From NCBI GenBank assembly GCA_017439305.1, contig JAFSJK010000016.1:1-59806 (forward strand): a stretch of DNA of 59,806 bases, in the 5' to 3' direction. The stretch is from Bacteroidales bacterium. Its GTDB lineage: Bacteria; Bacteroidota; Bacteroidia; Bacteroidales; UBA932. Within the stretch, counting starts at the first letter, position 1, and each line of letters begins with the position of its first letter. The position numbers were made by a program, and so were the translations under genes. The notes beneath the pieces were generated by a model. It was not told the DNA's origin and searched no databases. It saw nothing but the letters and a program-made list of their open reading frames with translations. Shown here in pieces: positions 1-59,806 of the stretch.

Positions 1-87
1 AACAAGAAGAACACCCCGGAGCGTCTCGCGCGCATGAAGTACAACCCGTACCTCAAGAAAGTGACCCTCCACCGTGAAATCAAGTAA
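1..87 (+). CDS. rpmG: 50S ribosomal protein L33, C-terminal part (5' truncated by window edge)
   Basis: The reading frame open from base 1 encodes 28 residues ending in VTLHREIK followed by TAA. The lysine-rich segment and the HREIK end are the C-terminal half of bacterial L33, a small protein of the large ribosomal subunit. The start lies outside the window. It is followed after 18 bases by the DUF4295 gene and then ftsY, an order conserved in Bacteroidota (usually L28-L33-DUF4295-ftsY), which supports the call. Confidence 0.9.
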   Translation, partial: NKKNTPERLARMKYNPYLKKVTLHREIK

Positions 88-105
88 GTGAAAGGAGATT
101 AAGCT

Positions 106-264
106 ATGGCAAAGAAAGCAGTTGCAACCTTCGACGCCAAGGCCGGTGCCAAGCACATGGTCAAGGTCATCCGCATGGAAAAGAGCCCCAAGACCGGCGC
201 CTACGTTTTCGTGGAGCAGCTCGTCGAGCAGGGCAAGGAGAAGGAGTTCTTCAACGCGAAGTAA
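106..264 (+). CDS. DUF4295 family small protein
   Basis: This is a 52-residue basic protein that starts MAKKAVATF at an ATG preceded by a strong AAAGGAGA ribosome-binding site 7-8 bases upstream, itself unusual in this phylum. The length, the MAKK start and the position between rpmG and ftsY match DUF4295, a short Bacteroidota protein usually co-transcribed with L33. Its function is not established; a ribosome-linked role is only an inference from synteny. It is probably translated from the same mRNA as rpmG. Confidence 0.87.
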   Translation: MAKKAVATFDAKAGAKHMVKVIRMEKSPKTGAYVFVEQLVEQGKEKEFFNAK

Positions 265-288
265 TCCCGCTTCCACACACCTGAGATC

Positions 289-322
289 AAGTGGTTCACC
301 TTCCCGGCGGACCACTTTTTTT
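289..322 (+). terminator. Rho-independent terminator after the rpmG-DUF4295 unit
   Basis: A 7-bp stem (AAGTGGT at 289-295 pairing with ACCACTT at 311-317) is followed directly by a T run. It lies 25 bases after the DUF4295 stop and before the ftsY promoter element, so it would end the ribosomal transcript. Confidence 0.55.
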
Positions 323-346
323 GTACCTGTAAAATGATTATATTTG
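316..346 (+). promoter_or_regulatory. Putative Bacteroidota promoter for ftsY
   Basis: TATATTTG at 339-346 is a full match to the TAnnTTTG minus-7 element. The upstream minus-33 match is weak: only a T-rich tract at 316-323, and TTTG at 320-323 is spaced 15 rather than about 20 bases away. The element sits 25 bases before the ftsY start. Confidence 0.4.
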
Positions 347-370
347 TAGGTTAATAGAAAAGGACTGCCA

Positions 371-1303
371 ATGGGTATTTTCGACAAGGGGGTCAAGAAG
401 ACCAATCTGAATTTCTTCCAGAAACTGGGCAGGGCCATCGTGGGCAAGTCCAAGGTGGACGACGACGTGCTGGATGCGCTGGAGGAGGCCCTGCTGTCTT
501 CGGATATGGGCGTGGACACGACCCTGAAGGTCATCGAGAACCTGGAGGACCGGGTGGAGAAAGACAAGTATGTGTCGATGGACGAGCTCGTTGACCTGAT
601 CCGTGATGAGATCGGGAAGCTCCTCAATGTCGACGGGGACGACGCCCCGGTGCAGCCTTTCGACTTCTCGAAGAAACCCTATGTGATGCTCGTCGTAGGC
701 GTGAACGGGGTGGGGAAGACCACCACCATCGGGAAACTGGCCTCCATGCTTACCGCGCAGGGAAAGAAGGTCGTCATCGGCGCGGCCGATACCTTCCGCG
801 CCGCGGCGGTCGAGCAGCTCACCATCTGGGCGGAGCGTGCCGGGGTGGACATCGTCAAGCAGGCGATGGGTTCCGATCCCGCTTCCGTGGCTTTTGATAC
901 GGTGAAATCCGCCGTCGCAAAGGGCGCCGACGTGGTCCTGATCGACACGGCCGGCCGCTTGCACAACCGCATCGACCTGATGAACGAACTTACCAAGATC
1001 CGCAATGTCATCCGCCGCGTGGTCCCCGACGGGCCGCATGAGGTGCTGCTGGTGCTGGACGGCTCCACCGGCCAGAATGCTTTCGTCCAGGCGAAGGAAT
1101 TCTCCCGCGCCACCGATGTCACGGCCCTCGCTGTCACGAAGTTGGACGGCAGTGCCAAGGGTGGCGTGGTCGTCGGCATCGTAGACCAGTTCCGTTTCCC
1201 CATCAAGTTCCTCGGAATCGGGGAAGGGATTGACGACCTGAAGGTGTTCGACAAGAAGGAATACGTGGAATCCTTGTTCAGAAAAGAAGATATTGAAAGT
1301 TAG
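371..1303 (+). CDS. ftsY: Signal recognition particle receptor FtsY
   Basis: This 310-residue SRP-type GTPase docks SRP-bound ribosomes at the inner membrane. An N-terminal helical N domain (about 1-95) precedes the G domain, with P-loop GVNGVGKTT (110-118), DTAGR (192-196), TKLDG (256-260) and the closing GIGEGIDDL motif. The acidic A domain of E. coli FtsY is absent, as in most Bacteroidota. pheT follows after 6 bases, so the two are probably co-transcribed from the promoter just upstream. Confidence 0.97.
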   Translation: MGIFDKGVKKTNLNFFQKLGRAIVGKSKVDDDVLDALEEALLSSDMGVDTTLKVIENLEDRVEKDKYVSMDELVDLIRDEIGKLLNVDGDDAPVQPFDFSKKPYVMLVVGVNGVGKTTTIGKLASMLTAQGKKVVIGAADTFRAAAVEQLTIWAERAGVDIVKQAMGSDPASVAFDTVKSAVAKGADVVLIDTAGRLHNRIDLMNELTKIRNVIRRVVPDGPHEVLLVLDGSTGQNAFVQAKEFSRATDVTALAVTKLDGSAKGGVVVGIVDQFRFPIKFLGIGEGIDDLKVFDKKEYVESLFRKEDIES

Positions 1304-1309
1304 TATACC

Positions 1310-3754
1310 ATGAAAGTTTCGTACAATTGGCTCAAAGAGTATCTGGAATGTGACCTGACCGCCGAACAGGTGGCGGAGGCGATGACCTCGATCGGTATCG
1401 AGGTGGACAGTGTGGAGTTCCAGGAGGAGATCCCGGGCGGCCTCGCCGGCGTGGTGGTGGCCGAGGTGCTGACGTGCATCCCGCATCCGGATTCCGACCA
1501 TCTGCATATCACGACGGTTAATGACGGCTCTCCCGAGCCTGTGACCGTGGTTTGCGGCGCCCCGAACGTGGCGGCCGGCCAGAAGGTGCTCTTCGCCCGC
1601 ATCGGTACGGTCCTGCCGGGCGATTTCAAGATCAAGAAGTCCAAGATCCGCGGCGTGGAGTCCTTCGGCATGATCTGCGCGGAGGATGAACTGGGTATCG
1701 GCGCCTCCCATGAGGGCATCATGGTTCTCCCGGCCGAGGCCGTCGTCGGTACCCCCGCGAAGGAATACCTCCACCTGAAGGAAGAATCCGTCATCGAATA
1801 TGAGATTACGGCCAACCGCATCGACGCGGCCTCCCATATCGGCGTCGCCCGCGACGTGTATGCCTACCTCAAGTCCCGCGACCTTCCTTGCAAGCTGAAT
1901 CTTCCCTCCGTCGATGCGTTCGCCGAGGGTGAAGGCGAGGCTATTCCCGTGGAAGTACTTGATTCGACGGGTGCTCCGCGTTACACCGGCATTACCGTGA
2001 AGGGTGTGAAGGTGGCTCCTTCTCCGGAGTGGCTCCAGAAGAAGCTCCTCTCCATCGGCCTCCGTCCCATCAACAACGTGGTGGACATTTCCAATTTCAT
2101 CCTCTTCGAAACCGGTCAGCCTCTGCATACTTTCGACGCCGACAAGATCCGCGGCGGAAAGGTCATCGTGCGCCGTGCGGCTCAGGATGAGCCCATCGTC
2201 ACCTTGGACGGACTTACCCGCAAACTGTCCGCCAATGACATGGTCATCGCTGACGCCGAAGGCCCGATGTGTATCGCGGGCGTGTTCGGCGGGGACGATT
2301 CCGGCGTGACGGACAGCACGGTCAATGTCTTTATCGAAGGCGCCTATTTCGATCCGGCATCGGTCCGCAGGACCGCCAAGTCCCAGCAGCTTTCCACCGA
2401 CGCATCCTTCCGTTTCGAGCGCGGAGCCGACCCGGAAGCCGCCCTGTATGCCGCCAAGCGTGCCGCCCTGCTTATCCTTGAACTCGCCGGCGGAAAGATT
2501 GCCGGCAAGGTCCAGGAAGTCTATCCCGAGCCCATCGGCCGTAAGCGGATCGATCTGGATTACGACCGCATCGAAGGCTTCATCGGCAAGAAGATCGGGC
2601 ACGGTACCATCGGGAAGATCCTGGAGGCCCTGAATTACGAATTCGTGGAGAAGCGTCCGAACGGTGCCCTCGTCGCGGCTCCGACCTATATGGTGGATGT
2701 TTACCGCGAGTGTGACGTGGTGGAGGAGATCCTCCGCATCTATGGCTACGACAACGTCGAATTCCCGGACAACCTGCGGATGAGCGTGAACGCCACGCCG
2801 TCCCCGGAACCGGAAGCCATCCGCAACGGCATTTCCAACTTCCTGGCGGCCAACGGATTCACTGAGACCATGAACAACTCCCTCACCAAGGAGGAGTATT
2901 ATACCAAACTCGAGACCTTCCCGGCCGAGCGCTGCGTCCGCATCGTGAATCCGCTGAGCCAGGACCTGAACGTGATGCGCCAGACCCTCATCCTGAACGG
3001 CCTGGAAGTCATCGCCTACAACATCAACCGCCAGGTCTCCGCGATGAAGACCTTCGAGTATGGTTCTGTCTACCAGCGCCTTCCGGAAAAGGACGGCACG
3101 AAGCTGGAAGGCTATGAGGAACACCAGAACTTTGCCCTGTTCATTACGGGTACGCCCGCCAAGGTCTGGCGTACACCGGCCCAGAAGAGCGACTTCTTCC
3201 AGCTCAAGGGCTATGTGGAACTGCTGATGAAGCGCTTCCGCATCGACCCGGCCACGCTCTTCACGGGGGCTGCCCCGGCCGACATCTTCGCCGAGGGTAT
3301 CGTGTACAGCCTGCCCGGCAAAGAGCCGCAGGTGCTGGCCACTTTGGGCACCGTCAATCCCGTGCTGGCCAAGCGCTTTGGCATCAAGCAGCCGGTGTTC
3401 GCCGCCGAAATCAACTGGCAGGTCTTGTTCCAGTTGGTGAAGCGGGACAAGTTCTCCTTCACCGAACTGCCCCGGTTCCCGGAGGTCCGCCGTGACCTGG
3501 CCCTCCTCCTGGATGAGTCCGTGCAGTATGCCGACCTTCGGAAGTCCGCGTTCCGTGCCGCGAAGAAGCTCCTCAAGAGTGTTTCGCTGTTCGACGTGTA
3601 CCGCGGTGAGAATATCCTCCTCGGCAAGAAACAATATGCCCTGAACTTCGTCCTCCAGGACCCGGAGCGTACCCTGACGGACGCCGAGGTGGAGAAGACG
3701 ATGGACAAGATCCTGAACAATTTCAAGAACGAATTCGGCGCTGTCCTGCGGTAA
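1310..3754 (+). CDS. pheT: Phenylalanyl-tRNA synthetase beta subunit
   Basis: This 814-residue protein is full length for PheT, which pairs with PheS to charge tRNA-Phe. In order it has an N-terminal tRNA-binding (EMAP-like) domain at about 40-150 containing HPDSDHLHI, the B3/4 editing domain, a B5 domain, the catalytic-like core and a C-terminal FDX-ACB anticodon-binding domain with the FPEVRRDLAL motif near 725. pheS is not in the window. The stop overlaps the start of the next gene by one base (TAATG), implying coupled translation. Confidence 0.97.
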   Translation: MKVSYNWLKEYLECDLTAEQVAEAMTSIGIEVDSVEFQEEIPGGLAGVVVAEVLTCIPHPDSDHLHITTVNDGSPEPVTVVCGAPNVAAGQKVLFARIGTVLPGDFKIKKSKIRGVESFGMICAEDELGIGASHEGIMVLPAEAVVGTPAKEYLHLKEESVIEYEITANRIDAASHIGVARDVYAYLKSRDLPCKLNLPSVDAFAEGEGEAIPVEVLDSTGAPRYTGITVKGVKVAPSPEWLQKKLLSIGLRPINNVVDISNFILFETGQPLHTFDADKIRGGKVIVRRAAQDEPIVTLDGLTRKLSANDMVIADAEGPMCIAGVFGGDDSGVTDSTVNVFIEGAYFDPASVRRTAKSQQLSTDASFRFERGADPEAALYAAKRAALLILELAGGKIAGKVQEVYPEPIGRKRIDLDYDRIEGFIGKKIGHGTIGKILEALNYEFVEKRPNGALVAAPTYMVDVYRECDVVEEILRIYGYDNVEFPDNLRMSVNATPSPEPEAIRNGISNFLAANGFTETMNNSLTKEEYYTKLETFPAERCVRIVNPLSQDLNVMRQTLILNGLEVIAYNINRQVSAMKTFEYGSVYQRLPEKDGTKLEGYEEHQNFALFITGTPAKVWRTPAQKSDFFQLKGYVELLMKRFRIDPATLFTGAAPADIFAEGIVYSLPGKEPQVLATLGTVNPVLAKRFGIKQPVFAAEINWQVLFQLVKRDKFSFTELPRFPEVRRDLALLLDESVQYADLRKSAFRAAKKLLKSVSLFDVYRGENILLGKKQYALNFVLQDPERTLTDAEVEKTMDKILNNFKNEFGAVLR

Positions 3755-4383
3755 TGCGGAAGTATTTGCATATCCTGATGCTCCTTGTCGCGTTACTCGC
3801 GGTTTCCTGCCAGGGACCGCGGGTGATTCCCCGTGACAAGATGGTGGATATCTACTGCGACATGCTGCTTGCCGACCAGCAGATCCGTGACAACAACGTC
3901 CTTCGCAACCGGGCGGACACGATGCTGGTCTACGAGGCGGTGTTCAACCGCTATGGGTACAATACGGACGATTATCTGCATAGTGTCAACCATTATCTGG
4001 GCGATCCGGAACGTTTTGCCAAGATCATGGGGGATGTCGCTGAGAAGTTGCAGTCCGAAGCCGGTGCCTTGGAGAAGGAAATCGGTTATCTGGACTGGAT
4101 GGACCGTTTCCTGGGGATGAAACGCCCTCCGATGGACTCCATCCTCGCCCCTTTCAGCAAGGATTCGCTCTATCTGGGCCTGCCGCGCGTAGTGCGGGAC
4201 TCTTCCCGGTATGCCGGCTGGTTCCGGCTGGTTCCGGCCCAGGAAGATACACTGTCGGTGGTGGATTCCCTGTCCACTCCGTCGGACTCCCTGAAGGCCC
4301 GGCCGGACTCTGTCGCCGCCCCTGCGGACTCCCTGAAGGCAACCCAAGAGCCGTTAAGCGTTGAAGTGAAGGAAAAGAAATGA
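3754..4383 (+). CDS. DUF4296 lipoprotein
   Basis: This 209-residue lipoprotein has a short hydrophobic signal with the lipobox LLAVSC (Cys19). Residues 25-115 form the helical DUF4296 region (PRDKMVDIYCDMLLADQ, then a segment with YGYNTDDY), a Bacteroidota domain of unknown function. The C-terminal 50 residues are low complexity, with repeated DSL units such as PSDSLKA and PADSLKA, probably a disordered periplasmic or surface tail. It overlaps pheT by one base and the next gene by four, so it sits inside a translationally coupled operon. Confidence 0.85.
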   Translation: MRKYLHILMLLVALLAVSCQGPRVIPRDKMVDIYCDMLLADQQIRDNNVLRNRADTMLVYEAVFNRYGYNTDDYLHSVNHYLGDPERFAKIMGDVAEKLQSEAGALEKEIGYLDWMDRFLGMKRPPMDSILAPFSKDSLYLGLPRVVRDSSRYAGWFRLVPAQEDTLSVVDSLSTPSDSLKARPDSVAAPADSLKATQEPLSVEVKEKK

Positions 4384-5561
4384 GAAGGATTGCCGCCAAA
4401 TATGTTTATCCGCTGACTTCTGCCGAGCCCTTGATCAACGGGTTCGTGGAGATGGAAGATGATGGCACCATCATCCGGACGGGTGTGTCCGGGGACCCCT
4501 CAGCAGAGCCTGTCTTCTATGAGGGCGCCCTGGCTCCGGGATTCGTCAATGCCCATTGCCACGTCGAGCTTTCCTATATGAAGGGGCTTTTCCGCAAGGG
4601 GACGGGGATGGCCGGCTTCATCGACCAGATCAATGAACTCCGCGATACCAAGTCCATGGACGAGAAGGTCCGGGATCTCCGGGTGGCGATGGACAGCCTG
4701 TGGGACCAGGGCGTCGTGGCGATGGCCGATATCTCCAACTGTGCCGATTCCTTTGCGGTCAAAGCCTCCCATCCGATGTATACCCGCACCTTCCTGGAAG
4801 TGTTTGGCACCGAACCGGAAGATTGCGATGCCGTGATGGACGGTGTCCGGAAACTGAAGGAGGTTGCCGACGGTTTCGGCATCGATGCCGCCCCTACTCC
4901 GCATGCCTGCTATACGATGAGTCCTCAACTGGTGACGGCCGTGAGCACGGAAGGATTGAAATCCGGCTTCCTGTCTTTCCACAGCGAGGAGACGGAGGAG
5001 GAAGAGGAGATGCTCAAATCGGGTTCCGGCAAGATGTGGGAGAACCGCGTGAAGGCCGGGATGAGCGTTCCGCCCGTTACGGGAAAGTCATCCCTCCTTT
5101 ATTTCATCGACCGCCTGCTGGAAGGCCATCCCGCTCCCTTCGACGAGCATATCCTGCTCGTTCATGAATGCTGCATGGACCAGGAGGGAATCGATGCCGT
5201 GAAAGCCGTGATGCACCATCCGTTCGTGGCGGTTTGTCCGTTATCGAACCTGTTCATCCATAATACGTTGCCCCCGATTGACCTGATGCGTCGGAATGGC
5301 CTCAAGGTGTGCGTGGGCACGGATTCCCTTTCGTCCAACGATGACCTCGTCATCGTGGACGAACTCTATTGCCTCCAGCGGAATTTCCCGGAAGTCCCGC
5401 TGGGAGAACTCCTGACCTGGGCGTCCCGCAACGGGGCCGAGTTCCTCGCGAAGCGTGAGTTCGGTACCCTGGAGGCTGGAAAGCGGCCGGGCCTCGTTCT
5501 GATTGACAACCTGGATGCGGCGGGATGTCTGACCGCAGCCAGCAAATCCAGACGGCTATGA
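4380..5561 (+). CDS. Amidohydrolase family protein (chlorohydrolase/deaminase-like)
   Basis: This 393-residue metal-dependent hydrolase has the amidohydrolase barrel signature: H59-C-H61 after GFVNA, a later FHSEE segment, LVHECC near residue 260 and GTDSLSSND near 317, which supplies the conserved Asp. The family includes aminodeoxyfutalosine deaminase and guanine or cytosine-type deaminases; the substrate cannot be fixed from sequence. The position after DUF4296 recurs in Bacteroidota. The start overlaps the previous stop in ATGA and the stop overlaps the next start likewise. Confidence 0.8.
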   Translation: MRRIAAKYVYPLTSAEPLINGFVEMEDDGTIIRTGVSGDPSAEPVFYEGALAPGFVNAHCHVELSYMKGLFRKGTGMAGFIDQINELRDTKSMDEKVRDLRVAMDSLWDQGVVAMADISNCADSFAVKASHPMYTRTFLEVFGTEPEDCDAVMDGVRKLKEVADGFGIDAAPTPHACYTMSPQLVTAVSTEGLKSGFLSFHSEETEEEEEMLKSGSGKMWENRVKAGMSVPPVTGKSSLLYFIDRLLEGHPAPFDEHILLVHECCMDQEGIDAVKAVMHHPFVAVCPLSNLFIHNTLPPIDLMRRNGLKVCVGTDSLSSNDDLVIVDELYCLQRNFPEVPLGELLTWASRNGAEFLAKREFGTLEAGKRPGLVLIDNLDAAGCLTAASKSRRL

Positions 5562-6307
5562 TGCGCGAAACCACCGTTTTCGGTCCGATCTTTTCGAGAA
5601 GGCTGGGCTCCTCCCTGGGCATCAATCTGCTGCCCCAGGAAGGGAAGCTGTGCAATTTCGACTGCATCTACTGCGAATGCGGTTGGAACCGGGACGGCAA
5701 GGGCGACCGGGCCATCCCCACGGCGGAAGACGTACGGAAGGCCTTGACTGCCAAGCTGGAAGCCTGCCATGCGGCGGGAACGCCCATTGATTCGATTACT
5801 TTCAGCGGCGACGGAGAGCCCACGCTCAATCCCGAGTTCCCTGAAATCATCGACCTGACCCTGGAGCTCCGCGACCGGTATTATCCGGAGGCGAAGGTAT
5901 CGGTCCTTTCCAATGCAACGAAAACCTGGCGTGAAGGCGTTTTCCAGGCCCTTCGGAGGGTGGACAATCCCATCCTCAAACTGGATGCGGCCACGGATGC
6001 GCAGGCGAAACTGGTGAACCAGCCGGTCGGTGCCTACCATGTGGAGGACATCGTCCGCGACCTGGAGCGGTTCGAGGGAAACTTTGTCTTGCAGACGATG
6101 TTCCTGAAAGGGGACGGATTCGCGACGGAAGACTGGGTGGGGGACTGGATGGACATCGTCCGCCGGCTCCGCCCCCGGGAAGTGATGGTCTATACGATCG
6201 ACCGTGAAACCCCGCAGCAGGGGCTTCGGAAATATACGGTGGAGGAGATGCGTGCCCTGGTGCAGCCCCTCCTGGACGAAGGATTCAAGATTCAAATCAA
6301 AGGATAA
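5558..6307 (+). CDS. Radical SAM protein
   Basis: This protein of about 249 residues carries the radical SAM cluster motif CNFDCIYC (CxxxCxxC) about 32 residues from the chosen start, followed by an SGDGEPTLNP segment, the usual SAM-binding glycine region. The opening VFGPIFSRRLG resembles a Bacteroidota and Firmicutes family of small radical SAM enzymes of unknown reaction. An upstream in-frame ATG at 5525 adds 11 residues. I prefer 5558 because it forms a 4-base ATGA overlap with the amidohydrolase and leaves the usual short lead before VFGP. Confidence 0.82.
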   Translation: MMRETTVFGPIFSRRLGSSLGINLLPQEGKLCNFDCIYCECGWNRDGKGDRAIPTAEDVRKALTAKLEACHAAGTPIDSITFSGDGEPTLNPEFPEIIDLTLELRDRYYPEAKVSVLSNATKTWREGVFQALRRVDNPILKLDAATDAQAKLVNQPVGAYHVEDIVRDLERFEGNFVLQTMFLKGDGFATEDWVGDWMDIVRRLRPREVMVYTIDRETPQQGLRKYTVEEMRALVQPLLDEGFKIQIKG

Positions 6308-6313
6308 CACGAT

Positions 6314-7204
6314 ATGGAACTATTTACCAAGTATGGCTATGCCCCTGATAAGGAGGCGATTGCCCGTCATCTGGAACTGATTGCCTCTTCCCTGGAGCAG
6401 GTCGTTTCAAACGAGGTGCTGAAGGAGTGCTTCTCCATCATGGACCTGACAACCCTGAGCACGAAGGATACCCCGGCTTCCGTAGCGAAGCTGGTGGAGA
6501 AGGTTAACAAGTTTGCCGCCGATTACCCGGACTATCCGCTTCCGGCGTCAATCTGCGTCTATCCCAATTTTGCCGATGTCGTCCGGAAGAACCGCCGGAA
6601 TCCGGCCGTTCATGTGACCACGGTCGCCGGTTGTTTCCCTACGTCCCAGAGCTTCCTCGAAGTGAAGCTGCAGGAGATCGAAATGGCCGTCCGCGCTGGG
6701 GCCGATGAAATCGACATTGTCTTGGCCCTCAATTCCTTCCTTGCCGGAGATTATGAGACCGCCGGTGCCGAGATCCGGGCCAGCCGGGAGTGCATCGACC
6801 GGGTCGCCGCCGAATTGGGCCGTCCCGTCGTCCTGAAGGTGATCCTGGAGACCGGGCTTCTCGTCACCCACGAGCGAATCGCCGACGCTTCTTTCCTCGC
6901 GATGGAGAACGGCGCCGATTTCATCAAGACTTCCACCGGCAAGGTAGAGGTGAACGCCACTCCGATGGCCGCCTATGTGATGTGCCAGTGCATCGGCAAA
7001 TTCTATGAGCAGACCGGCCGCAAGGTGGGCTTCAAGGCCGCCGGCGGCATCTCTTCCGCCATGGATGCCGTGTGCTACTACTCCATCGTCTCCACCCTCC
7101 TGGGCAAGGACTGGCTGAACAAGAACTTGTTCCGCTTTGGCGTCAGCCGTCTCGCGAACCAGCTCCTTTCCGCAGTTGAGCAGAAAACTGTGACGTATTT
7201 CTAG
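6314..7204 (+). CDS. deoC: Deoxyribose-phosphate aldolase
   Basis: This 296-residue class I aldolase cleaves 2-deoxyribose 5-phosphate to glyceraldehyde 3-phosphate and acetaldehyde in nucleoside salvage. DeoC features are visible: VCVYP-like and VTTVAGCFP strands, EIDIVLALNSFLAG, VLKVILETG, and ADFIKTSTGK, whose lysine forms the Schiff base. A second conserved lysine occurs in KVGFKAAGGI. The length suits the longer DeoC class. It follows the radical SAM gene by 6 bases and is closed by a strong terminator. Confidence 0.96.
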   Translation: MELFTKYGYAPDKEAIARHLELIASSLEQVVSNEVLKECFSIMDLTTLSTKDTPASVAKLVEKVNKFAADYPDYPLPASICVYPNFADVVRKNRRNPAVHVTTVAGCFPTSQSFLEVKLQEIEMAVRAGADEIDIVLALNSFLAGDYETAGAEIRASRECIDRVAAELGRPVVLKVILETGLLVTHERIADASFLAMENGADFIKTSTGKVEVNATPMAAYVMCQCIGKFYEQTGRKVGFKAAGGISSAMDAVCYYSIVSTLLGKDWLNKNLFRFGVSRLANQLLSAVEQKTVTYF

Positions 7205-7293
7205 GCGGTTTTTGTCCGGAGCCGTTTACGGACAGATTTCAAAAAACGGCCTTCCAGGCGCCTCAGTGCGGGGCGGAATGGAAGGAATGTGAC

Positions 7294-7331
7294 ATTCCTC
7301 CGGAAAAGTGGCATTTCCGGAGGAATTTTTT
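7294..7331 (+). terminator. Strong Rho-independent terminator after deoC
   Basis: A perfect 13-bp stem (7294-7306 with 7314-7326) and a 7-base loop are followed by six T residues. It closes the ftsY-deoC plus-strand run and separates it from the surface-protein module that starts at 7444. Confidence 0.9.
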
Positions 7332-7443
7332 GATTGGAAAACGGCCTTGCAAGTGCGTGCAATGGCGATTTTGAAACTAAACGTTTAAAACTTTTTTCAG
7401 ACGGCTCTTCTTTGCAGTTTTGCAGCGAGAAAAGATTTGAGCC

Positions 7444-9030
7444 ATGAAGAGCTGCTGGAAACTGTTATTGCCGCTGACAATGCTGGTTGCTTGTCAGCAA
7501 GAGGAGATGCCCGCTCCGGACGTCCGTCTGGTGGACTTGAAGAGCGTCTCCCACGAGATGATCGAATTGGGCGAGAAACTGGAGGACCCCTATACGGTGG
7601 AGAACATGCGGGAAGCCGTTGCCCGGGTCTATCCCACCCGGGGCCGGGAAATCGAAATCTCGCCGACTGACCTGTATGTCCGCTTCCTGCCCCGCAATGG
7701 CGATCAATTTGCCGCCCTTCTTTCCAAAGGATTGAAACTGATCGACCATCCGGTGGACTACCGGATCGTCCGGGAAGGAGACTATTATCACGACCCGGAG
7801 TTGTCGGATGAGGCGATCACCTGGCAGTACGCCGTCGTGCCCAAGGATTTCGATTTTCCTTCGAGCATCCGTTGGGAACTGCTGGACGAGTGCTTCATTT
7901 CTGAAAATGATCCCGACACCCGGTCCGACGGGATTGACTGGGCGGCCGTGGAAGAAGAGGCCTTCCGCTTGACAGGAAACGAGGAGTTGTATGTCCCTCA
8001 GGACACGAGGGCGGACGAGGCGGCGTTTCCTGCGGGAAGGATTACCGTGGAGGATCCGCATGCCTTTGGCGGGAAGCCTTATGGGCTGGCAGGCGTAATG
8101 GTGTCCTGCAACAGTTTCGTGAAGTTCGCCACCACCTATACCGACCGGGACGGGTATTATCAGATGCCCAAACAGTTCTCTTCCACTCCGCGATACCGGA
8201 TCGTCTTCAAGAATTCGGCCGGTTTCTCGATCGGGATGAACCTGATCCTGGTCCCGGCTTCCGTTTCCACGCTGGGTACCGGCCCGGCCGCCGGCATTGA
8301 CGCTCACATCGATGCGGAATCCGACGGCAAACTGTTCCGGCGTTCGGTCGTGAACAACGCTGCGTTTGACTATCTCTCCCGATGCGCTGCCTCCGACCTG
8401 GATTTGAAGGCGCCTCCCCAGGACCTTCGGATCTGGATTTTCAAGGACCTGACGTGCAGCAGTTCGGTCATGCTGCACCACGGTGCATTCCTGGAGGACA
8501 ACAGCCTGGTCCAGCGTTATCTTTCCGGCTACGCATCCATTCTGAAAACCTTCCTGCCCGACATCACCATCGGGGCCGGGGGAGACGAGGCCGATTTCGT
8601 GGACCTGTACTCTTCGGTCATGCACGAAATGGCCCACGCGAGCCATTATGCCCAGGTCGGCAATGCTTGGTGGACCCGGTTCATCACCTACATTCTCCGT
8701 TCCTATCTGACGGAAGGCCGGGAGGCCTATGGAAGCGGGAACGGAGAGGATGCCGGTTATTGCGAGGTCGGTGAAATGTGGGCCTATTTCATGGAAAGTG
8801 TCCTGTTCCAGGACCGCTACGGCGGAGACCTTCCTTCTTTCGGGACGTCATTCTGGTTCTATCCGCAGATTTTCCGGTATCTCTATGAACGGGGACTCAC
8901 CTGTTCGCGGATATTCCGGGCGTTGAAGGGGGAAGTCACCTCCCGGGACGACCTGCTGGATGCCCTGGTTACCCTGTATCCGGACCGGGAATCCACGATC
9001 ACCCAGGTTTTTAACCGTTACAGCCGATGA
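7444..9030 (+). CDS. Surface lipoprotein with HExxH putative zinc-peptidase domain
   Basis: This 528-residue lipoprotein has signal and lipobox ending LTMLVAC (Cys17). Residues about 200-270 look like a carboxypeptidase-regulatory-like beta domain (AGVMVSCNSF, YTDRDGYYQMP). The C-terminal half has HEMAH at 394-398, the HExxH zinc motif, with candidate third ligands Glu441, Glu444 or Glu451 downstream. This suggests a secreted or surface-anchored metallopeptidase, but I cannot place it in a named family. It shares an ATGA overlap with the DUF3575 gene, so it belongs with the fimbria-like genes that follow. Confidence 0.7.
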   Translation: MKSCWKLLLPLTMLVACQQEEMPAPDVRLVDLKSVSHEMIELGEKLEDPYTVENMREAVARVYPTRGREIEISPTDLYVRFLPRNGDQFAALLSKGLKLIDHPVDYRIVREGDYYHDPELSDEAITWQYAVVPKDFDFPSSIRWELLDECFISENDPDTRSDGIDWAAVEEEAFRLTGNEELYVPQDTRADEAAFPAGRITVEDPHAFGGKPYGLAGVMVSCNSFVKFATTYTDRDGYYQMPKQFSSTPRYRIVFKNSAGFSIGMNLILVPASVSTLGTGPAAGIDAHIDAESDGKLFRRSVVNNAAFDYLSRCAASDLDLKAPPQDLRIWIFKDLTCSSSVMLHHGAFLEDNSLVQRYLSGYASILKTFLPDITIGAGGDEADFVDLYSSVMHEMAHASHYAQVGNAWWTRFITYILRSYLTEGREAYGSGNGEDAGYCEVGEMWAYFMESVLFQDRYGGDLPSFGTSFWFYPQIFRYLYERGLTCSRIFRALKGEVTSRDDLLDALVTLYPDRESTITQVFNRYSR

Positions 9031-9575
9031 AAAGGACGATTCTCCTGGCGGCTGTGCTCCTCATCGGAGCCACCGCCTCCGCACAGCAGTTTTCTGTGGC
9101 TACCAATCTCCTGGATTATGCCGATTTCGGCACGTTGAATGCCGAGGGGGACGTGGCTGTCGGACGCCGGTGGACGCTGACCGCCGGAGCCAAGTACAAT
9201 CCGTTCCTGTTCCGCCCGGATACGGAACCCATTTCCGCCCGGCAGCGGGCGTTCGGCGCCGGCGTGCGCTTCTGGCCCTGGCATGTCTTTTCCGGGTGGT
9301 GGCTTGCCGGAAGAATCCAATATCAAGAGTTTAACCGGGGAGGGATCCGTTCTGCCGAGACGGACGAGGGCGACAGATACGGAGCGGGCCTCTCCGCCGG
9401 TTATTCCTATATGCTCCACCCCCACTTGAACGTCTCCGTGGGGGCTGGTGTGTGGGGCGGTTACGAACGCTTCACCACCTATTCCTGTCCGGTATGCGGG
9501 ATGACGGAGGGAACGGGAGAGAAGACATTCATCTTGCCCCACGACTTGACCATATCCCTGTCGTATGTCTTCTGA
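9027..9575 (+). CDS. DUF3575-like outer-membrane beta-barrel protein
   Basis: This 182-residue protein has a cleavable signal (cleavage likely after ASA) and alternating aromatic strands typical of a small outer-membrane barrel, ending in the aromatic SLSYVF. Its N-terminal pattern (VATNLLDYADFGTLNAE) resembles DUF3575 proteins, commonly found beside FimB/Mfa2-type fimbrial genes in Bacteroidales. That matches the next gene, whose start it overlaps by 11 bases. The barrel contains a Cys-x-x-Cys (CPVCG) near residue 157. The exact role is unknown. Confidence 0.72.
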   Translation: MKRTILLAAVLLIGATASAQQFSVATNLLDYADFGTLNAEGDVAVGRRWTLTAGAKYNPFLFRPDTEPISARQRAFGAGVRFWPWHVFSGWWLAGRIQYQEFNRGGIRSAETDEGDRYGAGLSAGYSYMLHPHLNVSVGAGVWGGYERFTTYSCPVCGMTEGTGEKTFILPHDLTISLSYVF

Positions 9576-10323
9576 CTTCCTTCTCCGTCTCCTGGTGCCG
9601 GCGTTCCTCCTTGCTTCGTGTTCCGTGAAGGAGGACCGTACGGATTGTCCCTGTCTCCTTTCCCTGGATCTGACCGGAATTCCGGTCCTTCCCGTCATGC
9701 TGGAAGTAACGGGGGAAGATGGATATGCTTATACCCAAGTCGTTCATGGGGATACGGTTATCGTGCTGCCGGTTCCGAAGGGAAAGGTGACCGTATCCGC
9801 CGTGGGCGGCGCTTTGTCAGAGGGGGACGGCAGCATCCGGATCCCTTCCGGAGAAGAGGCTCCGCCGCTGTATCTCTTCCATCGCGTGGTTTCCACTGAG
9901 GCTGAGCAGTATAGCCTGCCGGTCCACCTACGTAAGCAGTTCTGCAGTTTGGAATTAACCTTCTCCGGTCCGCCCGGATTCGGTCCGCCCTTCGAGGTGG
10001 AAGTGGACGGCCGGGTGAACGGATGGGAATCCGACGGCAGTCCTTCGGAAGGGGAATTCTCCCGCCGGCTTCTTCCGGGATCGGACGGAAATGCCGTCCT
10101 GCGGCTGCCCCGGCAGGCGGATGACTCCCTCGTGATGCATATTGTCTTTCTCGACCAGGTGGTCCGCACTTTCGCGCTGGGCTCGTACATCGAATCGGCC
10201 GGTTATGATTGGGAAGCCCAGGACCTGGAGGACCTGACTCTGCAGGTGGATATTTCCGTAACCGGGGTGGCCCTGACGTCAGATTTCTGGGGCCGGTCGG
10301 AGGAAATGGAGATTTGGATATGA
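9565..10323 (+). CDS. FimB/Mfa2 family fimbrial-anchor-like lipoprotein
   Basis: This 252-residue lipoprotein has lipobox FLLASC (Cys19), followed by KEDRTDCPC, the Cys-rich opening characteristic of the FimB/Mfa2 family. In Porphyromonas gingivalis these proteins anchor short fimbriae in the outer membrane and limit their length. The rest is predicted beta-rich. No fimbrillin gene follows, which is odd for the family; tRNA-Leu is next. It may anchor fimbrillins encoded elsewhere, or the three-gene module may have another surface role. Confidence 0.75.
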   Translation: MSSDFLLRLLVPAFLLASCSVKEDRTDCPCLLSLDLTGIPVLPVMLEVTGEDGYAYTQVVHGDTVIVLPVPKGKVTVSAVGGALSEGDGSIRIPSGEEAPPLYLFHRVVSTEAEQYSLPVHLRKQFCSLELTFSGPPGFGPPFEVEVDGRVNGWESDGSPSEGEFSRRLLPGSDGNAVLRLPRQADDSLVMHIVFLDQVVRTFALGSYIESAGYDWEAQDLEDLTLQVDISVTGVALTSDFWGRSEEMEIWI

Positions 10324-10328
10324 ATTTT

Positions 10329-10359
10329 TTTGCAGATTCAAAAAAACTTCGTACATTTG
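10329..10359 (+). promoter_or_regulatory. Promoter of tRNA-Leu (TTTG-N19-TACATTTG)
   Basis: TTTG at 10329-10332 and TACATTTG at 10352-10359 with 19 bases between match the Bacteroidota vegetative promoter fully. The minus-7 element ends 12 bases before the tRNA 5' end. Confidence 0.8.
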
Positions 10360-10371
10360 CAATCCACAAGC

Positions 10372-10455
10372 GCGCGGATGGCGGAATTGGTAGACGCGCT
10401 ACTCTCAGGAGGTAGTGTCCGAAAGGACGTGTCAGTTCGACTCTGATTTCGCGCA
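10372..10455 (+). tRNA. tRNA-Leu (anticodon CAG)
   Basis: An 84-base cloverleaf: acceptor GCGCGGA pairs with TTCGCGC (one G-U), the D arm contains AATTGGTAGA, the anticodon stem CTACT/GGTAG holds loop CTCAGGA (anticodon CAG), and there is a class II variable arm TGTCC-GAAA-GGACG and T arm GTCAG-TTCGACT-CTGAT. Discriminator A at 10455 suits leucine. CCA is not encoded. Confidence 0.95.
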
Positions 10456-10459
10456 CAGG

Positions 10460-10489
10460 ACCCGGAAACGTAAGTTCCCGGGTTTTTTT
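10460..10489 (+). terminator. Rho-independent terminator after tRNA-Leu
   Basis: An imperfect 10-bp stem (10460-10469 with 10474-10483) around a short GTAA loop is followed by seven T residues. Its T run overlaps the minus-33 element of the typA promoter, a compact arrangement. Confidence 0.75.
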
Positions 10490-10520
10490 GTCGGTTTATG
10501 GCCGGAAAATATTAACTTTG
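10487..10520 (+). promoter_or_regulatory. Promoter of typA
   Basis: TTTG (10487-10490) and TAACTTTG (10513-10520), 22 bases apart, fit the Bacteroidota promoter with slightly long spacing. The minus-7 element lies inside a longer possible reading frame for typA, which shows that the true start is the ATG at 10548. Confidence 0.65.
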
Positions 10521-10547
10521 CAAGTTTTTACAGAAGAAGGTTTTATT

Positions 10548-12348
<1,801 letters not shown>

Positions 12349-12353
<5 letters not shown>

Positions 12354-12379
12354 TATTAGGAAAATTTTTCGTACCTTTG
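12349..12379 (+). promoter_or_regulatory. Promoter of the DUF177-rpmF unit
   Basis: ATTG at 12349-12352, 19 bases, then TACCTTTG at 12372-12379: a near-complete Bacteroidota promoter overlapping the typA stop codon. It places transcription start after the first possible start (12350), so the DUF177 start is 12404. Confidence 0.7.
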
Positions 12380-12403
12380 CATCCCTTAATCTGTTTTCAG
12401 TCG

Positions 12404-12928
12404 ATGGATTACATCATACCGCTGAATGGATGGGCTGCCGGCGAGCGGAATTACCGCTGGCAGGCAGGGATCAAGTTCTTTCAAATGTTTGACAATGCAG
12501 AAATCTTGGACGCAGCTGTCGAGATAGAGGCAAAGGCCGTCAAGTCAGGGCATTACATCGGGGTGGACCTGGATATCCAGGGAACCGTTACGGTCGCTTG
12601 CGACCGGTGTCTGGAGGACTTGGAACTTCCTGTGGAGGCGCATCCCGCCTTCAGTGTGAAGTTCGGGGAGGAGGCTGCTTCGGAAGAGGAGGATATTCGG
12701 GAAGGATCTCGTGAAATCCTTTTCCTGAGTGCTTCGGATTCCGATTTGGATCTCAGCCAGGTCATTTACGACTATGTCTGTCTGTCGCTGCCCATGCAGC
12801 GGGTCCATCCGGAAGGGGAATGCAACCCCGACACCGTCAAGTTTCTGGGTCAGGAGCCGGAGAACGAGGAGGCTGGAGAAACGAACAGCCCGTTTGCCGC
12901 GCTGAAAGGACTTTTTGATGAAAAATGA
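12404..12928 (+). CDS. DUF177 (YceD) family protein
   Basis: This 174-residue protein has the paired-cysteine signature CDRCLEDLELPV near residue 63 and a second conserved region with LSLPMQRVHPEGEC. The family (YceD/DUF177) is found next to rpmF across bacteria and has been linked to 23S rRNA or ribosome biogenesis; the gene pair here, 21 bases apart, is the standard context. The start at MDYIIPL is chosen because the promoter minus-7 element lies upstream of it but downstream of the longer alternative start. Confidence 0.85.
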   Translation: MDYIIPLNGWAAGERNYRWQAGIKFFQMFDNAEILDAAVEIEAKAVKSGHYIGVDLDIQGTVTVACDRCLEDLELPVEAHPAFSVKFGEEAASEEEDIREGSREILFLSASDSDLDLSQVIYDYVCLSLPMQRVHPEGECNPDTVKFLGQEPENEEAGETNSPFAALKGLFDEK

Positions 12929-12949
12929 ACAAATAAATAGATAGTAATT

Positions 12950-13132
12950 ATGGCACATCCGAAACACAAACTCTCCAAGCAGCGGAGAGACAAGAGAAGA
13001 ACGCACGACCACGCTGCGGTTCCCACCCTCAGCGTCTGCCCGAACTGCGGCGCCACCGTGATGTATCACCGTGTATGCCCTGAGTGCGGCTATTACCGTG
13101 GTCGTCAGATCATTGTCAAGAGCGCAGAGTAA
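12950..13132 (+). CDS. rpmF: 50S ribosomal protein L32
   Basis: This 60-residue basic protein, MAHPKHKLSKQRRDKRR, has a zinc-ribbon CPNC (33-36 region) and CPEC (46-49 region), the four-cysteine form of L32. It is co-transcribed with the DUF177 gene. A small 6-bp hairpin (13141-13156) without a T run lies between it and tRNA-Arg, so the tRNA may be part of the same primary transcript. Confidence 0.95.
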   Translation: MAHPKHKLSKQRRDKRRTHDHAAVPTLSVCPNCGATVMYHRVCPECGYYRGRQIIVKSAE

Positions 13133-13162
13133 ATCCTCTCGCCGGAATCTTCCGGCCGTGAT

Positions 13163-13234
13163 GGCCTCATAGTTCAACGGATAGAACGGAAGTTTCCTAA
13201 ACTTTAAATCGAGGTTCGATTCCTCGTGGGGCTA
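13163..13234 (+). tRNA. tRNA-Arg (anticodon CCT)
   Basis: A 72-base cloverleaf: acceptor GGCCTCA with TGGGGCT (two G-U pairs), U8, D stem GTTC/GAAC, anticodon stem with loop TTCCTAA (anticodon CCT), T arm CGAGG-TTCGATT-CCTCG and discriminator A. No encoded CCA. Its 3' part is repeated in inverted orientation 44 bases downstream. Confidence 0.93.
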
Positions 13235-13290
13235 CGAAAAAGCATCGCCATATCGGCGATGCTTTTTCGAAATACGCCCCACGAGGAATC
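13218..13290. repeat. Long inverted repeat that includes the 3' end of tRNA-Arg
   Basis: Bases 13218-13232 (T-arm and acceptor of tRNA-Arg, GATTCCTCGTGGGGC) are exactly reverse-complementary to 13276-13290. Inside lies a second perfect 15-bp inverted repeat (13235-13249 with 13255-13269). The whole 73 bases can fold into one nearly continuous hairpin of about 30 bp. Confidence 0.85.
13235..13269 (+). terminator. Terminator-like perfect hairpin after tRNA-Arg
   Basis: A 15-bp perfect stem with a 5-base loop begins immediately after the tRNA discriminator base. The descending arm carries five T residues, and the rising arm has the matching A run, so it could end transcription in both directions. 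Confidence 0.7.
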
Positions 13291-13368
13291 CGGCACCAGG
13301 GGTGCCGCATCCTTTTACCCCCGCCGCTACGCGGCTGCCCCCAGGGACAACCGGGGGAAGACCCCCGG
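13291..13368. repeat. GC-rich chain of short palindromes
   Basis: Three short hairpins lie in succession: CGGCACC/GGTGCCG (13291-13307), GCCGC/GCGGC (13323-13335) and CCGGGGG/CCCCCGG (13351-13368). No open frame here looks coding. It resembles a small palindromic intergenic element rather than a gene. Confidence 0.55.
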
Positions 13369-13425
13369 ACCCCCTCCGTCAGTTGCACTTTCCGAGTTTT
13401 TCTTCGTCATACCCGGGCTTCTACA

Positions 13426-13460
13426 AAAAATGTGTAGAACTACTACTTCTACACATTTTT
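13426..13460. terminator. Bidirectional terminator-like hairpin between convergent units
   Basis: A perfect 14-bp stem (AAAAATGTGTAGAA at 13426-13439 with its complement at 13447-13460) and a 7-base loop. A or T runs flank both arms, so it can end transcripts from tRNA-Arg and from the capsule operon coming the other way. Confidence 0.7.
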
Positions 13461-13477
13461 CATCTGATTTAGCCTAT

Positions 13478-13508
13478 AATTGTGTAAAACCAGCCGTTTT
13501 ACACAATT
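13478..13508. repeat. Second palindrome with TGTGTA core
   Basis: A perfect 13-bp stem (13478-13490 with 13496-13508) with a 5-base loop ends 13 bases beyond the capA stop. Its TGTGTAAAA core closely resembles the TGTGTAGAA of the neighbouring hairpin. Confidence 0.7.
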
Positions 13509-13521
13509 ACAACCGTTCTCG

Positions 13522-14556
13522 TTATTTTTTCAAGGTAATTTTCCCGTCGAGTCCCACGGTGGCTTCGCTGGCGGGGACATCGGTGTCAGTCAGGGATTTC
13601 ATGTGCTTGACAACGATGCCTCCGGTGTCGGGCAGGGGACCACGGCCGTATTTCTGGATGAACGGATGGATCGTTCCGTCCACGAAGGAACCGTCCTGGG
13701 TGATTCTGACCGTGATTACGGGAGCATAACCCAATACGCCGGATACATTGATGCCATAAGGGGTGCAGAAGTTGCCCAGGCTGTAGGCGATGAATTTGCC
13801 CTTGTACACTTCCACACAGCGGGTTACGTGCGGGCCGTGCCCGTATACCACGGAGGCGCCGTTGTCAATGCAGAAATGGGCAAACTTCCGCAATTCTCCG
13901 CGGTTTTCTCCCAGGAAGGTCTCGGTCCCTTGGGGGAGATGGCCTTTATCGCTCCCTTCGGCCCCACCGTGGAAGGATACCACGATGATGTCGGAGCATT
14001 TGCTGAGCGTATCCAGGATTTCTTTCACCTTGTCCAGCTGTGCATGCTTGAGGGTATACCTGTTATGCCCGAAGGCGCAGATTCCGAAACGGATTCCGTC
14101 CCTTTCCACTACGGCCCACTCTTTCCGTCCGGCAACGCCAGAATATGCAATTCCTTGCTGATCAAGTACTTTTTCCGTTGATTCCATTCCCTGAACCCCA
14201 AAATCATTGGAGTGATTGTTGGCCATGGACAGGAAATCGAAGCCGGCCTCCCGCAGCAGGTGACCGTAGGAAGTGGGAGTCCGGAACGAGTAGGAATGCG
14301 GGCCGGACCCCTTGGTGGAGTTTCCTCCATCGCAGAGCGTTCCTTCCAGGTTGCCGACGGCTAACGTCGCCGAGGTCAGGATGTCTTTTACATCGGAAAA
14401 GATCAACGCTCCGTCTTTTTCAGGCAGCCGGTTGCTGGGATAGGTTGTCCCCATCATGATGTCGCCGCACATCGCGACGGTAAGCGTGTCGCTTTGCTGT
14501 GCCTGGTATAGGCCCGAGGTAAACAGGGCCTGCAGGAGGAAAAACAGGATGGTCAT
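13522..14556 (-). CDS. CapA family protein (poly-gamma-glutamate capsule type)
   Basis: This 344-residue protein has an N-terminal hydrophobic signal or anchor followed by the PGA_cap/CapA fold: CGDIMMG (near 30), GNLEGTLCD (near 70), a MANNHSNDFG metal-site motif, VSFHGG and GHGPHV. CapA/PgsA takes part in making or tethering poly-gamma-glutamate capsules in Firmicutes; homologues with this calcineurin-like fold also occur in polysaccharide loci. It is the last gene of the capsule operon. Its presence beside a Mur-type ligase (37729) suggests amino-acid polymer or peptide chemistry, which is inference. Confidence 0.88.
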   Translation of the reverse strand: MTILFFLLQALFTSGLYQAQQSDTLTVAMCGDIMMGTTYPSNRLPEKDGALIFSDVKDILTSATLAVGNLEGTLCDGGNSTKGSGPHSYSFRTPTSYGHLLREAGFDFLSMANNHSNDFGVQGMESTEKVLDQQGIAYSGVAGRKEWAVVERDGIRFGICAFGHNRYTLKHAQLDKVKEILDTLSKCSDIIVVSFHGGAEGSDKGHLPQGTETFLGENRGELRKFAHFCIDNGASVVYGHGPHVTRCVEVYKGKFIAYSLGNFCTPYGINVSGVLGYAPVITVRITQDGSFVDGTIHPFIQKYGRGPLPDTGGIVVKHMKSLTDTDVPASEATVGLDGKITLKK

Positions 14557-14581
14557 GGTATTCGTAAATTACTGGTTTCTG

Positions 14582-15562
14582 TCAGTGATGGACTGTCATG
14601 AGATTCCCTTTAAGGAGTCCGCCAACCAATGGAAGAAACTCCTTTGGCGCATAGCGGAGGGAGAAGGACAGTTTGCGAAGGAGAAGACGGGCCGTGCCCA
14701 GTTTTCGGCGGAGAGGGCTTTTGTGGAGGGATGATGCCCGCGCCTTGGAATAATGTCCGAAGTTGCCCCCTTCCATGATAATCTTCATGAGGGGCTCCGG
14801 AGAGGGGAGTTTATCGTAAAGGGGAGCGGCGCCTAAATACTTATGCAAGAATGAGAACAGGAGCTGGTTCCAGCGCTCCAGTCCGGCCTCGTGAAAGCAC
14901 TGGCGGAGCCGTTCCGGGGGTACTGCCAGGCCTTTGTAGGCCATGGCCATGTCGCAAAGTTGCCGGAGACCGATGCCCACCCCCATGCAGTGCTTGAGGA
15001 TATGCCCCGACAGCATCAGCAGCATCGCTTCCGGAGAGGGGACGCTCGGCAGATGACGGCTATGGATGTCAAAATAATGCCGATGCTGGTCGATGTCGAT
15101 GTCACTGCGCTTATAATGGACGCTGCCATCAGGTGAGGGTGTAACCTTTCCGGCCATTCCAACCGCCTTGTCGAATTCCTCCGGAGGGAAATAGAGGTCG
15201 ATATCCCCGCATTCCCGGAGCAGGGGAGCGGGATAGTACTTGGCTACCGCGGGCCCTTTCATCAGGACGGGGTGCAATCCGGCCGCCTTGAATTCTTTCA
15301 GGAGGTCGTCTGCCGCCTGGTTGATTTTCTTCCCCTGCGTTTCGATTTTGCCGACCTCGGCTACCAGTTGCATCAGGAAGCCTTCCGGAAATACATATCC
15401 CTGAGGAAGATGGGACAGGCCTTGATAAAACAGCCCCAGTACCGTCTGTTTACGGGCGAGCGCTGCCAAAGCCATCCATTGGCGATCACTCAGGTTGGGA
15501 AACCGCTTCAGGTTGCGGCCATTAAGAGCCGCACAGATCAAGGCAAAGAACAGGTCTTTCAT
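14582..15562 (-). CDS. Nucleotidyltransferase-fold protein (NTP_transf_5 type)
   Basis: This protein of about 326 residues carries KGPAVAKYYP...RECGDIDLYF, a glycine followed by Asp-x-Asp, typical of the uncharacterised nucleotidyltransferase family often found in polysaccharide loci. The C-terminal half is helical and basic. The start MKDLFF at 15562 gives an ATGA overlap with the upstream glycosyltransferase stop; a longer frame to 15589 is less likely. The substrate is unknown; a transferase acting on capsule substituents is plausible from context. Confidence 0.75.
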   Translation of the reverse strand: MKDLFFALICAALNGRNLKRFPNLSDRQWMALAALARKQTVLGLFYQGLSHLPQGYVFPEGFLMQLVAEVGKIETQGKKINQAADDLLKEFKAAGLHPVLMKGPAVAKYYPAPLLRECGDIDLYFPPEEFDKAVGMAGKVTPSPDGSVHYKRSDIDIDQHRHYFDIHSRHLPSVPSPEAMLLMLSGHILKHCMGVGIGLRQLCDMAMAYKGLAVPPERLRQCFHEAGLERWNQLLFSFLHKYLGAAPLYDKLPSPEPLMKIIMEGGNFGHYSKARASSLHKSPLRRKLGTARLLLRKLSFSLRYAPKEFLPLVGGLLKGNLMTVHH

Positions 15563-16674
15563 ACGATTTCCTTGAAAAGACGGTCCCACTGTTGCATGAT
15601 GGCCTCCGGATCCCAGCGGAGGGATTTCTCATAGGCGGCTGCGCCCATCCGGCGGATCCCGTCGGGATCGTGGATCGTTTCGTCCAGGGCCCTGGCCAGG
15701 GCGTCGATGTCGCCTTCCGGGACCAGCCGGCCATCCACGCCATCGGAGATGGTGTCCTTCGGGCCGCACTGGCAGTCGAAGGATACGACGGGAATTCCGT
15801 GGGCCTGGGCTTCAAGGATGACCATCGGCAGTCCTTCATAACGGGAGGAGAGGGCAAGGACGGAAGCATGGCGGTAAACGGCTTCCATGTCCTTCTGAAT
15901 GCCAGTGAGTTCGACACTGTCGCAAATCCCCAGGTCGTTGATGAGGGTAAAGAGCTCTTCCCGGCATTCGCCGTCTCCGACGAGTTTGAGTTTCCAATCG
16001 CCCCGGTCCTCGATCCGGCCCCAGGCTTCGACCAGCCGGTTCAAGGCCTTCTGGAAGGAAAACCGCCCCACCGCGATAACGGTATGGGCCGTCAAGGGTG
16101 AAGGCTCTTTCCGCGGAACCCCGTTGGGAATGACGACCATATTGGGCAGATTACCCCAATAACCCCGGTCCTCCTCCGTCAGGACGACGAAGCAGTCGAA
16201 AGCCTGCGTGTGTTTCAGATCCTGGTCGCTGAGATATCTGTCAGCCAGGGCCCAGATGCCCTTCCGGCCGTATTGGAGACGCTTGAAACGGGAGAAATGG
16301 ACCTCCAGCACCTTTTTGCTGCCGTCCTGGATCTTGGGCAGGAATCCCGCGTCGTTGCAGAACATGGACACGGTGATATCCGGTTTCTCCTGAATCAGGA
16401 GTTTCTTCAGCCGGCGGCGGTGCTTCCATTTCTTGACAGGGAACAACAAGGCTTTCTTGAGAAAGTTGGCACCGTTTGTGGCTTCGTAGTTGATTCCCAG
16501 GTCCACCATCCGGATGGCCGGATTCATCGGAAAGGCCGGCTCCTGTCCCCGCTGGTCGGTGGTGGCGATGACCACGTCATATCCGTGCCGGACCAGCCAG
16601 TCCGACTTGTCCGCCAGCACTTTCTCCATACCGGCGGCCCGGTAGGTCCCGGCAATGAGGTAGAGGAGTTTCAT
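15559..16674 (-). CDS. Glycosyltransferase family 4
   Basis: This 371-residue GT-B enzyme opens MKLLYLIAGTYRAAGMEKV, the acceptor-side Rossmann domain, and has a donor-side domain with IAVGRFSFQKALNRL and SRYEGLPMVILEA, the E-x7-E motif of GT4 retaining transferases. It presumably adds a sugar to the capsule repeat unit on the cytoplasmic face. It overlaps the next gene by 4 bases and follows the acyltransferase by 5. Confidence 0.9.
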   Translation of the reverse strand: MKLLYLIAGTYRAAGMEKVLADKSDWLVRHGYDVVIATTDQRGQEPAFPMNPAIRMVDLGINYEATNGANFLKKALLFPVKKWKHRRRLKKLLIQEKPDITVSMFCNDAGFLPKIQDGSKKVLEVHFSRFKRLQYGRKGIWALADRYLSDQDLKHTQAFDCFVVLTEEDRGYWGNLPNMVVIPNGVPRKEPSPLTAHTVIAVGRFSFQKALNRLVEAWGRIEDRGDWKLKLVGDGECREELFTLINDLGICDSVELTGIQKDMEAVYRHASVLALSSRYEGLPMVILEAQAHGIPVVSFDCQCGPKDTISDGVDGRLVPEGDIDALARALDETIHDPDGIRRMGAAAYEKSLRWDPEAIMQQWDRLFKEIV

Positions 16675-16679
16675 GGTTT

Positions 16680-17804
16680 TCAGCCGTTATTTACAACCCG
16701 GTATCCGGTGAATAAAGCCGTTGTCCGGGGGAAGAACCGCTTTGCCAGTCGGAATGCCAGAACGATAATGGCGACGATCAGGACAGGTTGGATCAGGTAT
16801 TTGACGAGAAAGCCGGTCCCCGAATGGCCGGGAATGATTCTGTCCAGGATAAGGCCTGTCAAAAAGGGTAGCCTGATGGTATGGGCTGCAAATACAGGGA
16901 AGGAGCACTCGGACAGAAAAGCGCTTTCCTTCCAGATATCCTTGGTCAACAGGGCCGAGACGATCTGGATGGCGGCGATGGAGCCGGGAAGTGTTAAAAA
17001 CCGCTTTGCGTAGCCCCAGGCCTCGTTGTTTCCGTAAGTCCGTATACAAAGGAAAAGAGCGACGGCAGAGACCAGACAGGAGGGTATCCGGAACGGTCGG
17101 AAAAATGCGACAAGGTCTTTTCCATAGATCCGAAGGGTGGAACCGAGCGTGAAGAAAAACCATCCTTCGGCAGAGAACCCTTCAAGCGGAATCCAGATCT
17201 GCAAGAGGAAAAGGGGATACAGGAGCGCCAGGATCCAACCGCGTGTCTTCCGGATCAGGAAATGGATGACCGGTGTAAAGACACAGAGGACGATCAGGTC
17301 CCGGATGAACCATAACGGAAAATCGAAGGGGTAGGCGGAAGGGATCGCCCAACCGAGAATGTTCTTTTCAAAGGAGACGAAGTGTCGGGCGCAATTCCAG
17401 TACATCCACCCCCAACCGTAGTTGGACAGTAGTTCAAAAGGGGAAGCCCCTCCGTAAAACCGGTATCGGAACAGGGAGAGTGAAAACTCGACAAGGATGG
17501 CAAGCGTGATCCAAAGAAGGTAAGGAACCAGCAGCGTCTTGACGCGTTTCCTTAATTTGCCGTAATAGGTATTCCAATCCCACTCATCCAGCTTTGAGAA
17601 GAAAAGATAGCCGGAAATGAGGAAAAAGATGGGGACGGCTATGCGGCAGATGCCTTGCGAGAGGGCGATCTGGACAGTGTCAGAAAAGGAAAAAGGGAAG
17701 GTTCCGATTTCCGGCCGGACCTGGAATACGTGGATGAAAACGATCAGGACGGCACAGGGAAACCGTAAAGCGTCAATGGTTCTGGATGTAATCCCGCCGT
17801 TCAT
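16680..17804 (-). CDS. Acyltransferase 3 family membrane protein
   Basis: This protein of about 374 residues has roughly ten membrane segments. The opening RTIDALRFPCAVLIVFIHVF contains the Arg...His pattern of the acyltransferase 3 (OafA/WecH) family, which acetylates or otherwise acylates sugars. The start at 17804 gives an ATGA overlap with the fused cytidylyltransferase gene; the longer frame to 18017 would run 200 bases into that gene and is rejected. It probably O-acylates the capsule. Confidence 0.87.
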   Translation of the reverse strand: MNGGITSRTIDALRFPCAVLIVFIHVFQVRPEIGTFPFSFSDTVQIALSQGICRIAVPIFFLISGYLFFSKLDEWDWNTYYGKLRKRVKTLLVPYLLWITLAILVEFSLSLFRYRFYGGASPFELLSNYGWGWMYWNCARHFVSFEKNILGWAIPSAYPFDFPLWFIRDLIVLCVFTPVIHFLIRKTRGWILALLYPLFLLQIWIPLEGFSAEGWFFFTLGSTLRIYGKDLVAFFRPFRIPSCLVSAVALFLCIRTYGNNEAWGYAKRFLTLPGSIAAIQIVSALLTKDIWKESAFLSECSFPVFAAHTIRLPFLTGLILDRIIPGHSGTGFLVKYLIQPVLIVAIIVLAFRLAKRFFPRTTALFTGYRVVNNG

Positions 17805-19135
17805 AGCTGGAAGACATTCTCCCCTTTGAGATACCGCTCCTGGACGTCGGTCATTTTGAGCATCTCTTTCCGGGAAAGCTTCTGGAAGGATCCCTGGAGG
17901 ATGCTGGAGATGAAGTCCTTGATCTCGTAACGGAGGCCTTCGCCGGCGAAGGGGTAGAAATATTTCTTGTTGAGGTTCTGGTCCTCGTATCGGATTTCGA
18001 AATAGTCGGTCTTCCACCAGGGGGCGGGGACATAGGCGTACCCCTTGGTGCCGGAGATGACCATATTGCCCTCGGTCTTGGCACCGAGACCTACCTGGAA
18101 GGAGGCGACGGCGTTATCATAGCGGATGACCCCCTTGGTGAAGATGTCCACGCCATTCTTCATCTTGGAGAAGAAAGTGACGTCCTTGTAATCCGTGCCC
18201 AGGAACTTGAAGATGGGAAGCAGGGGGAAGCAGGCGTTCTCACTCATGCTGCCGCCCAAGAGCTCTTTGTCCATCTTGGCGGAGCGTTCGTCCGTAAGGG
18301 TGGTAACCGAAGCGTCCACGTCCACGATTTCGCCGATGGTTCCGGATTTCAAGAGGGAAACCAGATGCCCGAATGCGGGACAGTATGCCGTTTTGTGGGC
18401 CAGCATCAGGACGAGATCCTTCTCGTCGGCCAGACGGAACAGTTCCTCCGCTTCGGCCGTATTGAACACGAAAGGAGTCTCGCAGAGTACATGCTTGCCG
18501 GCCTGCAGGGCCGCTTTGGCATACTCAAAGTGCGTATAGTGCGGTGATGCGACATAAACGGCGTCGCAGGCGGCGAATAATTCGTCCTGCGTCCCGGCGG
18601 CCAGAGGAATGCCGTTCGCTTCGCAGAATTCCGCGCCGAGTTTCAGGTCCGGATTGAATGCGGCGACAATATCGATGCTGTTCACGACTTTCGATTCCGG
18701 AACGAATCGGCTTGCGATGCTGCCCGTACCGATGATTCCCACTTTCACAGAGGGACGTTCTTCCCGAAGTTGAGTGCTGGAAATACCTTCCGTGCGAGGA
18801 AGATACACGACTTCACAGTATTCCTTCAGATAGTCGAAATATCCTTCCCAGTCGGATCCGATGGCGAAGATGTCCACCCCGTATTTCTGGATGTCGTCGA
18901 TTTTCTGGCCCTTGTATTCCTCGATGATGATCTGGTCGGCGTAGCCGGTGGATTTGACGGCCTCGATACGCTCCATAACGTTGTTGCACGTGTTCATCTT
19001 GCCACGTTCGAGATCGAAGTTGTCGGTTGTGACGCCCACAATAAGCCAGTCGCCGAGTTCTTTGGCTCGGCGAAGCAGGTTGATGTGCCCCTGGTGCAGG
19101 AGGTCGTAAGTCCCGTAGGTGATTACTTTCTTCAT
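17801..19135 (-). CDS. Fusion of TagD-like cytidylyltransferase and Gfo/Idh/MocA oxidoreductase
   Basis: A 444-residue two-domain enzyme. Residues 1-125 are a nucleotidyltransferase with HQGH (14-17) and RTEGISST (114-121), the glycerol-3-phosphate cytidylyltransferase signature. Residues about 130-444 are a Gfo/Idh/MocA dehydrogenase with GTGSIA (136-141). The family's EKP motif reads CETP (218-221), so the usual catalytic lysine is replaced by threonine. The pair suggests making a reduced, CDP-activated small alcohol phosphate, similar in logic to CDP-ribitol or CDP-glycerol synthesis. It overlaps genes on both sides by 4 bases. Confidence 0.85.
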   Translation of the reverse strand: MKKVITYGTYDLLHQGHINLLRRAKELGDWLIVGVTTDNFDLERGKMNTCNNVMERIEAVKSTGYADQIIIEEYKGQKIDDIQKYGVDIFAIGSDWEGYFDYLKEYCEVVYLPRTEGISSTQLREERPSVKVGIIGTGSIASRFVPESKVVNSIDIVAAFNPDLKLGAEFCEANGIPLAAGTQDELFAACDAVYVASPHYTHFEYAKAALQAGKHVLCETPFVFNTAEAEELFRLADEKDLVLMLAHKTAYCPAFGHLVSLLKSGTIGEIVDVDASVTTLTDERSAKMDKELLGGSMSENACFPLLPIFKFLGTDYKDVTFFSKMKNGVDIFTKGVIRYDNAVASFQVGLGAKTEGNMVISGTKGYAYVPAPWWKTDYFEIRYEDQNLNKKYFYPFAGEGLRYEIKDFISSILQGSFQKLSRKEMLKMTDVQERYLKGENVFQL

Positions 19136-20181
19136 CGTGGTTCGAATTCATGGATCCGGGCAGCCAATTCGCGGAGTTCCTCATCGGTCTGGAGTCCCAT
19201 GTGGGAGACGCGGTAAAACCCCGGAATACCGCCCGGCATGATATAGGTGTCGTATTTGTCGATCAGGCCGCGGAAGATAAACCGGTCAGCCGTATCGCGG
19301 GTCTGGAATCCGGTGATGGCAGAGGAAGGCACTTCGGCGGGCACTTCCCAACCATATTCCCGGCAAAGGGTGCGGAATACCTCGCAACGATGATGTACGG
19401 CAGCGATGTTCTTGTCCTCACCGCCCTGCGCCTGCAACTGCTTGAGCCGCGCATGAAGCTGCAGGAAAAGGATTGTCGCCGGTGAGAAAGGCGTCTGGCC
19501 GCGCCGGAAGTTGGAGAAGTTGTCCTCAAAGTCCCAGTAATACCCTCGATGAGCGAAAGGAAAACCATTCAGTGCCGCGCTGAAAAACAGTACGGACAGT
19601 CCCGGAGGAATGTTGAGGCCTTTCTGGGTACTGGTGATACAAATGTCGATCCCGTACTCGTCCATGCTCAGCGGTTCCGCCAGGAACGTACTGATGACAT
19701 CCACTACCAGGGACACGCCGTACTTGTGGCAGATGTCACTGATCTTCCGAAGGTTGAACAACTGTCCGGAGGAGGTCTCATGATGCTGGCACAGGAACAC
19801 CGCAGGTTTCTCAGCGGCAACCTGGGTCTCCAGGTCATCATAGTCAATGTCTTTGGCGAATTGGACTTTATAATCGACGACCTCGATACCGTAGTACCGG
19901 CAAAGGTCCCACCAGCGATGACCGAAAGAACCTCCGTCAATGACGAAAGCCTTTCCCTTCACACTCACGTAGTTCTCCACCACGGCGCTCATGGCGCCAG
20001 TCCCGGAACCTGTATAGATGATGGTCCGTCCACCCGTACAGTGGATGAGATCCAGCAAGATCCGTTCGGACTCCAGGTTGATGTCCGAGAACTCCTGGGT
20101 CCGCATGTACAGGAACGGCCTCGAGCCGATTTCCATCAGGGCCGGGTCGATGTCGCCCGGAAAGGCGTAAGAATGAATCAT
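19132..20181 (-). CDS. Class V PLP aminotransferase (PhnW/AGXT-like)
   Basis: This 349-residue PLP enzyme has the Schiff-base lysine in ITSTQKGL (Lys187) and the PLP-ring aspartate in VVDVIS (Asp161), plus HHETSSGQL, as in 2-aminoethylphosphonate-pyruvate and alanine-glyoxylate aminotransferases. No phosphoenolpyruvate mutase or phosphonopyruvate decarboxylase is nearby, so phosphonate synthesis is not supported. Adjacent to the cytidylyltransferase fusion and to a HAD protein, it may make an amino-alcohol precursor. ATGA overlaps exist on both sides. Confidence 0.82.
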   Translation of the reverse strand: MIHSYAFPGDIDPALMEIGSRPFLYMRTQEFSDINLESERILLDLIHCTGGRTIIYTGSGTGAMSAVVENYVSVKGKAFVIDGGSFGHRWWDLCRYYGIEVVDYKVQFAKDIDYDDLETQVAAEKPAVFLCQHHETSSGQLFNLRKISDICHKYGVSLVVDVISTFLAEPLSMDEYGIDICITSTQKGLNIPPGLSVLFFSAALNGFPFAHRGYYWDFEDNFSNFRRGQTPFSPATILFLQLHARLKQLQAQGGEDKNIAAVHHRCEVFRTLCREYGWEVPAEVPSSAITGFQTRDTADRFIFRGLIDKYDTYIMPGGIPGFYRVSHMGLQTDEELRELAARIHEFEPR

Positions 20182-20612
20182 TTCTTGAACAGCCGTTTGT
20201 ACCAGGGACGTTTCTTTTTCTTCCGTTCCTGTTTCAGCCCCGTGACCATCTCATAGATGTCTCCCCATTCAGGAAGGCCTCCCAGGTTGCGGTCGTCGAT
20301 GTATACGTCGGCGATGACCTTCTGGGATTTGTCAGAACGTCCCTGGAACAGGTACCCGGCAGGATGGTTGCTGTTGACGGCGTAGAATTCCAGTCCGCGC
20401 TTGCGGCAGAATTCTACGGCGTCCTCCAGCAGATTTCCGTCCCGGGACGTCCACAGGATCAGGCGATGGCCGTCTGCAGCGAGCGCCTTGAGCGTATCCA
20501 CCGCGAAAGGCTTTTCCTTTCCGATGGCGGGGTACTTGTGCTCTACGATGGTTCCGTCGAAATCGACAGCGATGGTGAGTCCTCTATTTCTTGTCGTCTT
20601 CTCCGTATCCAT
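20178..20612 (-). CDS. HAD-superfamily phosphatase-like protein
   Basis: This protein of about 144 residues carries AVDFDGTIVEHKYP, the HAD motif I with nucleophile Asp17 and Asp19, then ILWTSRDG (motif II) and ADVYIDDRNLGG (motif IV). It resembles the small Bacteroidales HAD protein of the BT_0820 type. The start is uncertain: 20612 overlaps the end of the Wzc gene by 29 bases, in a different frame across the GY-coding repeat, and longer frames run further into the repeat. The basic tail is rich in Lys. It could dephosphorylate a capsule precursor. Confidence 0.78.
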   Translation of the reverse strand: MDTEKTTRNRGLTIAVDFDGTIVEHKYPAIGKEKPFAVDTLKALAADGHRLILWTSRDGNLLEDAVEFCRKRGLEFYAVNSNHPAGYLFQGRSDKSQKVIADVYIDDRNLGGLPEWGDIYEMVTGLKQERKKKKRPWYKRLFKK

Positions 20613-22938
20613 AGCCATATCCATAGCCGTAACCATAGCCGTAACCATAGCCGTATCCGTAGGCACCATAGGCGCGACGGATGACGGAACCGTTCAGGAC
20701 AATGGCCATGCTGTTGAGTTTACCACTTTCGTACAGGCTGTCAAGTTCGGGGAGGATGCGTTTGTCTACCTGGCCGCTGCGGAGGACGAACAGGTTCATG
20801 TCCGTTACACGGTTGATCACGTACGGATCGGCGACAACATTCACCGGCACGGAGTCCAGGATGATGTAATCGTAGATTTGCTTGAGATCGGCGATAAGGT
20901 TGTCAAACCGTTTGCGGCCCAGGAGTTCGGTGGGGTTCGGCGGTACATGGCCGGCGGGGACGAAGTCCACACCCTCGATGATGTTCTCATGAATGATGGT
21001 CTCCAGCGGCATCGTTTCATCATAGAGGTAGTTGGACAGGCCGGTTGCCTTGTGCTTGAGACCGAACTGCTTGGAAATCGTGCGCTTGCGAAGGTCACAG
21101 TCAATCAGGATAACCTTCTTCTGCGCATCTGCAAGGCAGGCGGCGAGGTTCGTGTCGATGAAGGTCTTACCGGCGCTGACGGCGAAGGAAGTTGTCGCGA
21201 TGACGGCGTGGTCGGTACCTTCAGGCTTCATGAACTCGAGGTTCGTCGTCATCAGACGCATCGCTTCCGTGAAGATGCCCTTGGAGTTCGGGTCGTAAAA
21301 GACGCCGTTCTGGATGTCCTTCAATTCCTTCTTCTTGAGTTTCTTGAACGGGACTTCAGCCAGGAACGGGACGGAGACGGTGCTTTCCACATCCTTGCGT
21401 GTCTTCACGCGGGTGTCGATGAACAGCAGGGACAGCAGGATGATCGCGGGGATGGCGAGGCCGACCAGGAAGGCCAGCAGCAGCATCTTGTTGCGGTCGG
21501 GGTAAATCGGGGTGTTGGAAGCCGTGGCCGTATCGATCATACGGGCATTGTTGTCCACCATCGACTGGGCCAGCGCATTTTCCTCACGTTTGTTCAGCAA
21601 GTACAGGTACAGGGATTCCTTGATCTTCTGCTGACGCTCGATGGAGAGCATCTGACGAGCCTTCGCCGGCATCTGCGTGAACTGCTGCATGGACTCCTGC
21701 TCCTTTTCGGCGTAGTCGTCCTTCCGCATGTTCAGGCTGATGACGAGGTTGTCGATGTAGCCCAGGATGTTCTGGCGGATGGTATTCAGGCGGGACTCCA
21801 CTTCCTTGACGGCCGGGCTGTCCACGCTGGACTGCTCCACGAGGCGGGCGCGACGGTTGATCTGCTCGTTGTATTCGGCGATTCGGTTGTCGATTCGCGG
21901 ATCGTCCAGGCCGGTATTCACCGGAATCATGTCGTAGGAGATGAAGGAACTGCTCAGGTAGTCCTTCAGGTACTCTGCAAGGGCGATGCGGGTTTCGATC
22001 TTGATGATCTCGTTGTTGTAGTTCCGACTCTTGGCCAGATACTCATTGGCCGCGCTGCCGATGTTCATCGTACCCTGGGCGCTCTGGTAGCGGGCAAGGT
22101 CGTTCTCCACGTCACCCAGTTCAGCCTGGATGATAAGGAGACGTTCGTTAATGAAGCTCGCCGTATTGATGGCGCTTTGGTTCTTTTCCCGGATGGCATC
22201 CTCGTTGTATTTATCTATCAACGTGTTTAGGATATCCGTCGCTCGCTGGGCATGATAGTCCTGGAGGGACAGCCGCAGGATGGCTCCATTGCCTTGGGAA
22301 ATAACTAGTTTGGCAATGAAGTTGTTCGCCGCGGAAAGGACAGGAACCTTGTTGACGACAATCTCCTTTCCAAAATAGTAAGGGCTATAAGTCGACGTGG
22401 GTTTGAATACCAGCTGGTGGTTGTCGATGGTGACCGTGTCGCCGAGAGTCACCGTCTGAGCGACCCCGCCCTTTTCCAATTTGATGGTGGAATTGTCCAC
22501 CGGAATCACCTTGGCCGTGAAGGAGTTGAAAGATTCGTCTTCGCGCGGAAAGAACATCCGGACCGGGGTCTTGCGGTACAGTTCCACGTCACGGAGCCGT
22601 TCACGGTAGGAATAGTTGACATCCGCGTCCAGCGTTTTCACAACCTCGGACATCAGTCCCTTGGAACGGAGCTGGAGAATCTCCAAGGTCATGTTCACCC
22701 GGTTGGCCAGGTTGCTGTAGGTGTTCAGGCCGGTGGCAAAATGCTGGCTCTTGGGGTCTTTGATGATAACCGTGGCGTTGGCCTTGTAAACGAACGGCAT
22801 CTGGGTATACTTGTAATACGCGTACCCAACGGCGATACCGGCACACAGAAGGAACAGGTACCAGTGCCTCAGGAGATACAGGAGGATGTCAATCAGATTG
22901 ACTTGATTGCCTGGATTATTTGAATTCTTGGAGCTCAT
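20584..22938 (-). CDS. wzc: Capsule chain-length regulator and tyrosine autokinase (Wzc)
   Basis: This 784-residue inner-membrane BY-kinase has an N-terminal Wzz domain with TM1 near residue 25, a long periplasmic coiled-coil region, TM2 near 485, and a cytoplasmic kinase with Walker A-like SAGKT, Walker A' VILIDCDLRK and Walker B YIILDSVPV. The C-terminus is an extreme tyrosine tail: ten consecutive Tyr-Gly pairs before EDDKK, the presumed autophosphorylation cluster. With Wza it controls polymer length and export. The gene lies 11 bases after wza. Confidence 0.95.
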   Translation of the reverse strand: MSSKNSNNPGNQVNLIDILLYLLRHWYLFLLCAGIAVGYAYYKYTQMPFVYKANATVIIKDPKSQHFATGLNTYSNLANRVNMTLEILQLRSKGLMSEVVKTLDADVNYSYRERLRDVELYRKTPVRMFFPREDESFNSFTAKVIPVDNSTIKLEKGGVAQTVTLGDTVTIDNHQLVFKPTSTYSPYYFGKEIVVNKVPVLSAANNFIAKLVISQGNGAILRLSLQDYHAQRATDILNTLIDKYNEDAIREKNQSAINTASFINERLLIIQAELGDVENDLARYQSAQGTMNIGSAANEYLAKSRNYNNEIIKIETRIALAEYLKDYLSSSFISYDMIPVNTGLDDPRIDNRIAEYNEQINRRARLVEQSSVDSPAVKEVESRLNTIRQNILGYIDNLVISLNMRKDDYAEKEQESMQQFTQMPAKARQMLSIERQQKIKESLYLYLLNKREENALAQSMVDNNARMIDTATASNTPIYPDRNKMLLLAFLVGLAIPAIILLSLLFIDTRVKTRKDVESTVSVPFLAEVPFKKLKKKELKDIQNGVFYDPNSKGIFTEAMRLMTTNLEFMKPEGTDHAVIATTSFAVSAGKTFIDTNLAACLADAQKKVILIDCDLRKRTISKQFGLKHKATGLSNYLYDETMPLETIIHENIIEGVDFVPAGHVPPNPTELLGRKRFDNLIADLKQIYDYIILDSVPVNVVADPYVINRVTDMNLFVLRSGQVDKRILPELDSLYESGKLNSMAIVLNGSVIRRAYGAYGYGYGYGYGYGYGYGYGYGEDDKK
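20602..20661 (-). repeat. Hexanucleotide-type repeat coding for (Tyr-Gly)10 in Wzc
   Basis: Sixty bases made of ten 6-base Tyr-Gly units with synonymous variation (TAT or TAC with GGC, GGT or GGA). The first bases of the HAD gene overlap it in another frame, where the repeat reads as Met-Ala/Val-Thr units. Gain or loss of units keeps Wzc in frame. Confidence 0.9.
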
Positions 22939-22949
22939 ATCAAACGTAC

Positions 22950-23711
22950 TTATTTACTACCCATTCGAGTCCAAACCAAAATGTTTGCACCGATATTGAT
23001 GAAACTCATAATCATCGTAATGGATTGACGAATCGCTGTACCCGTCTGGGAACGTTGCCAACGAGCCGGTTTTACATAAACGATGTCGTTCTGCTGCAAA
23101 TAGAAAACAGGAGAATCGAACATCTCGATGGTCTGGAAGTCTACGCTGTAAGCCTTCCGGACTCCATTTTCCGTCCGGATTACTTCCACTTCCTTGATTT
23201 TCTCACCTTGGGTAGGTGCGACGAGTTGGAGCAAATTGATGCTCCGACCCGATACGTTGACCCGATCGGTATTGCCATATTTGACCACGGTAACCGTGAA
23301 ATTCTGCAGATTCACGCTCACAACCGGTTCCCGGATATAACCTGAGTTGATAATCCTGTTGGAGATATTCGTCTGTACTTCTTTCAGGGTCATTCCTTCC
23401 ACGTGAATCGTACCGAGAACCGGGAAATCGATGTTTCCCTCGGCATCCACGACATAACTGGCTTCGCTGGTAGTTCCAACACCGTCCTGGATAAGAGCAC
23501 CGACATTGAAAGGCGTAGCCAAAGCCGGGTCACTGCTATAGACACGAATACTCAGACGGTCCATCTGCTGGACCCGGAGTTCCGGCGCAGGTTTGGCCGG
23601 ATACTCTTTCCCATACTCCATGTCCTTGATGTAAGTAATCTGTGACGGAGTCACGCAAGCACTGACCGAAAGGACAAGCGCGATGAGAGACCATTTAATT
23701 GTGCGTTTCAT
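22950..23711 (-). CDS. wza: Polysaccharide export outer-membrane lipoprotein (Wza)
   Basis: This 253-residue lipoprotein has lipobox VLSVSAC (Cys19). The polysaccharide export domain (QQMDRLSIRVYSSDP, YVVDAEGNIDFPVLG) is followed by an SLBB region and a C-terminal hydrophobic helix. Wza-type proteins form the outer-membrane channel for capsule and work with Wzc, the next gene. Its start overlaps the upstream glycosyltransferase by 17 bases. Confidence 0.93.
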   Translation of the reverse strand: MKRTIKWSLIALVLSVSACVTPSQITYIKDMEYGKEYPAKPAPELRVQQMDRLSIRVYSSDPALATPFNVGALIQDGVGTTSEASYVVDAEGNIDFPVLGTIHVEGMTLKEVQTNISNRIINSGYIREPVVSVNLQNFTVTVVKYGNTDRVNVSGRSINLLQLVAPTQGEKIKEVEVIRTENGVRKAYSVDFQTIEMFDSPVFYLQQNDIVYVKPARWQRSQTGTAIRQSITMIMSFINIGANILVWTRMGSK

Positions 23712-24807
23712 CGGTATATATTTTTAATATTTTATCAATCATTCCAGCCAGGGTGAATTGGGATGCAAACCGGTCCTTCGCCCCTTCGGAAAATTGTAGG
23801 TGCAGTTCTTTGTCGGTACAGATCCGCCGGATGGCATCTGCCAGGGCTTCCGCATCCTTGATGGGAACATTCAGTCCGGAAATTCCGTCGGCATTGACCC
23901 AGGAAACACCGGATTCGGGCACGTTCGTGGCGATGACAGGTTTTCCGAGGGACATCGCCTCGATCTGGACGATGCCAAAGGCTTCGGTCTTCATCACGCT
24001 GCTGAGGACAAAGACGTCACAGGCTCCCAGAAGGGCATGCATCTCCTCGTCTTCCACATAGCCCAGAAGTTGGACTTTGTCGCCGATACCGTAAACGCGG
24101 ATATCTTCTTCCAGGTTTTCCCGAAGCGGTCCGTCACCGACGATAAGAATCTGGTATTCAGAACCAAGATACTGCGCGGCTGCAATAAGGTAACCATATC
24201 CCTTGTAAGGAACCAGGCGGCCGATGGAAACGACCAGCTTCTTTCCGGGATAACGTTCTTTCCAGTGTGCGGCAGTTCCCGGATCGAAGGTCACTTCTTT
24301 AATGCCGATGGGAACAGCCACCGTCTTGTCCTGAACATCCTGCAGATAAGGTGATTCCTTCAGGTACACCGGCGTCGTCCCGACAATCCGGTCCGCCCGG
24401 CGGATAAGCCACCGTTGCAGGGGAGCGTAGAACTTCAGGAGCGTCTTCTGCTTGAGGATGTCGCTATGCCAGTGGAGAATCACTTTCCCCTTGTAACCGC
24501 TGCGCCAAAGGGCCAGGCAAGCCATCGGGTCCGGATGATGGACATGGATGATGTCGTATTCCCCTTTGTGCTTCTTGAGCCAGGATATCATCTTAGGGGC
24601 GATCATCGTGGCCGCCAGTTTCCGCCAGGCTTTCACGCAGATTACACGGCCGTGTTCATTCAGATGGATGATTTCGTCCTTCTCGAGTTCGGCGCAGAGC
24701 ATGTCACAATCGATCCCGCGCGCGGACAGACCGCACGTGAGATCCCACATGACTTTTTCCACACCACCCCGGATGGGGTAGAACTTACCGAGTTGGAGTA
24801 CTTTCAT
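23695..24807 (-). CDS. Glycosyltransferase family 4
   Basis: This protein of about 370 residues is a GT-B enzyme with MKVLQLGKFYPIRGGVEKVMW at the start (the glycine loop of the acceptor domain), VVSIGRLVPYKGYGYLI and KTEAFGIVQIEAMSLGKPV (E-x7-E). The start at 24807 overlaps the previous gene by 23 bases; the frame to 24885 adds residues unlike the family and is rejected. It likely extends the repeat unit. Confidence 0.9.
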   Translation of the reverse strand: MKVLQLGKFYPIRGGVEKVMWDLTCGLSARGIDCDMLCAELEKDEIIHLNEHGRVICVKAWRKLAATMIAPKMISWLKKHKGEYDIIHVHHPDPMACLALWRSGYKGKVILHWHSDILKQKTLLKFYAPLQRWLIRRADRIVGTTPVYLKESPYLQDVQDKTVAVPIGIKEVTFDPGTAAHWKERYPGKKLVVSIGRLVPYKGYGYLIAAAQYLGSEYQILIVGDGPLRENLEEDIRVYGIGDKVQLLGYVEDEEMHALLGACDVFVLSSVMKTEAFGIVQIEAMSLGKPVIATNVPESGVSWVNADGISGLNVPIKDAEALADAIRRICTDKELHLQFSEGAKDRFASQFTLAGMIDKILKIYTDETHN

Positions 24808-25897
24808 CCTGCAACAACAGTGTAAACAAGGTTTCCCAGTCCTCCGCGAAAGGGCCTTCGGGAGTTCCGGGCAATATTCTGCCAAAGTTACTGATTTTTC
24901 TCCGAATCACCAATTCCATCCGTTCCGCGAGGTCGTCAATCTTTGAAATCCCGAAAAATGACACGGATTCGGCTCCCGCGGCGCTTTCGTGGGCATAGGG
25001 CAGATCGGCGAGAATCATCGGCTTCCCGGACGGTTTGAATTCGGAGATGGGAAGCCCCCAGGTCTCCACCCGGGACGGGAATACAAGGCAGGCGGCCTTC
25101 CCGTAATGGTCGTACAACTCCTCCCGGGCCATAAAACCGTGAAAGTCGATGGAGGCGACGTGTCCCCATTTCTTATGGAGCCAGGCCGCATAGCGGTTTT
25201 CCGTACCGTTGATTGTCAGGACAACCTTGAATACGCCGCATCCCAGTTTCTTTTCCAATTTCTCCGCCGCCTGGCAGAGGTCTTCGAAGTTCTTGTGACA
25301 GTCCGGAGAGGCGGGGTAGAGGAACATCGGGACGGGTTCACCGGCGCTGGTATCCTGAAAGTCCGGGTTGTCGAATTTGGGCGGAGCGACGATGAAGCGG
25401 CTCCGGTCCACGCCGAGCATCCTGGACAATCCGTCCCGAAGCCAGTCCTGCTGGACGATCAGGAAATCGTTCCGATGGACATTCTTCCTGTATGCGAATT
25501 TGGTGAACAGGGCGAACAGGGGGATCTTCTTGTCCATCCGGAAATCGCGGAACCGTATCTTCAGGAATGGGAAGGACGTCTGGCAATAGACGGCCTGGCG
25601 GCGTGCCTTCACATTGGGTGTGGTATCGTGAAGGGAAAGCCAGAGATCCGTATCGGGCAGCTTCCCGGAAATCCCCTTCATCGTCACGTATTCGCATTTC
25701 AGCCGCTTGCCCCAACCTTCGATGCTCCAGGGGATCTCGATATAATCGATGCCCGGATAATCACACAGCCCCCGTTTGTGCACAAGAGCGGTGACGTGAA
25801 GGTCTTCCCGACCGGAAAGGTAGCGCAGGCAGTCCCGAAGGACGGTCAGCGTACCACCCTTGCGGATATTGACGGCGGAAATGACGATCTGCTTCAT
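24785..25897 (-). CDS. Glycosyltransferase family 4-like (GT-B)
   Basis: This 370-residue protein has a GT-B donor domain: PMFLYPASPDCHKNFEDL, then SRVETWGLPISEFKPSGKPM, an E-x7-E variant. Its N-terminal segment IVISAVNIRKGGTLTVLRD is typical of Bacteroidota capsule GT4 enzymes. It lies between the polymerase gene (2-base gap) and another GT4 that it overlaps. Confidence 0.88.
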   Translation of the reverse strand: MKQIVISAVNIRKGGTLTVLRDCLRYLSGREDLHVTALVHKRGLCDYPGIDYIEIPWSIEGWGKRLKCEYVTMKGISGKLPDTDLWLSLHDTTPNVKARRQAVYCQTSFPFLKIRFRDFRMDKKIPLFALFTKFAYRKNVHRNDFLIVQQDWLRDGLSRMLGVDRSRFIVAPPKFDNPDFQDTSAGEPVPMFLYPASPDCHKNFEDLCQAAEKLEKKLGCGVFKVVLTINGTENRYAAWLHKKWGHVASIDFHGFMAREELYDHYGKAACLVFPSRVETWGLPISEFKPSGKPMILADLPYAHESAAGAESVSFFGISKIDDLAERMELVIRRKISNFGRILPGTPEGPFAEDWETLFTLLLQDESTPTR

Positions 25898-25899
25898 TC

Positions 25900-27243
25900 T
25901 TAGGGGACAGGGACTGGTTCTTCCTCTTTGTCCGGATTATCCAGGCCCTGTTTGCTTCGGATAAAGTCGAGATCGGAAGTCAGGAAGGCCAGGGTGGCGA
26001 ATAGGGCCAGGAACGGCAGCAAGTCCGTGGAAACCTTGAGCCAGATGATGAAATTGCACGCAACGCCCATCATGAAAAGATGAGAGCTCTTCGGGAATGC
26101 CTTGATTGCAATGAGACCGGCGTAAATCATCACGGCGGAAATGGTGATGAGGCCAATGATGCCGAAATAGAAGATGAAGCGGCAATAACCCACGTCCGTT
26201 CCCATATAGTAACCTCGAACGGTCGCCGTACCGATATAGTTCGGATCGTTTCGCTGATTGGCGAAATATCCGTCACCGACAATCCAGGTTTTCAGGTTGT
26301 CCGGCCAGACATACATCGTCTCGAGTTTGGCCGTGGAGTCCGTGGTCCATTCTCCTTTTTCAAAATAGGAGAAGAAACCCTCGAATCCGAATCGCATCAA
26401 CTTGTTGAATTCAGGGGAGATATTGTAGAACAGGACGCTGATTGGTACCAAGATTGCCAGGGCGATAATCCAGCTTCCGAGAGAACTGCGATAATCCTTA
26501 TCGTACCGTTGCCACCCGAAATTCCTCAGTTCCATCAGGACGACGTAGGCGAGGGCGACGAGGACTCCGACGAGGGTGGTCCGGGCAATCATGTTCCCGA
26601 TGATCGTGATGATGATGAAGGGAATGATCAGCAGCAGCTGAGGTGTATTCCCACGCTCCTTCTTGCCTTGCACCATCAAAAAGCCAAGGGCGACCAGGAC
26701 GGCTGCGAAATGGCTGCCGGCCACGTCAAGCGATGCGCCGATTCCGTAAAGGCGTCCCATATCCTGCAGAAGGGCCTGTCCTTGCTGGACATTGGCGTCG
26801 ACGAACATCCTGACGGCGGGTATGAACTCGATCAACAGGGCCATCGCGCATTGGAAGACGCTGACCCAGGCCAGATAGTTCACAACCAACGGGACATCGA
26901 TCCGTTTGTGGGTAAGATAGATAATGCAGCAGGTGGCAAATGCACTGCTCAACCAGATGATGGCGGACCGGATGTAGGGAACGTACGTGGTGTCGGGCGT
27001 TTGGTTTATATTGATGGCCAGCAGGGAGGCGATGGACACGAAACTGGACAGCAACAGAAAAATCAGTAATTCCCGGGGGAGCGAGAATTCTTCCTTTTTG
27101 ATCAGAACGACAACCATACACACAAGTCCCAAGGCTCCCAAAAGGTTTTTCGTATTGGAAACTGGAAAAAAAGTGAATGTGACGGGGAAATAGAATAAAC
27201 TGACCACGATGCCGGTCAGCAGTATTTTGAGCCACTTCATCAT
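25900..27243 (-). CDS. O-antigen/capsule polymerase-like membrane protein (Wzy)
   Basis: This protein of about 447 residues has roughly twelve predicted membrane segments and a larger polar loop around GRLYGIGASLDVAGSHFAAV and the following WTTDSTAKLETMYVWPDN, an arrangement seen in Wzy/WaaL polymerases and ligases. Sequence conservation in this family is low, so assignment rests on topology and on being the only such candidate beside a Wzx and Wza/Wzc. Tandem ATG codons (27243 and 27240) overlap the stop of the GT2 gene; the longer frame is rejected. Confidence 0.8.
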   Translation of the reverse strand: MMKWLKILLTGIVVSLFYFPVTFTFFPVSNTKNLLGALGLVCMVVVLIKKEEFSLPRELLIFLLLSSFVSIASLLAININQTPDTTYVPYIRSAIIWLSSAFATCCIIYLTHKRIDVPLVVNYLAWVSVFQCAMALLIEFIPAVRMFVDANVQQGQALLQDMGRLYGIGASLDVAGSHFAAVLVALGFLMVQGKKERGNTPQLLLIIPFIIITIIGNMIARTTLVGVLVALAYVVLMELRNFGWQRYDKDYRSSLGSWIIALAILVPISVLFYNISPEFNKLMRFGFEGFFSYFEKGEWTTDSTAKLETMYVWPDNLKTWIVGDGYFANQRNDPNYIGTATVRGYYMGTDVGYCRFIFYFGIIGLITISAVMIYAGLIAIKAFPKSSHLFMMGVACNFIIWLKVSTDLLPFLALFATLAFLTSDLDFIRSKQGLDNPDKEEEPVPVP

Positions 27244-28229
27244 ACGCGGAATTTCAGACGGTAATAAACCTTGTTCACAAGGAATCCATAGAGGCTCACC
27301 AGCGGGAACAGCCCTTTGGCGGCGAACCATTGGACAAGTTTGGTCCGGAAAGGAAGGAGCCGGTTCTTACACACATAGGCGTTCGATTCCGGGAACCACT
27401 CCTTCCATAGTTTATATTGTTGTTTGTCCCCGGAAAAAAGGAAGGGGAGTTTGATGTTCAGCTTGAACAGGTTGATATATAAATCCTTATCAGAGACATC
27501 CCAACTCTCCAACCCTTTCAGGGTCCGGTCGGTGTTGAAACGGATATCAGTCAGATGCCGTTCAGAGAAGGTGTTGGAGAAGGCATTGGCGTTCAGCTTG
27601 ACATAGTGGTACAGCGCCTCGGATACGTGAGCGACCCGCTTGGCATTCGTCGCCAGCAGGATCATCGTCATATCCTCGCCCATTCCGTGCCCGGCCGGGA
27701 AACGGATGTCGCTTTCTTCGTACAAGCTTCTTTTTGCGATCTTGTTCCAGACGTTGTATTTCATCAGTCCGGCCATGAATCCTTCCTTGACCATCTGTTC
27801 GGGATCCGTGTAGGTCGGATTGACCATATAACGGGCGCTCTTCTCGAACTGCATCCAGAAATCGCAATAGACATAGTCGGCCCCGTTATCGGCAGCGGCC
27901 TTGTACATCTTCTCCAGCATATCCGTCTCCACCCAGTCGTCGGAGTCGCAGTGGAAAATGAATTCGCCCGTGGCGACGGCCAAACCCGTATTGCGTGCCG
28001 CCGGGAGACCTTTATTGGCTTCGTGTGTTACGATCCTGGCATCTCGCTCCGGATGCCGGGCGATGACCTTTTCCAGTAATTCCCGGCTCTCGTCCGGAGA
28101 GGCGTCGTCCACGAAGATGAACTCCACATCCTCCAGCGTCTGCTCCAACAGCGACTCGGCGCACCGTTCGATGAACGGCGCCACCTTGTAGAAGGGGGAG
28201 ATGACGGAAACTTTGAAGGGTGCGGACAC
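27240..28229 (-). CDS. Glycosyltransferase family 2
   Basis: This 329-residue GT-A enzyme has SVISPFYKVAPFIERC, FVDDASPDES and HCDSDDW, the metal-binding DxD region. The start appears to be GTG. A 49-base AT-rich gap precedes it, the only real break between genes in the operon, and contains GATATTTG on the minus strand, a one-off match to the minus-7 element, so an internal promoter is possible. Confidence 0.9.
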   Translation of the reverse strand: MSAPFKVSVISPFYKVAPFIERCAESLLEQTLEDVEFIFVDDASPDESRELLEKVIARHPERDARIVTHEANKGLPAARNTGLAVATGEFIFHCDSDDWVETDMLEKMYKAAADNGADYVYCDFWMQFEKSARYMVNPTYTDPEQMVKEGFMAGLMKYNVWNKIAKRSLYEESDIRFPAGHGMGEDMTMILLATNAKRVAHVSEALYHYVKLNANAFSNTFSERHLTDIRFNTDRTLKGLESWDVSDKDLYINLFKLNIKLPFLFSGDKQQYKLWKEWFPESNAYVCKNRLLPFRTKLVQWFAAKGLFPLVSLYGFLVNKVYYRLKFRV

Positions 28230-28278
28230 TTTCTTTTAAAGTCTAATACAACTTACAAATATCGTAATTATTTCCCAA

Positions 28279-29904
28279 TTATCGGAGCGCGGATTCGGGT
28301 GAAGGGTCAAGGATCCGAGCCGTCGGCTTGTAGAACATGAACCGCTTCCGGCTGATCCGGATTTCATCATAATACTCCATCTGGGAATACAGCGTATCCT
28401 GGAAGGAATCGGGCAGTGTCGGAATCGTCTTCAAGGAGTTGCCGGAGATACAGATCAGCGACTTGGCGTAATGGTCGTCGTCATAGGCGGGGACATACTT
28501 GTCGCTCGGGAAGAAATAGAGCGGATAGCCGTTATCCATCCCGACATTCAGCCAATAGGACTGAGAAATGATCCGGTCCCCGGAACAGGCCGCAAAGATG
28601 GGTGTTGAGTCCACATAGACCACCTCGATGCCGTCCTCGACCAGCTTCTGGGTAAAAGCCTCAAGCGTCCGGTGGTTTTGACGGTAATCGACATAATCGG
28701 GAATGAAAGAGTAACCGTAGTTGATGGCGCTGATTGCGAGCAGCGCGACAACAAAGACCGGGATGAATTTACTGGCAAGACATTGCAGGCAGTATACGAC
28801 GGACAGGGCAGCAAGCAACCAGTAGACGAAATAATAGATGTCCCTTGTCCGCATCAGGAATGTCCCGACAAACAGGACGCCCAGGACGCTGATTGTCGAG
28901 AAGACAATGAGGAGGGCGAGGGCGCTGTCGTCCCGGGTCTTGATGATATGGTACAGGCTCCATAGGACGCATAGGACAATCCCCAGCGCAAAGATGGATA
29001 GCGGCAGGTATTGAAGCCCGTCGGACGCGATGGCCAGTCCGGATATGCGGAGAATGTTTTTGACGGACGCCCAGAAGTTGGCGGCCAGTCCGCTTATGGA
29101 AAGATCCAATTGAAGGTCACCGATGATGGGCGTCGTCGCAACATGGAGGGAATCCATATAGAAGTGACCGGCCAATTCGGCGACGAAAACCAGCGCGATG
29201 AACAGAAGGCTCCCTCGATCCAGTTCCCGGAAGGTTTTTCTTTTGGCAATTCCATAAAGGAAGCCAATCCCTTCGATGATCATCAGGGGAATGACCAGGA
29301 TAAGCATTTCCCGCAAGGATTGCATCCCGGCCGCAAAATTCAAGGGGATTGCCAGGGCAAGCATTGCCCAGGGCGTCCGGTCTTTCTTCTTAAGCCTAAG
29401 CCAGCAGCCCAGGGTAAGAATAAGAACGATCAGATACGAGGCATAGAACGACGCCATCGTATAGAGGACTTGCAGTCCGGAAATATAAGTACTGGCGTTT
29501 GTCCCGAAGATGATGCCGCCTCCGATGCACATAAGGCCGGCGGCCATCCCCGTCTTTGTCATGTACTTGTGAAAACTCCACCAGAAGGACAAAAGGACCA
29601 GGACCGTCGACAGGGAGGAAGCGATGGCGAGGGATGTCATACTGTCGTGGACCAATCCATAGAACAGGGCTGAAATGTTGGGGGACGAGATGATATGGTA
29701 CTGGTTCCCGAAAATCCAACCTTCGGGGAAACAGGACCGCGCTTCATGCATCAGCCTTCCTTCGAAGGCGTATGTGTAAATGTCCATCTGGCACCACAGG
29801 GCTCCGTGGAAGTTGATCCAGCAGATGCTGACCACGTAAATGAAGGTCAGCAGATACATCAGGAACACCCCGGTCCGTGTCAGTTTCTCTGATTTGACAC
29901 TCAT
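28279..29904 (-). CDS. Polytopic membrane protein, probable type-specific glycosyltransferase of a Gtr cassette
   Basis: This protein of about 541 residues has around eleven membrane segments and a C-terminal soluble domain of about 120 residues. It is not recognisable by motif. Its place directly after gtrA- and gtrB-like genes, with an ATGA overlap with the latter, matches the third gene of O-antigen glucosylation cassettes, which encodes the GT-C enzyme that moves a lipid-linked sugar onto the growing polymer in the periplasm. The short acidic loop GALWCQMDIYTYAFEGR after TM1 could carry the catalytic acid. The start 29904 is chosen over 30078. Confidence 0.65.
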   Translation of the reverse strand: MSVKSEKLTRTGVFLMYLLTFIYVVSICWINFHGALWCQMDIYTYAFEGRLMHEARSCFPEGWIFGNQYHIISSPNISALFYGLVHDSMTSLAIASSLSTVLVLLSFWWSFHKYMTKTGMAAGLMCIGGGIIFGTNASTYISGLQVLYTMASFYASYLIVLILTLGCWLRLKKKDRTPWAMLALAIPLNFAAGMQSLREMLILVIPLMIIEGIGFLYGIAKRKTFRELDRGSLLFIALVFVAELAGHFYMDSLHVATTPIIGDLQLDLSISGLAANFWASVKNILRISGLAIASDGLQYLPLSIFALGIVLCVLWSLYHIIKTRDDSALALLIVFSTISVLGVLFVGTFLMRTRDIYYFVYWLLAALSVVYCLQCLASKFIPVFVVALLAISAINYGYSFIPDYVDYRQNHRTLEAFTQKLVEDGIEVVYVDSTPIFAACSGDRIISQSYWLNVGMDNGYPLYFFPSDKYVPAYDDDHYAKSLICISGNSLKTIPTLPDSFQDTLYSQMEYYDEIRISRKRFMFYKPTARILDPSPESALR

Positions 29905-30851
29905 TGGATGATCTCCTTTTCGACGTTGTACCGGGGACGGTCTTTCACTTCGAGGTATATCTTGCCGACATATTCTCCCACGATTCCCAGTCCGATCAGG
30001 ATGCAGCCTCCGATGAACCACATCGAAAGCATGAGCGAAGCCCATCCGGCGACGGTCTTTCCCTGGAAGACCATGCAAAGGACATAGATGAGCATGATGA
30101 TGGCCAGAAGGACGAAGACCATCCCCAGCGTGAAGATCAGCCGGACGGGCTTGATGGTGAAGGACGTGATTCCATCGACCGCCAGGTTCATCATCTTGCT
30201 CAGCGTATATTTGCTTTCACCCGCCTCACGGGGACGCAGGTCTTCGTAAATGACGTCCGTCTTGTATCCCAACTGAGGGATGATTCCGCGCAGGAACAGG
30301 TTCCTTTCCCGATAGCGGGAGAGTACTTCGACGGCCCGGCGGCTCATCAGGCGGAAATCGGCGTGGTTGTAAACGGTGTTCACCCCCAGAAGCTTCATCA
30401 GCTTGTAAAAGAGCATGGCCGTCCACCGTTTGAAGCGGGAATCCGCCTTCCGCTCATTCTTGACGCCATAGACGATGTCCGATCCCTCGGCATACTTTTG
30501 AAGCATTTCGGGAATCTTGGAGATGTCATCCTGCAAGTCCGCGTCGATGGTGATGATTACATCGGCATACTCCTTTGCCGTTTCCATTCCTGCCAGGATC
30601 GCATTCTGATGGCCGACGTTTTTGGCCAGCTTGACGCCACATACGAATGGATTGGTGGAGGAGGCGTCTTCGATGATGCTCCAGGTACTGTCCCGGGATC
30701 CGTCATTGACAAACAGCAGGCGGCTGTTTTCGTGGATGGACCGGCCGGAAATCAGACTCGTGTACAGGTCCGTCATCTGCCGGATGGAAGAATGCAGGAC
30801 GGCTTCTTCGTTGTAGCAGGGCAGAACGGTAAATAAGATAGGTGCTTGCAT
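29901..30851 (-). CDS. GtrB-like polyprenyl-phosphate glycosyltransferase
   Basis: This 316-residue GT2 (DPM1/GtrB) protein has TVLPCYNEEAVL, FVNDGSRDST, ITIDADLQDD and the KNERKADSRFKRW segment typical of GtrB, then two C-terminal membrane helices. GtrB loads a hexose onto undecaprenyl phosphate on the cytoplasmic side. gtrA lies 5 bases upstream and the membrane transferase immediately downstream. Confidence 0.92.
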   Translation of the reverse strand: MQAPILFTVLPCYNEEAVLHSSIRQMTDLYTSLISGRSIHENSRLLFVNDGSRDSTWSIIEDASSTNPFVCGVKLAKNVGHQNAILAGMETAKEYADVIITIDADLQDDISKIPEMLQKYAEGSDIVYGVKNERKADSRFKRWTAMLFYKLMKLLGVNTVYNHADFRLMSRRAVEVLSRYRERNLFLRGIIPQLGYKTDVIYEDLRPREAGESKYTLSKMMNLAVDGITSFTIKPVRLIFTLGMVFVLLAIIMLIYVLCMVFQGKTVAGWASLMLSMWFIGGCILIGLGIVGEYVGKIYLEVKDRPRYNVEKEIIQ

Positions 30852-30855
30852 CGGA

Positions 30856-31260
30856 TTATTGATTGTCTTTTTTGAAAGCGAAAAACCGCTGTCCCAGGTA
30901 GTTCAGACCCACGAACAGGACCATTCCCACCACCATTGCGACGTTTTCCTGGATGGTTTTCCCGTAACCTGACAGAAGATGGCGGACGGCGGGTTTGGCT
31001 ATGCCATAGGCAATGAGGTAACAAACCAGGATGTTGATGGTGAAACGAACGATGGACTTGAGGTCGGTTTTTCCGTATTTGAAGGTGTATCCCTTGTTCA
31101 GGAAGTAACTCAGGATGCTCCCGAAGAAGTAATTGGAGGCGGAGGAAACCCAGTAACTGAAGTGAAACACATTGTAGAAGACGAACATGATGGCCGTCCC
31201 GAACAGCGTGTTGATCACACCCACGATGATGAAGCGTATGACTGTTCCGTCAAGTTTCAT
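30856..31260 (-). CDS. GtrA family putative flippase
   Basis: This protein of about 134 residues has four membrane helices and the GtrA signature FIIVGVINTLFGTAIMF ... SNYFFGSILSYFLNKGYTF. GtrA is thought to flip the lipid-linked sugar made by GtrB. A TTG start at 31281 would overlap LicD; the ATG at 31260 gives the usual short N-terminus and is preferred. Confidence 0.9.
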   Translation of the reverse strand: MKLDGTVIRFIIVGVINTLFGTAIMFVFYNVFHFSYWVSSASNYFFGSILSYFLNKGYTFKYGKTDLKSIVRFTINILVCYLIAYGIAKPAVRHLLSGYGKTIQENVAMVVGMVLFVGLNYLGQRFFAFKKDNQ

Positions 31261-31271
31261 GATAATCCCAT

Positions 31272-32099
31272 TTACTTCCAATACAAAGTGGCATGCCCGT
31301 GTTTGGGCTGACGCTGCTCTTCGGGCGGAAGCTGCATATAGTCTCCGTAGATGTTCCGGAGGACGCGGTCATAGCCTTTCATGATTTTGAAAGAGCGTCC
31401 TTCGAATTCCGTGTCGATGGTCTCGTCGAAATCTTCGCAGAGCTGGTAATTCCGGATGCCGTCATCCAGGATACACAGCTGTGACCAATGCTCCGTATTC
31501 CCGTAAGGAATCCGGACGGCGTTGTTTCGCACGACCGCGTTATTGGCGTCCAGTTTCTTCCTTCCCTGGCCGGAAAGCTTGATCGCCATCAGGATGAGGA
31601 AATCCTTGATGCCGCATGTCCGGAGAATGTCGCGGAACGAAGCCAGCGAGTACCGGTAGCGGAGTTGCATCATCCAGTTCTTCTTGACCTCGCCGATGTT
31701 CCGGACGAATTCTTCCTTGTCGTCGGAAACGCCGTCGGCCGGGAAAACGTCGATCCACATACCTCCCTGATAGTTTTTCCCGATTGGGAGAAACGTGGAG
31801 CTTCCGGTCTTGACCGTGTCGAACACCCGGCAGTAGTTCAGGTAGTAATCCGGGTCCTTCTCGCAAACGAGACCGAGTCCCGGTGCCGAGAACGAGGCGA
31901 CGAACCGTTCGTAGTCCGGCCGTGGCATGATAATGTCCACGTCGTCGTCCCAAGGTATGAATCCCTTGTGCCGGATGGCACCGATTAAAGTCCCGTAGGC
32001 GAGGGAATACTTGATCCCGTTGGCGATGCAGTGGTCGTGGACGGCTTGAAGGATTTCCAGCGACTGCGCCTGGATTTCCCGGAGAGTGAGTTCTTTCAT
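31272..32099 (-). CDS. LicD family phosphotransferase (copy 1)
   Basis: This 275-residue protein has the LicD motif YSLAYGTLIGAIRHKGFIPW followed by DDDVD (51-55) and PRPDYERF. LicD proteins transfer phosphorylcholine, glycerol-phosphate or ribitol-phosphate groups from CDP-activated donors to glycans. It is one of three paralogues in this operon, and two cytidylyltransferases that could supply donors are also present. ATGA overlap with the upstream lipoprotein gene. Confidence 0.92.
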   Translation of the reverse strand: MKELTLREIQAQSLEILQAVHDHCIANGIKYSLAYGTLIGAIRHKGFIPWDDDVDIIMPRPDYERFVASFSAPGLGLVCEKDPDYYLNYCRVFDTVKTGSSTFLPIGKNYQGGMWIDVFPADGVSDDKEEFVRNIGEVKKNWMMQLRYRYSLASFRDILRTCGIKDFLILMAIKLSGQGRKKLDANNAVVRNNAVRIPYGNTEHWSQLCILDDGIRNYQLCEDFDETIDTEFEGRSFKIMKGYDRVLRNIYGDYMQLPPEEQRQPKHGHATLYWK

Positions 32100-33889
32100 T
32101 CGTCTGCAATTTGTTCGGCGTCTTCCCAGGTGACCGTAATGGAATAGGGGACACCGTTCAGGACATCGGTCTTTCCGGAGTACTCCTGGCCATACTTGAA
32201 GTCATTGACATCCACGGTGGTGAGGCACTGGACGGCGATATACCAGATACCCGCCTCCAAGGCATCGAATTCAAGATTCTGAACTGATCCGGATGTGTCG
32301 GAGACATACCGGGCGGTGTCCGGATAGGCGTACGTCTCAGGGTCCATCATCAAAGAAAGGTCGAAGCCCGGAGCCCCTTCGAGGGAGACCGTGACGTTCC
32401 TAGCTCCTTCGGGGATGATGACGGCGAAGTGATGACACTGTTTGTCCCCGATCTTTGTATAGGCCGGGAAATTGTCGGAGGAGGATTTGTCCATCGTCCG
32501 GGTCTCCCCGTTGTTGAGGAACCCTTTGACGGTCGTGTAACCCTGGCCTTCGAGGGCGTACCGCATGATGGCCGCCATCAGGTCCCTGACTTCTCCCGAT
32601 GCCGTCATTTCCGGATGTGAACCGGTCATGCAGATCCTTCCGGAATAGTCGTTTTCCTTATATGCCCAGATGGCCGGCTGTTTGTGGAAGGATTCATTTT
32701 GGGGATAATCCACAGAGGCTATTACTTCCGTTCCTTCGGGCATATTGACGGCAAAACCTCCCTTTATATGGCGGATGCCGGCTACATAAGAATCACCGCC
32801 GTAATCGTAATACTTGAGAAGCGGAGAAGAATCCGGGAGTGTCATCCCGATGGATGCGCTGGTTATCCTGGAGTGGTGGAGAAGCCCCGGCCACATGTTG
32901 AGATAATACTCATTGTCCGGTTGCAGGTCATTTCCGTTGGATACGAAAAATGCGCCTGCGCAAGTTCCAACGTAAGCACCGCCATTCCGGATAAAAGCAC
33001 GCATCGCATTCAGGCCCCGTTCTCCCAAAAACGTCCCGTGTGTCAGGGCATTTCCACCGACTACGAACAATAACCTGTACCGGGGCTGTCCGTCTGGATA
33101 CAGCAGCCAGCCGTTGTCGTCCATTTCGCCGCCGGCGATAACCTTGCTCTGCAGGACATAATCCTCTTTTTCTTCATACAAGGTTCCTTCTACGGAGAGG
33201 CCCAGGTATTTGGCGGCATAGAGGTTTTTCCACTTCTTCAGGCCGATGCCGGAATCCAGGAACATGTCTTTGTAGAATGCCCGTTGGGGGACCCTCCGGT
33301 CGATCTGTTCCACCCCCTTTCTCGTCGGAAGGGTGATCTTGTGTCCGGACGGGAAAACGACCGAGAAGAAGAGATTCGAGTCCGTATTCTCGACCCGGAT
33401 GATTGCTGAAGGATCTGCTTTTACGGGAGGAATGGTCTCCCAAGGGGAACCTCCGCAGGAAAAACGCCATTCTTCCTTGGTATACTGTACCTTGGGCTTC
33501 ATCGAAACCGATCCCACCGGGACCCTTTTCCCACCGGAGAGTAGCCAGTCGCCGTTGACGGTCCAGTAGTATTCACTGCCGTCGCAATCGATCATGAAGA
33601 CCGGGAAATCGTTTTCTCCGGCAAACGTATCATTCCAATGCTTCCACATCTTCAAGGTCTTGATTGCGGCTTTAGGATCCCGGGTCTCCTCGACGGGAAG
33701 AATGCCCGATACAAGGGAATACAGGGTATACAGGTCCTGGATGTCGGCATTCGGGCGTTCATAAAGGATTGTCGAGTCCGAGTTGCGGGGATTGATAACC
33801 CACTCCAGCTCCATGTCCCTGCAAGAGACAGGGAACAAGCAGCAGAAGAGCAGGGGAACTAACAGGATGATTCTCCGGGAGCGGCTCAT
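32096..33889 (-). CDS. Lipoprotein with glutamine-amidotransferase-like (BPL_N) domain
   Basis: This 597-residue lipoprotein has lipobox LFPVSC (Cys23). Residues 75-130 (FPVFMIDCDGSEYYWTVNGD) resemble the beta-rich N-terminal segment of some Bacteroidota surface lipoproteins. Residues about 265-445 form a class I amidotransferase-like fold of the BPL_N type: YRLLFVVGGNA, GTCAGAFF (candidate nucleophile Cys310) and GSHPE (His425, Glu427), so a full Cys-His-Glu set is present. The C-terminus (about 480-580) looks like a PPC-type beta domain. Outside the cytoplasm it would more likely hydrolyse or transfer an acyl group than use glutamine. Confidence 0.75.
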   Translation of the reverse strand: MSRSRRIILLVPLLFCCLFPVSCRDMELEWVINPRNSDSTILYERPNADIQDLYTLYSLVSGILPVEETRDPKAAIKTLKMWKHWNDTFAGENDFPVFMIDCDGSEYYWTVNGDWLLSGGKRVPVGSVSMKPKVQYTKEEWRFSCGGSPWETIPPVKADPSAIIRVENTDSNLFFSVVFPSGHKITLPTRKGVEQIDRRVPQRAFYKDMFLDSGIGLKKWKNLYAAKYLGLSVEGTLYEEKEDYVLQSKVIAGGEMDDNGWLLYPDGQPRYRLLFVVGGNALTHGTFLGERGLNAMRAFIRNGGAYVGTCAGAFFVSNGNDLQPDNEYYLNMWPGLLHHSRITSASIGMTLPDSSPLLKYYDYGGDSYVAGIRHIKGGFAVNMPEGTEVIASVDYPQNESFHKQPAIWAYKENDYSGRICMTGSHPEMTASGEVRDLMAAIMRYALEGQGYTTVKGFLNNGETRTMDKSSSDNFPAYTKIGDKQCHHFAVIIPEGARNVTVSLEGAPGFDLSLMMDPETYAYPDTARYVSDTSGSVQNLEFDALEAGIWYIAVQCLTTVDVNDFKYGQEYSGKTDVLNGVPYSITVTWEDAEQIADE

Positions 33890-33893
33890 CGGT

Positions 33894-34496
33894 CTACTGG
33901 TGTTTGGGAAGGAAACGGGCGAGGACGGAATTCTTTATCCGAACCTTCAGCGCTTTGAAATGATACTCGAGCCGGCATTTGGAATCCGGATAGGGACAGC
34001 CGTCCAGCCATTTGACCAGGGCCACATTGAAATGGTCCCTGTAGAACTGCAGGTCGACGTATTTGTATCCCGCCTTGATTGCGTTTTGGATGATATGCCG
34101 GTTCTTTTCGTGGGTGTCAAAGTACATTTTGTCAATTCCCATCTCCCTGGCCAGTTCTTCCTGCCTGGCACAAAGCGCTTTGTAAATTCCTTGACCGTTG
34201 TAGGCGGGAAGGACGGAAGCGAAACAGCAATAGGCATATGTATACTTGCCGAACCAGGTTCGGATGGCTTTCGGGAAAAAGGCCGCAGTACCTACAAGCC
34301 GGTCGTCCTCCGTCAGAGCGACCAGCATGATTCCTTCCGGACCGATCTTTTTTCGGATTTCGTCGCCGGGCAGGGAAGGATAACGCATGAAGATACCCTT
34401 CTTGCGGTTCTCCGCATGGGAATCCCAGATGACCTGGTGAATCTCGTCCCATGAAATCCAGTCCGGCTTTTCGATGATTCTGATGGAAGAGGCCAT
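33894..34496 (-). CDS. GNAT-fold acetyltransferase-like protein
   Basis: This 200-residue protein shows the GNAT core: a strand with MLVALTEDDRLVGTAAFFP, then FASVLPAYNGQGIYKALCARQEELAR, where YNGQGIY fits the acetyl-CoA loop (Q/R-x-x-G-x-G/A), and a later strand MYFDTHEKN. It may N-acetylate an amino sugar or amino acid, or act as an aminoacyl-transfer GNAT; its position beside two ATP-grasp genes makes the second possibility worth noting. Confidence 0.78.
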   Translation of the reverse strand: MASSIRIIEKPDWISWDEIHQVIWDSHAENRKKGIFMRYPSLPGDEIRKKIGPEGIMLVALTEDDRLVGTAAFFPKAIRTWFGKYTYAYCCFASVLPAYNGQGIYKALCARQEELAREMGIDKMYFDTHEKNRHIIQNAIKAGYKYVDLQFYRDHFNVALVKWLDGCPYPDSKCRLEYHFKALKVRIKNSVLARFLPKHQ

Positions 34497-34501
34497 AATG
34501 C

Positions 34502-35701
34502 TTATTTCAACCGGCCGAGGCCGCGCTTGATGGTTCTTTTGACCCAGTTCTTGAGAAACCGTCTCCTATAAGCCCGTCCTGGGCCTTTATCTTCCGGATT
34601 CTGGAGGAATCGGATGTCGGCGGTCCGCAGGTAATGGAAATACTGCCGAGTTGTCTCGTATCCCCTGTACCAGTCATCCATGCACAGGCGCTCGTTCGTG
34701 AATGTCTTGTTGCAGTGTATGGTCCGGGCCATCCCGTCCAGGCTATCACCCAGCAGGGTCTTCACATACATCGCCGGAAGGCTGACCCCCATTTTGGTGA
34801 TAGCATATCCGGATCCTCCGAACCGGAGGTTGATCTCGCTGAAATACAATTTGCCGCTGGAAAGGTAGAAGTCGATGTCAAAGATACCGACGAACCCGAG
34901 TTTCCGGACAAACTCCTTGAATTTCAGGACGATGTCTTCAAATCCTTCGAGTCCGCTCACCCTGCCGAATTTGGTGATGCCGGGCCGGTAGATGCCGCTT
35001 ACCAGCATCTCGACCAGACCCGGGATGATGACATTCTCTCCGTCGGAGAAACCGAGAACAGCATACTCCTTCTCGATTTTCAGATATTCTTCGACCATCA
35101 CCTGAAGGTCATATTCCCGGCACATCCTGCGGATGAGGTTGTGCAGTTGCTCCTCATTGTCGCAGCGCTCCAGCCCTCTTTTCCCACCGAGAATCGTCGA
35201 TTGCGCTTTGGGAAAACAAGGATATTTGATCCCGTCAGGGAGGACATATTTCCCGTCTTGGGTGAAGAAGGAAACGGACTGGGCGACATTCAAACCCACG
35301 GAAGCGGCCAGTTCCTTCTGCTTCCCCTTGTCATTCCAATCCTTGATGGTTCCGCCGTTCTTGATGTACGGGAAATGGAAATAGGGTTCCAGTTCTTCCC
35401 GATGCTCGTCGATGACACAGGACGAAAAATCGCTGTCCGGGATCAGGATGACTTTCCGTCCGGGATCCTTGCACTTTTCCAACGCCTGCATCAGTTCCTC
35501 CTCCGACTTGCCGAAGAAATGAACCTTGCTGACGTATTTGCTGTATAGGTCAATGTCCTTGATGGTCTCCAGGCCGGGTCCTTTCGGATTGGGGCCCACC
35601 ATCGACAGGATGATGATTTCGCAGTCGAGGCCGGCCAGGGCCCAGACAAGACCGAGCCGGGAGGTGAAACTGTGGCCGATGATTACGATCTTGGGTTTCA
35701 T
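34502..35701 (-). CDS. ATP-grasp ligase (copy 2)
   Basis: This protein of about 399 residues opens MKPKIVIIGHSFTSRLGLVW, a preATP-grasp Rossmann strand and turn. The ATP-binding part includes GIKYPCFPKAQ and LQVMVEEYLKIEKEY, and the metal-binding end is GIFDIDFYLSSGKLYFSEINLRFGGSG (Asp/Glu/Asn set). Such enzymes join a carboxylate to an amine or thiol through an acylphosphate. An alternative start at 35728 overlaps the previous gene by 14 bases. No fixed substrate can be read from the sequence. Confidence 0.85.
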   Translation of the reverse strand: MKPKIVIIGHSFTSRLGLVWALAGLDCEIIILSMVGPNPKGPGLETIKDIDLYSKYVSKVHFFGKSEEELMQALEKCKDPGRKVILIPDSDFSSCVIDEHREELEPYFHFPYIKNGGTIKDWNDKGKQKELAASVGLNVAQSVSFFTQDGKYVLPDGIKYPCFPKAQSTILGGKRGLERCDNEEQLHNLIRRMCREYDLQVMVEEYLKIEKEYAVLGFSDGENVIIPGLVEMLVSGIYRPGITKFGRVSGLEGFEDIVLKFKEFVRKLGFVGIFDIDFYLSSGKLYFSEINLRFGGSGYAITKMGVSLPAMYVKTLLGDSLDGMARTIHCNKTFTNERLCMDDWYRGYETTRQYFHYLRTADIRFLQNPEDKGPGRAYRRRFLKNWVKRTIKRGLGRLK

Positions 35702-35714
35702 GCTTTTCGTCGTT

Positions 35715-36833
35715 TTAGAACTCAGCATGCCGCTGTCTGATGATCAACAAGAAGGTTTGGAAGAACGGACGGGGATCGCCCCAGTCAAAGACGTCCCAGT
35801 ATGCACCGAACATATCCTTGAAAGACTGCACGACCTGGCCTTTGGCCTTGGTCCCGACCAGGTCCCGGACGACATTGATCCAGCGGATGCGTTTTTTTCG
35901 GGGAATCAATCGGACGGGTTTCTCAGGCAGAGCGGCGTAGAAAGCCTTCCAATTGGAGAACTTGCGGTAAAAGGCGCTGTGGCTTCCCGGGGTCCTGGTA
36001 TTGACGTCCATAATCAGGGCGCTCCCTTCCGGAAGGTACTTGAAGTCGATTTGGATAAAACCACAGTAGTCAGTATGGCTCAGAAACTTTTCCGTTTCCG
36101 CCACCAGCTCTTCCGAGAGACTGTCCGGTAATTCTTCCAGATAGGAGGATATCCCGGTCGGATAATGCCGGACTTCCTCGAAGGCGACGCTTCCCAGGAG
36201 GACACCCTGATGGACATAGGCATGCAACGAATAATCCTTCGCTTCCGGAGTGACCATTTCCTGTACGATCACCTGGTCGGGATTGTCCGGCATCTCTTTC
36301 ACGAAGGCTTCAAGTTCATCCTGTGTGTCGGCCCGCCTGGTCTTGAAGGACAGGACGTATTCCACATCCCTTTTCAAGACCAGAGGGAATGCCAGGTCCC
36401 CTTTCTTGTAATCCCGTAACATACGGAAAGGAGCCGTCTTTGCTCCGTATCGGACCACTTCGTCATACATCAGATGCTTTGTAGTCAGGATGTCGATCCA
36501 ATGCAGCGGGGAAGACGAGACCGTATACTTTTCGTAGAGTTCCGGGAGATTGAACCGGATGTCGGTAAGCAAGTTGGCTGAGCTGATGAATACGCAGAGC
36601 CTGTCAGGGAAGGAGTGCTGCAATTCCTGCAATTGCCGGTCCAGGTCCTCCAGACTGGAGAAATAGTGGCGCACGCCGTGGCGCGATAATTCCCACGCGT
36701 GCGTCGGCCTTCTCCGGTCAACGAAAAAATGCACATGCAGATGCGTTTTGTGCATGCAGTGGAGAAGGGCCAATCCCTGCTCCTCCATGCCCAGGATGAC
36801 GATGCAATGTTCTCTTTCTTTGCTGAAAGGCAT
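35715..36833 (-). CDS. ATP-grasp ligase (copy 1)
   Basis: This 372-residue protein has the preATP-grasp domain (CIVILGMEEQGLALLHCMH), the ATP-binding region FPLVLKRDVEYVLSF and QVIVQEMVTPEAKDYSLH, and the metal-binding end FIQIDFKYLPEGSALIMDVNTRTPGS. The layout is like D-aspartate ligase and other peptide-forming ATP-grasp enzymes found in capsule loci. It starts one base after the stop of the permuted peptidase gene and overlaps or abuts the second ATP-grasp gene, so the two may act in sequence. Confidence 0.87.
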   Translation of the reverse strand: MPFSKEREHCIVILGMEEQGLALLHCMHKTHLHVHFFVDRRRPTHAWELSRHGVRHYFSSLEDLDRQLQELQHSFPDRLCVFISSANLLTDIRFNLPELYEKYTVSSSPLHWIDILTTKHLMYDEVVRYGAKTAPFRMLRDYKKGDLAFPLVLKRDVEYVLSFKTRRADTQDELEAFVKEMPDNPDQVIVQEMVTPEAKDYSLHAYVHQGVLLGSVAFEEVRHYPTGISSYLEELPDSLSEELVAETEKFLSHTDYCGFIQIDFKYLPEGSALIMDVNTRTPGSHSAFYRKFSNWKAFYAALPEKPVRLIPRKKRIRWINVVRDLVGTKAKGQVVQSFKDMFGAYWDVFDWGDPRPFFQTFLLIIRQRHAEF

Positions 36834-36834
36834 T

Positions 36835-37728
36835 CTACTGTTTCTTGGATTTCAGGATCTTGGCTCCGATATGCCTTGACAAGGCAACGGCCGCCTCATT
36901 GCTGGAAGGAAGCAGCATGTCATAGACCAGGTCCCGGATGGAAACGAGGTCTCCGGCCGATAGATTGTCGCCCGATCCGCCGATGATGTCCGAGGGAACG
37001 ATCCTGACCATCTCATCCTCGTCGGAGATATAGTCATAAGCTGTCACCAGGGCCATTAATTTGGTCAGGGAAGCCGGAATTCCTGTCTCATCCGGGGACT
37101 TTGACACCAACAGTTCAGGGATGCCGCTGTCGCAAGGAAGTTTGCAAACTGCCAGCCGCGGGGTTTCCACGGTCAGTTCCACTGGCTGTCCCTGCAGGAA
37201 AGAGTCCAAATAATCAACCAGTTTCCGGGCGTCCCGCCATCGGCTTTCATCGGTCGGTCCGCCCATCAGAACGCAGGCCAGTCTGACACCGTTCACGGAA
37301 GTTATCCAGGCGAGATTGTAGTTGACGTGACCAGGGGCTGTAATCGTGCCCGTCTTGCCGCCCAGGATCGGATACTTCGAAATCCCGGATTGTGCGCCGA
37401 AGACGGTTGAGGCGATGGACACTGTCCTGGCCCGTTGGCCCTGGACGGAGATTTCGTACCGGTCTTTTCCCCATTTCTCCGCGATTTGGGGAATCTGCAA
37501 AGCATGGATAAGGATTTGGATGAAATCCCTGGGAGATGCGGCGGAGCCCCGCCACTTCAGTCCGGATGCATCAGGAAAACAGGCGCTGGATGCTCCGATG
37601 GATGCGGCTTTCCGGTTCATCTCGGCGACGAACACATCCTTGTATCCTCGCTTTCGGGACCTATAGTCAGTAATCAAAGCGGGGAGATCCTTCCATCCAT
37701 AGCGGCGTATGTAATCCAGGACTTTCAT
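36835..37728 (-). CDS. Circularly permuted S11 D,D-peptidase homologue
   Basis: This 297-residue protein carries all three penicillin-binding motifs of D-Ala-D-Ala carboxypeptidases, but in the wrong order. It starts with the mid-domain segment FVAEMNRKAASIG...FPDASGL (33-57), continues to GGKTGT (Lys125-Thr-Gly), then GIPASLTKLM (Ser220-x-x-Lys223) and LLPSSNEAAVALSRHIG (Ser275-x-Asn277). In PBP5-type enzymes the order is SxxK, SxN, KTG. The break lies between RHIG and FVAEMN, which are adjacent in ordinary S11 proteins. No signal peptide is visible, also atypical. Its start directly abuts the stop of the MurF-like gene. Confidence 0.85.
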   Translation of the reverse strand: MKVLDYIRRYGWKDLPALITDYRSRKRGYKDVFVAEMNRKAASIGASSACFPDASGLKWRGSAASPRDFIQILIHALQIPQIAEKWGKDRYEISVQGQRARTVSIASTVFGAQSGISKYPILGGKTGTITAPGHVNYNLAWITSVNGVRLACVLMGGPTDESRWRDARKLVDYLDSFLQGQPVELTVETPRLAVCKLPCDSGIPELLVSKSPDETGIPASLTKLMALVTAYDYISDEDEMVRIVPSDIIGGSGDNLSAGDLVSIRDLVYDMLLPSSNEAAVALSRHIGAKILKSKKQ

Positions 37729-39249
37729 CTACGGGATCAGCATCTGGAGTTTCCAATGGCGCTTCATCCGCCTTTCTTCCCGGTCTTTTTCTTCAAACAT
37801 ACGGGGCCAGAGTTTCTTGATGCACTGGTCCAGATGCCCGGAGTGACTGGCCTTGAACAGGTACAGATTGCCTTGGGACAGGGAGGGTTTCAACGTTCGG
37901 ACAATCTCGTCAATGGAATCCGGATAAGAAACGGCAAGGTCCTGTCGGAACGGGAAATCCTTGGCTGCTGCGTGGAATTGGTCTCCAATCAGGAGCAGCC
38001 GGTCGATGTTGGCTTGGTTGACATCCTTCAGGATGGACAGGTGTTCGGCGGCTGCCTCATCGCCCAGTTCCTGGACATCTCCGAGAATGGCGATCCGCTT
38101 GGCGTTTTCTGCAATAGGAATGGCCGAAGCTGCGTCCAGTGCGGAGCGGATGGAACGCCCGACGGCATTGAAGCAGTCCGCATAGATGGTATCCCCTTCC
38201 TGGCTCTTGTACACGTTGTTCCTGAACCCGGTTGTCTTGTATTTTCCCAGGCCGCATGCGATGGTTTGCGGTGAGAGACCGGCGTGACGGCCGGCGGCAT
38301 AGGCATACAGGGAGTTCAGCACGTTATGACGGGCAAAAATGTTTTTGAGATGGACGGGAACGGCCGATCCACCATCAACGATGGTATAATGCAGACCGTC
38401 TTCCCTGACCTCGATGTCCCGGGCATAATAGTCGGCGGAGTCGTCCGATTCTGAAACGAAGACGATTTTTTTCCCTTCCAGCCGGTCCAAGGCGTTGAAT
38501 GCATTCTTGTGGACGACGACGATGCCGTCTTCCGCCAGGGAATCGGCCAGGTTGCAGACCTCGTCGAAAATGGTGTCCATGCTGCCCAGCCGACCGATAT
38601 GGGAACGGTCCAACTCCGTGATGATGACGACGTTGGGTTTCATCATCAGGGAGATGGTCTTTGTCGTTCCGGGGACGGATTCCGCCACTTCCTGGACCCA
38701 CTGGTCGATACGCTTGGAGAGATGCTGGACGGAAAAGCCGACAATATGCGGTTCGTTTTCGTTCAGCGGCTCCGTCAGCGTCCGGAATTGTTCCCGGTAA
38801 ACGGTTGAAATCATGTTCTTGACAGAGGTCTTCCCGATACTGCCGGTGACGGCCGTGACGCCGATGTCCGGGAACAGCTCCCTGTACTTCGCGCACATCT
38901 TTCCGTAGGTGAGCAAAGGGTCCGGGACGACGATGCAAGGAATCCCGATATCAAATTTCTCTTTGACGACGCAGGCAAAGGCGCCGAGCCTTTTGGCCTG
39001 TTTCATATATTCCAGTTTCTCCCGGTATAAACCGAAGGCCAGGCAATCAGGTACCATCCTTTTCTTGATGAAGGATACCAGCTTGACCGGGTGGTCCAGA
39101 AGGGCAAGGACATCCGGTTCCAAAGAGGCTTCCGGGATCTCCGCCGCTTCCAGCAGGTCCCTCAGCTTGATTGAACCTTGCCGTCGGTATCGGATGGAAT
39201 CAAGGCATTTGAAAAACAAGTTGCGAAAGAAAAAGCGTAAGTCTTCCAT
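37729..39249 (-). CDS. MurF-like Mur ligase family protein
   Basis: This 506-residue ATP-dependent amide ligase has a P-loop TGSIGKTS (135-142), a MurF-like ASHLG/fGS equivalent in RSHIGRLGSMD (216-225), the ribose and substrate region DCFNAVGRSIRSAL (358-371), corresponding to MurF DSYNANPDSM, and LGDVQELG (389-396) as in MurF LGDMLELG. The N-terminal domain is divergent, so the substrate is probably not the usual UDP-MurNAc-tripeptide. The location between the flippase and the permuted peptidase points to a special role in polymer or peptide synthesis. The basic tail is KDREERRMKRHWK. Confidence 0.85.
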   Translation of the reverse strand: MEDLRFFFRNLFFKCLDSIRYRRQGSIKLRDLLEAAEIPEASLEPDVLALLDHPVKLVSFIKKRMVPDCLAFGLYREKLEYMKQAKRLGAFACVVKEKFDIGIPCIVVPDPLLTYGKMCAKYRELFPDIGVTAVTGSIGKTSVKNMISTVYREQFRTLTEPLNENEPHIVGFSVQHLSKRIDQWVQEVAESVPGTTKTISLMMKPNVVIITELDRSHIGRLGSMDTIFDEVCNLADSLAEDGIVVVHKNAFNALDRLEGKKIVFVSESDDSADYYARDIEVREDGLHYTIVDGGSAVPVHLKNIFARHNVLNSLYAYAAGRHAGLSPQTIACGLGKYKTTGFRNNVYKSQEGDTIYADCFNAVGRSIRSALDAASAIPIAENAKRIAILGDVQELGDEAAAEHLSILKDVNQANIDRLLLIGDQFHAAAKDFPFRQDLAVSYPDSIDEIVRTLKPSLSQGNLYLFKASHSGHLDQCIKKLWPRMFEEKDREERRMKRHWKLQMLIP

Positions 39250-39276
39250 AAAAAAGCATAATTGAAGTGAATGCGG

Positions 39277-40824
39277 TCAGGACTTTCTGACATTCTTGAT
39301 CGCTTTATTGAACATGGACAAGAGTCTTTCCCGTTCGGATGGCGTGCAACCCAGGAAAAAGGAACAGGCTCCGGCGGAAACGATGCAGGCAGGCACGACT
39401 ACAAGGAATCTGCCCCAGCCTTCCTGCATATTGAAATAGAGGATCAGCGGGATGATGACGGATGCGACGGCGGCAAGGATGGACGGGCACATCACGGAAA
39501 AGACAAATTCCCGGACGGAAATCTTGAGTTGATACTTGCTCAGGAACATCATGATGACAACCTTGATGCAGGCAAGGATGATGGCACAGGTATACGTCCA
39601 TTCCGGAACGAAACCGCGGTGTAGAAGAACGTAGACCACCCCGAAAAGAACAAACTCCAGCGTGCTGAAAATGAGTTGGTACCACATGATGTTCCCTGTA
39701 GACCGGATGCCCATAGCAAGCACGACATGGAAAGTATTGATTGTATTCAGGATCAAGGTGAGCCTGATGAAGTTAACCGTGTGTTCGGGAACCTCCTCCA
39801 GCCAGATGTCCGTGACGAAGTTGGCTTCCAGGAGAAGGGGAAAAACGATAATCCACATGATGAAGAAAGTGAATTTCGTTCCCCTGAAAAGCAGTTGCTT
39901 CATATAGTCGTGGTCCCCGGATGCATAAGACTGGGTTACCTGCGGGTTGATGGCCATCGTGAAATTGTTCACGAAGATGGACACGGCATGATTGACCGTG
40001 TTGGACAGGTGCCTTGCTGCATTCACGGCGGGTCCGTAGACGACGTTCACGACCATGTTCACGCCTTGTCCGGAGAAAGTCCCGGACGTCTTCCCCAGAA
40101 AGTTCCATCCGGCATAGGAGAATAGTTCCCAGAATTTCCGGGTATTCCAGTACCACCTGATCCGGCATTCCTCGAAATGCTTCATGGCATAGACCCTGGA
40201 GATCATCTGTTTCGTGAGCGTGACGCTCAGGAGCAGCGCTGCGTACAGGATCAGTTTGTCCGTATCTCCAAGAGAGAATGTGATCAGCAGTGCGATGAAG
40301 AATTTCAGCACGACTTCACCTACGTCGATGTAAGCGAAGACGCCCATTTTCTCGTGGGCGATGATGGAAGCCGTGAAGGAAACGACGAGGAAACTGGATA
40401 CCGAAGACAGGACAGAGAACTGAAAGCACCAGAAGGCGGCGTTCAACCGGCCTGGCGGAATGGTCATTTTGTTGAACAGGAACCACAGACCGAAGGTCTC
40501 CGTCAGGACGACGACAATGATGGAAAGGATGACCATGATGTTCAGTGACATGGCAAACGTATTGCTCAGTTCTTCCTTGTCACCTTTTCCCATCGCGAAA
40601 TTCAGGAACCGGCTGATAGCACCGTTCAGCGAACTGGCCACGATGGAAAACATGGACACGAAACTGCCTACGACTCCATATACGCCATAGTCGTCCACCC
40701 CCAATCCCTTCAGCACTAGCCTGCTTGTGTACAGGGAAATGAACAGGCTCAGCAGGGAACGCAGGTAAAGCAAGACCGTGTTCTTGGCGATCCTCTTGGT
40801 CTTCGTATGAACGGTTTCAGGCAT
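39277..40824 (-). CDS. wzx: Flippase of the Wzx/MATE-like polysaccharide transporter family
   Basis: This 515-residue protein with about twelve to fourteen membrane helices opens RIAKNTVLLYLRSLLSLFISLYTSRLVLKGLGVDDYGVYG, the usual Wzx start. Conserved polar positions follow in TM2 and TM7. It would flip the undecaprenyl-linked repeat unit to the periplasm for polymerisation. It starts 3 bases before the LicD gene's stop. Confidence 0.92.
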   Translation of the reverse strand: MPETVHTKTKRIAKNTVLLYLRSLLSLFISLYTSRLVLKGLGVDDYGVYGVVGSFVSMFSIVASSLNGAISRFLNFAMGKGDKEELSNTFAMSLNIMVILSIIVVVLTETFGLWFLFNKMTIPPGRLNAAFWCFQFSVLSSVSSFLVVSFTASIIAHEKMGVFAYIDVGEVVLKFFIALLITFSLGDTDKLILYAALLLSVTLTKQMISRVYAMKHFEECRIRWYWNTRKFWELFSYAGWNFLGKTSGTFSGQGVNMVVNVVYGPAVNAARHLSNTVNHAVSIFVNNFTMAINPQVTQSYASGDHDYMKQLLFRGTKFTFFIMWIIVFPLLLEANFVTDIWLEEVPEHTVNFIRLTLILNTINTFHVVLAMGIRSTGNIMWYQLIFSTLEFVLFGVVYVLLHRGFVPEWTYTCAIILACIKVVIMMFLSKYQLKISVREFVFSVMCPSILAAVASVIIPLILYFNMQEGWGRFLVVVPACIVSAGACSFFLGCTPSERERLLSMFNKAIKNVRKS

Positions 40825-40827
40825 GGA

Positions 40828-41628
40828 TTATTTCCAAAACGCCTTGCTCTCGTGCACCGAATACCGCTTCTCCGGCGGCGGCGGTGTCATGTAGTTCGGC
40901 CCGAAAGTCTCTGTGAGCGCTTTGTCGGAATCCGCCGGGCATCGGAACTGCCGGTCCTCGAAAGGCATCAAAGTGAAGGGCTCCAGGGCCTCTTTCGGGA
41001 CGAAAACCCGATACTTCCAGTCAACCAGGGAGGACGCATAGGCGCAGGAATCGTAGTCGTTAGATGCGATATACTTGTCCTCGGCCTGCAGGATCTTCTG
41101 CAGGGACACGAACGGATGCACGATCTTTCCCAGCAGTGCCATGCAGCTCTTCTTGAAGCCGGTCTTGCGCCCGATCTTGAACTTGCGGGTGAACCGCTGG
41201 TTCGCGGCCATGGACCGGTAGAAGGCGACCTTCTTCATCATCTTGACGCCTTCTTCCGGAGAGTGGATGCCGTCCAGGAGGAAGATGTCCACGAATACGC
41301 CCCAGTTGCCGTCACCGCCGTCTTCCTGGACGACGGTCCGGATGTCGTGGACCTTCGGGAAGTCGAGGGGATAATCCTTGTCGGTCCAAGCCGACAGGAC
41401 CTTGTAGTACGGATGGTCGTATTCCCGGCAGAAGCGCTCGTAGTCCGGACGGGGCATCCAGATGTCGATATCGTCGTCCCAGGGAATGAATCCCTTGTGC
41501 CGGACGGCGCCGAGCAGTGAACCGTATGCCAGATAATACCGCAGTCCCTTCTCTTCACAGAAGCGCTGCATGTCCTCCAGGATGTCCATCATGTGGACAC
41601 GGAATTCGGCGGGGGATATCTCTTTCAT
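40828..41628 (-). CDS. LicD family phosphotransferase (copy 2)
   Basis: This protein of about 266 residues has YYLAYGSLLGAVRHKGFIPW, then DDDID (51-55) and MPRPDYERF. The start at 41628 (MKEISPAEF) gives an ATGA overlap with the GT8 gene; the longer frame runs inside that gene. The sequence differs considerably from the other two copies beyond the motif, suggesting a different acceptor or donor rather than simple duplication. Confidence 0.92.
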   Translation of the reverse strand: MKEISPAEFRVHMMDILEDMQRFCEEKGLRYYLAYGSLLGAVRHKGFIPWDDDIDIWMPRPDYERFCREYDHPYYKVLSAWTDKDYPLDFPKVHDIRTVVQEDGGDGNWGVFVDIFLLDGIHSPEEGVKMMKKVAFYRSMAANQRFTRKFKIGRKTGFKKSCMALLGKIVHPFVSLQKILQAEDKYIASNDYDSCAYASSLVDWKYRVFVPKEALEPFTLMPFEDRQFRCPADSDKALTETFGPNYMTPPPPEKRYSVHESKAFWK

Positions 41629-42557
41629 TTCTTGAATTTTTTCTTGTCGATGGGGTACCGGAGCACCATCTTGATCCGCTTCATCAGCGGAAGCCGCTCC
41701 AGCATCGTCATCTGGGAATCCCAGAACTGCTGGCAGAAGGCCTCGTCGAAGAACGGGCTCCGGCGGTATGCGGTCCACCAGATGTCCATGTTCATACAGG
41801 CGCCCTTCCAGGGCTTTGTGCCATTATAGTGTACAATGCCATGGTCAAGGGCATCATCCAAGGCTTCAGCCCCATAGATGGCCTCCATGTCGGCGCGCCG
41901 GTTGACGATGAGCCCGTATAGCTGGACCGTCATGCAGAATACCGGCCCGAGGGGCAGGAACCGCTTGTTGCAGGCGATGTTGATGATGTCCATGTCCTGC
42001 TGGTTGTAGTTGTTCTTCCCGAGCTCCCGGAATCTGTCGATCATCCCGTCGCGGCGGATCAGCGCCGAATTGATGACGAGGTTGCCGGAATAATAGTAGT
42101 TGTCCTTCCAGTCGATCCCGAGTCCGGCGATGTACTCCCGCATGGACGGCCGCAGCCGGGAACAGTTGTCCACGCCTGCGAAATAGTTCTCGCCAAGGTC
42201 CAGGTCATAATACTTGGACAAATCTTCCCGGATGATTACGTCCACGTCCGAATAGAGCAGCTTGTCGTATTCGGGGATGATCTCGGGGGAGAGGAGGCGG
42301 TAGTAGGCCGTCTCGGGAATGCCCCGGATCTCGTACGCGCCCACGAATTCGCCCGAAATCTCCCGGATGGTCAGACGGAAGTTGGAGAAACGTTCCTTGA
42401 GCACATTCAGGGACGAGAAATCGCATCCGGGTCCGTGCAGGATGAAGATGTCATAGAACGTTTCCGGCTCCGCGCTTTCCAGCAGGGAGGTCAGGCAGAC
42501 CCCCGCGGGCATCACGAGGCTCTGGTCGAAGGTAAAGAGGATGGGGACGGTCTTCAC
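41625..42557 (-). CDS. Glycosyltransferase family 8
   Basis: This 310-residue retaining GT-A enzyme has ILFTFDQSLVMPAGVCLTSLL, then YDKLLYSDVDVII with the D-x-D metal motif and YYYSGNLVINSALIRR. GT8 capsule enzymes typically add glucose or galactose. It starts at GTG in a GTGA overlap with the upstream gene. Confidence 0.92.
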   Translation of the reverse strand: MKTVPILFTFDQSLVMPAGVCLTSLLESAEPETFYDIFILHGPGCDFSSLNVLKERFSNFRLTIREISGEFVGAYEIRGIPETAYYRLLSPEIIPEYDKLLYSDVDVIIREDLSKYYDLDLGENYFAGVDNCSRLRPSMREYIAGLGIDWKDNYYYSGNLVINSALIRRDGMIDRFRELGKNNYNQQDMDIINIACNKRFLPLGPVFCMTVQLYGLIVNRRADMEAIYGAEALDDALDHGIVHYNGTKPWKGACMNMDIWWTAYRRSPFFDEAFCQQFWDSQMTMLERLPLMKRIKMVLRYPIDKKKFKK

Positions 42558-43606
42558 TTCAGGACGATGTCGTAGGTGTTGTAGGGAACCGCCGCCATCT
42601 TGAACTTGTAAGGCTCGTCACCGCGGCTCAGGTCCAGGTGCTCCGTCACGCCTTCCGCCATGTAATGCTGGAGGATTTCGGCGAGAAGGACGCAGCCAGG
42701 GGTGTAGTAGTTGTATTTCTCGTTGATGGCCAGGCGGGGATAGGAGCAGACCTTCTTGTCGTGGGTCAGGAATCCGCAGGCGAAGGAGATCATGTCGTCT
42801 CCATTCCAAAGGACATACGTACGTGCATTCTGCAGTTCCGGAATGGAGAGGGAATCGTGCTTGTGGTAGAACCAATGCTTCTTGAAGGTCAGGTAGTGCA
42901 CATATTTGGCGGTCTGCACGAGGATTCCCCCCTTGGTCTGGTCGGAAAAGACCCCTCTCTTGTACTTGTTGTGGAAACGGGCGTAGTACGTCTTCATCAG
43001 CAAGGCCCATACGTCCTTCGGCATGGGCCGGTCGCCGCCGTACACTTCCAGCCGGTGCTCGATCCCGTCGCGGTCCATCCTGCGGAAGGCCCGGGTCAGG
43101 TTGTGGCGGGAATAGCCCGACAGGGATGCCAGATACTCGTTCCAGTCCTTGGGAACGGGAATGTCGGCATAGACGACGGGTTGCGCCGAGACAATCCGCT
43201 CCTGCGGGGCGTTCAGGTACAGGGGAGACTGTTCCCAAAGGCGGAACAGTTTCATCGGACCGGGGAAGGAGTCATAGAAGAAGCGGATGCATTCCAACTT
43301 GTCCTCCTCGGAGATGCCGTCCTTGTACAGGGCATCGGCGATGTCGCAGCCGCCGATGTCACCCAGCATCTTGTAGTGTGCGTCCTTCCCCTTGACGTAC
43401 ACGAGCGGTACGATCATCAGGATTTCGCCGACCGCTTTATCCTTGATGCAGGCGATCCGGACGGAATGGCCGGATTTCCGGTTCTCTTCCCGGACGATAT
43501 ACTGCATATAGTCGTAGTACATGAAAGGGGAAACCATCTGGGTCTCCATCGCTTTCCAAGTACTCTCAAGATTCTCGAAGGGAATGATTTCTAATACTTT
43601 ATCCAT
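42554..43606 (-). CDS. FemAB/CelD-like GNAT family protein
   Basis: This 350-residue protein is built as two GNAT halves: the first with MYYDYMQYI and VGEILMIVPLVYV, the second with SGYSRHNLTRAFRRM, WALLMKTYYARF and CGFLTHDKK...GCVLLAEILQHYM. This is the CelD/BioF2 and FemAB arrangement. FemAB enzymes transfer amino acids from aminoacyl-tRNA to peptidoglycan precursors, while CelD-like members modify polysaccharides. The sequence cannot decide which applies. Confidence 0.77.
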   Translation of the reverse strand: MDKVLEIIPFENLESTWKAMETQMVSPFMYYDYMQYIVREENRKSGHSVRIACIKDKAVGEILMIVPLVYVKGKDAHYKMLGDIGGCDIADALYKDGISEEDKLECIRFFYDSFPGPMKLFRLWEQSPLYLNAPQERIVSAQPVVYADIPVPKDWNEYLASLSGYSRHNLTRAFRRMDRDGIEHRLEVYGGDRPMPKDVWALLMKTYYARFHNKYKRGVFSDQTKGGILVQTAKYVHYLTFKKHWFYHKHDSLSIPELQNARTYVLWNGDDMISFACGFLTHDKKVCSYPRLAINEKYNYYTPGCVLLAEILQHYMAEGVTEHLDLSRGDEPYKFKMAAVPYNTYDIVLK

Positions 43607-43614
43607 TGGGAAAA

Positions 43615-44421
43615 CTATATTTCAATAAAGGAATCATAGGCGTGGTGGGAGACCCGTTTCTCCTCCGGGGGAAGCTGCATATAGTTCCCGTAGAGCTGGG
43701 TCAGGTAGATGTCGAAGTACTTCAGGGCCGGATACTCCCGTCCTTCGAAGGGGAGGGCTCCGATTTCATCATACACTTCCCTGGCGAAGAAAGTCCGCGT
43801 CTGCTCGGCGGCAAAATAGACCCCCACGGTTTCAGACCCGTCATAAGGAAGAGCCTTCTGTCCCTCGACAAGTTTCTTTTTCAAGGACTTGAAGGAACCG
43901 GGATGGAAATAGCGGAGCCGCTTCAGGATGTATTTGAGCATCAGCGGGAAACGTCCCGCGTGGACCGACTTGTAATAGGGACAGATCTGGAAGAGTTTCT
44001 CCCGGATCCGGTTCAGGGAAGCATAGTGCGCTTCCAACCCTTCTGAAGGAGCGCCGTCCACAGGGAAAACATCCACGTTCACGCCCCACAGTTCCCGGCC
44101 GAAGTTCTTGTCGACCATCACGGTTCCCTCCTTGCACACCTTTACAAAGGTCTCGACGCAGTCGTCCCTTTCTGCCAGGTCTACCAGGTAGAGCCCTTCG
44201 GCGCGGAACTCCTTCCGGAGACGGTCGTAATCAGGCCGCGGCATCATCAGGTCGATGTCGTCGTCCCAAGGGATGAATCCCTGGTGCCGGACGGCGCCGA
44301 TGAGAGTCCCGTAGGCGAGGGAATAGCGGAGGCCGTGTTCCTGGCAGAACCGGTCAATCCCGTCCAGGATTTCCAGCTGGATGCGCTTGCATCCGTCCAT
44401 GTCCAGCAGCCGGCGTCCCAT
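43615..44421 (-). CDS. LicD family phosphotransferase (copy 3)
   Basis: This protein of about 268 residues has YSLAYGTLIGAVRHQGFIPW followed by DDDID and PRPDYDRL. The start at 44421 shares one base with the stop of the TagD-like gene (TGATG), so synthesis of a CDP-activated donor and its transferase may be coupled. Met8 is an alternative start. Its end lies 8 bases before the FemAB-like gene. Confidence 0.92.
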   Translation of the reverse strand: MGRRLLDMDGCKRIQLEILDGIDRFCQEHGLRYSLAYGTLIGAVRHQGFIPWDDDIDLMMPRPDYDRLRKEFRAEGLYLVDLAERDDCVETFVKVCKEGTVMVDKNFGRELWGVNVDVFPVDGAPSEGLEAHYASLNRIREKLFQICPYYKSVHAGRFPLMLKYILKRLRYFHPGSFKSLKKKLVEGQKALPYDGSETVGVYFAAEQTRTFFAREVYDEIGALPFEGREYPALKYFDIYLTQLYGNYMQLPPEEKRVSHHAYDSFIEI

Positions 44422-44837
44422 CACTTCGTCTTTGAATATTCCCGCAGAAGGGTGGAGGAAATGCCCTCGGTCCGTGGTAACCGGACCACCTCTTTTCCGT
44501 TCTTCCGGCACCATTCGATGGCACGTTGGAAACCGGCGTGGTTCTGGTCTTGTCCCAGGACGAGGACGTCGAATTCAAAATTCCGGATATCCGTATCCAC
44601 GTCGCGGTAGAGAGCGACCTCGTCGACATACCGGATGGTGCTGACCATGTACAGCCGCTCTTCAGTGGTGTAGATCACCCGCGTGTCCGGCTTGTACTTG
44701 AGGATTACTTCGCCGTCCTGGACCGCTGCAATGAGCTTGTCGCCATATTCCTTCGCCCGCTTGAAGAGCAGGATATGGCCGATGTGCAGCATGTCGTAGA
44801 CGCCGAAGGTGAGGACGGTTTTGCCTTGATTTGTCAT
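44421..44837 (-). CDS. TagD-like cytidylyltransferase
   Basis: This 138-residue nucleotidyltransferase has HIGH (18-21) and RTEGISST (122-129), the two signatures of glycerol-3-phosphate cytidylyltransferase. It resembles the N-terminal domain of the fusion at 17801-19135. It would make CDP-glycerol or a related CDP-alcohol for the LicD protein encoded directly after it. Confidence 0.93.
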   Translation of the reverse strand: MTNQGKTVLTFGVYDMLHIGHILLFKRAKEYGDKLIAAVQDGEVILKYKPDTRVIYTTEERLYMVSTIRYVDEVALYRDVDTDIRNFEFDVLVLGQDQNHAGFQRAIEWCRKNGKEVVRLPRTEGISSTLLREYSKTK

Positions 44838-44843
44838 CGTTCG

Positions 44844-45701
44844 TTATTTCTTGAATTGGATGGGGAATTCACGGGACCAGCGGGCGCTCTTCTTGAACAG
44901 CGCGATGAACCGCATCACCAGCACGTCCAGCGAGTATAGGAATTTGCCGGAGCGGTAGTTCCTGAGCTTGACGAAGAACTTGTCATACGGTTTGTCCTGG
45001 TATCCGCCGCCTCTCTTGAACCGGAAGTAATCCAGCATCACGCGCTCCGGGAACAGTTCCTTGAACGCGATTTCGCGCTCCTGGTCGCAAAGGTCCCGAT
45101 TCTTGGAACTCAGGCCGTTGCAGTCGAATTCGGCGATGACATTGTCGACGGTCCGGTAAGAGCAGTTGTCCAGGATTAGCGCTTCCACAAAGAATTTCCA
45201 GTCGGAAATGATCCGCATCCCCTCGTCATAGGGATGTTTGACCAACAGTTCCTTGCGGATGAAGGCGGCATTATGGGGAATGCTGTGATCGTAGAGCGAA
45301 AGCAGCGTAATCGGGGTCCGCGCCGCCATCTTCTTGCCCGTTTCCAGCATGATGGTCTTGCCCATGATGATATCCTCCCCGTGGAGCTCGTCGATAACGT
45401 CTTTGATGGCGTCGGCCCCGTGGAGGGAGTCACCGGAGTTCAGGAAGAGGAGATAGTCGCCGGTGGCCATCCGGACTCCCATGTTCATCTTCTGGTAGAT
45501 GGGCTTGACGGGTTCGCTGACCCATCTGTCGATTCGGCCGTCATACTCGGATTCGAGCATTTCCTTGCTCCCGTCCGGGGCACCGCCGTCCACGACGATA
45601 TATTCGAACTGGTCCCGGGCGGTCTGGCCGAGGACGTTCTCCAGCGTCATCCGCAGCCCTTCCCGGTTGTTCCAGTTGATAGTAATGATTGAAAGTTTCA
45701 T
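44844..45701 (-). CDS. Glycosyltransferase family 2 (WcaA/WcaE-like)
   Basis: This 285-residue GT-A enzyme has SIITINWNNREGLRMTLENVLGQ, VVDGGAPDGS and LFLNSGDSLHGAD. The C-terminal part is basic, and a single transferase domain is present. It is preceded by an ATGA overlap with the upstream gene and followed after 6 bases by the TagD-like gene. Confidence 0.92.
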   Translation of the reverse strand: MKLSIITINWNNREGLRMTLENVLGQTARDQFEYIVVDGGAPDGSKEMLESEYDGRIDRWVSEPVKPIYQKMNMGVRMATGDYLLFLNSGDSLHGADAIKDVIDELHGEDIIMGKTIMLETGKKMAARTPITLLSLYDHSIPHNAAFIRKELLVKHPYDEGMRIISDWKFFVEALILDNCSYRTVDNVIAEFDCNGLSSKNRDLCDQEREIAFKELFPERVMLDYFRFKRGGGYQDKPYDKFFVKLRNYRSGKFLYSLDVLVMRFIALFKKSARWSREFPIQFKK

Positions 45702-46540
45702 TTGAAAAGTCGTTTGATGCGCTCGAACAGGCCGTCCCCCAGCCAGATCCTGAGATAATGCTTGACCTGGATGGGGATATATTCGCGCAGGTTACGCGCG
45801 CGTACGCGAGAAGCCCAGACAAAGGAGTCGGGACGGTAGGCCTCGCTCACCTCCGGCAGGACCAGCGTATGCGGGTCCGATGCGGCGAGGGGAGTGAGGA
45901 TGGACTGGTCGTGCCGATGGCCGGCGAAGCCGGGATACTGGTCAGCCAATTCCTCCGGAGTCGGGTCCATGACCAGGTCCGGCCGGCTGAATATCAGGTC
46001 GTTCCAGATTTTCAGCACGCGATTTTCCCGGCCCTTCATGAACAGGATGCCGCCCATGATCTGGCAGAGTTCTCCCGCGTCCGGCATCTGGAAGTACTCC
46101 CGGACGAAATCCAGCGTCTTTTTCTTCGTCCAGTGCTTGATCCGGGCCGATCCGGCGCCCCACTTGGCCCATTGCGGCTGGTTTTCAGCGTATTGGAAGC
46201 AGATGGTGTCATACGTCTCCATCTGCTTTAAGAATTCGCCCCATTCGGGGCTTTTCCGGAGGGTGCAGCCCGCGTCTACATACACGACGATGGTGCCTTC
46301 AGGATACTCCTGCAACGTCTTCTGGATCAGCGCCGGTTTCCAGCACCAGTAGCCCGCCCCGCGCGCGCACGAAAAAAGGACAGAGTCCTTCGCGTACGCG
46401 GGCACGTCCGCGGGCGCGTATAAAAAAACCTCGTCGAAAAAGCCCAGCTTACGCGCCTGCCGGCCAATCCGCTTGAGCGAATAGGCCATGGCCTCGTTGG
46501 CGTAGGATATGAAGATGACTTTGCTCAACGGGTCTTCCAC
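45698..46540 (-). CDS. Putative glycosyltransferase of capsule loci
   Basis: This protein of about 280 residues has FISYANEAMAYSLKRI, ARGAGYWCWKPALIQKTL and VVYVDAGCTLRKSP. The YWxWKP segment and D-A-G motif recur in a poorly described family of GT-A-like capsule proteins. The start is GTG at 46540 or TTG at 46528; the latter gives a 4-base TTGA overlap with the acyltransferase gene. Confidence 0.72.
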   Translation of the reverse strand: MEDPLSKVIFISYANEAMAYSLKRIGRQARKLGFFDEVFLYAPADVPAYAKDSVLFSCARGAGYWCWKPALIQKTLQEYPEGTIVVYVDAGCTLRKSPEWGEFLKQMETYDTICFQYAENQPQWAKWGAGSARIKHWTKKKTLDFVREYFQMPDAGELCQIMGGILFMKGRENRVLKIWNDLIFSRPDLVMDPTPEELADQYPGFAGHRHDQSILTPLAASDPHTLVLPEVSEAYRPDSFVWASRVRARNLREYIPIQVKHYLRIWLGDGLFERIKRLFK

Positions 46541-47424
46541 TTATACCTTCCGTAAGCTGCGGCTGCAGCTAGGAGCGAAGTGAGCGTGAAAAGAAGGGCT
46601 CCCTTGTCCAGTCTGACTAGCAGGATCAGGAGTGCTGCGAAGATCATGTGTACGAGGTAGATGGTTTCGCTACCATCCCGGAAAGCCCGGGAAAGCCGGT
46701 CGGAAATGCCGGAAAGCGGCAGTTCCTTTGCCAACAGGAACAGCCCGGCTGCGGCGACGGGCAGGGCGAAGGGCGTGAAATGATACGCCACCAGGCCTGC
46801 GATGAATAGAAGGATTCCGCCCCAAAGGGGTAGCCTCGCTTGATATTGCCGGAGCATGCCGCCCAGAACGACGTAGAATGGTCCTGTGAATGCTAAATTG
46901 CGGGAATCCCGGAACAGCTTGACAAACAGGGAATTGTCGCCTATGTAATGCGGTAGGGCCGCCAAAATGATTCCCGCCAGGAGCATCCCCCATATCGGAA
47001 ACTTCAAGGCTCGAAGGATGTAGATCAGCACCCCGCTCCAGATCATCGCCAATAAATACCAGAGCGGCCAGCTCATGAAGTTCTCGCCCACGAACAGCAG
47101 ATTCCTTCCAAAGAGCATCAGGCTCTGTTTCAGGCTCAGTCCGTCCTGGATGAATCCGTAGACCGTGAAAGGCAGGTAGATGGCGGTCCAGATGAGGTAC
47201 AACTTCAGGATTTTCAGCGTCCAGGTGCGGATGGCGGAAAGGTCTTCAGTCCGGTCTCCCTTCATCTTCCCGAACAGGAAAAAACCTGAAACGATGAAGA
47301 AATAGGGGACTGCGACTTCCCGGATACCCAGAAGCGGCCAGGTTGTCGTGTGGATGGACACGACAACGAAGGCCATCAGGACTTTCACGAGGTCGATCCC
47401 TTTCAGCCGCGTCATTTGCTCCAT
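46525..47424 (-). CDS. Acyltransferase 3 family membrane protein
   Basis: This 299-residue membrane protein opens RLKGIDLVKVLMAFVVVSIHTT, where the family pattern of a basic residue near the start and His in TM1 is visible. About ten helices follow. It probably transfers an acetyl or similar group onto the capsule sugar from the cytoplasmic acetyl-CoA pool. It overlaps the first operon gene by 13 bases. Confidence 0.87.
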   Translation of the reverse strand: MEQMTRLKGIDLVKVLMAFVVVSIHTTTWPLLGIREVAVPYFFIVSGFFLFGKMKGDRTEDLSAIRTWTLKILKLYLIWTAIYLPFTVYGFIQDGLSLKQSLMLFGRNLLFVGENFMSWPLWYLLAMIWSGVLIYILRALKFPIWGMLLAGIILAALPHYIGDNSLFVKLFRDSRNLAFTGPFYVVLGGMLRQYQARLPLWGGILLFIAGLVAYHFTPFALPVAAAGLFLLAKELPLSGISDRLSRAFRDGSETIYLVHMIFAALLILLVRLDKGALLFTLTSLLAAAAAYGRYKWKTR

Positions 47425-48326
47425 TCAGGCGGTTTTACTCCCCGGAAACGGAGATAAAGGCGATAGTAGGTTTTGGGGAAGATGGCCTTGAAATAGCCGG
47501 TGGCCAGAATCAGGGGATAGCGCAACGGGAAACAGCGGCGGCTGAACAGGAGTGCGTTGTGCAGGTTCAGTCCGCGAGGATTATCCATCTCTTTCAGACG
47601 TTCGCGAAGAGGCATCTCGAACAGTTTCTTCCGTCCGCCGTCCTTCGGGTGATCCTTCTCGCAAACCGCGGAATAGTGGGGGAGGACCAGTATCGGAAAC
47701 CCGGCTTTGTGGGCCAGGTAGGTGTAGTCGTGGTCCGTGCCGCCATGGATGTATTTGTCGCAGAAAACGCCTTGTTTTTCAACGACTTCCGCTGCGACAT
47801 AGGTAATGTTTCCGTGTCCGGCTTCGCAAGGTTGGATGGTCTCGTCCGGCGGCAGCATCTTGTCCTTCAGGGTAAACTTGTTCGTATAGATAAAGCCGCC
47901 ATAGGTAAAGTCGCCCGTCGCTGCATCCTGCGTAGAACCTACATAGATGCCCCGTTTCCTGTAGTATTCCTGACAGTATTGGTCCGTTTCCAGCAAGTCC
48001 GGCCAGAAGGCGGGTAACACGGTAACGTCATCGTTCAGCCACAGGTATCCGTCCCAACCGCCTTCTGCAAGCGCTGCCCTCCAGGAATGGATCATCCCGC
48101 CGTTCCAGAACAGGTTTCCGTCTCCGGAAAGGACCTGTACCTCAAACGGGTATTCCGTTTCCCGGATGGCTTCGGCCGTTCCGTCGGTACAGCCGTCATC
48201 GGTCAGGAAAACCTTGATCGTGAACCGGTCCCGGAAGGGGGAGACGGTCTCCTTCAAGGAGTTCAGGCACCGCAGGGTCTTGGCCTTGCGGTTGTGGACG
48301 GTCATCAGGATGGCGATACGCTGCAT
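47412..48326 (-). CDS. Glycosyltransferase family 2, first gene of the capsule operon
   Basis: This 304-residue GT-A enzyme has ILMTVHNRKAKTLRCLNSL, FLTDDGCTDGT and YLWLNDDVTVLP. The extended end with HGGTDHDYTYLAHKAG resembles the rhamnosyltransferase-type branch of GT2. It is the most upstream minus-strand gene of the locus. Only 9 to 15 bases separate its ATG from a terminator-like hairpin after ompA, so no separate promoter fits in between. Confidence 0.9.
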   Translation of the reverse strand: MQRIAILMTVHNRKAKTLRCLNSLKETVSPFRDRFTIKVFLTDDGCTDGTAEAIRETEYPFEVQVLSGDGNLFWNGGMIHSWRAALAEGGWDGYLWLNDDVTVLPAFWPDLLETDQYCQEYYRKRGIYVGSTQDAATGDFTYGGFIYTNKFTLKDKMLPPDETIQPCEAGHGNITYVAAEVVEKQGVFCDKYIHGGTDHDYTYLAHKAGFPILVLPHYSAVCEKDHPKDGGRKKLFEMPLRERLKEMDNPRGLNLHNALLFSRRCFPLRYPLILATGYFKAIFPKTYYRLYLRFRGVKPPEWSK

Positions 48327-48337
48327 AAAACCCTATT

Positions 48338-48379
48338 AAAAAGGTCTTGCCCAATAATCAGCTTATCAGACAAGACCTT
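48338..48379 (-). terminator. Terminator-like hairpin between ompA and the capsule operon
   Basis: Reading on the minus strand, AAGGTCTTG (48379-48371) pairs with CAAGACCTT (48349-48341), followed by T residues to 48338. The 21-base loop can form a small inner stem (ATAA/TTAT). It may end ompA transcripts or act as a regulated attenuator for the capsule genes. Confidence 0.6.
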
Positions 48380-48409
48380 GATAATCAGATGGGTGTACCG
48401 ATGCCTATC

Positions 48410-49408
48410 TTATTTGAGGCGGAACTCGATACGACGGTTCTGGTGACGCAGTTCCGGCGTGGAGTTGTCGGTCTTCGGACGGGACTTGCCGTAGCCGATG
48501 GAGCTGAGGCCGCACTTGACACCCTGGTCCTTCAGGTAGTTGACGACGGTGTTCGCACGGTTCTCGGAGAGCTTCTGGTTGTAAGTCTCGGTACCCACGC
48601 TGTCGGTGTGGCCTTCCACGACGATGTTGGCCTCCGGATACTTCTTGAGGATGTCGGCGACCCGGTTCAGCACAGGGATAGCCTCGGCGGTGAGGTCGTA
48701 CTTGTCGAAGTCGAAGAGGACGACGTCGCTCAGGATCTTGTTGATTTCGTCGAGATCCTTCTCGATGTACACGGTGTCGACGCGGACCTTGGTGACGGTG
48801 ACGGTGTCGTGCTTGATGACCTCGTAAGGCTCACGGATGATGATCGGCTCGACCGGCTTGCGCTTGCTGCCCAGGTTGATGGCGACGCCCAGGGTACCGG
48901 ACATGGTGCTGGCGAGACCGCCTGCGCCTTCAGCGAAGAGATTGCGGGAATGAGCCAGGAACTTGACATCCGGAACGATGGCGATGCGCTTGGTGATCTG
49001 GATGGGGACCATGAGACCGATACCACCACCGATACCGCCCTTGTCGATCTTGGCGTAACCAACGTGAAGGTAAGGAACGAACCAGTCGCGGACGTTGAAG
49101 AGCAGGTCGGCGTGACCGTAGTGGAACGGATCCTCACCGTACTCGACATAGGTGTTGGAGGTGTAGAAACCCTGGTAACCGACGCGGACACCGGCGAACT
49201 CGTTCAGCCATTTTCCGACATACACGTCCATGGCGGTGCCGGCTCCCTTGTGGGAGTTGGTGCGGTCGAAGTAGTTCAGACCGTCGCGGGAGAAGTTCAT
49301 TCCACCGCCGATTCCGCCGAACCAATAGTTGTTGCCGTCGCTCTGGGCGAGGGCGTTGATGCTGGTCGCAAGGGCGATACCCAGCGCAACGATTGTTTTA
49401 ATTTTCAT
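48410..49408 (-). CDS. OmpA family outer-membrane protein
   Basis: This 332-residue protein has a signal peptide (cleavage after ALAQ), an N-terminal beta-barrel (to about 185), a linker rich in DTV/KVRVDTVYIEKD and a C-terminal OmpA peptidoglycan-binding domain with VVEGHTDSVGTETYNQKLSENRANTV. It tethers the outer membrane to the cell wall. A 27-base gap follows the upstream barrel gene, and both probably share one promoter. Confidence 0.93.
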   Translation of the reverse strand: MKIKTIVALGIALATSINALAQSDGNNYWFGGIGGGMNFSRDGLNYFDRTNSHKGAGTAMDVYVGKWLNEFAGVRVGYQGFYTSNTYVEYGEDPFHYGHADLLFNVRDWFVPYLHVGYAKIDKGGIGGGIGLMVPIQITKRIAIVPDVKFLAHSRNLFAEGAGGLASTMSGTLGVAINLGSKRKPVEPIIIREPYEVIKHDTVTVTKVRVDTVYIEKDLDEINKILSDVVLFDFDKYDLTAEAIPVLNRVADILKKYPEANIVVEGHTDSVGTETYNQKLSENRANTVVNYLKDQGVKCGLSSIGYGKSRPKTDNSTPELRHQNRRIEFRLK

Positions 49409-49435
49409 AGGATATCTGATGTTTTTGTTTGTCTT

Positions 49436-50182
49436 TTAGAAACGGTAGAGGACACCTACGCGGAGCGGGAGACGGAGGTCGAACGGGAAACCCGCGATAC
49501 CTTTTCCGTTACCGGTGGCGGCGTTGTCCGCCTCGAAAGGCTGGAGACCGTTGAAGCGGTCGGTATAGGCCTCGAGGCTCAGGTCGGCGAACAGGCCCAG
49601 GCCGAAGCTGAAGTTGTATTCGCAGATGGCGCCGAAGCGGAACGCGAAGGCGTTGTTTTTCTCGTTGACGTGCTGCCAGGGATGGAATTTCTCCTCCTTC
49701 TGCCAGGCGACGGTGCGCTGGGAACCGTAACCCTCGGGCTTGGTGAAGCCGAAGGAGTGGCCCATGCCGATACCACCGTAGATCTTCGGGGCAAAGGCCC
49801 TCTCTACCGCATTGAGGCCGTTGAAGTCAATCGTCAGGTCCACAAATCCGCTGATGCTCTTGAAGTCGTACGGATAGAAACCGTGGGCGGAAGTGTTGAC
49901 GGTGTTGCAGGCACCCCGGTTCAGGCCGTAGCCGACGGAAGCGCGGACACCGAAGGTCTCGTTGAAATTGTAACCTACGGACAAACCAGCGTCATAGGAG
50001 AACAGTTTGTTGCCGTGGTTGTTGTACCGGTAGGAGAAGGAGTTCTCATTGGACTGGTACATCGGGCCGCCCTGGACGGAAACGTACCACCGGCCGGCCG
50101 GATTGTACGTGCCGGCTTCCTGGGCGCACAGCAGACTCGCCCCGAGAATCAGGGCTGCGGAAATAGTGATTAACTTTCGCAT
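49436..50182 (-). CDS. Outer-membrane beta-barrel protein
   Basis: This 248-residue protein has a signal peptide (LISA...LLCAQ) followed by alternating amphipathic strands ending in PLRVGVLYRF, the aromatic C-terminus of outer-membrane barrels. It looks like the barrel half of the adjacent OmpA homologue without the peptidoglycan-binding domain. Two cysteines occur in the barrel. Specific function unknown. Confidence 0.83.
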   Translation of the reverse strand: MRKLITISAALILGASLLCAQEAGTYNPAGRWYVSVQGGPMYQSNENSFSYRYNNHGNKLFSYDAGLSVGYNFNETFGVRASVGYGLNRGACNTVNTSAHGFYPYDFKSISGFVDLTIDFNGLNAVERAFAPKIYGGIGMGHSFGFTKPEGYGSQRTVAWQKEEKFHPWQHVNEKNNAFAFRFGAICEYNFSFGLGLFADLSLEAYTDRFNGLQPFEADNAATGNGKGIAGFPFDLRLPLRVGVLYRF

Positions 50183-50298
50183 AGGATATTAAATATTTAG
50201 ATAACTCGTTGGGATTGAGGCCTTTAACGGCTTCGCCCTTGCCCACCCCTCTGGCAGGCACTTAGGAGAATTGCGAAATGGAGGTCCATTTCATATCA

Positions 50299-50330
50299 CA
50301 AAGGTAAGTTATCTTTCCCGAAATTCCAAA
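50299..50330 (-). promoter_or_regulatory. Promoter of the outer-membrane protein unit (TTTG-N20-TACCTTTG)
   Basis: On the minus strand TTTG (50330-50327), 20 bases, then TACCTTTG (50306-50299) matches the Bacteroidota promoter fully. Transcription would leave a 5' leader of about 105 bases before the barrel gene. Confidence 0.82.
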
Positions 50331-50917
50331 TCTTTCTGAGACAGGTTGCGACGGTCACTTCCGGATTCGGGACGGCCCAAGTGTTGTCCGTTGCTGCAGT
50401 TATGGATTCGGGTTGGTCCTGCGCTGTACACTGCTGCAGTGTGCAAACTAAGGCGCTTCTGTGACCGTTTTTTCGTTCATATCTTCGCGAGGAACGGCAT
50501 TTGGGGTGTTTTTCGGGAGGAGTGTACAAAACAATTCCCCTGGAATGCCATTTTCCTGCACACTGCCGGATAATACCTGATCCCGCAGTCCATTCTCCTC
50601 ACTCATACATGCGGGCAACCTTCATGCATGCGGGCAACCTTAGTCCCGGGTGGCCGCATTTGCGGCGCAGGGAGGTGAGGTGCCCGCTTTCCGGTTTAGG
50701 GAAGTAGCGACTCTCGTTCAATGGAAAAGCAATGGAAAAGAATGGGATAGCGCCAACTTCTTTTTACGATCCACTGGAAACAGAAAAGAATCGGGAAAGA
50801 AAAGCATAATCCAGGCAAGAAAGATAAAAACCTGCTCCGACGCCTTTGGAAGACCGACTCCCTCTCCGTAAGTTTGTCCTGCCGGTCCTTGTCCACAGGG
50901 GACCGGGGAATGAATCA
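50331..50917. other. Intergenic region without a supportable gene
   Basis: Short frames here have no recognisable product. The stretch holds a 15-base near-palindrome ACACTG-CTG-CAGTGT (50428-50442), which could be a regulator site, and a direct repeat at 50608-50641. It lies between divergent units: the outer-membrane genes leftward and the nuclease gene rightward. The nuclease promoter was not identified. Confidence 0.6.
50608..50641. repeat. Direct repeat of CATGCGGGCAACCTT
   Basis: Two exact 15-base copies (50608-50622 and 50627-50641), four bases apart, in the leader region of the nuclease gene. Helical spacing of 19 bases between starts is not a whole number of turns. Function unknown. 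Confidence 0.8.
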
Positions 50918-51835
50918 ATGAACAACAATGCAAGCGTCGGGCGCTATGCCCGTATCATCATGGACGACTGGTTCAAGCGCTCCTTTGGGACGGAAAGCCG
51001 GAAACGGCTGCTCGAGCTCTTCCTTCGGGAGCTCATCCCGGAGCACGACATCGTCCAACTCACGTATGTCTCGCAGGAACACATCAATCCATTTCCCGGG
51101 AAAAAGAGCGTCCGCATTGACGTGGAATGCACCGACAGGGATGGCTCCCGGTTTGTGGTGGAGATGCAGGTCGCTCCTCAAAAGAGCTTTTACGACAGGG
51201 CTGTTTTCTACTCGACCTTTGCCGTCCAGCAGCAACTCGCAGCAGGGAAAGAGGACGACCCCGGGCTGAAGAAGCCGTCGGAGTCGTATGAATTCGCCAC
51301 CGTCTATTTCATCGGCCTGATGGATTTCTCTTTCCATGAGGGCTCCGACAAAGTGCTATACCGGTATACCATCCGCGAGCAGGAGTCCAATGAACTGATG
51401 ACGCCGCACCTCCAGTTCATTTTCCTGGAACTGACCAACTGCCACAAGGCCCTGACACCCGAAGCGACGGTCCTGGAAAATTTCTGCTACGCGCTTCACA
51501 ACATGGAACACCTGACGTCCCGGCCGGCAGAATTGAAGGCTGAAATCTTCAAACTCTTGTTCGATTCGGCGGAAATTGCTACCTTTAGCCCCGAGGAAAA
51601 AGCCAAATACCAGGAAGACATGACTACCGAACGGGACATTCGAAACCAGATTGCCTATGCCGAGGAAAAAGGCATGGAAAAAGGCATGGAGAAAGGCATG
51701 GAAAAAGGCATGGAGAAAGAGCGCACACGAATTTCCGAAAGGCTTCGGGAGCAGGGCTTTCCAGAGGAGATGATTGCCCGGATCGTCTCTGACGCGGATC
51801 CTCCGGCAGAAGGAGACGCCTTCAAGGAAGCATAA
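50918..51835 (+). CDS. Rpn family PD-(D/E)XK nuclease
   Basis: This protein of about 305 residues belongs to the Rpn/PDDEXK_2 family (often mis-named transposase), DNA endonucleases tied to recombination and, for some members, phage defence. The core motif reads VRIDVECTDRDG (Asp68) and VVEMQ (Glu82-x-Gln84), the family's D...ExQ. A C-terminal (EKGM)4 repeat leads into a helical end RLREQGFPEEMIARIVSD. The start at 50918 (MNNNASVGRYARIIMDDWFK) matches family openings; the frame to 50846 is less likely. Confidence 0.87.
   Translation: MNNNASVGRYARIIMDDWFKRSFGTESRKRLLELFLRELIPEHDIVQLTYVSQEHINPFPGKKSVRIDVECTDRDGSRFVVEMQVAPQKSFYDRAVFYSTFAVQQQLAAGKEDDPGLKKPSESYEFATVYFIGLMDFSFHEGSDKVLYRYTIREQESNELMTPHLQFIFLELTNCHKALTPEATVLENFCYALHNMEHLTSRPAELKAEIFKLLFDSAEIATFSPEEKAKYQEDMTTERDIRNQIAYAEEKGMEKGMEKGMEKGMEKERTRISERLREQGFPEEMIARIVSDADPPAEGDAFKEA
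51665..51712 (+). repeat. Four 12-base tandem repeats coding for EKGM units
   Basis: Units of GAAAAAGGCATG or GAGAAAGGCATG, in frame with the nuclease gene. Each unit includes an ATG codon, so copies could change the linker length or serve as internal starts for a C-terminal fragment. Confidence 0.9.
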
Positions 51836-51840
51836 CACGA

Positions 51841-51871
51841 CCGAGGGAGGCCTTGGACGGGCCTCCCTCGG
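51841..51871. terminator. Hairpin between convergent nuclease and fimbrial units
   Basis: A perfect 12-bp stem (51841-51852 with 51860-51871), loop of seven, rich in GAGGGAGGCC. No strong T run follows on either strand, so termination is plausible but not proven. It is similar in sequence to the hairpin at 53430-53456. Confidence 0.6.
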
Positions 51872-51902
51872 GTTGATAAAGAGGAAAGAGACAAGGTAAT
51901 CC

Positions 51903-53249
51903 CTACTCTTCCCAGGCGATATCTATCTCGGTAATATACAGCGTCTTGTCATAACTGCGGAGGCCTACATATTCCCAGTCGTCTTCAATGTAGAAGTCGG
52001 TCGCAGGCCAGCCCATGGACAGATGCCCCAAGAGCGTTCCTTGCGTGGACGTGGAATACAGGTCATCAGCGGATTTGAAGGGCGTATGGCTGACATAAAT
52101 GGCCAGACTCCGTCCGTTTGCCGTGGAGCCGTTCCAGATGGCAGACACCCTCCTGACTTTTCCGCCCGACTTAGTGGTGACAATCCCTGCATTATAATCG
52201 TCATTGAACTGGAGGGAAGAATTGCCGCTGGCGGTATAACCGGCATAAACGGCATTGCTGGCCGATCCAGGCATTCCGGCCCATTGCTTATAGGTAGGGC
52301 CGATCAAGGCCGGGTTGATCTTGAGCCATTCGATCGTCAGTTCATCCACTTTCAGGGATGCCACGGCTTCGTCCTCCGAACGCTTCGCCGTCGCCAAATC
52401 CACCACGAAAGTCCGGGAATGGGAACGGGCGAATGTAAACTCGGGAATCTCCTTCGTATACTCGGCGGCATTCGTGGTCACGGTCAGGGTAGCCTTGAAC
52501 GTACCGGGGAAAACGACCATCTTGATGGGTTCAGCATCGTCCCGGGAAACGGCTACAGGAACCTTCTCATCCACGCGAACGGAATTCGTCGGAGCGTTCT
52601 TGGCGTCCGTCACGAGCTTGAGCGTGCTCTCGTCCTCCTCGGACACCGCGGTCAGGTCGATGTAGCCGACGCCGGCAATCGGAGCCGAAGCATCGATCCG
52701 GACAGACTTGACGGTCTCGAGCCGGTAATCAAAGACGGAAGACCAGATCTTGAAGTTGATGAGGGATCCGAGATTGAGGAACCGGATCTGTCCGTTGCCT
52801 TCGCCGGTCTCCGAACCGGTTTCCTCTTCCACGTCGAACGGGACGCTGGCAAGCGGCATGGCAGAGGTCTGGTAGCCGTTCTGGGTATTGCTCAGGGAAA
52901 TCTTCGTCTTCTCCGGAACGCTCTCCCCATCCTCAGGATCGTAAGGGAACCAGGCATAGGCCTTCGTTCCGGCCGGAATCGCCGATTCGCTGTAGAAGAC
53001 AACCGTCTTGGGGGATGTGGTAACATCCACTTTCGCGCTTCCCTTGTAATCGCCGACGAACATCCCGACCTCGTCGCCTTCCACCCATTCGACATTCGTG
53101 TCGCCGATGACGGCACGGGTGTTATCGTCGAGGACGAAGGAATACTTGTAGGCTCCCTCTTGCTGCTGGTCCATTTCAACCCTGCTGCATCCAACCGATG
53201 CCAGCATCAGCAAAGGGATGACAATAATAGATTCAAAAGACTTTCTCAT
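51903..53249 (-). CDS. Fimbrillin-like lipoprotein
   Basis: This 448-residue lipoprotein has lipobox ASVGC (Cys21). The N-terminal part has the fimbrillin-A pattern (SFVLDDNTRAVIGDTNVEWVEGDEVGMFV...AYAWFPYD), and the middle is an immunoglobulin-like beta domain. The last 110 residues (RRVSAIWNGSTANGRSLAIYVSH to TEIDIAWEE) form a beta-sandwich resembling a domain found at the ends of many Bacteroidota surface proteins. It is probably an accessory or surface fimbrial component, last in its operon. Confidence 0.75.
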   Translation of the reverse strand: MRKSFESIIVIPLLMLASVGCSRVEMDQQQEGAYKYSFVLDDNTRAVIGDTNVEWVEGDEVGMFVGDYKGSAKVDVTTSPKTVVFYSESAIPAGTKAYAWFPYDPEDGESVPEKTKISLSNTQNGYQTSAMPLASVPFDVEEETGSETGEGNGQIRFLNLGSLINFKIWSSVFDYRLETVKSVRIDASAPIAGVGYIDLTAVSEEDESTLKLVTDAKNAPTNSVRVDEKVPVAVSRDDAEPIKMVVFPGTFKATLTVTTNAAEYTKEIPEFTFARSHSRTFVVDLATAKRSEDEAVASLKVDELTIEWLKINPALIGPTYKQWAGMPGSASNAVYAGYTASGNSSLQFNDDYNAGIVTTKSGGKVRRVSAIWNGSTANGRSLAIYVSHTPFKSADDLYSTSTQGTLLGHLSMGWPATDFYIEDDWEYVGLRSYDKTLYITEIDIAWEE

Positions 53250-53261
53250 AATTCAAGGCCA

Positions 53262-53402
53262 CTAAAGATCTACCTCTTCATCCTCAATGAACAATTCGGT
53301 GCTTTCCTCCTTGCTGAAATGGTCCAAGGATGCCATAGAATTCTCCTCGAAGCGAATCTCCAGGAACTCAGCTTCGGGAGCGGAATAAGTATGTTTGAGC
53401 AT
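53262..53402 (-). CDS. Small acidic protein (46 residues) of a fimbrial operon
   Basis: A short frame from ATG 53402 to TAG 53262 encodes 46 residues: it starts MLKHTYSAPEAEFLEIRFEE, includes an internal MASLDHFSKEE and ends EDEEVDL. It is strongly acidic at the C-terminus and lacks a clear signal. Small peptides of this size and pattern are common just upstream of surface-protein genes in Bacteroidota, and it precedes the fimbrillin-like gene by 12 bases. Coding status rests on its open frame, position and composition. Confidence 0.6.
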   Translation of the reverse strand: MLKHTYSAPEAEFLEIRFEENSMASLDHFSKEESTELFIEDEEVDL

Positions 53403-53429
53403 ATTGACTGTCAAAATGGTTTATAGAAT

Positions 53430-53456
53430 CGAGGGAGACCCGGACGGTCTCCCTCG
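53430..53456. terminator. Hairpin after the BACON-domain gene
   Basis: A perfect 11-bp stem (53430-53440 with 53446-53456), loop of five, between the stop of the 53477 gene and the small-protein gene. Its GAGGGAGACC arm resembles the hairpin at 51841. Terminator or processing site. Confidence 0.6.
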
Positions 53457-53476
53457 TTTCTAAAGTGTAGGGATTT

Positions 53477-56332
53477 CTAGATGGGTTCGTAGTACACCAC
53501 AATACTGGTAATACGAGCAGCGTCACCAGCATTCGACGTGGAGGTCATCGTAATCGGCTCAGTCGAAGTCACCGTCCAGGTTCTCGTCGTACCACTAGTG
53601 GAGTAGGTACCGGAAGAGACTCTGATCCGGCCAGCATAGGTCGCGGTAGTTCCCGTAACTTCGACCCGGGTAATCCGGACACCGGGATGAGGTGTGATAG
53701 TCGCATAACCATACGCATTACCATTGCTCATCCGGATATAGTTATACCCGTTGTTGTATCCGCGGGATACATCACGGTAGTCTACGGTAATATATCCGTC
53801 AGAAGAATTGGCCGATGCGGTATTATTCGTGACCGTAAAGGCATTGTTGTTAAATGTGGATGAGGTATTCGGCTGGCGACGGTGAACAAGGGTAAGGGTT
53901 GCCGTTGCGGCCGGATCGGTCATCGTAGCCGTAATCGTATAATTCCTGACGGTAGCGCCATTGGTCGGCAGAGTAACCGTCAAAGTCTTGGTACCGATTC
54001 CGGAGGTCTCGGACAAAGAGTACCCAGTTACACCGTTAGGACCGGTGATTGCCGCCGTCCAGGCCTTACCTTCCTCAGCATGGATCGTCACGGTCGCCGT
54101 AGTCGCGTTGAAACTGACCTCCGGGGTATCCGTCGTGATGGAGAACTCAAGCGGGCTCTGGATGATGGTCACCGTATGGTCCGTTCCATTGTATCTGACC
54201 GTAGCCGTACGGGTAACACTGGCCGTCGTGCTGTTGTTGGCCGGGAAGTTCAAGACGAAAGTGCTGTTGCCGGTACCGCCGGAAATGGTGGTTCCATCCT
54301 CGTTCGTGATCGAGGTGATACCGCTGCCCGCAGTGACCGTCCAGCTCTTGCCGTCCGGTTCCGCGAACTCGACTTCAACCTTCACGGATGTCGTATTGAA
54401 CGGAACCGTCGTCTTGGTCGGGTTCACGTACATGCCGTCATTGAGCAGGTTGATACTCTGGGTTTTGAAATACTCGTTGGCCACATAGATGGTCGTCGCA
54501 CTGGCATCCACGCTAGTCTTGAACGCGGTCGTAATGTTGTGGTCGGCCAGATACTCGCTCTCGTTGACCGTCCGGATGAAGTAGAACGAATTCGTCGTTC
54601 CGTCGACAATGCTGTAATCGGACTTGACAGGCACGATAATCGTGTTGCCGTTTCCGTCTTGCCCGGTCGAATAGAGCGTATGGTTGATGTCCTCGATGTA
54701 GATCTCGAGCGGGAACATGGAAGACGGAAGATCATCCGGAAGACCGATGCCCAGGACCGTTGTCGACCCCTGGCCGGCAACCTGCTTCGGGACCAAGGAC
54801 AAGGTCATGTTCATCTTTTTCATCACACGGAGCGTGATGTCCCGGTACAGCGTCGATTTGTCGTCGTCTGTTTTGCCATTGTCTGCTTTTATCTGAAGGA
54901 CGGAGACGAGGTCATTTACCTCATCCTGTTCGTTCAGTTCAAACTCGTAGACGTAGGCGCCGGTCTGCGTGCTGGTGGGAGCCAGCGTAACCTCGGTTCC
55001 CTCCCTCAGGGCCGTTCCCTGATTCTTGATGCTGATGGAAATCCTGGAATTATCCACGACTCCAGTCGTCACATCCGGAACATAGTAGACCCAAAGGCTC
55101 TTCTTGCCGCCGGAGGTGAAGTTCTTTTCGACATACTCTACATACAGTCGGGACGAACCATCGGAAATGTCAGTCAGTTTCTGGGCTTCCGTAGACAAAG
55201 AAACATTGCCGCCGGAGTCACGGTTCATCGCTTCTTCGATGGAGGTGGCACCGCGGTTACCCACCTTGTGGATCCTGACCTGGTAACGATAGTTGCGGTA
55301 AATAGGGAAATAACCGCCTACCGCTTCGTCCATCAGGTCGATACGATAGTAAGTATAGTAACTGTCCGTCGGACGCCCCTCGGCCGTGAACTTACCTTTC
55401 ACCAAGATGCAGGTCGCCTTTTCCGAACCCGGATGGGGACGTTCATAAATGAAGTTGGGCGCTGTGACCGCCGTGGAGACATCTTCAGTGCCGGGGAGAC
55501 TGATGTCAAGCGGATCCTCTTCGAACCGGAATCCTTCATACACTTTCGTGCCCTTGACCATCTTACCGGTTTCCGCGTCATACTCGTAATCCTTGTAGTC
55601 GTCTACGAAACCATGGGACATCGGAGCGACCGAGCCCGTGGTAGGCTTGTTGACGACCGTCCAGGTGACATCGGTCAGATTCTCGACCGACGAATCGATG
55701 GAGAGCTTGATTTCGGCGAAATTACGGACAAGCACCAGCTCCTGGAACAAGTGGGCTGTTCCGTCACTCGGAATATAGTTGCCCTCACTGTCAGTCTGCA
55801 TGATGCCATTTTCGTCAAGCTGAGTCAGGATGCCGTCCGGCATAATGATACGGGCCCAGTAAGCACCGACCGGAGACTGGGAGCGCATTTCAGCCATGAT
55901 CGAGTCCTCATCCATGTCTTCACCACCGACGACGAAGGGGATGCTTTCCGGCCCGTTGGCGATGATATGCACATGGGCTTCGCCTTCATACACCGGAAGC
56001 AACACCTTGAAATAATAGGTTTCTCCGTTCTCAGTTGCATAAGTCTCCAGGGTATTGCCGGAAGCATCCACCGGTTCCGCATAGGCATAGGCCTGAGGGT
56101 AGCCGGAGGTGCCGAACACCGCCACGTGGATGCTCTTGATGCTGGGAGTGTCGGAGAAATCACCGAGCGCACGGGTGTAAGCCTGCAGCATCGGGATGTC
56201 CGCCTTCATCGTGATTGCCACGAGACCGGTGGGTTCGACATCCTTCCCGGTCTTGACAACTTCATACTCTGTCTTGGTGCAGGAGACCAGGCCAAGCAGG
56301 AGCGCTGAAAGAATGTATAGTGTCTTTTTCAT
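53477..56332 (-). CDS. Large fimbrial or surface lipoprotein with two BACON-type domains
   Basis: This 951-residue lipoprotein has lipobox LLGLVSC (Cys18). The N-terminal half shows Mfa-like fimbrial features (AVFGTSGYPQAYAYAE, IIANGPES, VRNFAEIKLSID). Near 630-720 and 725-815 lie two BACON-like repeats (ending RTATVRYNGTDHTVTIIQ and TATLTLVHRR), and the C-terminus is another beta-sandwich rich in Thr and Ser. It is likely a fimbrial tip or adhesin, co-transcribed with the gene 20 bases upstream. Confidence 0.77.
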   Translation of the reverse strand: MKKTLYILSALLLGLVSCTKTEYEVVKTGKDVEPTGLVAITMKADIPMLQAYTRALGDFSDTPSIKSIHVAVFGTSGYPQAYAYAEPVDASGNTLETYATENGETYYFKVLLPVYEGEAHVHIIANGPESIPFVVGGEDMDEDSIMAEMRSQSPVGAYWARIIMPDGILTQLDENGIMQTDSEGNYIPSDGTAHLFQELVLVRNFAEIKLSIDSSVENLTDVTWTVVNKPTTGSVAPMSHGFVDDYKDYEYDAETGKMVKGTKVYEGFRFEEDPLDISLPGTEDVSTAVTAPNFIYERPHPGSEKATCILVKGKFTAEGRPTDSYYTYYRIDLMDEAVGGYFPIYRNYRYQVRIHKVGNRGATSIEEAMNRDSGGNVSLSTEAQKLTDISDGSSRLYVEYVEKNFTSGGKKSLWVYYVPDVTTGVVDNSRISISIKNQGTALREGTEVTLAPTSTQTGAYVYEFELNEQDEVNDLVSVLQIKADNGKTDDDKSTLYRDITLRVMKKMNMTLSLVPKQVAGQGSTTVLGIGLPDDLPSSMFPLEIYIEDINHTLYSTGQDGNGNTIIVPVKSDYSIVDGTTNSFYFIRTVNESEYLADHNITTAFKTSVDASATTIYVANEYFKTQSINLLNDGMYVNPTKTTVPFNTTSVKVEVEFAEPDGKSWTVTAGSGITSITNEDGTTISGGTGNSTFVLNFPANNSTTASVTRTATVRYNGTDHTVTIIQSPLEFSITTDTPEVSFNATTATVTIHAEEGKAWTAAITGPNGVTGYSLSETSGIGTKTLTVTLPTNGATVRNYTITATMTDPAATATLTLVHRRQPNTSSTFNNNAFTVTNNTASANSSDGYITVDYRDVSRGYNNGYNYIRMSNGNAYGYATITPHPGVRITRVEVTGTTATYAGRIRVSSGTYSTSGTTRTWTVTSTEPITMTSTSNAGDAARITSIVVYYEPI

Positions 56333-56352
56333 TTTCGAATCAGTTTAGTTCG

Positions 56353-58815
56353 TTAGCGCAGTTTGTCTCCCCAGATGGAGTCAGTCTTATCCGGAGCCTT
56401 GTCGGTCCAATACCAGTCATCGTAGACACAGCGAACGTAAACGTTGCCGGTTGTATTGCCGTCATGAGGGGTAACGGTCTCGGTATAGTTGTTCACCGTA
56501 ATATATCCAGAGGCAGTCCAATAATTCGTACTCTCATTTTCCGTGCGGGGGTTACCGAACAACACGTCCATGAAGCCGTTCGCGGACAGGTTGACGACAT
56601 ATGTTACCTCAGCGGAGGTCGGAATTCTCCAACGTCCTGCAGGATAACCGTCTTCCTGGTAGGAGGCGCACCTTTGCCAGGCGTTCTCGCGGCTCACAGG
56701 GTAGGTCTTACCATAGGAAGAAGCAATCCGGAACTTAGGAGACACCTTCTGCTTTGAAGCGTCCGAATTGTCAGTAGGATAATAATACATCAGTCTCCGA
56801 TTGCCGGTTTCGTACATGCTGTTGTCATTGGGACTCCAGTTGTTATTGCCACCGTTATAACCATTCATGACGGTCGTCGTCCGGGGATCGGCAAGAATCA
56901 TGTTCGGATCCGACAGGATGGTCGAGGTGATGATGAACATGTTCGGATTGGCGTTCAGTCCACTCAGACCGGAAACAAGATACCAGTTGTTTTGCGACGT
57001 ATTCTGCTGGGCATTGACGTATACATAGCCATAGTCGTTGTTCGGATAGGCGGAATTGGTTTCAGCCTCAATATACATCGCCGGATACTGCGTGACGGTA
57101 ATGTGGCGATCGAAGGACGTGTCGTCACCCGCGGCCTCCAGATGAAGAGTTATCTCATAAACGTAAGGCGCGGCATCAAATCTCGAAACAGGATCCACAT
57201 TGATGTCATTGACCATCGCATGGTTGATCTTCAGATAGGAAGTGTTTTCCGGGATGGTCACCCAATTTCGGATCTGCGCGGCGGTGAAACCTTTCCTGTT
57301 CAGCAAAGCCTGGCTGGCCGTGACCTCATCATTCTGCATGAAATGATCCTTAGTGGGGGTGCTCCCACTGTAATTCCACTGATAGATATCGTCGACAATT
57401 GCTAAAACCGTACCGGAGGAGACAAACGTAATGTCGATCTCGTCCACATACATGTTATACTCGTCCTTCGGGATATCCAGGGAGATGTAACGGCCGGTAG
57501 CAACGTTGGAGGAAACCGGATCCTTGGTGAGCCAGTCCTTCACCACGTATTCTTCACCAATGATCTTGATCTCCCGGTCGGAACCGATGATGTTCACGTT
57601 CACGTGGAACTCGTAGATGTAGTTGGGATCGCAGATGGTCTTGCGGGGAAGGACGATCTTGTAGTACACTTCCTTCTGCTTGTACATCTGCCAGCTGCTG
57701 CTTGTCGGATCTACAGTCTCCGGGGCGGTTCCTTCACCAACCCACTTGTAACCGTACCAAGGCAGGACAAGTTTGAGGTAAGGCTGGTTGTCGTCACCTT
57801 CCTCCATACTGATCGGATAGGTGTAATAGTGGGCGGTCTTCACCCCATCGACCTCGGCGATATCCGCCATGAAGTCGTAGGAATACTCGAAGATGTCACG
57901 GGAGCCGTCGCCGCCCGGCTGGGGTTTCGTGCAAGTCGCCCAAGAATCGGCGACGAGGTCGCGGGTCAGCGGGCCGCCGAGCGTTGTATGCTCGATGGCG
58001 TTGGAGAGATAAACACGGGTCTCTTCTCCGGAGGGCTGGGGAACCCAGTAGATGTTGCCGCTCTGCTTCTCTTCAATCACGTTCTCATAGGTGAAGTCCA
58101 CCGTCACCTTGGAGGCCAGACGTTTGAGCGGAATCTCCGCATCCACGGCATAGCTCCCCGTGGTAACGAGTTCGATCTCCTCTTCGCCAGTCATGACGAA
58201 GAACAGGTCGTCGGTCACCGTCTCCGTAGTACTCGCACCACCCTCTCCTTCGGTCGTAACCTCATAGGGGCTGGGCTGCATTACACGGGGCCAGCGGAGT
58301 TCAAAGCCCGGGCCACCGTCCTTGAAGAAGGTTTCACCAACCTCCAGGGCGTGAAGGTCTTCCCAAGTTTTCACGGTTTCGGGGATCGTCATGTTGGGAC
58401 TCTCGACAGCAGCGCCGTACTTATCCACAAAGTTCGCCACGGCAAAAACCATGGCCTTGGTGGCACCGTTCGGGAAAATGTCGTTGAGGACACCAGGGGC
58501 GAACGTTTCTTCGTAAGTTCCGGCAAGTCCGTCATCTTCAGGAACGACGGTTCCCTTATACACATATTCAGTAGTACCGACCATCTTACCTTCGTCATCA
58601 ACGTTGTAAGGGAAGATGAAATAGTCGATCTTCTTGATCAAGTTCTCATTGTCCACGCCTTCCACGGTAGCACGGGTAGCCAGGTCACCGGTAGTGAACC
58701 GGATGGTAAGCCCCTGTGAAAGGTCACCCTTGACGGAGTCGAACTCCGCGTTCTTCGCGCAAGACACCGCGGCGAGCGCAGCCGCCGCAAATGCAATATA
58801 GATTATCTTTTTCAT
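56353..58815 (-). CDS. Fimbrial tip-like lipoprotein with C-terminal FISUMP/DUF1566-like domain
   Basis: This protein of about 820 residues has lipobox AAVSC (Cys19 from the chosen start). The N-terminal Mfa-type beta domains (IRFTTGDLATRAT, AMVFAVANF) lead to a long beta-rich middle and a C-terminal segment with AGRWRIPTSAEVTYVVNL and YWTASGY...VYVRCVYDDWYW, the pattern of FISUMP/DUF1566 domains found on minor fimbrial tip proteins. The start at 58815 (MKKIIYIAF) is chosen over 58824 because GGAG sits upstream at a normal distance. It is an accessory tip candidate. Confidence 0.77.
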   Translation of the reverse strand: MKKIIYIAFAAAALAAVSCAKNAEFDSVKGDLSQGLTIRFTTGDLATRATVEGVDNENLIKKIDYFIFPYNVDDEGKMVGTTEYVYKGTVVPEDDGLAGTYEETFAPGVLNDIFPNGATKAMVFAVANFVDKYGAAVESPNMTIPETVKTWEDLHALEVGETFFKDGGPGFELRWPRVMQPSPYEVTTEGEGGASTTETVTDDLFFVMTGEEEIELVTTGSYAVDAEIPLKRLASKVTVDFTYENVIEEKQSGNIYWVPQPSGEETRVYLSNAIEHTTLGGPLTRDLVADSWATCTKPQPGGDGSRDIFEYSYDFMADIAEVDGVKTAHYYTYPISMEEGDDNQPYLKLVLPWYGYKWVGEGTAPETVDPTSSSWQMYKQKEVYYKIVLPRKTICDPNYIYEFHVNVNIIGSDREIKIIGEEYVVKDWLTKDPVSSNVATGRYISLDIPKDEYNMYVDEIDITFVSSGTVLAIVDDIYQWNYSGSTPTKDHFMQNDEVTASQALLNRKGFTAAQIRNWVTIPENTSYLKINHAMVNDINVDPVSRFDAAPYVYEITLHLEAAGDDTSFDRHITVTQYPAMYIEAETNSAYPNNDYGYVYVNAQQNTSQNNWYLVSGLSGLNANPNMFIITSTILSDPNMILADPRTTTVMNGYNGGNNNWSPNDNSMYETGNRRLMYYYPTDNSDASKQKVSPKFRIASSYGKTYPVSRENAWQRCASYQEDGYPAGRWRIPTSAEVTYVVNLSANGFMDVLFGNPRTENESTNYWTASGYITVNNYTETVTPHDGNTTGNVYVRCVYDDWYWTDKAPDKTDSIWGDKLR

Positions 58816-58830
58816 ACTTCTCATCTCCGG

Positions 58831-59806
58831 TTAGTTGGTTGCAGGAATGATGACCGCATAGTTGGCACGAATCTCGGAATAGGCGCTGATCCACTCATCG
58901 CTACCATCCGGCTTGAACAGAATATTGATCTGGGCCTTGTGCTGGGCACCGTCCTGATTAGCTGCGGCCGCGACCCTGAAGTAAACCGTGTTATTGGTGA
59001 TATCCTCACCGTCCGGATCGATGGCCCGGAAACCTACAGGATGTTGTTCCTCCTGGGGATCATCAGGGTTCGCTATAGTGTTGTCGTAAATCAGGATCTC
59101 ATACTTGCTCGCATCCACCGTTGTCTCGCCGTAGGCGGGAATCAGTTCGATCTTGAACAGGCCGGCCTTCGGATAATTCACCGTGAAATAACCCTGAGCG
59201 GGATAGTAGCCGGTGTACTGGGTACCATCGGCAAGCTTGGGATCCTTGTACATGGTCACCGAATAACCGGCATTGTTGACCGTGTTGGTAAGGACATCAT
59301 TCACCATCAGCTTGGTGTTCATCCAAGTGACGTTGGACATGTTGATGGAACCGTCGGAGGTATCGATCGAGCCAGCCTCGCCGCTGTCCCAATCCTGAAC
59401 CGTAAAGATCAGATGGATGTCGGACGGCAGGATCTGGAGTTCGTAATCGTACTTCTTACCGGCTTCCCACGTGTCGGCGGGGAGGGTAACGGTCTTGTCC
59501 GTATAAGCAACACCGTTCAAGGTGTAGCTAATGGTAATGGTAACGGCATCCTCAGCAAGCGTCTGGGGCCAAACCATCTGGTAACCCTTCGCATCGGCGA
59601 CAGCCATCGAAAGGACGTCGATCGTCTTTCCGGAAGCCAGCGCGGTAGCGGTGCTGATCGGAGTGGCAGTAACGAAAGAACCGGAGATGCCCACGGTACC
59701 GTACGAGACGGCAACCGCGTCACCGGCATAACTCACGGAAGCGCTGCCGGCATTCGGGATGGCAGGAGCGGTGACCTTGGTCACGGAAGCCTCGAAGTCC
59801 GTGTAG
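58831..59806 (-). CDS. Fimbrillin-like protein, C-terminal part (start beyond window)
   Basis: The frame is open from the window's right edge without a start, giving at least 324 residues. The visible part is two beta-rich Ig-like domains: one with a TITISYTLNGVAYTDKTVTLP strand pattern and DIHLIFTVQDWDSG, the usual end of fimbrillin repeat domains, and a second ending EIRANYAVIIPATN. It is probably a major or accessory fimbrillin and the first visible gene of this operon. Confidence 0.72.
   Translation of the reverse strand, partial: YTDFEASVTKVTAPAIPNAGSASVSYAGDAVAVSYGTVGISGSFVTATPISTATALASGKTIDVLSMAVADAKGYQMVWPQTLAEDAVTITISYTLNGVAYTDKTVTLPADTWEAGKKYDYELQILPSDIHLIFTVQDWDSGEAGSIDTSDGSINMSNVTWMNTKLMVNDVLTNTVNNAGYSVTMYKDPKLADGTQYTGYYPAQGYFTVNYPKAGLFKIELIPAYGETTVDASKYEILIYDNTIANPDDPQEEQHPVGFRAIDPDGEDITNNTVYFRVAAAANQDGAQHKAQINILFKPDGSDEWISAYSEIRANYAVIIPATN

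What the first reader, a model, noticed from the sequence alone, without database searches (positions are those of the whole stretch)
36835..37728. A circularly permuted S11 D,D-peptidase inside a capsule locus
The three active-site motifs are intact but in the order KTG (125), SxxK (220), SxN (275), instead of SxxK, SxN, KTG. The segment after SxN in ordinary enzymes (FVAEMNRKA...GL) is at the N-terminus here, so the chain has been cut and rejoined, not shuffled at random. The protein has no visible signal peptide, suggesting a cytoplasmic location, which would be unusual for a penicillin-binding fold. It abuts a MurF-like ligase and two ATP-grasp ligases. I know of no described natural permutation of this family.
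Basis: partly seen in the sequence, partly recalled or inferred. Interest (0 to 1): 0.9.

Follow-up and report, generated by a model that had tools for sequence, protein, structure and literature searches.

The report
Rearranged penicillin-target enzyme from phage tails
A bacterial capsule operon carries a D-Ala-D-Ala peptidase whose chain has been naturally cut and rejoined in a different order; the same rearranged enzyme forms the end of several phage tail proteins, which suggests that bacteria captured it from phages.

Summary
The finding holds. The minus-strand gene at 36835-37728 (297 aa) has intact K125-T-G, S220-L-T-K and S275-S-N in that order, with one copy of each half. It is neither an artefact nor unique: I examined 22 permuted reading frames, from 13 viral contigs, Staphylococcus phages, Bacillus contigs, Staphylococcus plasmids and chromosomes, and the window. 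In phages the permuted domain is the last domain of a longer protein; 4 of 12 such proteins scanned also hit tail families. In Staphylococcus and the window it stands alone without a visible export signal. An AlphaFold model (pLDDT 87) matches S11 enzymes over one segment and, across the new joint, two laboratory-made fusions or permutants of beta-lactamases. The closest ordinary-order relatives, mostly in viral contigs, have a loop 11-15 residues longer exactly at the cut site. The nearest homologue (57%) is in a crAss-like-related phage. In the window the gene is packed between a MurF-like ligase and two ATP-grasp proteins in a capsule locus. Best reading: a phage acyl-serine D,D-peptidase captured as a cytoplasmic enzyme that trims or transfers a D-Ala-type end of a capsule precursor. 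Permutation: shown. Phage origin: well supported. Substrate: inference.

The parts
36835..37728 (-). Circularly permuted S11-type acyl-serine D,D-peptidase, 297 aa
37204..37641 (-). KTG half (residues 30-175), normally the second half of an S11 enzyme, here first
37348..37356 (-). KTG motif (K125-T126-G127)
37135..37203 (-). New joint: 23-residue linker (176-198) joining the ancestral C-terminus to the ancestral N-terminus
   Evidence: the linker is 195 residues long in L062, with a weak carbohydrate-binding-domain match
36859..37134 (-). SxxK/SxN half (residues 199-290), normally first, here last
37060..37071 (-). SxxK motif (S220-L-T-K223)
36898..36906 (-). SxN motif (S275-S-N277)
37729..39249 (-). 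MurF-like ligase (506 aa); its TAG stop directly precedes the peptidase ATG, in the same frame
   Evidence: TIGR01143 219 bits, below that family's own cut-off of 288.6; junction
35715..36833 (-). ATP-grasp-like protein 1 (372 aa), 1 nt after the peptidase stop
   Evidence: weak PRK06849 / PRK12767 matches; junction
34502..35728 (-). ATP-grasp ligase 2 (408 aa), overlaps the gene before it by 14 nt
   Evidence: PF02222 8e-9, Dala_Dala_lig_C 1e-6
33894..34496 (-). GNAT acetyltransferase of the same run of genes
   Evidence: PF00583 1e-9
20584..23711 (-). Capsule export genes (chain-length regulator with GNVR/AAA_31, and Poly_export protein)
39277..41778 (-). Flippase-like protein and LicD family protein directly upstream of the MurF-like gene
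   Evidence: MatE 25.5 bits (cut-off 24.9), LicD 7e-43

Best explanation
The gene encodes a naturally circularly permuted S11 (penicillin-binding/beta-lactamase fold) acyl-serine D,D-peptidase. SHOWN: motif order, a single copy of each half, a conserved family with the same order, and a confident model that aligns across the joint. SUPPORTED: the family belongs mainly to phage proteins, several of them tail proteins, where it is the last domain. It probably arose from ordinary-order phage S11 enzymes that already carried a longer loop where the chain is now cut, and passed into bacteria at least twice, once into Staphylococcus and once into this capsule operon. INFERRED: in the operon the enzyme stays in the cytoplasm. 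The MurF-like ligase, fed by an ATP-grasp ligase, adds a D-Ala-D-Ala-like dipeptide to a carboxylate of a capsule precursor. The permuted peptidase takes the terminal D-Ala off through a Ser220 acyl-enzyme and hydrolyses or transfers the acyl group before export.
Confidence: 0.6

Rival explanations
1. The permuted gene in the window is a recent capture from a phage with no settled capsule role: an active or idling phage-derived enzyme that landed inside an operon and is carried along.
For: Among 61 relatives and 393 genomes of the order only the window's own genome has this order of halves; the closest homologue is a phage protein with tail-family hits.
Against: Zero and one nucleotide gaps to both neighbours; all motifs kept although the protein is only 57% identical to the phage copy, so it has diverged without visible decay. 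A dS against the phage could not be computed (one search returned no usable value).
Confidence: 0.2
2. The operon works like a Van-type bypass in which an alternative D-Ala-D-X ligase, a MurF and a D,D-carboxypeptidase remodel peptidoglycan precursors instead of the capsule.
For: P0001's best NCBIfam hit is VanY-D (3e-15, 56 bits, far below that family's cut-off of 625) and ATP-grasp 2 has a weak D-Ala-D-Ala ligase C-terminus match.
Against: The gene run lies inside a capsule locus with export, flippase-like and LicD genes. The genome has its own separate MurF-type gene. Other Van genes were not searched for.
Confidence: 0.07
3. The stand-alone copies defend the host: a phage tail domain made inside the cell blocks or titrates the phage's own tail enzyme or its target.
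For: Stand-alone copies are relatives of phage tail domains and lie on plasmids and chromosomes.
Against: No PADLOC family match for the six proteins given; motifs intact; purifying selection in close pairs; a packed biosynthetic operon in the window.
Confidence: 0.06
4. Permutation arose more than once at the same place, once in the lineage of the window and its phage relative and again in other phages.
For: The best trees place the window/L004 pair next to ordinary-order, longer-loop relatives rather than with the other permuted ones (SH-aLRT 90.5 and 56.2, UFBoot 77 and 66).
Against: Modest support; one clade of all permuted sequences is not rejected (AU 0.37, 0.25). The chain ends 2-12 residues after the SxxK half in all 22 frames, so the cut is at the same place.
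Confidence: 0.25
5. Assembly chimera or chance motif order.
For: The window is a contig of a draft genome with 3.18% estimated contamination.
Against: The same order in named plasmid and phage records and many contigs. A GTPase gene on the same contig is 83-95% identical to 11 of 12 genomes of the same genus searched.
Confidence: 0.01

Closest known systems
Peptidase family S11 (PF00768): PBP5/DacA, Streptomyces K15 DD-transpeptidase, PBP7-type endopeptidases
   Same: Same catalytic motifs, sequence match above the Pfam cut-off, same fold over the matched segment by model
   Different: Order KTG-SxxK-SxN instead of SxxK-SxN-KTG; no signal peptide seen; no C-terminal anchor domain
Laboratory-made circularly permuted beta-lactamases (1alq, S. 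aureus PC1; RG13, MBP/TEM-1 fusion, permuted as I recall)
   Same: Permuted version of the same superfamily fold; the model aligns with them across the joint
   Different: Made in the laboratory and class A beta-lactamases, not S11 enzymes; the natural cut lies after the helix that carries SxN
Ordinary-order S11 domains in phages (L065, L096, L107, Erythrobacter phage ZS04 virion structural protein)
   Same: Phage context, high scores to the half-HMMs, shared sequence features after SxN
   Different: Not permuted; 28-32 residues between SxN and the next conserved helix, at the place where the permuted forms are cut
Phage BppU-type and collagen-containing tail fibre proteins
   Same: Carry the permuted domain as their last domain in L045 and L061
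   Different: The window protein has only 29 residues before the domain and no tail-family hit
Penicillin-binding-protein-type thioesterases (SurE, PenA)
   Same: Precedent for enzymes named after PBPs that act in biosynthesis (start of abstract and passages of PMC11735501)
   Different: They carry a lipocalin-like domain and serve nonribosomal peptide synthesis; neither is seen here

Membership tests
Peptidase S11 (PF00768) | Profile match above the curated cut-off | tested here: met
   61 bits against 27.6, two stretches
Peptidase S11 (PF00768) | SxxK, SxN and KTG motifs present | tested here: met
   Residues 220-223, 275-277, 125-127
Peptidase S11 (PF00768) | Co-linear order SxxK-SxN-KTG | tested here: not met
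   Swapped halves
Peptidase S11 (PF00768) | Exported protein with signal peptide | tested here: not met
   No hydrophobic stretch in the first 45 residues (hydropathy only)
Peptidase S11 (PF00768) | Fold of the PBP/beta-lactamase superfamily with the motifs in one pocket | tested here: inconclusive
   Model and alignment across the joint agree; distances not measured
Peptidase S11 (PF00768) | Penicillin binding and D,D-peptidase activity | not testable with these tools
   Needs the protein
Phage tail fibre protein | N-terminal virion-attachment module | tested here: not met
   29 residues before the domain; only the peptidase PHROG is hit
Permuted S11 family described here | KTG half first, SxxK half last and at the C-terminus, short linker (16-32 residues in 19 of 22 frames; 41, 54 and 195 in the others) | tested here: met
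   Linker 23, 7 residues after the last half
PBP-type thioesterase | C-terminal lipocalin-like domain | tested here: not met
   Only S11 and Beta-lactamase2 hits in Pfam; the SxxK half reaches residue 290 of 297
Van-type glycopeptide resistance cluster | VanHAX-like dehydrogenase, ligase and dipeptidase | tested here: inconclusive
   Only weak VanY-D and D-Ala ligase similarity; other genes not searched for

The most novel reading that the evidence does not exclude
A natural circular permutation of the penicillin-binding/beta-lactamase fold arose in phage tail proteins by way of a pre-existing extended loop, turned the tip enzyme around on its stalk, and has been captured at least twice by bacteria as a stand-alone, cytoplasm-located acyl-serine enzyme that works with MurF-like ligases on surface-polymer precursors.
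Probability: 0.4. Interest if true: 0.87.

Novelty: new variant of a known kind. Interest (0 to 1): 0.77.

Why it matters
The penicillin-binding/beta-lactamase fold is among the most studied in microbiology, and permuted versions are known to me only as laboratory constructs. A conserved natural permutant gives a natural test of how circular permutation happens: ordinary-order phage relatives with a longer loop at the cut site look like the state before it. It also points to a phage tail enzyme class that records annotate only as serine hydrolase, and to a phage domain that became a bacterial operon gene. If the stand-alone forms bind beta-lactams in the cytoplasm, that would be a new kind of penicillin-binding protein.

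Tried and rejected
Chance and assembly artefact were rejected by homologues with the same order in independent records and by the genus match of the contig.

Defence-system membership: no PADLOC hit for the six proteins given.

A conserved MurF-peptidase-ATP-grasp cassette elsewhere: not found. ATP-grasp 1 has a relative (30%) in one other of 393 genomes of the order at E up to 1e-10, in a capsule-type locus in which no peptidase match was found. Mur ligase matches in the 57 other relatives that have one are at most 29% identical.

Phylum sample: 81 of 395 genomes match the protein, own genome included; the 29 of these loci that I examined (L005-L033) are all ordinary in order, the rest were not fetched.

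Closer relatives of the window gene in viral contigs: only the one phage. Single origin of the permutation: undecided. Trees used a chosen subset of loci: one search kept 57 rows (1 skipped, 6 duplicates dropped), one search kept 39 (3 skipped for short coverage), one search kept 41 (1 skipped).

Read-through of the phage tail gene as code 15: rejected, both internal stops are TGA. Foldseek searches of PDB and the viral library, and a control model of the ordinary-order relatives, did not run: the machine was busy each time.

Literature: nine searches. None of the listed titles or abstract starts names a natural permuted S11, PBP or beta-lactamase; one search listed 6 of 2,674 papers. I read passages only of PMC2213659, PMC11861072, PMC12419801 and PMC11735501. 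The permutation in PMC12419801 concerns another fold (lipocone). The text of PMC11861072 (phage UHP46) does not contain the word hydrolase.

Limits: the genome-contig scan used one peptide pattern, so the permuted family is under-sampled.

Full report
WHAT IS THERE. On the minus strand at 36835-37728 lies a 297-codon gene. Its product carries the three motifs of serine D,D-peptidases of family S11, all intact, in the order KTG (125), SLTK (220), SSN (275). Pfam reports PF00768 with 61 bits against a cut-off of 27.6, in two stretches, the best being protein 206-288 on profile 25-116. A curated NCBI model matches the other part, protein 27-174 on profile 145-281. One solved enzyme (4k91) is matched by query 198-288 at chain 19-114 and by query 28-73 at chain 115-159, which is the signature of a cut and rejoined chain. 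Profiles of the two halves, built from the family itself, find exactly one copy of each.

IT IS A FAMILY. A first search of plasmids and phages gave one-piece matches over 87-89% of the protein in five Staphylococcus plasmids and two Staphylococcus phages, annotated only as serine hydrolase; I fetched three of the five plasmids. Scans with the growing alignment added viral contigs and bacterial genomes. Sorting by order of halves: of 85 viral loci brought in (L091-L175), 13 reading frames are permuted and 72 ordinary. Removing duplicates, and adding three contigs found before, 13 different viral contigs carry the permuted form. In the 13 loci of the genome scan, six are clearly permuted, one (L054) is a fragment with one half, and six are ordinary. 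In 22 permuted reading frames, some nearly identical to each other and one cut by a contig end, 21 keep all three motifs; the exception (L105) has lost KTG. The spacing from SxxK to SxN is 55 residues in 17, 54 in four and 53 in one. The SxxK half ends 2-12 residues before the C-terminus in all 22. Purifying selection is visible in four close pairs, dN/dS 0.07 to 0.14 by the Nei-Gojobori method; the four more distant pairs are saturated or gave no value.

WHERE THE PERMUTED FORM LIVES. In phages it is the last domain of a longer protein. Of 12 such proteins scanned against PHROGs, four hit tail families in their N-terminal parts (L037 of the Staphylococcus phages, L045, L061, and the whole L004 gene). 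In L046 the gene directly upstream, and in L047 the gene two upstream (a tape measure protein), are tail genes. The other six (L062, L063, L094, L097, L104, L105) gave no tail hit. L045 has BppU_N and collagen in Pfam. In L062 the linker between the halves is 195 residues long and has a weak, below-cut-off match to a carbohydrate-binding domain, which fits a surface position of the joint. In Staphylococcus plasmids (L034-L036), S. simulans chromosomes (L050, L051) and S. borealis (L052, cut by a contig end) it stands alone; where the start is present it lies 0-14 residues before the domain, leaving no room for a signal peptide. The two groups of stand-alone copies, Staphylococcus and the window, lie apart in the trees.

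THE NEAREST PHAGE. The closest homologue, 57% identical, is in the 168-kb contig IMGVR_UViG_3300021255_000060. A gene about 3 kb away matches gut phage proteins, crAss-like and Bacteroides phages among them, at 33-43% in the eight rows listed of 32. The gene with the permuted domain has two internal TGA codons and becomes one 640-residue protein if TGA is read as tryptophan; neighbouring genes lengthen in the same way. I infer a recoded phage.

WHERE THE PERMUTATION MAY HAVE COME FROM. In ordinary S11 proteins the distance from the Asn of SxN to the conserved Phe of the next helix was 17 residues in 35 loci and 14 in two (29 of the 35 come from one bacterial family, so this control is narrow; three rows of that listing, L063, L064 and L136, are regex artefacts and left out). 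In five ordinary-order relatives, L065, L096, L107, the virion structural protein of Erythrobacter phage ZS04 (L089) and one plasmid gene (L084), it is 28-32. A broader control: the gap between the two half-HMM matches is 5-8 residues in 67 of the 72 ordinary viral rows, 14-18 in four rows (L095 and L106, which are the L065 contig again, L096, L107) and 24 in one row with a partial match (L116). An Enterococcus plasmid gene (L088) also has a gap of 14. The longer loop lies exactly where the permuted forms are cut. In a 41-sequence tree the five longer-loop sequences group together (88.5/78), and a branch with 99.5/97 support separates most ordinary enzymes from the permuted ones, the longer-loop ones and two Lachnospiraceae sequences. 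A single clade of permuted sequences is not recovered and not rejected (AU 0.37, 0.25).

THE WINDOW CONTEXT. The gene sits in a capsule locus: Poly_export, a GNVR chain-length protein, a flippase-like protein, LicD proteins and a membrane acyltransferase. The MurF-like gene ends with TAG immediately followed by the peptidase ATG in the same frame, and one nucleotide separates the peptidase from the first ATP-grasp gene. The genome has its own separate MurF-type gene elsewhere. None of the other 60 relatives has a match to the peptidase; in 393 genomes of the order (own included) only one other hit appeared, ordinary in order. A GTPase gene on the same contig, TypA-like by eye, is 83-95% identical to 11 of 12 same-genus genomes searched.

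FUNCTION. Motif conservation and selection argue for an active acyl-serine enzyme. From established knowledge, MurF adds D-Ala-D-Ala and S11 enzymes cleave between the two D-Ala of such ends. Their coupling in one tightly packed run of genes, and the second case of a MurF-like gene beside a stand-alone copy in a Staphylococcus plasmid lineage (best match TIGR01143), suggest that the enzyme acts on a D-Ala-type end made in the cytoplasm. The Staphylococcus case is one lineage. The two genes converge there, the ligase lacks its P-loop region in one of three records, and three of the six loci examined show no Mur ligase. So I hold the specific capsule role at about one in three, while the permutation itself is close to certain and a phage origin about seven in ten.

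NOVELTY. The enzyme is a new variant of a known family: S11 by homology, not by chain order. Seven searches of the paper library listed no natural permutation of this fold; laboratory permutants are known (title of 1alq; Pieper et al. 1997 seen only as a reference).

Noticed in passing
L004 3891-5813 (same gene at L044 4891-6813): The phage contig appears to read TGA as tryptophan: this gene and several neighbours become continuous only under code 4.
   Followed up: partly
window 37726-37731: The MurF-like gene and the permuted peptidase are in the same reading frame, separated by a single TAG directly before the ATG.
   Followed up: partly
L062 5509-7314: A 195-residue linker with a weak CBM_4_9 match (20.4 bits, cut-off 25.9) lies between the two permuted halves of a viral protein.
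   Followed up: no
L105 5923-6981: A permuted relative that has lost the KTG motif but keeps SxxK and SxN.
   Followed up: no
L036 10019-11749: The plasmid Mur ligase reading frame near the permuted peptidase lacks the region with the P-loop, unlike its relatives in L035 and L052.
   Followed up: partly
window 31272-32099, 40828-41778, 43615-44514: Three LicD-type genes and a glycerol-3-phosphate cytidylyltransferase-like gene (44421-44837) suggest a phosphate-containing, teichoic-acid-like capsule.
   Followed up: no
phylum search, family f136 (29 loci fetched, L005-L033): 79 of the 81 matching genomes in the phylum sample of 395 lie in one bacterial family (f136); the 29 loci examined hold ordinary-order S11 genes.
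   Followed up: no
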